Shown here one piece after another: positions 1 to 25,350 of a stretch of 25,350 bases of DNA. Position numbers and translations under genes: made by a program. The stretch spans positions 1 through 25,350 of the IMG/VR virus record IMGVR_UViG_3300025131_000385, one strand, 5' to 3'. Each line of letters opens with the position of its first letter. The stretch's first letter is position 1. The notes under the pieces are model-generated. The model was not told the origin of the DNA, made no database searches, and saw nothing but the letters and a program-made list of their open reading frames with translations. Source of the DNA: a virus.

Positions 1-154
1 TAACCACCCATAAGACTGCCCATAAATCTGAACATCCTAACCATTGAGCTACCTTAGCAATAAACAGACCAGCTGCTATATGATAGGATGTCCAATGGTC
101 AAGTTGACCACTTGAAAGTTGCCAATTGACAAATTTTGCAATTGGACTATTCAT
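1..154 (-). CDS. small membrane protein, partial (cut by window start)
   Basis: This reading frame starts with ATG at 154-152, two bases after the stop of the preceding 37-aa gene, and stays open for 51 codons to the edge of the window, so its C-terminus is missing. The visible protein begins MNSPIAKFVNW. It has a Trp/His-containing amphipathic opening and then mostly hydrophobic segments (AAGLFIAKVAQWLG, then DLWAVLWVV), which suggests one or more membrane helices. I do not recognise the family. Its position after two other tiny secreted or membrane genes suggests a small membrane-active module such as a holin-like or envelope-modifying protein, but that is inference only. No strong ribosome binding site is visible; translation is probably coupled to the gene before it. 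Confidence 0.6.
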   Translation of the reverse strand, partial: MNSPIAKFVNWQLSSGQLDHWTSYHIAAGLFIAKVAQWLGCSDLWAVLWVV

Positions 155-156
155 GA

Positions 157-270
157 TTAGAATCCAGTTAATACGCCGGCACTTGATGCCCAACCGGCTA
201 CTAAAAATCCAACCACAAATCCAATCACTATTCCCCAAATTTTATCGAGGTGTTTCTTTAAAAAATCCAT
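157..270 (-). CDS. 37-aa single-pass membrane protein
   Basis: A 37-residue frame starts at ATG 270-268, one base after the TAA of the lysine-rich 64-aa gene, and ends with TAA at 159-157. A GGGGG run at 280-284, nine bases upstream and inside the end of the previous gene, serves as ribosome binding site. The protein has a short charged N-terminus (MDFLKKHLDKIW) and one Gly-rich hydrophobic helix at about residues 12-35 containing GFVVGFLVAG, a GxxxG-type helix-packing pattern. It has no catalytic residues. Its size and topology would fit a small phage membrane protein such as a holin-like or accessory lysis peptide. I know of no named family that matches, and function is unassigned. The frame and binding site make it likely to be real despite its length. 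Confidence 0.6.
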   Translation of the reverse strand: MDFLKKHLDKIWGIVIGFVVGFLVAGWASSAGVLTGF

Positions 271-271
271 T

Positions 272-466
272 TTATTTAGCCCCCTTAAATTTGCTAAAGA
301 AGCCTTTTTTCTTCTTTTTGCCTTTCTTAATCTTCTTCTTCTTACTCTTCTTCTTCTTCTTTATTTCTTCCATTCCAGCACTATTGTTCAAATCACTAGC
401 TTGTACAGGTGGAACAGCCGCAAAAAAGATTAAAAGGGAAAGTACCCATTTGATTATATTTTTCAT
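272..466 (-). CDS. exported lysine-rich 64-aa protein
   Basis: ATG at 466-464 is preceded by a very good AGGAG ribosome binding site seven bases upstream, so this small gene is convincingly real. Residues 1-24 form a classic signal peptide: KN and a Lys at the front, a hydrophobic core LSLLIFFAAV, and a cleavage site after VQAS. The mature part has a short neutral linker (DLNNSAGMEE) and then about 30 residues dominated by lysine, with runs such as KKKKKSKKKK and KKGKKKKK, ending GFFSKFKGAK. The product should be a short, extremely basic peptide delivered to the periplasm or cell surface. Binding to lipopolysaccharide, DNA or the inner membrane is plausible; no family is known to me. It is followed immediately by two tiny membrane-protein genes. 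A TATATTTATT element lies in the gap upstream. Confidence 0.72.
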   Translation of the reverse strand: MKNIIKWVLSLLIFFAAVPPVQASDLNNSAGMEEIKKKKKSKKKKIKKGKKKKKGFFSKFKGAK

Positions 467-488
467 AATAAACTCCTATTGTTATGTT

Positions 489-498
489 AATAAATATA
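489..498 (-). promoter_or_regulatory. candidate promoter element TATATTTATT
   Basis: On the minus strand the 32-base gap 467-498 contains TATATTTATT, 22 bases before the start codon of the lysine-rich gene. The identical 10-mer occurs in the gap at 24166-24175, and a one-base variant at 3091-3100. These are the only three gaps above 30 bases in the window. Promoter function is inferred from position only. Confidence 0.35.
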
Positions 499-1326
499 TC
501 AATAATCCATTCTAACATAGAATCTCATTGGAATTTTTGTACTTTTTGGAATTGGTTTAGATAACCTAGCACAACCCATTAATGTATTCTGATCATCATA
601 CAAACCAACTTCTGTTATGTAAGTTGGAACGTTGCTGCCTGTTAAATTGTCTTTTAATTGCCCAAGTCCATTAGAATGATAAGCCGTGACATTTGTTGTA
701 TTATTTAATTCATTTGGTAATGCTTCACATGCCCATTCATAAGTTGTAATAGTATTAGTTCCTTGATATTCTACATTATAATTTCCAGAAGTAACATCTG
801 AATAATTAACACTACCATTAAATGATGCCGTTTCCATTATCGTGAATGCTCCAATATCGTAAAATATATTACCAACATAATTATCCGATGATGATAGTGC
901 ACTTATGGATTGTGAATAAGTAGCATTTGTTGAATAAAGATTTCCTTTATTATCATCTACTATTTTAATTGTTGCCGCTGTTGAGTTATCAGTTAAACTA
1001 AATGAACCCTTTTTTATTCCTTCATTGAATTGTAATTGAGAAATAAAACATAAAGAACCTGTTGAATAAAATTTATTTAAAAATATACCAGGTTGTTTTT
1101 TATCACCAATAGTTGGCACTCTATTAAATAAAGGATTATTAACAGTATAATCAGAACCACTCAGGTAAAAATTTATACGAGCAAAATGATAATAACTAGC
1201 TGATGTAGAATGACTCGAAGCAGATAAAAACTGATGTCGAGTTATGTTAGATTGATTTAACTTATAAGTTTTATGAGATTTAAACTCATAAGTATTTTTT
1301 TGGTCATTAGTGAAATATTTAAACAT
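499..1326 (-). CDS. tail-fibre-like structural protein with C-terminal ITEVGLYD module
   Basis: A 275-residue protein starting MFKYFTNDQ. It is rich in Ser, Thr, Asn and Tyr and looks all-beta, with no transmembrane segment or signal peptide. Its last ~45 residues contain TYITEVGLYDDQNTLMG, followed by ARLSKPIPK and ending in YVRMDY. This module also ends the neighbouring 350-aa protein, so the two are paralogous at least at the C-terminus. Motifs of the type 'itEiGLYd..g.LlavaklS.pi.K' are known from phage tail-fibre and tail-collar proteins, which is the basis of the call. The gene follows the 350-aa gene after nine bases. No strong Shine-Dalgarno precedes the ATG, so coupled translation is likely. 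The exact role (fibre, whisker or decoration) is unknown. Confidence 0.6.
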   Translation of the reverse strand: MFKYFTNDQKNTYEFKSHKTYKLNQSNITRHQFLSASSHSTSASYYHFARINFYLSGSDYTVNNPLFNRVPTIGDKKQPGIFLNKFYSTGSLCFISQLQFNEGIKKGSFSLTDNSTAATIKIVDDNKGNLYSTNATYSQSISALSSSDNYVGNIFYDIGAFTIMETASFNGSVNYSDVTSGNYNVEYQGTNTITTYEWACEALPNELNNTTNVTAYHSNGLGQLKDNLTGSNVPTYITEVGLYDDQNTLMGCARLSKPIPKSTKIPMRFYVRMDY

Positions 1327-1335
1327 TCCATAACA

Positions 1336-2388
1336 TTAATAAGTAAGTCTTACTTTTATGATTGCTTCAGAACTAAAGTTTTTATTCAACGCAGAACTCA
1401 ATTTACCTACTGCTACTAAAGTATTAGAATTATCATAAAGCCCAACTTCAGTTATATATGTCTGAGGATTAGTTACCATATCACTATGTCTTATTTGCCA
1501 ATTCGATCCACTCCAAAAAGTTGCATTATTTGATAAATTAAATTCAGTTGTCTTTGCTCTACAAAAATAATCGTAAATATATTGTTTTTCTTCAGAACGA
1601 AGCGTTACTGTACCCAATTCTAACGCTCTTGTTAATTTCCAAGCATTATCAGCAGCCGTATTAACTCTTGTATCTGGCGCTAATCCAGTACCACCTCCTG
1701 TATGAGAACTGCCACTTGTTTTAAATTCTGCATCACCAGGTAAACTTGCAGATACAGCAGATACACTTAAAACAAATACTCCAGCATCGGGATAAAAGAA
1801 ACCATATTTATTACTACCTATAGCTGAACCAGCAGATCCAGAAATAATATCATATCGTTGACCAAATGGCGCAGCACTTGGACTAGTTGTTTTACTATTG
1901 TCTGTTAAAGAAAGTGAAGTTCCAACCGTACCAGCAGTAGTTGAACCAGATAATGTAATTGTCCATGTACCAGGATTCAATCTATCTTTCATTTGTAATC
2001 TTTCCGCGGAGATAAAATAACAATCAGATTGTGATACTGCATTAGCACCATTAGTACCATCTACGATTAAAAATCCAGTTTCATCTCTTAATTTTACACT
2101 ATCGGGTTCAAGAACATTAAAAAATTCTTTATAAATTGCCTGAGTAGTTCCTTCAACGGTCGTGGATTGTTCAGCACTACCGCTACCACCAATATGACCA
2201 TAAGTAACACCAAAATGATCTTTTGAATTATATTGTACATTATAATAATAGGATTTTTGAGTCGTGGATAAGGATGCAGTTGTAAAGTTTGAACCAGCAA
2301 GTGTACCAACACCACCATCAAAAAATCCATTAGTTACAGTTATTTGTGTTAATACAGTATCTTCTGCTTGATTTAGATCTTTATACAT
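1336..2388 (-). CDS. tail-fibre-like structural protein with C-terminal ITEVGLYD module
   Basis: A 350-residue protein starting MYKDLNQAEDTVLTQITV. The purine-rich stretch AAGGATAAGG upstream overlaps the stop of the 221-aa gene and probably acts as ribosome binding site. The sequence is Gly/Ser/Thr-rich and apparently all-beta (for example residues ~140-240, with many SGS and SAS turns), as in phage fibres. The C-terminus carries TYITEVGLYDNSNTLVAVG, then KLSSALNKNF and a final KVRLTY. The smaller downstream protein carries the same module. The pair probably arose by duplication of a fibre or appendage gene and may form different parts of one appendage. Role inferred from the motif, composition and position after baseplate genes; there are no visible enzymatic residues. 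Confidence 0.6.
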   Translation of the reverse strand: MYKDLNQAEDTVLTQITVTNGFFDGGVGTLAGSNFTTASLSTTQKSYYYNVQYNSKDHFGVTYGHIGGSGSAEQSTTVEGTTQAIYKEFFNVLEPDSVKLRDETGFLIVDGTNGANAVSQSDCYFISAERLQMKDRLNPGTWTITLSGSTTAGTVGTSLSLTDNSKTTSPSAAPFGQRYDIISGSAGSAIGSNKYGFFYPDAGVFVLSVSAVSASLPGDAEFKTSGSSHTGGGTGLAPDTRVNTAADNAWKLTRALELGTVTLRSEEKQYIYDYFCRAKTTEFNLSNNATFWSGSNWQIRHSDMVTNPQTYITEVGLYDNSNTLVAVGKLSSALNKNFSSEAIIKVRLTY

Positions 2389-2405
2389 ATTTCTTTGCCT
2401 TATCC

Positions 2406-3071
2406 TTATTTATTACTATTTGCCGCAACATTCAAAATAGCAAAAGCAGCTGCTGCTCCTACAGGTCCATTTCGAGTGAATTCAAGACCAATATTATTTC
2501 TAGCAGCTGTAAATTGTCCAGGTTTTGCTTGCAATACAAGTTCTTTTACTCCTATCACATGAGCCACAACAGGGTCTGGATAATCATAATCTGGAGTACC
2601 AGTTCCTTCCCATTCCCAAATGACATTTGCTACGTCAAGCACCTGCAGTCCTCTACCATCATTTATTTGAACATCAAATAATGGGTCAGCACCTGGAGTT
2701 TCGGGGTATAGTTGTGGAAAAATCTTTACTTTTTGACTTTTAGCTTGATTTGATTGTTTATTCATATTGTATATTGAATCTACTTCAATATAAGAAAAAT
2801 TTTGAACATCACGTTCATTTATCCCATAAAGTTTTGAACGCAAAAATACATTAGTATGAGGAACTGCCTCTACCATAGGAAGTGAAGTTATAGCACTACC
2901 ATAAGAATCCGAACCGCTGGGATGGTTTGGGTTATAAAGTGTGTAATCAACTCCAGTATCACCAAATGAAAATTTCCTAATTCCAAGATTTTGGCCTGCT
3001 GCTAATTTTTGTCTACCAGCCTTGGTTAAGATAGCATCTACTATGACGGTATCATTGTCTAATATTCCCAT
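2406..3071 (-). CDS. virion structural protein of the 'IDNDTV' type
   Basis: A 221-residue protein starting MGILDNDTVIVDAILTKAGR. An AAGGA binding site lies eight bases before the ATG. The N-terminus, with FSFGDTGVDYTLYNPNHPSG at residues ~34-53 and a TSLPMVEA(V/F)P-like stretch after it, is a pattern I recognise from hypothetical structural proteins of marine T4-like phages, where it usually lies in tail and baseplate gene blocks. The C-terminal half includes VWEWEGTGTPDYDYPDP and is otherwise unremarkable. There is no signal peptide or membrane helix. The gene follows the largest baseplate gene after a 77-base gap that holds a candidate promoter element, so it may open a separate late unit with the two fibre-like genes. 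The biochemical role is not known. Confidence 0.6.
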   Translation of the reverse strand: MGILDNDTVIVDAILTKAGRQKLAAGQNLGIRKFSFGDTGVDYTLYNPNHPSGSDSYGSAITSLPMVEAVPHTNVFLRSKLYGINERDVQNFSYIEVDSIYNMNKQSNQAKSQKVKIFPQLYPETPGADPLFDVQINDGRGLQVLDVANVIWEWEGTGTPDYDYPDPVVAHVIGVKELVLQAKPGQFTAARNNIGLEFTRNGPVGAAAAFAILNVAANSNK

Positions 3072-3090
3072 AACATTAATCCTTGTTTAA

Positions 3091-3100
3091 TATAAATATA
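3091..3100 (-). promoter_or_regulatory. candidate promoter element TATATTTATA
   Basis: The 77-base gap 3072-3148 is the longest in the window and is very AT-rich. It contains TATATTTATA on the minus strand, 19 bases before the start of the 221-aa gene. Read on the plus strand the same bases include TATAAATA, the T4 late-promoter core, but pointing away from the genes. The gap also has a weak 5-bp inverted repeat (ATTAA/TTAAT) and no convincing terminator. Confidence 0.35.
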
Positions 3101-3148
3101 TTCAAATTATTTTTTACCTAATTACTTTTAATTTCTTTATGTTAGTCT

Positions 3149-6100
3149 TCATTGTCTTTTTACTACTAATCTAGTTTTAGTGCTTGAACCACCCACATCA
3201 ATCGTATAAGCCGGAACTGTTCTTTGTGGATCTAAATTCATTGGATCAGTAGTTGGACTTGATCCATCATTTTGAGTTCCTTTATAAATTAAATTATCCA
3301 ACACATCTTTACTTGTTCTGGCATAAATATAATGATTTGATGGATAAAATATCTCTCCATTTGAAGAACTAAAAAATCTTGTTCTACCTACCATTCGACC
3401 ATCTTTAGGTGCATTACCGATTGTACCAGCACCTACTCCAAAATAAGAAGCATAGGTATAACCACCCCCACTATCTATAAATTGTCTATTGAAAAAATGT
3501 CTAAAATTGTCATGATGATTATAAGGTTGTTTCGCATTTGTTCCTGTTCTATCTTCATAAGTACCACTTACGGGATGAAATTCTTCAGTATCACCTATGG
3601 TTGGAAATGTAAATCTGGTTTCGTATTTATAGGTGTTATAATTTCCATCCGTTCCTTGATTATTTCTATGAAAATAAAATGTATTATCTTCTGAAGTTCC
3701 CCAATTCTTATAAAATTCATTTTTACTACCAAACAATATACTTGTAAAATCAGGTTCAGCCATATAAATGGATTCTGTTTTTGAATTTGATAAATCAACT
3801 ATATCTAATGGACTCGAATGATTTGTTTTTACATTTTCATTAAGAATTGAAGTTAAGCTCACTTCATCATTTAATATATCAATGGTTGTATTTTTAACAT
3901 TTTGATTTGCAAATGCATTTGTAGTTAATTCATCATCTGACATATCCAATGTAGCGGTTTTATAATTTTGATTTGCATTTGAAGATACATCAGGTTCAAA
4001 CGTTGCAGAACCTATATCACCCACTACTAAGTTTGGATTTAATTGAGTTTGTAATATTGCATTTTTTATTTTTGAACGATATAACATATCATTTTGTACA
4101 TCATATGAAAATCTTAATGTTGATTTGGCCGGTAAAAGTGTTCGTAAATTCTTTATTACAGAATTGTTTAAAATAGATTCAGCGGCTTTTAAATTTTTAA
4201 CAACATCAATTTGAATAACATTATCACTAATTAATTGTTTCCTCAAATCTATCAAATCACTATAAATTCCATCCATTGTTCCATCTTCAAGATAATCAGC
4301 TAAATTAAAATCTGACATTAAATTTATTATTAATGAATCTACGGCCTGCACATAAGAAACCGAGCGACCAATTTCATAAGACGTTTGTTTTTTTGTAGTT
4401 TCATTATATGGTTCCGTTACAGTTGGTGTATCGGGATTTAATGTACCAACTATTTTTAATTTTGGACCTAAATTTGTTTGATTATCATTTTGAAAATTAT
4501 GAGTTCCTCTAACATTAAATTTATAAAAAGTTTGTTCCGTCATAAAGGTTCTATAATTTAAACTTGGTTGTGTAGAAATCAAATGACTATAATCTTGGGT
4601 ATTTTGTGGGTTAGAATCATAAATTTTTAAATTTGCTTTATCAGGATGTCTATTCCAATTAGGTATATTTTCGTTTAATCTAAATCTATAAAAACAATCA
4701 ATACCAGAAGTAGCAGTACCTCCAACTAAACTATGATAATTTAAAACATGTTGTTTAAATTTTGACATACTGACATAACTATTCCATGTTCTAATTTCAG
4801 CGACTGAACCACTTAAGGTTTCACCCATAAATAAATTCTGACTCGTTAATGCGGATGATGTAATAAAATTTTGATTTATGTTTGAACCCGATAGTGAAAC
4901 CACATCATGTGATGACATGCTTATGAATTGTACATTTCTAATTTGATCATCGTCTTTACGAGCAACAAACATATGATAAGATTGTGAAAAATTACAATCT
5001 ACAAGTGCATTACTTGCAGTCACTGCATTTCTTTGTAACATTACATTGAAAATATTATTACTCATTATATTGTTGATATAATCGGTTGACATGGAAATAT
5101 GATTTGTACCGATTGCACTGGATACATTTTCTTTATAATTTAATCTAAATTCAAGCTTTCCTTTTGTATTTGATGAACCAGATGGTACTACTCTTAAATC
5201 CCAATAATCATTAGAGCCACTTGATCTTAATATGGTTTGTGTGTTTGTTGATTTACCGGCATGAAATACGAATTCTATTCCATTTGGATTAGCGTTATTT
5301 GTCCACCAATCCAATGCTAAATAATCCGAACCACTTGTTAAATTCAACATTGGAAACGGTACGGTTTCACTAATAAATCCTATATTACCAGCTGTCGTTT
5401 TTAAACCATTTAATAAATCAGCTGATGTATTATCAACAACAGTTGGATTATGCTCTTCAGTTGAACCACCATATTCTCTTAATTTAAAAGAATCAGCATC
5501 AAACCCATATAAATTCATTAATGCTTCTAAAGACGCCATAGTTCCTTTTGTCTTATAAACATACAATACATTATTAAGTATTTTTTTCCACAATGAATTT
5601 ATAACACCTTTAATACCAACTCCATCAATACTATCGCCTTCATTACTGTCTAAATAATTCGTAATACTACCACTATATGGATTCATCAAATCAAAACCAA
5701 TTGAATCACCAATAATGGGTAAAAGATTATCAGGTATTGAACTGGGGTTCTTATATCCCATTTTGTAAAAATTTTGATAATTATCAATATAATTTCTCAA
5801 CAAATCAAATTGCTCACCTAACATATTTACAAAACCTCTTAATGTTTGATGTTGGTCATCAATTCGTAAAGAGACTGGTAAATTATTAACTAATGAATGT
5901 ATGTTATCATTATCGTAATTTTGTGCAGTAGTTAGTAATGCATCATACCAAGTATTCCACGTAGTTGAACCAGCATAACTACCACTTGGTGGTCTATAGA
6001 TATTACTGAATGGATGTATGTCGGTTGGGTTGTTGTATGAAACTTTTACATCTGTAAAGTACGCATTTGATGAACTTGGTGAATTCATAAATACTGGAAA

Positions 6101-7870
6101 TAAATCGCCTTGAGGCATAATGGATGCTGTAACGGGGCCACTAATATTTGAACCATCGTCTAGTATAGTATTTGGAAAAAAATAAGGTCTATGTAAACCA
6201 CACCCGTCTATTATACCATAAGCATACCCATCACCAAAACTTCCACTTGTTGAAGCAGATATTACATTTGAACCTGATAGTATTTCATACTCAGTTGAAC
6301 TAGTTGTCCAATCAAATATGTTCTCTACATCATATCCTTCATCCAAGTACCATAAAGATGCACTATCATCAGGCCTCCAATACAACTGTTCTCCTTTAAA
6401 AATATATCTTTGATAATTAGATCCAGTAGATGTTGGATTTAATATTGCGGAACCACTAAATGCATCAAATGGTAATTGTCTTCCAAAATTATTATATGGA
6501 TAAAGACCAGTACTTATATCGGAATCATAATTAATATTTGCATTACCACCATCGAGTGTTAAATTAAAATTACTCCCAGGTGATGCTATACTTCCCGTAT
6601 GTGCTCTCATAATGAAAGATAAATAAACGGCTTTATTGGTGTTATAGAATGGTGGATTTTCTGCATTATAGACATCGGTAAATAAATGTAAAAAATTACT
6701 ATCAGTTGTCTTTTTGTATACGGTATCAAATCCTTCGGAATCTATAGTTTTGGTTAAAGGATTCGCATAAGTGAACCTATTACTGAAATCCGTTCCGGCT
6801 AAATTACTTCCAATACCAGGAGCGGATGCAGTTGAATAATTTTGACCATCATTATAAAGAAAATATTCATAACGAGTAAAATTATCTTGAATACCGTTAG
6901 CTTGTTTAAATAAATCTTTTCTTTTGTCAATAATATTTTTGCTACTTGAAAATGCCAATAAAGAATTTATTTGACCATATAGACCTTCAAGTTTAACTGC
7001 CTTATCTTTAAAGTTTTTTAATTTAGATTCGGCTGAACCAAAGAAAACGTGATTTGATAATTTACTATAATCAATATTTAGATTTATATCTTTCCGTTGT
7101 CTATTTAATTCATCAAAAGGATCATTACCGAAAGAACCTGTTAAATCATTATAATTCGAATATGAATCAATAATTGTGGTGTCTTCGGTGGAATATCCTT
7201 CATCAATATCTAATCCCAATCCGGATATTGCCAACCTTTCCCTGTCAATAAAAAATATTGTTTCGGTTTGTGATGATAAAAACTTATTTGCTATTTTAAA
7301 ATCTTTATTTAATATTTGAACATCACCAGGTAGTGTTTGATTTAATTTTAATATTAAAGTCCTTTTATCCTGACTAACAGTATCAACCGCATAACTATTT
7401 ATTGGAATTAATCTACCTTGACTTAATTCTAAAAAAGAATTAAAATTATAATCATCTTGATTTTCATTTAAAAATGAAATAATAGTTGTAATTATAGATT
7501 CACTAATTCCTTCACTAGAACCTGGTGGATTTAAACTTAATCGTATTTCTTTTCGACTTGGTGATATTTCAGAAATATAAAATAAATCTTCTTCTGGATA
7601 ACGAGTTATAAAATCAAATTGTAAATTATAATTTCCTTCACTAAAGCCTTCATTGTCTAAAAATTCATTTGGTTTTAAAAACAGTTGATTGTTTGAAATA
7701 TAAAAATCTAAGTCTTGTGTTAAATCGTCATTTTCTAAAAAACCGCCCCCATCAGAAAACACAGATAATTTAATTTTATTAACACTTGAATCAAAGCCAG
7801 AAAGTGAGTATGACTCGCCATCTGATATCAATTGTAAAGTATCGTCATTATATGTGGTTAATATTTCCAT
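3149..7870 (-). CDS. giant baseplate wedge protein, gpI/gp7-like core with LamG-like insertion
   Basis: A 1573-residue protein starting MEILTTYNDDTLQLISDG. Residues ~675-730 (LGEQFDLLRNYIDNY, then SIPDNLLPIIGDSIGFDL) and ~755-800 (SLWKKILNNVLYVYKTKGTM, then LEALMNLYGF) match the pattern of phage tail protein I (P2 gpI), whose T4 counterpart is gp7: a hydrophobic helix, 'LP.l....G', and 'KGT...L..L...yG'. Residues ~825-1045 look like a concanavalin/LamG-type jelly roll ending in the typical GSVAEIRTWNSYVS strand. Near residues 1300-1350 three short repeats occur (NQNYK, NQNVK and NENVK, each followed by an acidic segment). The start codon overlaps the preceding stop as TAATG. P2 gpI is under 200 residues and T4 gp7 about 1030, so this is an expanded version. 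It probably builds the wedge with gp6 and gp25 and carries an adhesive domain. Wedge assignment is inferred from the motif. Confidence 0.6.
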   Translation of the reverse strand: MEILTTYNDDTLQLISDGESYSLSGFDSSVNKIKLSVFSDGGGFLENDDLTQDLDFYISNNQLFLKPNEFLDNEGFSEGNYNLQFDFITRYPEEDLFYISEISPSRKEIRLSLNPPGSSEGISESIITTIISFLNENQDDYNFNSFLELSQGRLIPINSYAVDTVSQDKRTLILKLNQTLPGDVQILNKDFKIANKFLSSQTETIFFIDRERLAISGLGLDIDEGYSTEDTTIIDSYSNYNDLTGSFGNDPFDELNRQRKDINLNIDYSKLSNHVFFGSAESKLKNFKDKAVKLEGLYGQINSLLAFSSSKNIIDKRKDLFKQANGIQDNFTRYEYFLYNDGQNYSTASAPGIGSNLAGTDFSNRFTYANPLTKTIDSEGFDTVYKKTTDSNFLHLFTDVYNAENPPFYNTNKAVYLSFIMRAHTGSIASPGSNFNLTLDGGNANINYDSDISTGLYPYNNFGRQLPFDAFSGSAILNPTSTGSNYQRYIFKGEQLYWRPDDSASLWYLDEGYDVENIFDWTTSSTEYEILSGSNVISASTSGSFGDGYAYGIIDGCGLHRPYFFPNTILDDGSNISGPVTASIMPQGDLFPVFMNSPSSSNAYFTDVKVSYNNPTDIHPFSNIYRPPSGSYAGSTTWNTWYDALLTTAQNYDNDNIHSLVNNLPVSLRIDDQHQTLRGFVNMLGEQFDLLRNYIDNYQNFYKMGYKNPSSIPDNLLPIIGDSIGFDLMNPYSGSITNYLDSNEGDSIDGVGIKGVINSLWKKILNNVLYVYKTKGTMASLEALMNLYGFDADSFKLREYGGSTEEHNPTVVDNTSADLLNGLKTTAGNIGFISETVPFPMLNLTSGSDYLALDWWTNNANPNGIEFVFHAGKSTNTQTILRSSGSNDYWDLRVVPSGSSNTKGKLEFRLNYKENVSSAIGTNHISMSTDYINNIMSNNIFNVMLQRNAVTASNALVDCNFSQSYHMFVARKDDDQIRNVQFISMSSHDVVSLSGSNINQNFITSSALTSQNLFMGETLSGSVAEIRTWNSYVSMSKFKQHVLNYHSLVGGTATSGIDCFYRFRLNENIPNWNRHPDKANLKIYDSNPQNTQDYSHLISTQPSLNYRTFMTEQTFYKFNVRGTHNFQNDNQTNLGPKLKIVGTLNPDTPTVTEPYNETTKKQTSYEIGRSVSYVQAVDSLIINLMSDFNLADYLEDGTMDGIYSDLIDLRKQLISDNVIQIDVVKNLKAAESILNNSVIKNLRTLLPAKSTLRFSYDVQNDMLYRSKIKNAILQTQLNPNLVVGDIGSATFEPDVSSNANQNYKTATLDMSDDELTTNAFANQNVKNTTIDILNDEVSLTSILNENVKTNHSSPLDIVDLSNSKTESIYMAEPDFTSILFGSKNEFYKNWGTSEDNTFYFHRNNQGTDGNYNTYKYETRFTFPTIGDTEEFHPVSGTYEDRTGTNAKQPYNHHDNFRHFFNRQFIDSGGGYTYASYFGVGAGTIGNAPKDGRMVGRTRFFSSSNGEIFYPSNHYIYARTSKDVLDNLIYKGTQNDGSSPTTDPMNLDPQRTVPAYTIDVGGSSTKTRLVVKRQ

Positions 7871-10773
7871 TAAAATGCCTGTTTATCTTGATTTTTTTCC
7901 AACATTGGTGTTTGCATCACGCCTTCTCGTTGTATTGCTCCATCTTTAGGTTGATTTACTTTATAATCTCCAATTAAAATTGCCTTTGCATTTGTTCCGA
8001 CTTCATTTGGAATAGTTAAATATTCTAATTCTTGTGGAACCAATTCAATAATACAATTCTCATCATCTATAAATATATCAGTAGCAAAACTATTGAGTTT
8101 AAGTTTTCTATCATAAAATATATTATTAAATTGAAGAAATCCACTTCCGGTAATTTGATTCATCACTCCGGCTTTAAGATTCAAAAAATTATAAATGTCA
8201 TGTGGTTTTTTAAACACACGTGTCGTGGATAAATCTAATTGACCTGGCGTTTCACCATATAATCCTTTATTAAAATTATTAATAAAATCTCTACTGGATA
8301 CTCTTTCTAAATAATCATCTTGAATAAAGTTATCATCTTTTTTTATTTTTTCTACTGAAGTATTATATTTGGAATCATCATCTAATCCACCTATGATTGC
8401 TTCAAGTGGTCTTTCGTCTTCCCCTATATATTTTGTTTTAAATGGTAAAAAATTAAAATCAGTTCCACCAAATATTTTAAAATCTTGACTTAATGCTGCC
8501 CCATCATTTACTACAATGTTTCTTGTCATTAAAGTTGTTTGAATTAAAAATCTCCTATCTCGTGTGTATCTAAAAACGAGTATTTTTATACTTTTTACGC
8601 CTGGAGTATTATACACATGAGTTGTTATTTCTTCTATTGATTTAGTATTCTGTATTTGTGTTAATATATTTTTTTTAATTGAATAATCTTCTGTAGATTC
8701 AGTATAGTGATTAAAATAAAAACTATTTTCTATCGCATCAATTTTAACTTTCTCATCTCCCCAATCTATTACTTGATATGTAAAATATGACTGTGCTAAT
8801 GTTACTTCTGGAAAAGTTGCTGACATATTGGAAGTAGAAACTCCTGTTAAAAAATCTGTATCACTAAATCCCTCAGGATACTCCGGAATATTATTACCCG
8901 CTACTTCTATTTGATTATCAAAATCTTGATAAGCTCCAGTAGACCTAAGATATATATCTATGTTTAATTCAACTTTTAAAGGATATGATGTAGTTAAAAA
9001 AGAATCTTTATTTGATCCTATATCATAATATAAAAGTTCTTCTTGGCTGCCCGATGATTTTGTATTTAAATAATAATCAATTTCTTCAAGAATATTATCA
9101 GGATCATTATTAATTCTATCAGTTTCTACAATATCATCTATGCCAAATAACTGAACATTATAACCTGGGTTTGTCGATTGGACTTGGGGGTCAAACATGA
9201 ATGTATCAAAATTTATTGGTACGTCAAATTCTGGTAAGCCCAATCTTCTATTCATTACCAATAAATTTTGATCTCCCCTCAATTGGAATTTATATTGAGT
9301 TCCATAATATCGGCTATCGGTTGTCGCTATCGGTTCACTTTGTAAATTAGTTAATAAAAAATTTGATATTTTTATATTTTCAAATTTTTCGGTAAACTGG
9401 TCGACTCGTTCATTATAATCTTGTTGATTATAGCCATCTTCATCCCCTCTATTTCCCCCATCAAGATACCCCAAGTTAAAGTCAATTTCTGGTGGTGGAT
9501 CAGGTGGATATATCACTACATCTGGTCTTGATCTCATCGTTGTTCTTTTTACATCCCATGGCGTTGTTAATTTATATCTAACAATTCTAGTTTGTGAATG
9601 TTGCTTTAAATAAGATTCGTAGTTAATATCAGGATCAAATGCTTTGGCTTCATAACTATAATAACCATTATAAAGTACAAACAAGTAATTACCATCTTGA
9701 CTGAATTCTATATCAACTGGATAAGTTAAATAATGATTATTATCTATCAAGTCAGCATTCGTACCTATATCTTGTATAGCAATATCATCCGTAGGTAAAT
9801 ACACTTCATTATTATCAAAATTCTGATCCATATAGGGAGTTCTTGTAGATTGTTGTAACATCGTATCATTTGTTTTTAATCTTAATGGAATAGTTTTTCG
9901 TCTTAAAGTCCCTTCATTATCAAAATCTTGTGTTTGAAATAGATAAGATTGATCTAAATTTATTTGAATTAAATTACCACCTCTTAGGTATTTCCACGCG
10001 TGTTCATGTAATGGGAAACCTTGCCAATATGTAGATACCATAGTGTTTGTGTGATTTGTTGTAGCGGTATCGTGCCATATAATACCACTACCACCTTCTA
10101 ATATGTATAATTTAGTTCCATTATCTCCAAAATTTATAGACACCGGTTCAAAGATAGCATTGGAAATAGATGATCCTACATCATGAGTATCAAAAACTTT
10201 TGTAACTCCTGATGAAAAAGAAAATGGATTTGCTAAATTATATTGTGCAAATACTGCTTTGTTTTTTAATCCCACGATAACTGCTACATAAAATTTAGTA
10301 CCATCAGGATTAAAATCAAATGCCTTCCAACGGCCCTCCAAGCCTGGGAGATCCCCGCCGGTTAAATTTGAATTGTCCTCAGTTCCTTGATCTTGCCTGA
10401 GCCATGTACCATCATCTTGAAGTACAAACCTCCGAACCCTTCCATTTGTAGTTAATATGAATAAATAAGTAAAATCATTATAATCAATTATTTTAAAATC
10501 TGTATGGGTCCCTTGATTATCAGCGGCACCATCCAGTGTAATATTGTTTTCAAATGCCAAATTAAAAGGACTAGTTGTATCTGTAATATCTCCAACTAAT
10601 TCAGCTGGCGGTAAACCGAACCACAATTGTTTATTTTTTTTATCAACATCCGACCAACTACCCAATGAAAACTTTTCTAAGTCATTGTCTAACCCCAGTT
10701 CTTTTATAGAACCAGATGGATAAATACCAGGTTTTTTTATTTTAGGATAAGTAATTCTCTTCTCGTATGCCAT
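7870..10773 (-). CDS. baseplate-associated protein: beta-propeller plus PKD-like domain
   Basis: A 967-residue protein starting MAYEKRITYPKIKKPGIYPS, coupled by TAATG overlaps to the genes on both sides. Residues ~80-430 contain repeated blade-like stretches: FNPDGTKFYVAVIVG, FGDNGTKLYILEGG and FSQDGNYLFVLYNG, the last followed by YKLTTPWDVKR. This 'DGt.lyv' pattern is typical of beta-propellers of the kind found in phage and bacterial surface proteins. Residues ~665-745 look like a PKD-type domain (DWGDEKV, then VYNTPGVKSIKILVFRY), followed at ~788 by AIIGGLDDDSKYNTSV. A similar PKD-plus-IGG arrangement occurs in the 1439-aa protein. No membrane segment or signal peptide. Likely a peripheral baseplate component that contacts host glycans or proteins. 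Domain calls are by eye. Confidence 0.55.
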   Translation of the reverse strand: MAYEKRITYPKIKKPGIYPSGSIKELGLDNDLEKFSLGSWSDVDKKNKQLWFGLPPAELVGDITDTTSPFNLAFENNITLDGAADNQGTHTDFKIIDYNDFTYLFILTTNGRVRRFVLQDDGTWLRQDQGTEDNSNLTGGDLPGLEGRWKAFDFNPDGTKFYVAVIVGLKNKAVFAQYNLANPFSFSSGVTKVFDTHDVGSSISNAIFEPVSINFGDNGTKLYILEGGSGIIWHDTATTNHTNTMVSTYWQGFPLHEHAWKYLRGGNLIQINLDQSYLFQTQDFDNEGTLRRKTIPLRLKTNDTMLQQSTRTPYMDQNFDNNEVYLPTDDIAIQDIGTNADLIDNNHYLTYPVDIEFSQDGNYLFVLYNGYYSYEAKAFDPDINYESYLKQHSQTRIVRYKLTTPWDVKRTTMRSRPDVVIYPPDPPPEIDFNLGYLDGGNRGDEDGYNQQDYNERVDQFTEKFENIKISNFLLTNLQSEPIATTDSRYYGTQYKFQLRGDQNLLVMNRRLGLPEFDVPINFDTFMFDPQVQSTNPGYNVQLFGIDDIVETDRINNDPDNILEEIDYYLNTKSSGSQEELLYYDIGSNKDSFLTTSYPLKVELNIDIYLRSTGAYQDFDNQIEVAGNNIPEYPEGFSDTDFLTGVSTSNMSATFPEVTLAQSYFTYQVIDWGDEKVKIDAIENSFYFNHYTESTEDYSIKKNILTQIQNTKSIEEITTHVYNTPGVKSIKILVFRYTRDRRFLIQTTLMTRNIVVNDGAALSQDFKIFGGTDFNFLPFKTKYIGEDERPLEAIIGGLDDDSKYNTSVEKIKKDDNFIQDDYLERVSSRDFINNFNKGLYGETPGQLDLSTTRVFKKPHDIYNFLNLKAGVMNQITGSGFLQFNNIFYDRKLKLNSFATDIFIDDENCIIELVPQELEYLTIPNEVGTNAKAILIGDYKVNQPKDGAIQREGVMQTPMLEKNQDKQAF

Positions 10774-11453
10774 TAAAACGCCTGGTCTGAATTATTCTTT
10801 TCTATACCATCGGGTATGATTAAAGTATTGGTTTTTAATCTTAGATCATTATCAAGTGAAACTTCAAAATCTTGATTATAATGAATTTTACTTAAATTTG
10901 TCTTGTCAATCAAGTCATCTGTAGTGGTTTGGTCGAAATCAATATTTAGAATTAAATTATTATCCTGTTCATTTAAATTTGTAATTGGTGCTATTGAACT
11001 ACTTCCATATGAATTCTCAACATTAATATTTTCTTCAAAGTTTCCAAAATTGTTTATTCTTGGTAAAACTGGATAATAATATGATTGGGTGAATTCATTT
11101 GTACCTTTCCACTCTTGAGCTTCATTTTCTTTTATAATTATTTCTGTATAAGAAGTTCTTGGTGTTCTTGAACCACTTGCTATACCAACACCATATTCTT
11201 CTTCAGGTACTAAAACAGGATTAGTATATATTCCAGTAACATTTTCAAATGTATAATTTCTTGGTATTATGTTATTCCAATAAAATATACTATTTGGTCT
11301 ATCTTTATTATTTGAATCAAACCCCAATTGTTGCCACATTGGTTTAACACCTTTGTACATTTTAGTCGTAGAGATATCTACATCATTCAATCCCGTATCC
11401 TTGAATGAGTCGTGGAATTTTCTATCTATGAATCCATTGTGTATAATTGACAT
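10773..11453 (-). CDS. 226-aa baseplate-region protein of unknown function
   Basis: I start this gene at ATG 11453-11451 (MSIIHNGFIDRKFHDSF), six bases after the stop of the 1439-aa gene. The purine-rich stretch GGAGGCGGATAAG just upstream, at the very end of that gene, serves as ribosome binding site. The same frame stays open upstream to an ATG at 11564, but that would overlap the previous gene by over 100 bases and has an implausible Trp-rich leader. The protein is acidic, Asn-rich and lacks recognisable domains. Tyr/Pro-rich stretches such as SYYYPVLPRINNFGNF may form extended arms. It ends in SDQAF, like the 967-aa protein's DKQAF, but this is explained at least partly by the shared ribosome-binding sequence. 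Located between two large baseplate-associated proteins; probably a linker or chaperone-like structural subunit. Confidence 0.55.
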   Translation of the reverse strand: MSIIHNGFIDRKFHDSFKDTGLNDVDISTTKMYKGVKPMWQQLGFDSNNKDRPNSIFYWNNIIPRNYTFENVTGIYTNPVLVPEEEYGVGIASGSRTPRTSYTEIIIKENEAQEWKGTNEFTQSYYYPVLPRINNFGNFEENINVENSYGSSSIAPITNLNEQDNNLILNIDFDQTTTDDLIDKTNLSKIHYNQDFEVSLDNDLRLKTNTLIIPDGIEKNNSDQAF

Positions 11454-11458
11454 AGTAC

Positions 11459-14400
11459 TTATCCGCCTCCAAATGAAATGAATAACCACCCATACTGTGG
11501 TGGTGTAGTCAAACCATCTCCTATTCCACCCACTTGAGCCCAAGTAAACCAAACATATTGCCAAGTATTTCCATCATCATCTACCCATATCGTTCCCGCC
11601 TCCCAACTTGGATTTGCAGGTGGAGTTCCACTTGGAAATTCTGGTATAGCGGCGGGTGGATAAATATAATTATTAGAATTAGTGTGACTTCCTCCTTGGG
11701 ATGCATCTGATTCATTTCCACTCGTATCAACTATTTGTAGGATAAACATATGCGGGTGGGTTGTTTGTGTTAAATTAGTTATTTGATATGTAAGTAGTTG
11801 CCCTTCTACCAATTCGTCATTAGGTGGAGATGATATTTCAATATATGACTCTTCAGTTGTATAATCATCACCATTATGATACACTGCATCATTTCCACCC
11901 AAAGAACCAGCTGGTAATCGTACTGCTATTTTAAAATAATCATAATCATATAGTCCAAATGCACCATTTGGTGGACCTACTCGAATCGTCAAATCAACAG
12001 CATATTCATTTGTTAATGAAGGGATAGCCGATTGTAAAGTACTGTTAGCCTGATACTCTATAATTGGTGCAGTTGTATCCTCTCCACCAAAGTCTTCATG
12101 GGCAGATTCTTGTATCAAAACAGTTGGACTCTCAGCCCAATTTCCAAAGTATATTGGTAAATCTACGTCCATTATGTCTGTAGATATATTTCGTATTCGA
12201 TATTGATATTCTAAACCTGGTACTAAAGTACCCCATTTTTCTTCCCAACCATCATCATAAAAAGTATTATTATCTTGATCAGTACTGTCGAGATCCGCAT
12301 ATTGAACGGAATCGTTGGAATGGCCATAAAACTCAGAGCTAAAACTACTCATTTTATTTGAGGCTCTCTCAGGATAAACTGGAAGGTTTGGATACTTATC
12401 TTCATAAGGTCCGAGTTCTGGAAAAAGGAAAAGAAGACCGCTTACTTGATAATTAATATGTGGGAGCTCCCACTCAGCACCATCAGATCCTGCTGCACCA
12501 TAATCTTCATCTACTTCGCCCCAGTCCACGTCACTTTTATAAAATGGCCCTATTGTTTGCCAAGTATCAGGTTCTATTGTAACACCATTTCTTGTCCATT
12601 CACCATTTGCTTTTTTCTGTATTTCAAAACCTATATAATTACCTCCGTCCTGATGCTCATTCAGGTATGGGTTAAATTCCTCTGAAAAACTTACACCAAA
12701 TGCATCTGGTGGAGTGGATGCATAATATACCCTGGGCCAAATCAAACGAATACCTGGTGGACGAACTGATAGAATACCCTCCATCCACGTGGCAGAATCT
12801 ATGAAACCAATATCTGCAGTTAGACTTGGAAGTATTTCCATTTCAAGACTATAAGGACTTTGATGATCATTAATATCAACCGACGCAACCTGATATATGT
12901 ATGATGGTCCATCATATTCAACCGTGGCATCCGTAAAGATTCCAATATTAATGTCGTCATGTGGGCGAGGACCTTCAGCATAACTAGTAATAAGTGGATA
13001 AAGTACAACATCACCGTCCAGGGCTCCACCTGGAGGACCAATTTGTGTTCTACGAACTACATAATGACTAAAGTCACCAACTAATGGAAAGGAGGTAGAG
13101 GTCCCATCAGCGACAATACCTTGTATATCACTGGCCGAGTCATTTGGATCTAATACTGTCCAAGTAAACTCTACATATTTGTATCCATCGACAGATTCTT
13201 GATTAATCAGGCCTTCGACTGCAGGTGTAGCCGGTGGAATATCAGCTATAGGAGTTTCTGTACTAGAAACCTCTGTACTTCTATTACCGACATCATCTAC
13301 GGCAAAAACACTATAAGTATATTCTATAAGTGGATCTAAACCTACATCAAGATGATTATAAGCTTCATTTGCGTGGTTTATTTGAAAATCTTGTGTATGT
13401 ATAATTTCGCTATGTCTGGTGCTGTTGCCATGACTCCAAGTACTATAAGACCTTACAATTTCAAAAGAAACAATGTCCATTGGTACTGGCAATTCTTCCG
13501 GTGGCATATATCTTACATTGATAGACTCTAAAGGAAAATCTATTCCATTACCCAATATCAATTCTACAGATGAAACTGGTGGTGGTGGTCTTGTATCATC
13601 ATATTCATATATTGCAATTAAATGAATATTTTCATCTACATTAAAATTCGTAATAGTTTCATTTTGAAAAATTGAATCAATACCTTCAATTGAATAAGCA
13701 TTAGATTGATTTACAAGACTTCCATCAAACCAACCTCTAAATTTATAATCTATTTCATTAGGATTGCCACTCGTTTCAAATGGTGCAATACTTTCTAAAT
13801 AATTAAGACTAATTTCAATATCTTGTTGAGCATTAATAATACTCGGATTGATAATTGATGAATCATCAATTCTTGGCGTAGGCATAATAAAAGAATACTC
13901 AGTTACTTCTGTTTCCTGATCAGGAACAACAAAAGTCCCAGCTACAGTACCATTTGTTTGATCTGCACCATTACCTTCAAGTAATATAGTGTCATAACTA
14001 TCTGGAAGTGATACTTGCCATGAATTTTCATAATCCTGATATGAAACATATTTCCTTACATTATTATCAAGATACCAAGGCACTTCATATAACCAGTCAT
14101 AAGTTCCACCGTCTAATTGTACTTGAATTGTTTGTTCATAAACATTCTGTCCTAACGTATAGTTAACACCATTTATTGTAAGGCTAGCATTATTGTACTG
14201 ACCAGACATACCAAACCAACCATCACCCGCAGAATCCCACAATGTAAGATTTACATATGGTTCAACTGGGGTATCTAAGTCAAGATCGTACTCTTCAGCA
14301 TCTAATACGACAGAAGAAGGGTATGCATCTAAAGTTACATTATAAGTATAAATACAAGTACCATCATCAACAGTTGCATCTGGATTATAATGTGTAGCCA

Positions 14401-15778
14401 TATATCCAGTATCATACCCCTCTTCTCCTTCTCGTAAATTTAAATTATCACGAGGTAAATTACCATTAATATCTGTAACGAGATTGCCGTTCGCGTCTAA
14501 TTCAACATTACCCGAAGTATCATCGGTACATCCAAAAACATAACTGTCACTATCATCATTTGGAGTTTGATATGGTGATAAGAAATTGTGATATGGTTGA
14601 ATTGATGTATAGTTAACTTTACCCAATACGTTTAAAATTTGTATTTTATCAAGTGTGTTTAATTCTTCTATTACTTCTTCACTTGCTCCAGCACTACTAT
14701 ACGGTGGTAATGGATTAATACCAACCATATTATATAATGATTTTACAAATGTTGAATTTTTATCGATTCCGCCTATTGAAGCAAAATTACTATAATCATG
14801 TAAATTCAATTCATAATTTGGAGATGGATTTAATAATATATTGGTTTGAAATTTTTCCCAAGTTTTTATTTTTCCATCTTTTACCCTATATATGACACCA
14901 GTTATTGAATAAAAACCTGGCTTTTCATAAAAGTGTTCAAACAAAACAGTATTTTCTAATAACTTAGGTTCGCTCGTATGTTCTAATTCAGTACCGTCAT
15001 CCCAATTTAATTTAAACAAATGACACCCATCATTTGATCCAGATATACTTGTAATGCCTGGTCGTCTAATCGTATTATCGAAATAATCCCCCACACCATC
15101 TCGTTTTGAAAATATATCAATATTCATACCAAAATTTTGTAAATATTGAGACTCTCCATAAGTGTTAGCACCTGCAGGTGGATTTTCTGGTAGAACTCTA
15201 CCATATTGTTTTGGTTCGAATTTTAAATTAATCTTACCTTCAGTTGCTAATTCATATTCGGTTAAATTTATTTGCTTATCATAATATCTATCTAAATGAA
15301 TTATATCATCATTGTTTGGATTAACTACAAATGGTAGTACTTCAATAGAAAATTTACCAGTATTGGATTCATCATAATCACCAGATCCGGCACCGATGAC
15401 ATCTCCCGCACCCACCGTAGGTAAAACAATATCACCATCTAGTGTATTTTCTAGTCTTGAACTCCAAATTTTTAATTTATAACTTTCTCGGTAATCATAT
15501 TCTTCAGTTAAATAAGGTTGAAGTGTTGATTCATTAAAATTATTATTTTCCCAATAATCACGATTATTTAATGTATAAGTACCAAGTGATATTCTCTTAT
15601 CAAGTTCTTCCTGTATTTCAGTACTACCTTCATTGAATTTTGGATTGAAATAAATTAAATCACGACCTTGGTGTGGTTGAAATACTCCCAATATATGAGA
15701 AGTATTGACATCACCAGCAGTATAGTGTCCAACAGATTGTGGAACTGCTATTTCATCAGCTTTCTTAAATGTAGCCAT
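11459..15778 (-). CDS. 1439-aa mosaic adhesin-like baseplate protein
   Basis: Starts MATFKKADEIAVPQSVGHYT; a GGAG site eight bases upstream supports this ATG. Segments by eye: an N-terminal region of unknown fold; a PKD-like domain at residues ~255-320 (FKLNWDDGTELEHT, then FYEKPGFYSITGVIYRV) followed by FASIGGIDKNSTFVKSLYNM; a split GCTD...DDGTCIY repeat at ~412-476; a VNLTLWDSAGDGWFG motif at ~510-525; an InlB B-repeat-like unit at ~673-724 (FRGWFDG, ending IHLIAIYEYDD); and about four fibronectin-III-like segments from ~739 to ~1360 (for example YTYSVFAVDDVGNRSTEVSS). It ends in an aromatic, Gly-rich tail (FISFGGG). PKD, InlB and FNIII folds bind proteins or polysaccharides and space out adhesins. 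Probably a long baseplate appendage involved in host contact. No catalytic motif, signal peptide or membrane helix. Confidence 0.6.
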   Translation of the reverse strand: MATFKKADEIAVPQSVGHYTAGDVNTSHILGVFQPHQGRDLIYFNPKFNEGSTEIQEELDKRISLGTYTLNNRDYWENNNFNESTLQPYLTEEYDYRESYKLKIWSSRLENTLDGDIVLPTVGAGDVIGAGSGDYDESNTGKFSIEVLPFVVNPNNDDIIHLDRYYDKQINLTEYELATEGKINLKFEPKQYGRVLPENPPAGANTYGESQYLQNFGMNIDIFSKRDGVGDYFDNTIRRPGITSISGSNDGCHLFKLNWDDGTELEHTSEPKLLENTVLFEHFYEKPGFYSITGVIYRVKDGKIKTWEKFQTNILLNPSPNYELNLHDYSNFASIGGIDKNSTFVKSLYNMVGINPLPPYSSAGASEEVIEELNTLDKIQILNVLGKVNYTSIQPYHNFLSPYQTPNDDSDSYVFGCTDDTSGNVELDANGNLVTDINGNLPRDNLNLREGEEGYDTGYMATHYNPDATVDDGTCIYTYNVTLDAYPSSVVLDAEEYDLDLDTPVEPYVNLTLWDSAGDGWFGMSGQYNNASLTINGVNYTLGQNVYEQTIQVQLDGGTYDWLYEVPWYLDNNVRKYVSYQDYENSWQVSLPDSYDTILLEGNGADQTNGTVAGTFVVPDQETEVTEYSFIMPTPRIDDSSIINPSIINAQQDIEISLNYLESIAPFETSGNPNEIDYKFRGWFDGSLVNQSNAYSIEGIDSIFQNETITNFNVDENIHLIAIYEYDDTRPPPPVSSVELILGNGIDFPLESINVRYMPPEELPVPMDIVSFEIVRSYSTWSHGNSTRHSEIIHTQDFQINHANEAYNHLDVGLDPLIEYTYSVFAVDDVGNRSTEVSSTETPIADIPPATPAVEGLINQESVDGYKYVEFTWTVLDPNDSASDIQGIVADGTSTSFPLVGDFSHYVVRRTQIGPPGGALDGDVVLYPLITSYAEGPRPHDDINIGIFTDATVEYDGPSYIYQVASVDINDHQSPYSLEMEILPSLTADIGFIDSATWMEGILSVRPPGIRLIWPRVYYASTPPDAFGVSFSEEFNPYLNEHQDGGNYIGFEIQKKANGEWTRNGVTIEPDTWQTIGPFYKSDVDWGEVDEDYGAAGSDGAEWELPHINYQVSGLLFLFPELGPYEDKYPNLPVYPERASNKMSSFSSEFYGHSNDSVQYADLDSTDQDNNTFYDDGWEEKWGTLVPGLEYQYRIRNISTDIMDVDLPIYFGNWAESPTVLIQESAHEDFGGEDTTAPIIEYQANSTLQSAIPSLTNEYAVDLTIRVGPPNGAFGLYDYDYFKIAVRLPAGSLGGNDAVYHNGDDYTTEESYIEISSPPNDELVEGQLLTYQITNLTQTTHPHMFILQIVDTSGNESDASQGGSHTNSNNYIYPPAAIPEFPSGTPPANPSWEAGTIWVDDDGNTWQYVWFTWAQVGGIGDGLTTPPQYGWLFISFGGG
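11466..11470 (-). promoter_or_regulatory. ribosome binding site fixing the start of the 226-aa gene
   Basis: GGAGG lies within the final codons of the 1439-aa gene, 12 bases before ATG 11453-11451, with a second GGA nearer the start. It favours that ATG over the in-frame ATG at 11564. Confidence 0.5.
14350..14541 (-). repeat. single split copy of the GCTD...DDGSC motif
   Basis: Inside the 1439-aa protein, YVFGCTDD and MATHYNPDATVDDGTCIY match the two halves of the 30-residue repeat found in tandem at 17701-18060. Here the halves are separated by an insertion of roughly 35 residues rich in Asp, Asn and Gly. Both cysteines are retained. Confidence 0.7.
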
Positions 15779-15804
15779 TCGCTGTACTCCACATCAAGTT
15801 ATAA

Positions 15805-16911
15805 TTAACCGGGTTTATATCCACGAGCTAGTAATAAATCACTACGACTGATTACCTCTACTTTACATCGATTGCCCAATTCACTATTTGCCACAAGTGC
15901 TCCATCTGAGTCTTTGTGATTTAACCAAAATTGTGTATCGTATACGAATTCAGCATATATAGCTGCAACTGTAGGAACTACTGGATTATAAGTCGCACAA
16001 ATAAAAAACCATTCGTTTAAATCATCAGTTGGAATTTGAACATAATTATATCGATATCCAGCATTCAATTCAATATCAGTTGGAACTGTGTCAATCTTGG
16101 GGTTATCTGATGTACCAAAATGACTGTCATGAGTTATTGGAGTAAAAGAATCATATACGACCAATCTTAAAAATCTTTCATAATTACCAGCATCTTGATG
16201 AGTAAATGTATCCAATCTAAATCCATAAGGACTTTCAACTGATGTTGGATTTCCAAAATTAAACAAAGTTCCTCCGCCTGTTTTTCCAACAAACCTAACC
16301 CACATAGTTATGGTAAAACCTTCCATTAAAAATGATGGGCCAACATTATTATTTACAGTAACTTCTTTTTGAAACTCAAGCTCGTCATTTGGATTTCTTA
16401 ATATAATGGCTTGATTTGGTTTTCTTATTTTTAAAAATCCACTTGATTTATTTTCATATTCGGGTCGTTGATCTGGAATTTCTTGAACGACATTATCAAC
16501 ATCACCTAAATAAGTGTTAAGTCGATTTCGCATTGACTCAAGTGTTTTACCTTGATTCAAATTATTTGCTTGGTCATCTAATCGTGTTATGAATGCACTT
16601 GGTGTATCTCCTTCACTTATACGAGAACCTGAATCTGCTGCTCCGCCATCCGGTATAAATTCACCAGCACCATCGTCATCTATATCATCAAATAATGGCG
16701 CCGCACCAATCAAATTATTAAAATCTTGAAAAAACTTATCAACATCATCTTGTCTGGTTCTTTGATAAGGTAATAATTCAAATATAGTTGTATCTAATAC
16801 TTCACGTGCCTTTTCTGGATTTATTTTAGTGCCAATTTTAGGTTTTGTTAACTGACTTAAATTTAATACGTTTATGAAATAGCTTTTTCTTCTAACTACA
16901 CGTATCGGCAT
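15805..16911 (-). CDS. LamG-like (concanavalin fold) baseplate-region protein
   Basis: A 368-residue protein starting MPIRVVRRKSYFINVLNLSQ with a GAGGTG binding site; its ATG overlaps the preceding stop (TAATG). The N-terminal ~180 residues are mostly charged, with a helix-forming stretch (KAREVLDTTIFELLPYQRT) and an Asp/Gly-rich linker. From ~residue 185 the sequence follows the LamG/laminin-G-like pattern: FLMEGFTITMWVRFVGKTGG, TLFNFGNP, LRLVVYDS, and a YNYVQIPTDDLNEWFFICAT strand pair where 'W..i..tyn' is the usual LamG signature. Such domains commonly bind carbohydrates or cell-surface proteins. It lies between the GCTD-repeat protein and the 1439-aa mosaic. Likely a virion attachment protein. 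The N-terminal part may anchor it to the baseplate, which is inference. Confidence 0.6.
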   Translation of the reverse strand: MPIRVVRRKSYFINVLNLSQLTKPKIGTKINPEKAREVLDTTIFELLPYQRTRQDDVDKFFQDFNNLIGAAPLFDDIDDDGAGEFIPDGGAADSGSRISEGDTPSAFITRLDDQANNLNQGKTLESMRNRLNTYLGDVDNVVQEIPDQRPEYENKSSGFLKIRKPNQAIILRNPNDELEFQKEVTVNNNVGPSFLMEGFTITMWVRFVGKTGGGTLFNFGNPTSVESPYGFRLDTFTHQDAGNYERFLRLVVYDSFTPITHDSHFGTSDNPKIDTVPTDIELNAGYRYNYVQIPTDDLNEWFFICATYNPVVPTVAAIYAEFVYDTQFWLNHKDSDGALVANSELGNRCKVEVISRSDLLLARGYKPG

Positions 16912-18089
16912 TAGTCCACCTCATCTTCATGAAAATCTACTTCCACATTCTCTTCATCATACAATATTACTTCTTCGGCAATAACTACTTGATACCATTC
17001 ATTAACAGAAATATTATATCGCATTATATATTGTTGTAATTTCCAATACTGAGTACCCGAGATGGGCTCTTCTTGTGCTTCTATATCTTCTTCAGGTGGT
17101 TCATATATTGTAAATTTGTTCTGTATTTCACCGATGGGAATTTTTTTCATAAAAATATCTTGACAAATATTTTCAAACTCTTCACCTTGTAAATCTCCAC
17201 CCCCCTGCTTCCCTGTATTCTCTAATGTATTCCTATCTTTTTTATAAAATACTAATGGTTCACCTTCTGCTCTTCCGTCTTTCCCTGCTGTTTGTGGATG
17301 ACCACCACGCATAGTTGTCTGTAAAGACAATACTTGTTCATCACTTAATGTATGCTCTTCAAACCAAAGTTTATAAAATAAATCACTTACTATTTCTCTA
17401 ACTTCTTGGATGGTTTCAGGTGGAGAACCATATGGTTCTCCCTCTATAGGAAGCTCATCTATGAATACAGATGAATAGTCTTGAAAAATAACATCCTTTG
17501 GATTTATCGTATGACTGGCATTCAATGCACCGACACCAATCATATAAGTACCATCTTCCATTAAATGATAAGGACCTTCATATGGATTATTTAAATCTAG
17601 GGAAAGATAATCCGTTTTAGGATCAGCTAAATACCAACCATCTTTAAGTGTGGCTACCATTCCAACTTCTATTACCGTTTTAGTTAGATGTGGATCCATA
17701 GATGCATATGTACAAGAACCATCATCTTTTGTAGCTAACTTATTGTAATTTGTAGCCGCTGGATTGGTGCACCCATACACTTCACTGGTAGATGCATATG
17801 TACAAGAACCATCATCTTTTGTAGCTAACTTATTGTAATTTGTAGCCGCTGGATTGGTGCACCCATACACTTCACTGGTAAATTGATATGTACAAGAACC
17901 ATCATCTTTTGTAGCATTTGGATTGTAATTTGTAGCCGCTGGATTGGTGCACCCATACACTTCACTGGTAGATGCATATGTACAAGAACCATCATCAACT
18001 GTAGCTAACTTATTGTAATTTGTAGCAGTTTTATCCGTACATCCGTATATCGTTAGGGGTGCATTATCCTGGTCTTTACCATATCCCAT
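16911..18089 (-). CDS. GCTD/DDGSC tandem-repeat protein
   Basis: A 392-residue protein starting MGYGKDQDNAPLTI, with GAGGG ahead of the ATG. Residues 15-134 are four tandem 30-residue repeats of the form YGCTNPAATNYNKLATKDDG, then SCTYASTSEV. Each repeat has two cysteines and an acidic DDG turn. This repeat type is common in secreted proteins of marine Bacteroidota, often in one or a few copies; a structural, possibly metal- or disulfide-stabilised spacer role is usually assumed. The rest (135-392) shows no family I recognise: a WYLADPKTDYLSLDL region, a helical segment (IQEVREIVSDLFYKLWFEEH), a Gly/Lys linker and a strongly acidic C-terminus. It lies between the DNRLRE-type and LamG-like genes and is probably a virion appendage subunit. 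Confidence 0.6.
   Translation of the reverse strand: MGYGKDQDNAPLTIYGCTDKTATNYNKLATVDDGSCTYASTSEVYGCTNPAATNYNPNATKDDGSCTYQFTSEVYGCTNPAATNYNKLATKDDGSCTYASTSEVYGCTNPAATNYNKLATKDDGSCTYASMDPHLTKTVIEVGMVATLKDGWYLADPKTDYLSLDLNNPYEGPYHLMEDGTYMIGVGALNASHTINPKDVIFQDYSSVFIDELPIEGEPYGSPPETIQEVREIVSDLFYKLWFEEHTLSDEQVLSLQTTMRGGHPQTAGKDGRAEGEPLVFYKKDRNTLENTGKQGGGDLQGEEFENICQDIFMKKIPIGEIQNKFTIYEPPEEDIEAQEEPISGTQYWKLQQYIMRYNISVNEWYQVVIAEEVILYDEENVEVDFHEDEVD
17701..18060 (-). repeat. four in-frame 90-bp tandem repeats
   Basis: Units run 17701-17790, 17791-17880, 17881-17970 and 17971-18060. The units at 17701-17790 and 17791-17880 appear identical at all 90 bases. The third differs at a few positions, clustered at its edge and in the NKLA/NPNA codons. 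The fourth, encoding the first protein repeat, is the most diverged. The array is coding and in frame, so unit gain or loss would keep the protein intact. Confidence 0.92.
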
Positions 18090-18091
18090 AA

Positions 18092-19264
18092 TTATACCCT
18101 CAAGATAAATTCGAAATCGTCATCGTATATTATTTTTTGTCCATCATTATGATTAACTTTAATCATTATTTTATACGCACGATTCGGTTCAAAACCATTT
18201 AAGTCTTGTGTAAAATATGGAGACACGGTATCACAACTCATTGTCGTATAGGCACTAAATGGCACCATAGACTCATTGGTTGCCATATCAATAATTGAAT
18301 AAGATGCCGAACCTTCAGCAAAATAACTACCACTAACGGTTTGAACTGACGTTGTAAAACTCTTATCAATATATCTTTTCCTAGCACCAAACCTAAACTT
18401 TACCTTTTCTGTTTCTTTATATGCTTCTCGTAAGTGTATAGGGTATAGGTAGTTCTCACTATTGCCCGAAAGGTCTAATGCCGTCAAACTACCCGTATTA
18501 GAACCTGTTGCTGGTAAGTGGTCATCCCACTTTAATTCTATCTTTGGTGAATATATTGTATTGGTTTGTCTTGAAAAGAATTTTAAATCTTCATAACTAC
18601 CAGTTGATGTTTCTCTACTACCAGAAAATCTTAAAAGAAATCCATAATTATTATTCGTATCAGTAAACCACTTCTTCATAATAGAAGTTACATCCATATT
18701 GATATCAGGTGATTCGGCTGAAAAAGATTGTGTTACTTCATCGGCTTCTATATAACTACCTTTAGAAATACCACCTCCGGCAATAAAAGAACTTGTATGA
18801 GTTAGTGTTACACTCTCGGATATACTTGATGAATATGTATTCCAAGTTATCTCTGATGCATCTGCTTTGTTTTGTCTATATTTCCAACTAACTCCATCTG
18901 TAGTTTTTGGGTCATCTGCTTCTTTACCAACTCCTTCATCCCACGATTGACTTAATGGATAAGCCGCAATCTTATAAGTTTCACTTAATCCACTCGTTCC
19001 TTTGGTTTCCCAAAGTCTTAAATTAAGTTTATATGATGAGTCTTTATTATATACATCAGATGAACTTATAAAACTTTCTATTTCATCAGTATCAAATTGA
19101 ATTAATACCCGCGTTGGATAATGAAAATCCCTATTAAAAAATACTTTCTTTAATTCAAGTATTTCATCTTGTCCAGTGTTTTTATCAAGATAGTCTTCTC
19201 CTGTAATTGAATTAGAACCACTATTAATAAAAGCATCTTTGGTTGCAAAAAAGAATCTATGCAT
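18092..19264 (-). CDS. DNRLRE-type (carbohydrate-binding-like) virion protein
   Basis: A 390-residue protein starting MHRFFFATKDAFINSGSN, its ATG overlapping the gp6 stop. Residues ~7-245 follow the DNRLRE/TGF-beta-propeptide-like pattern of bacterial cell-wall and surface proteins: an opening 'a.kDafI.sGs', then YPTRVLIQFD where the family has 'RsLLqFD', later DINMDVTSIMKKWFTDTNNN and YGFLLRFSG where the family has 'dVT..v..W......yGf.L', and a closing SPKIELKWDD strand. The C-terminal ~140 residues contain FRFGARKRYIDKSFTT and a final beta-rich part. Members of the fold are thought to bind glycans or to form rigid stalks. Directly after gp6 in the operon, this suggests a baseplate-mounted adhesin. 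No signal peptide, so delivery is by virion assembly. Confidence 0.55.
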   Translation of the reverse strand: MHRFFFATKDAFINSGSNSITGEDYLDKNTGQDEILELKKVFFNRDFHYPTRVLIQFDTDEIESFISSSDVYNKDSSYKLNLRLWETKGTSGLSETYKIAAYPLSQSWDEGVGKEADDPKTTDGVSWKYRQNKADASEITWNTYSSSISESVTLTHTSSFIAGGGISKGSYIEADEVTQSFSAESPDINMDVTSIMKKWFTDTNNNYGFLLRFSGSRETSTGSYEDLKFFSRQTNTIYSPKIELKWDDHLPATGSNTGSLTALDLSGNSENYLYPIHLREAYKETEKVKFRFGARKRYIDKSFTTSVQTVSGSYFAEGSASYSIIDMATNESMVPFSAYTTMSCDTVSPYFTQDLNGFEPNRAYKIMIKVNHNDGQKIIYDDDFEFILRV

Positions 19265-21219
19265 TATATCACCATACCGTAAATGTCCCTATTGGGATTT
19301 CTCAATTCAAATACCGATGGTGTCACGGATGGTCTTATAATTCCATTTTCAAGTGCACCTTCACCATCAACATCCCCAAAAGAATATTCAAAACCATAAT
19401 CAGAATCAGTACCTGAAATAGACCCGTCTGCTTTATAATAATATAATTGTTTGTTACCTATTCCATCAGTACCACTATTATTTTGGAAAAGTTTTAATTC
19501 CTTTATACCAATCACCCCATCTAATCCTAATATATTATATTGCAACTCATTCATATTAATTGATTGTCTGAATTGCATTTTTTCAATTCTAAAAAATTCT
19601 TTTATAACATTAATGACCTGTGCTTTAACATCCGTTTTATTAGCTCTTCTATCTGCATTAACTTTAAATTTTACTCCAAAATTTATAAAGTAACCAGAAA
19701 AAATATTTGGTGATGCATCAGTACCAAGATTATATCCAAAATCCACTTGATCATTTATCATTCTATATTGATTTAAATAAATCATTATATTTTGTAAAAC
19801 CAATTGTGAAGTTTGAACTAATTGTTTATTTTGATTATAAGATAAAGTACTTGCAAATAAAGTTCCTGTACCACCCTCGTATGGATTGTCAACTCTTTCA
19901 ACATAACACTTGGCAATATTACCAAACTTAGCAGGAAGATTTAATATTCTGGCTTGATAATCTTCACGGGTGACACATCTTAATTGAGATGAGAAAAATG
20001 CACTAGCATTATTACGAATCTCATCAACGGTTTGTCCATCAGTTCCACCTGTTGCTGGCTCATCATTCGTAATTGTAATATCTTCACTTGTATTTAATAC
20101 ATTAGTTAATTCGCCTGATTGAGCATTTGAATCAGGACCACCGCCTGCTCGATATTTTATCGTTAATATCGTATTGACTGGTGTCTCTCCTAAATTTAAA
20201 GTATTTGACATAGCTAAAGCACTAAGAGCCTCATTAACTGAATCAACCGAGTTATTATTTAATGTCAAACCAACTTGGTCTATCGTTGAAAATATACTTG
20301 ATTGGGATGAACCCGTTACGTTATATTTATATAATCCATTACCAAACATTAACTTGGTTGAATTAGTATCCACGTCAAATTTCTTTACAAACTTTTTCCT
20401 TGTATTAATATAATCTAAAGTATAGGGAATTGGTATTAATGAATTATCTGTAATACCTTCTCCTTGGTCATAACCATTATTATTTCTATCAACAGCATCA
20501 CTATAGTGTGTTTCTTTTAAAATTCTTTCTTGTGCTAAATAATCAACTTCATACCATTTTTGTCCTGAACTATCCGTCACATCTAATATTTCAATTACAT
20601 TATCTTCATTTAAATCTAATTCTAAAAATTTAGTTGGACTGGTTATAGTAAATGATTTACTTTTAGTTTTACCAGATACAGCTCTGACATATCTGGTTAA
20701 AGTATAACCTGTCGTTTCACCATTTTCATCTACTATTGGTGGACTAATTGATGGTTCATCTGTTATAGAACCCGATATAGTAAAATCAATATCTCCAGTA
20801 GTTTCAAATATTAACTCACTATCTACATTAGATTGAATTTGTAATCCTGGTGAAATCTGATTTGGTACATCATTTAAATCTGGAGGTCTTGCAGAAACAT
20901 CCACATAACCAATATCTGTCGTTACTTTTAACTTAACAACTGATGGTGTTTTATTTGGTGTTTTATACCCGAGAAATTCTGCTAATCGTCTTACATTTCT
21001 TTTTTCTGTAGCGGTTGTCAATACATTTTCTTTATAATTATAATCAATGTAATAAGACAAAACATCACCTACATAACTACTTAATTCAATTAACATCATA
21101 CCAGGAGATGTTTCATTAAAATCTTTATAAGTATCGGGAAAGTAAGACTTAGTGTATTCGATTAAATCGGCTTTAATCGTAGAAAAATCTTTACTTGTAT
21201 ATTTTATATTAGTTGACAT
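19264..21219 (-). CDS. gp6: baseplate wedge protein gp6-like (Baseplate_J family)
   Basis: A 651-residue protein (T4 gp6 is 660) starting MSTNIKYTSKDFSTIKADLI, with GGAG at a good distance from the ATG. The N-terminus has the family's hallmark: ETSPGMMLIELSSYVGDVLS at ~36-55, YIDYNYKENVLTTATEKRNV and RRLAEFLGYKT by ~86. The central part contains the Baseplate_J-type segment VDEIRNNASAFF and VTREDYQARILNLPAKFGN at ~395-432. The C-terminus is the usual mixed alpha/beta region with DGVIGIKELKLF. gp6 proteins dimerise and join neighbouring wedges into the ring that encircles the hub and springs open at sheath contraction. It follows gp25 by three bases, the conserved gp25-gp6 order of contractile systems. 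Confidence 0.88.
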   Translation of the reverse strand: MSTNIKYTSKDFSTIKADLIEYTKSYFPDTYKDFNETSPGMMLIELSSYVGDVLSYYIDYNYKENVLTTATEKRNVRRLAEFLGYKTPNKTPSVVKLKVTTDIGYVDVSARPPDLNDVPNQISPGLQIQSNVDSELIFETTGDIDFTISGSITDEPSISPPIVDENGETTGYTLTRYVRAVSGKTKSKSFTITSPTKFLELDLNEDNVIEILDVTDSSGQKWYEVDYLAQERILKETHYSDAVDRNNNGYDQGEGITDNSLIPIPYTLDYINTRKKFVKKFDVDTNSTKLMFGNGLYKYNVTGSSQSSIFSTIDQVGLTLNNNSVDSVNEALSALAMSNTLNLGETPVNTILTIKYRAGGGPDSNAQSGELTNVLNTSEDITITNDEPATGGTDGQTVDEIRNNASAFFSSQLRCVTREDYQARILNLPAKFGNIAKCYVERVDNPYEGGTGTLFASTLSYNQNKQLVQTSQLVLQNIMIYLNQYRMINDQVDFGYNLGTDASPNIFSGYFINFGVKFKVNADRRANKTDVKAQVINVIKEFFRIEKMQFRQSINMNELQYNILGLDGVIGIKELKLFQNNSGTDGIGNKQLYYYKADGSISGTDSDYGFEYSFGDVDGEGALENGIIRPSVTPSVFELRNPNRDIYGMVI

Positions 21220-21222
21220 TTT

Positions 21223-21660
21223 TTACTCCAATGTGACTTGAACTGATTCTGTTGAACCGGGTGCTCTATTAATACCAAATACTATATTGATATTTATTTT
21301 ATTTTGCTCTCCATTACTTGAATCAATGTTTGTTTGTATATCTTTTAATTCAACAAAAGGTAACCAAGTTTCAAATACATCAACAATGTCATTTTCAATT
21401 TCTACTGTAGTATTTTCAGTTATTTGTTCAAATACAAATCGTCTTAGATTCATTCCCAAGCTTGGTTGAAATACTCTTTCACCTTGTTCGGTTTGTAATA
21501 ATAATCTTATGTTATTTTTAATCGACTCAACAGTAGTTTTGGTTGTCTTGAAATACCCATCTTGATTTGGTACACGTGCAAATGGAAAATCAATCCCAAC
21601 ACTTACTCGTGTATCTCGGTCTTCAATGAATTGATTTTTTCTTTTATCAAGTATTGGCAT
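21223..21660 (-). CDS. gp25: baseplate wedge / sheath initiator gp25-like protein
   Basis: A 145-residue protein (T4 gp25 is 132) starting MPILDKRKNQFIEDRDTRVS, with GAGGT before the ATG. It shows the GPW/gp25 family pattern: GIDFPFARVPNQDGYFKTT at 22-40, a helix with SIKNNIRLLLQTEQGERVFQ at 46-65, the diagnostic PSLGMNLRRFVFE at 66-78, and a final 'i.v...' strand. In T4 and in related contractile machines (TssE of type VI secretion), gp25 sits on the wedge and nucleates polymerisation of the tail sheath. The QPSLG.NL.r..FE stretch is the core of its conserved motif. Two bases separate it from the 120-aa gene upstream and three from gp6 downstream. Confidence 0.92.
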   Translation of the reverse strand: MPILDKRKNQFIEDRDTRVSVGIDFPFARVPNQDGYFKTTKTTVESIKNNIRLLLQTEQGERVFQPSLGMNLRRFVFEQITENTTVEIENDIVDVFETWLPFVELKDIQTNIDSSNGEQNKININIVFGINRAPGSTESVQVTLE

Positions 21661-21661
21661 C

Positions 21662-22003
21662 TTATACCTCTATAGCTCTTTTTAATTGAACTTTACTTTG
21701 CATTGATTCTGCTCCACTTAAAGGATTATCAACAGCCGCGCTATTTTCATCTATCTTTACGGTGACTTTAGCTGCCGTACCAGGTCCAACTGGAGTTATC
21801 ACAGGAACATTCACTTGAGTAGCATTTAATGATGTTATTATAAATGTTTGAGCTTGAACCCATTTAACTATTGCATCAGTTAAACCTTGTGCCAAAACAT
21901 CTACCTTATCAACAGCGGCATCGGAAAAGCTAAAGTTTTCACCAGGATTATCTGGTTGAATATTGCCTACTAAAACTTCAAATATGTCGTCTTTAAGCCC
22001 CAT
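21662..22003 (-). CDS. small baseplate-region protein of unknown function
   Basis: I choose ATG 22003-22001 (MGLKDDIFEVLVGNIQ; 113 residues) because GGATAGG lies seven bases upstream. An earlier ATG at 22024 would add only seven residues and deeper overlap. The start overlaps the end of the 147-aa gene by 11 bases. The protein has an N-terminal helical half (VDKVDVLAQGLTDAIVKWVQ) and then a beta-rich Pro/Val/Gly region (VPVITPVGPGTAAKVTVKID). I recognise similar small 'DAIv.wvqaQtF.I' proteins from marine T4-like phages next to gp25, without a named function. Its position directly before gp25 suggests a role in baseplate or hub assembly. Confidence 0.6.
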   Translation of the reverse strand: MGLKDDIFEVLVGNIQPDNPGENFSFSDAAVDKVDVLAQGLTDAIVKWVQAQTFIITSLNATQVNVPVITPVGPGTAAKVTVKIDENSAAVDNPLSGAESMQSKVQLKRAIEV

Positions 22004-22436
22004 TTTTAAACCTATCCTTTTCATCTACTTTTTTCATTACGTCAGAATAATCTTTCGTGAATGCATTTGCCAAATGTTCTGGTAATTCAGATGTGTTATC
22101 CTGTACGGATTGAACTTCTTCACCTTTACCCTCAACAGTTTTCCAATCATCAGATTGAGCAGTTTCTTCAAGTAAAGAATTCAAAACATTGTTGTTTGTC
22201 TTTGGTGCTGGAACACTTTTCGTGGTAGTGGTAATGTTGGAATCGGTACTAACAGATCCATCCATTAAGTTTTGTAGACTCGTATCTTGTGTCGTGTGAG
22301 TTCTAACTTTATTTACATTACTATTATTACTCTTAACTACTATTTCTTTTAACTCTTTACGAAGTCGAGAAAATTTATAATCTAACTCTTCTCTTATTAC
22401 TTCTCTGATCATTTTCTTAAATATAGATAACTTCAT
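21993..22436 (-). CDS. 147-aa protein with basic N-terminal helix (hypothetical)
   Basis: Starts MKLSIFKKMIREVIREELDY after a clear AGGAG site. The first ~35 residues form a strongly charged amphipathic helix or coiled coil. The remaining sequence is Ser/Thr/Asn-rich and probably disordered, with a second helical stretch (ELPEHLANAFTKDYSDVMKKVD) near the C-terminus. Openings of the form 'MKLS.fKk.IReviReE' are very common in small proteins of marine phages, typically within structural blocks, but no function is established that I know of. A scaffold or assembly adaptor is possible given the disorder and the position between the spike-like gene and gp25. Confidence 0.6.
   Translation of the reverse strand: MKLSIFKKMIREVIREELDYKFSRLRKELKEIVVKSNNSNVNKVRTHTTQDTSLQNLMDGSVSTDSNITTTTKSVPAPKTNNNVLNSLLEETAQSDDWKTVEGKGEEVQSVQDNTSELPEHLANAFTKDYSDVMKKVDEKDRFKNGA
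22011..22017 (-). promoter_or_regulatory. ribosome binding site favouring ATG 22003
   Basis: GGATAGG lies seven bases upstream of ATG 22003-22001 and inside the end of the 147-aa gene. It supports the shorter start of the downstream gene. Confidence 0.45.
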
Positions 22437-22454
22437 TTTTTACTCCTGTGTTTA

Positions 22455-23762
22455 TTATGGTCTAACATTCTGCTCTACATAATGGTATTGACTTAAAAAT
22501 TTTGTTGGTCCTGGTTGTGGTAATTCAGGATCACCACTTAAAGTTCTTGCTTCCAATTCAATAATTATTCTTTGTATTCTATCAAACATTGGTGCTGATT
22601 TTTGATCCACCAATGGAATCGGAACTCCCTGTACTAATGCTCTTGAATCTTGTAATATTGTCATAATTTCCAATAATAATATTCTCAGCTCATCTCCTAA
22701 TACCATTGGTTGAGCTTTATTCTTTGCTTCCTTTCCTATATAAATATTATTAGATTCAATAACTGAGAAACCTCTATTGGTTAATGTAAAATTCTTACCA
22801 GCACCTAAATTTATATTACGATATGCCGATAATGTTAAATCATTTCGTTTTGCATCAAATGTTATTCTATCAGAAAACATTATGATTTGATTTGTCTTTT
22901 CATCGGACCAACTTGGTTTCACCGGATTACCATAATCATAATCAAATGCATTTTGAACAGGAATATCATCACTTTGACTTTCAGGATCATTACCATGATT
23001 TATAAAAAGTTTTCTTGGATTATTTGTATCATCTACGCTATCACATGCCAAAGTAAATATACCAAAATTTTGTTTAATAGAACCTATTGATGTAAGTGAT
23101 ATGTTAGACCCATCCGCATAAGATTCTATACCACCATATGTTTGATTAGAAATCATTATTTGTGGTTTTTCTCTTCTTGAACCTATCCTAATAGAATTAC
23201 CATGTCTACCTTCTAATGTCATATCTGTAAATTTTCTTTCCAAATCTTGTTCCGATCCAACTTCCATATTAGTATTAAAAGCATCCAATAAGTTTGGAAG
23301 TTTTTCTAATTTTGGAACATCTTTAAAATCAAATGTTTTGCTATAACCACTTGATATATCTGAATCACCTACTGAACCTATATATGTATGATCTGGACTA
23401 TAATTTGGATTATTAATAGTATTGAGTGGTCCTAAATAAAATCTTTTTCCAGCTATACTTGTATATAAAACTAAATCACCACGAGTAATTGAATCACTAA
23501 CACCTCGTAATAAAGGCCTTGCTGTAAATTTCTTTCTTCCACTTGGCAATATTCCAGTAGTTGGGCTTATCGAAATCATCTGACTTATTGATGTATCACC
23601 ACTTGGTAGTGAAACTTTACTTTTTTTAATTTCTTTGCTTGATGGAAATACTCTTTCAACATGACCTAAATGTAATTCAAAATCAGGCTGTAATACTGAA
23701 TCAACGGTTACACCGAACTGATTAGCAATACTTGATAGTGGATTTTTAAATCTTTTAGGCAT
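22455..23762 (-). CDS. baseplate spike/hub-like protein (gp5/gpV-like, no lysozyme domain)
   Basis: A 435-residue protein starting MPKRFKNPLSSIANQFGVTV; its ATG overlaps the stop of the 130-aa gene. The first ~120 residues are beta-rich with RGDLVLY and GKRFYLGPLN, compatible with an OB-fold. At ~180-195, LEGRHGNSIRIGSRREKP resembles the 'GR.GNSIR.Gs' stretch of phage hub proteins. The C-terminal part has the repetitive strand pattern of gpV/gp5 spikes: IMFSDRITFDAKRNDLTL, SAYRNINLGAGKNFTL, SVIESNNIYIGKEA, then PMVLGDELRILLLEIM. In T4, gp5 also carries a lysozyme domain; none is visible here. The protein would sit at the baseplate tip or hub and help pierce the outer membrane. Good pattern match but assigned by eye. 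Confidence 0.55.
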   Translation of the reverse strand: MPKRFKNPLSSIANQFGVTVDSVLQPDFELHLGHVERVFPSSKEIKKSKVSLPSGDTSISQMISISPTTGILPSGRKKFTARPLLRGVSDSITRGDLVLYTSIAGKRFYLGPLNTINNPNYSPDHTYIGSVGDSDISSGYSKTFDFKDVPKLEKLPNLLDAFNTNMEVGSEQDLERKFTDMTLEGRHGNSIRIGSRREKPQIMISNQTYGGIESYADGSNISLTSIGSIKQNFGIFTLACDSVDDTNNPRKLFINHGNDPESQSDDIPVQNAFDYDYGNPVKPSWSDEKTNQIIMFSDRITFDAKRNDLTLSAYRNINLGAGKNFTLTNRGFSVIESNNIYIGKEAKNKAQPMVLGDELRILLLEIMTILQDSRALVQGVPIPLVDQKSAPMFDRIQRIIIELEARTLSGDPELPQPGPTKFLSQYHYVEQNVRP

Positions 23763-24154
23763 TATGTTTCAATCCGTTTTCTTATTTTATCTATATCGAT
23801 GTCATCTGACTTTTTTTGTAATTCCGTGGCAGCATCTTCAAGTGAATTCATTAATTCTTCTTTTTCTTCATCACTTAGCAAACCAACATCACTATCATCA
23901 ATTTGGTGTTTGGACATTATCCGCTGAATGACAGTTGCTAACTTTAATAAATTATCATCATTCTTAACGGCTACATCAAATAATTCTTTTAATACAGGGC
24001 CAACAATAGCTATATCTTCAATGCCTTGAATGTAACCATGCACCTCTTGGATTAAAAGGTCAATTTGAGTCTTTTTTAATTTGGAATTCTCGTATATCTC
24101 TTTGGATAAATCAGAGAAATTCTTATCATCGAATATTTTAAAGTCTTTTTCCAT
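23762..24154 (-). CDS. 130-aa acidic helical protein (hypothetical)
   Basis: Starts MEKDFKIFDDKNFSDLSKEI. The protein is almost entirely alpha-helical, acidic and Leu/Ile-rich (ELFDVAVKNDDNLLKLATVI, then LSDEEKEELMNSLEDAATEL). I recognise similar sequences, with 'vGPvlkeLldvavkNddqLvklatviqRi', from marine T4-like phages, without an assigned function. It lies between the late sigma factor and the spike-like gene. The preceding 35-base gap contains TATATTTATT and a 7-bp inverted repeat, so this gene may open the long baseplate operon. No Shine-Dalgarno is obvious, unlike most neighbours. A regulatory or assembly-chaperone role is possible but not supported by motifs. Confidence 0.6.
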   Translation of the reverse strand: MEKDFKIFDDKNFSDLSKEIYENSKLKKTQIDLLIQEVHGYIQGIEDIAIVGPVLKELFDVAVKNDDNLLKLATVIQRIMSKHQIDDSDVGLLSDEEKEELMNSLEDAATELQKKSDDIDIDKIRKRIET

Positions 24155-24156
24155 AA

Positions 24157-24180
24157 CATTCTAATAATAAATATAGAATG
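24157..24180 (-). promoter_or_regulatory. inverted repeat around candidate promoter TATATTTATT
   Basis: CATTCTA (24157-24163 on plus) and TAGAATG (24174-24180) are perfect 7-bp inverted arms around a 10-base AT-only centre. The minus-strand 10-mer TATATTTATT at 24166-24175 overlaps the arm and centre and matches the element at 489-498 exactly. The site is immediately upstream of the 130-aa gene and downstream of the sigma-factor gene. It could be a promoter, an operator or a weak RNA hairpin. Confidence 0.4.
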
Positions 24181-24189
24181 ATTAGAAAG

Positions 24190-24903
24190 TTATAAAGAAC
24201 CAGTATTTATTAAATTGTCTATGTGACCTTTAGTAAGAATTTCTTCTTGTATTTTAGGGTATATTTTACGAAATACATTAGAGATTTGAGTAATTTTAGA
24301 TGTTTTTACATCCGTCATTTCACGAATCATTATATATAAGGCTTTTTTATTAAAATTATCAATGTTATTTTTATTTCTACATAAGTATAATATTGATTCA
24401 GCAACATTCTTATCGTGTTGCTTTGGAAATAACTCATTTAAATTATTTTCAAAATAAGTAAGTGTTTTTTTAAATATATCAATAGATGGTGATTTTTCTA
24501 TTTCATTATCGTCTACACCATGGTCATACAAAGTATCAATGTTATCATGAATTTTAAGTTTTTTATAATTTGCATTATTATTTAGTATTAAATAATTCTT
24601 AGCCACTACGCTAAAATAACTAAATGCCTTTGAACCTTTAGTCTCATCAAACTTATGCATATTAATAACTAAATTCGATACTACTTCTTCTTGTAAATCC
24701 CTAAATCCATAATCAAAATAACTAAACTTAAAAGTGTTAATTATATTTTCTGCTAACTTTAAGAAAGCAGTATGAATTTCCTCTGTGTATATTTTATGCC
24801 TGAATGGTATATCATCTGAATGATTATACTTTATAATGGCATCATGTACGGGTGTGCCGAAATATATCTTGCTCTTCTTTTTTCTTTTTTTCTTTATCAC
24901 CAT
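24190..24903 (-). CDS. gp55: late-transcription sigma factor, gp55-like
   Basis: I start at ATG 24903-24901 (MVIKKKRKKKSKIYFGTPVH; 237 residues), which has GAGG six bases upstream; the frame is also open to a TTG at 24921. After a Lys-rich leader, residues ~64-105 contain YFDYGFRDLQEEVVSNLVIN, then MHKFDETKGSKAFSYFSVVA and KNYLI. This is the sigma region-2-like 'kyd..kG.afsYf..iaknyl' signature seen in gp55 of T4-like phages and distantly in sigma-70. The C-terminal half (MTDVKTSKITQISNVFRKIY) resembles a helix-turn-helix-type region. T4 gp55 is 185 residues. It directs host RNA polymerase to late promoters, together with the sliding clamp and gp33. Position ahead of the structural genes fits that role. 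Confidence 0.8.
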   Translation of the reverse strand: MVIKKKRKKKSKIYFGTPVHDAIIKYNHSDDIPFRHKIYTEEIHTAFLKLAENIINTFKFSYFDYGFRDLQEEVVSNLVINMHKFDETKGSKAFSYFSVVAKNYLILNNNANYKKLKIHDNIDTLYDHGVDDNEIEKSPSIDIFKKTLTYFENNLNELFPKQHDKNVAESILYLCRNKNNIDNFNKKALYIMIREMTDVKTSKITQISNVFRKIYPKIQEEILTKGHIDNLINTGSL

Positions 24904-25165
24904 CTTCAACCTCGGTTTCAAATAACTCTTCTAATTGATTGCTAAGTTGTTTTATCCCGTCAAAGAAAAAACCAACTTCATCATCGGCTTCGAAATGTCC
25001 TTTATCGTCTATTAGTTTAAGTTGATGTTTTATATTTTCTATAGTATTGCTTATGTTTAGTATTATGGCTTCGTAATTATTAATTCGTTTTAATGCGTAA
25101 AAAGTTATCACACCCGAAATGGATGCAATAATTCCAAATGAAATGGTTATTATGTAATGTAACAA
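24842..25165 (-). CDS. 107-aa membrane-anchored coiled-coil protein (TTG start)
   Basis: The frame opens with TTG at 25165-25163, directly after the TAA of the 44-aa gene (TAATTG), with AGAAGAG just upstream; there is no in-frame ATG. Residues ~3-26 (YIITISFGIIASISGVITFY) form one membrane helix. Residues ~27-52 form a helical or coiled-coil segment, and the C-terminus is charged, with DDEVGFFFDGIKQLSNQLEE and a KEKKKKEE run. The last ~60 bases overlap the start of gp55. No family recognised. The topology suggests an inner-membrane protein with a cytoplasmic helical tail. Translational coupling from the gene before it is likely because of the non-ATG start. Confidence 0.5.
   Translation of the reverse strand: MLHYIITISFGIIASISGVITFYALKRINNYEAIILNISNTIENIKHQLKLIDDKGHFEADDEVGFFFDGIKQLSNQLEELFETEVEDGDKEKKKKEEQDIFRHTRT
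24910..24913 (-). promoter_or_regulatory. ribosome binding site choosing ATG 24903 for gp55
   Basis: GAGG lies six bases upstream of ATG 24903-24901, inside the end of the 107-aa gene. It favours this start over the TTG at 24921. Confidence 0.5.
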
Positions 25166-25300
25166 TTAAGACTCTTCTATTATTTTTATTTCTTCTTCGA
25201 CTTTCTCTATCACTTCAGTAAGGTAAGTAAAATCTTTATCTTCTTCAATTATTAATAATAAATCTCGCACTTCTTGTAGAAATGCTAAAAATTCATCCAT
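25166..25300 (-). CDS. 44-aa acidic helical peptide
   Basis: ATG 25300-25298 overlaps the stop of the preceding gene by one base (TAATG). The frame runs to TAA 25168-25166 and encodes MDEFLAFLQEVRDLLLIIEE, a short DKDFTYLTEV stretch and a second Glu/Ile-rich helix. Predicted to be two amphipathic helices, very acidic, with no known motif. The tight junctions with both neighbours support it as a gene. It is too short for functional inference. Confidence 0.5.
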   Translation of the reverse strand: MDEFLAFLQEVRDLLLIIEEDKDFTYLTEVIEKVEEEIKIIEES

Positions 25301-25350
25301 TAAGATTCTCCAACTATTTGATTCATTAATTCTCTAGCGTCTTCATCATC
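25300..25350 (-). CDS. C-terminal end of an upstream gene (partial)
   Basis: The last 16 codons of a frame entering from the right edge encode DDEDARELMNQIVGES and stop at TAA 25302-25300, overlapping the next ATG. Acidic and helical; nothing more can be said from this fragment. Confidence 0.45.
   Translation of the reverse strand, partial: DDEDARELMNQIVGES

Follow-up and report, generated by a model that had tools for sequence, protein, structure and literature searches.

A small, Lys-rich protein of 64 aa, encoded in a 25.35-kb viral record (the window, by which we mean the whole stretch of DNA that was analysed), is best explained as a secreted polycation of host origin that would be reused late in infection as an envelope-disrupting, disruptin-like lysis factor. 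We put this reading at slightly short of an even chance. Counting for it are a gene under selection, a constant tail, synteny on host chromosomes, relatives in lysis cassettes, and a late-promoter-like motif at the copy in the window. The features concerned are given in Table 1. The window also contains baseplate-like genes and a late-sigma-like gene (phrog_234, E 2e-6), and no endolysin was recognised in it.

Table 1. Features of the window that bear on the Lys-rich gene and its neighbours
Feature	Position	Strand	Remark
Window	25.35-kb viral record		T4-like marine myovirus; almost every gene on the minus strand
Late-promoter-like motif ATATTTAT	490..497	minus	31 bases before the ATG of the 64-aa gene
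RBS AGGAG of the 64-aa gene	473..477	minus	before its ATG; from sequence
Gene for the 64-aa exported Lys-rich protein	272..466 (466-272)	minus	signal peptide, acidic linker and cationic tail
Gene for the 37-aa single-helix membrane peptide, GxxxGxxxG	157..270 (270-157)	minus	ORF and five near-identical relatives
Third gene, 5' part (51 codons)	1..154 (154-1)	minus	truncated at the window edge; its relatives have 96-100 aa

A preliminary description of this DNA had reported three clustered small open reading frames, and all three exist as described: on the minus strand, the gene for the 64-aa protein is followed after 1 base by that for the 37-aa peptide and, after 2 more bases, by the third gene. 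The good ribosome-binding site claimed for the first gene is present, and the claimed signal peptide is predicted as MKNIIKWVLSLLIFFAAVPPVQA, with cleavage between VQA and SDL. The GxxxG motif of the 37-aa peptide was likewise confirmed, since its predicted helix has G13xxxG17xxxG21. To call the mature half of the 64-aa protein essentially polylysine was a slight overstatement of a genuine richness in Lys: of the 41 residues predicted to remain after cleavage, 19 (46%) are Lys, and the net charge is +16. A short acidic linker, SDLNNSAGMEEI, precedes the cationic tail, most of the Lys lies in the last 29 residues, and the C-terminal end reads GFFSKFKGAK.

A scan of viral contigs with the whole protein gave 69 relatives, a scan with the tail only matched at least 120 stretches, and at least 156 distinct relatives were gathered for the family. 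Among 34 relatives of equal length, pN/pS was 0.27 overall; the tail had a lower value (0.19) than the signal peptide (0.41), pS being near saturation, and both Lys codons, AAA and AAG, occurred in 17 of 18 Lys columns. The mixed Lys codons together with the low pN/pS indicate that the protein is conserved, and not a DNA repeat. The gene is therefore real and under selection, and its tail is under purifying selection. Across the wider family, a nearly fixed tail of the form K6-GKK-xxx-GKKKKKGFFSKVFGSK is attached to many unrelated signal peptides, and most members have V, L, I or A at -3 and A at -1 of the predicted cleavage site. Since the tail is constant while the N-termini vary, the tail appears to be the working part. 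A second tail type, ending in WGNWKSKWKKKK, is sometimes found as a tandem neighbour of the first. Met-rich linkers were considered as metal-binding elements, and this idea was dropped as the linkers are not conserved. Searches of isolate phages (near-DNA and protein) gave nothing useful for the Lys-rich or the third protein, searches of Pfam, PHROG and solved structures gave no credible family for the Lys-rich protein, and searches of the literature available to us found no description of its family.

The preliminary description had proposed that the three genes form a lysis or envelope-disruption module. For the Lys-rich protein this proposal gained ground, both from relatives found in lysis cassettes and from the late-promoter-like motif. 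The cassettes occur in a second, non-T4-like group of phages with unrelated tail-fibre-type genes, where the Lys-rich protein lies among small membrane proteins and an endolysin in the order lipoprotein, transmembrane/coiled-coil protein, small transmembrane proteins, Lys-rich protein, endolysin. A search with M15 and GH108 profiles gave 51 rows within 4 kb of a Lys-rich gene, all 51 on the same strand; after removal of duplicates, at least 40 distinct Lys-rich genes lay within 3.5 kb of an M15 or GH108 endolysin. The identity of the endolysins was supported by PHROG and Pfam (phrog_465, E 1e-37 to 1e-41; phrog_315/PF05838). In the mostly non-T4-like group, as roughly delimited by N-terminal sequence, 25 of the 52 copies with enough downstream flank were near an endolysin, against about 15% expected (P ~2e-8, a value that ignores kinship and treats related sequences as independent). 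Nine copies of this group directly adjoin the endolysin, and in several contigs the endolysin gene starts at or within the end of the Lys-rich gene. The cassettes occur with several different signal peptides and with both endolysin types, and such recurrence, in two phage lineages, is a stronger point than the P value. Spanin-like candidates (weak phrog_739 matches) are also found in the non-T4-like cassettes, so the polycation need not be the sole outer-membrane factor. The transmembrane and coiled-coil protein of one such cassette (L136:8555-8875), itself weakly spanin-like (phrog_739, E 0.015), and its relatives end in a Lys run, FSWGKKKKK.

In the T4-like lineage, which includes the window, the connection with lysis is weaker. 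Only 3 of 67 T4-like copies have an endolysin nearby, and many sit before a baseplate-hub gene; both observations weigh against a role in lysis. Two T4-like contigs (L033 and L014) have the order two-helix protein, GH108 endolysin, hemolysin-like coiled-coil protein, Lys-rich protein. A holin-spanin set elsewhere in the genome had been named in the preliminary description as evidence against its module. In G015, which has the three genes in the same order as the window, a holin (phrog_3427, 1.9 kb upstream) and a GH108 endolysin (22 kb away) were recognisable, but a spanin pair was not. Five long T4-like contigs were put through a simple screen, which unusual spanins would escape, and likewise gave no clear i-/o-spanin pair. 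A motif found de novo, ATATTTAT/TATTTATA, is over-represented in intergenic DNA, among other places ahead of tail-sheath- and capsid-like genes. Of the 60 distinct T4-like copies of the Lys-rich gene, 19 have this motif at most 70 bases away, compared with 9.2% of all genes (P = 4e-6). This enrichment of a late-promoter-like motif makes late expression of the T4-like copies likely. The T4-type sequence TATAAATA, considered as the late promoter, is rare in these genomes.

The T4-like neighbourhood also holds an exported, beta-rich-looking protein of 429 aa, lipoproteins, a thioredoxin-fold protein and pilin-like proteins. The 429-aa protein (L071:8365-9654 and relatives) has a beta-barrel-like C-terminus (GLNYQFVGW), often comes directly after the third gene and matched no Pfam or PHROG family; the exported thioredoxin-fold protein (L071:10274-10648; PF00085, E 6.7e-7) is from the same phage neighbourhood. 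In T4-like phages of the window's group, up to four type IV pilin- or pseudopilin-like genes stand in a row, usually downstream of the third gene (L156:4107-4553, PF07963, E 1.6e-7; also L073, L079, L091 and records G009, G017 and G018). A membrane protein with a Popeye/cyclic-nucleotide-binding domain was found at L156:6867-7517 (G015 126867-127517; PF04831, E 2.6e-13; PF00027, E 8e-16), and its look-alike in sequence, G017:C1:63874-64524, lies directly before a GH108 endolysin.

As a fixed trio, the proposed module was rejected: the 37-aa gene is seldom present, and the third gene often lies apart from the Lys-rich gene. Five distinct, near-identical forms of the 37-aa peptide were found, in a few T4-like contigs and always downstream of a Lys-rich gene; the peptide is an occasional passenger. 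Among 54 testable copies of the third gene, a Lys-rich gene was nearby in 33 and directly upstream in 13. The trio is thus a frequent association and no fixed module, and the 37-aa and third proteins are predicted membrane proteins that accompany the Lys-rich protein part of the time.

The third protein is highly conserved across both lineages, with 34 of 96 aligned positions invariant, and in the second lineage it is found near lysis genes. Its structure was modelled as a four-helix membrane protein (mean pLDDT 89; helices 4-15, 22-38, 43-65 and 73-95). Holins are small membrane proteins with up to three transmembrane helices, encoded next to the endolysin. No holin family in Pfam or PHROG matched the third protein, and in our judgement its invariant H25, E58, E61, D83 and E87 are odd for a holin. 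Other identities were also considered: an impression of a VanZ/DUF2238-like protein was unsupported, with no significant PDB match in Foldseek; heliorhodopsin scored 18.2 bits in Pfam, under the cut-off of 26.7; and VIA-align returned only photosystem PsaL-like rows (Z ~7), a common helical arrangement. A host origin of the third gene was set aside after a search of 245 genomes of the Marinimicrobia phylum, run without a positive control, gave no match.

What the preliminary description had overlooked is that the Lys-rich family also belongs to the host: Marinimicrobia chromosomes carry it at a conserved locus. A genome scan with the single protein, which was not exhaustive and whose listed matches say nothing of other phyla, gave one match among those listed, in a Candidatus Neomarinimicrobiota MAG. 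On that contig, as judged from reading the sequences, the gene is flanked on one side by a GldG-like/ABC-transporter cluster; the other side holds genes for an exported 294-aa protein and for leucyl-tRNA synthetase. Within the phylum, 19 of the 245 genomes matched at E <= 0.01, several of these matches being longer proteins that share just Lys runs. A tail-bearing gene lies beside the same ABC cluster in nine Marinimicrobia genomes, and in seven of these it is also accompanied by the exported protein and then leuS, so that the family occupies a conserved chromosomal locus in a plausible host, as a host-derived auxiliary gene would. A second host paralogue, with the tail KKKKWGKKK...GFWSWFGGK (KKAKKGFWSWFGGK), has its own conserved locus in four genomes (L330, L332, L333 and L334), and both paralogues occur together in G160 and G161. 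The start of this second paralogue, MKNKLKWLLSFALIFSVVTPISAMDLDNSDGMEEVKKKK, strikingly resembles that of the window protein, MKNIIKWVLSLLIFFAAVPPVQASDLNNSAGMEEIKKKK, and the style of signal peptide and linker is common to both. The shared host locus and the likeness of the paralogue suggest that the family was apparently captured from Marinimicrobia rather than invented by phages, and that Marinimicrobia are the likely hosts of the window phage. The exported 294-aa host protein was ruled out as a homologue of the 429-aa phage protein, as there is no similarity between them. In a set of exported Marinimicrobia proteins of ~530 aa (L312, L317, L319, L321, L325, L327 and L328), the signal peptide is followed by a long stretch of Lys and Ser; these proteins have the C-terminus WEKSLEIKPDNNESKGWLILSS in common and are unrelated to the Lys-rich protein in their tail.

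Under the lysis reading, a late promoter would drive synthesis of the 64-aa protein, Sec would export it and signal peptidase I would remove its signal peptide. Through its Lys runs and Phe-containing end, the resulting peptide of ~41 aa, with a net charge of about +16, would attach to anionic lipid, either in the outer membrane or on the outer face of the inner one. By analogy with the phiKT disruptin, holin and endolysin may first open the inner membrane and the wall, after which the peptide would weaken the outer membrane. Host genomes keep the same protein on the chromosome beside leuS, and normal amounts of it therefore cannot be very toxic, which counts against a lytic function; a host gene family with a conserved locus also argues against a simple dedicated toxin. 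A further point on this side is that the tail does not exceed shuffled sequences in helical hydrophobic moment.

The lysis reading has one main rival, namely that the protein serves the envelope as an auxiliary gene product and has no part in lysis. In that case, the phage would supply extra Marinimicrobia periplasmic polycation until other proteins lyse the cell, and this would either stabilise the envelope or alter the surface against superinfecting phages. The conserved host locus beside the exported ~300-aa protein and leuS, T4-like neighbours that form an envelope set rather than a lysis set, and the position of most T4-like copies away from endolysins all fit such a role. However, in the second lineage the gene repeatedly adjoins an endolysin gene, which does not fit, and the late-promoter-like motif is at odds with exclusion of other phages, which would better suit early expression. 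We regard this alternative as unlikely on balance, and as the closest competitor of the lysis reading.

The abutting or overlapping of the Lys-rich gene and the endolysin gene in several contigs could instead indicate a polycation that attaches to anionic peptidoglycan or to the endolysin and thereby favours cutting of the wall or release. Such a helper function is improbable, given that the endolysins belong to two unrelated families and that most T4-like copies are far from any endolysin. The positive-inside rule favours yet another topology, in which an uncleaved N-terminal helix anchors the protein and the charged tail remains in the cytoplasm, binding nucleic acid, ribosomes or the inner membrane face. 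Although the tail end KKGFFSKVFG resembles the membrane-targeting sequence of E. coli MinD, KGFLKRLFGG (PMC5471200), signal-peptidase-like sites are kept across many unrelated signal peptides and the hydrophobic moment of the tail is not significant despite the similar pattern, making this topology the least probable of all.

An open question is by what means the outer membrane is opened in phages that have no recognisable spanins (PMC12819732). We tentatively suggest that the Lys-rich proteins may form a new class of lysis factor, in which a secreted polycation taken from the host combines a fixed Lys/Phe tail with swappable signal peptides and has been recruited into lysis cassettes by unrelated phages of an uncultivated phylum. 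If true, this could explain rupture of the outer membrane where recognisable spanins are lacking. As a candidate the family is specific, widespread and easy to synthesise, and the host chromosome supplies a natural control; the family also connects two uncultured marine phage lineages to Marinimicrobia (SAR406), whose phages are little known.

Three known systems invite comparison. The MinD membrane-targeting sequence and the Lys-rich tail have FLKRLF and FFSKVF, respectively, both next to Lys; the MinD tag is carried by an ATPase, whereas the other is on an exported polylysine protein and its amphipathicity is weak. Spanins (Rz/Rz1, u-spanin) may share with the Lys-rich protein a role in the outer-membrane step of lysis. 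Unlike spanins, the Lys-rich protein has no lipobox Cys, periplasmic coiled coil or C-terminal transmembrane helix; only the Lys-rich tail follows its signal peptide, and no spanin was matched in Pfam or PHROG. Disruptins are phage-encoded antimicrobial peptides that replace spanins (PMC12819732), and the example in Escherichia phage phiKT, gp28, is a protein of 56 aa whose gene overlaps the end of the endolysin gene, gp27. gp28 has no signal peptide, is described as an amphipathic helix and has 11 K/R and 4 D/E (net +7). The Lys-rich protein differs in its signal peptide, more strongly charged Lys-run tail, weak helical amphipathicity and host-chromosome homologues. We do not class it as a disruptin, because its tail showed no amphipathicity above that of shuffled sequences and its function is inferred. 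Like gp28, it is nevertheless small and strongly cationic, and many of its relatives are encoded in a lysis cassette, even though most T4-like copies lie elsewhere.
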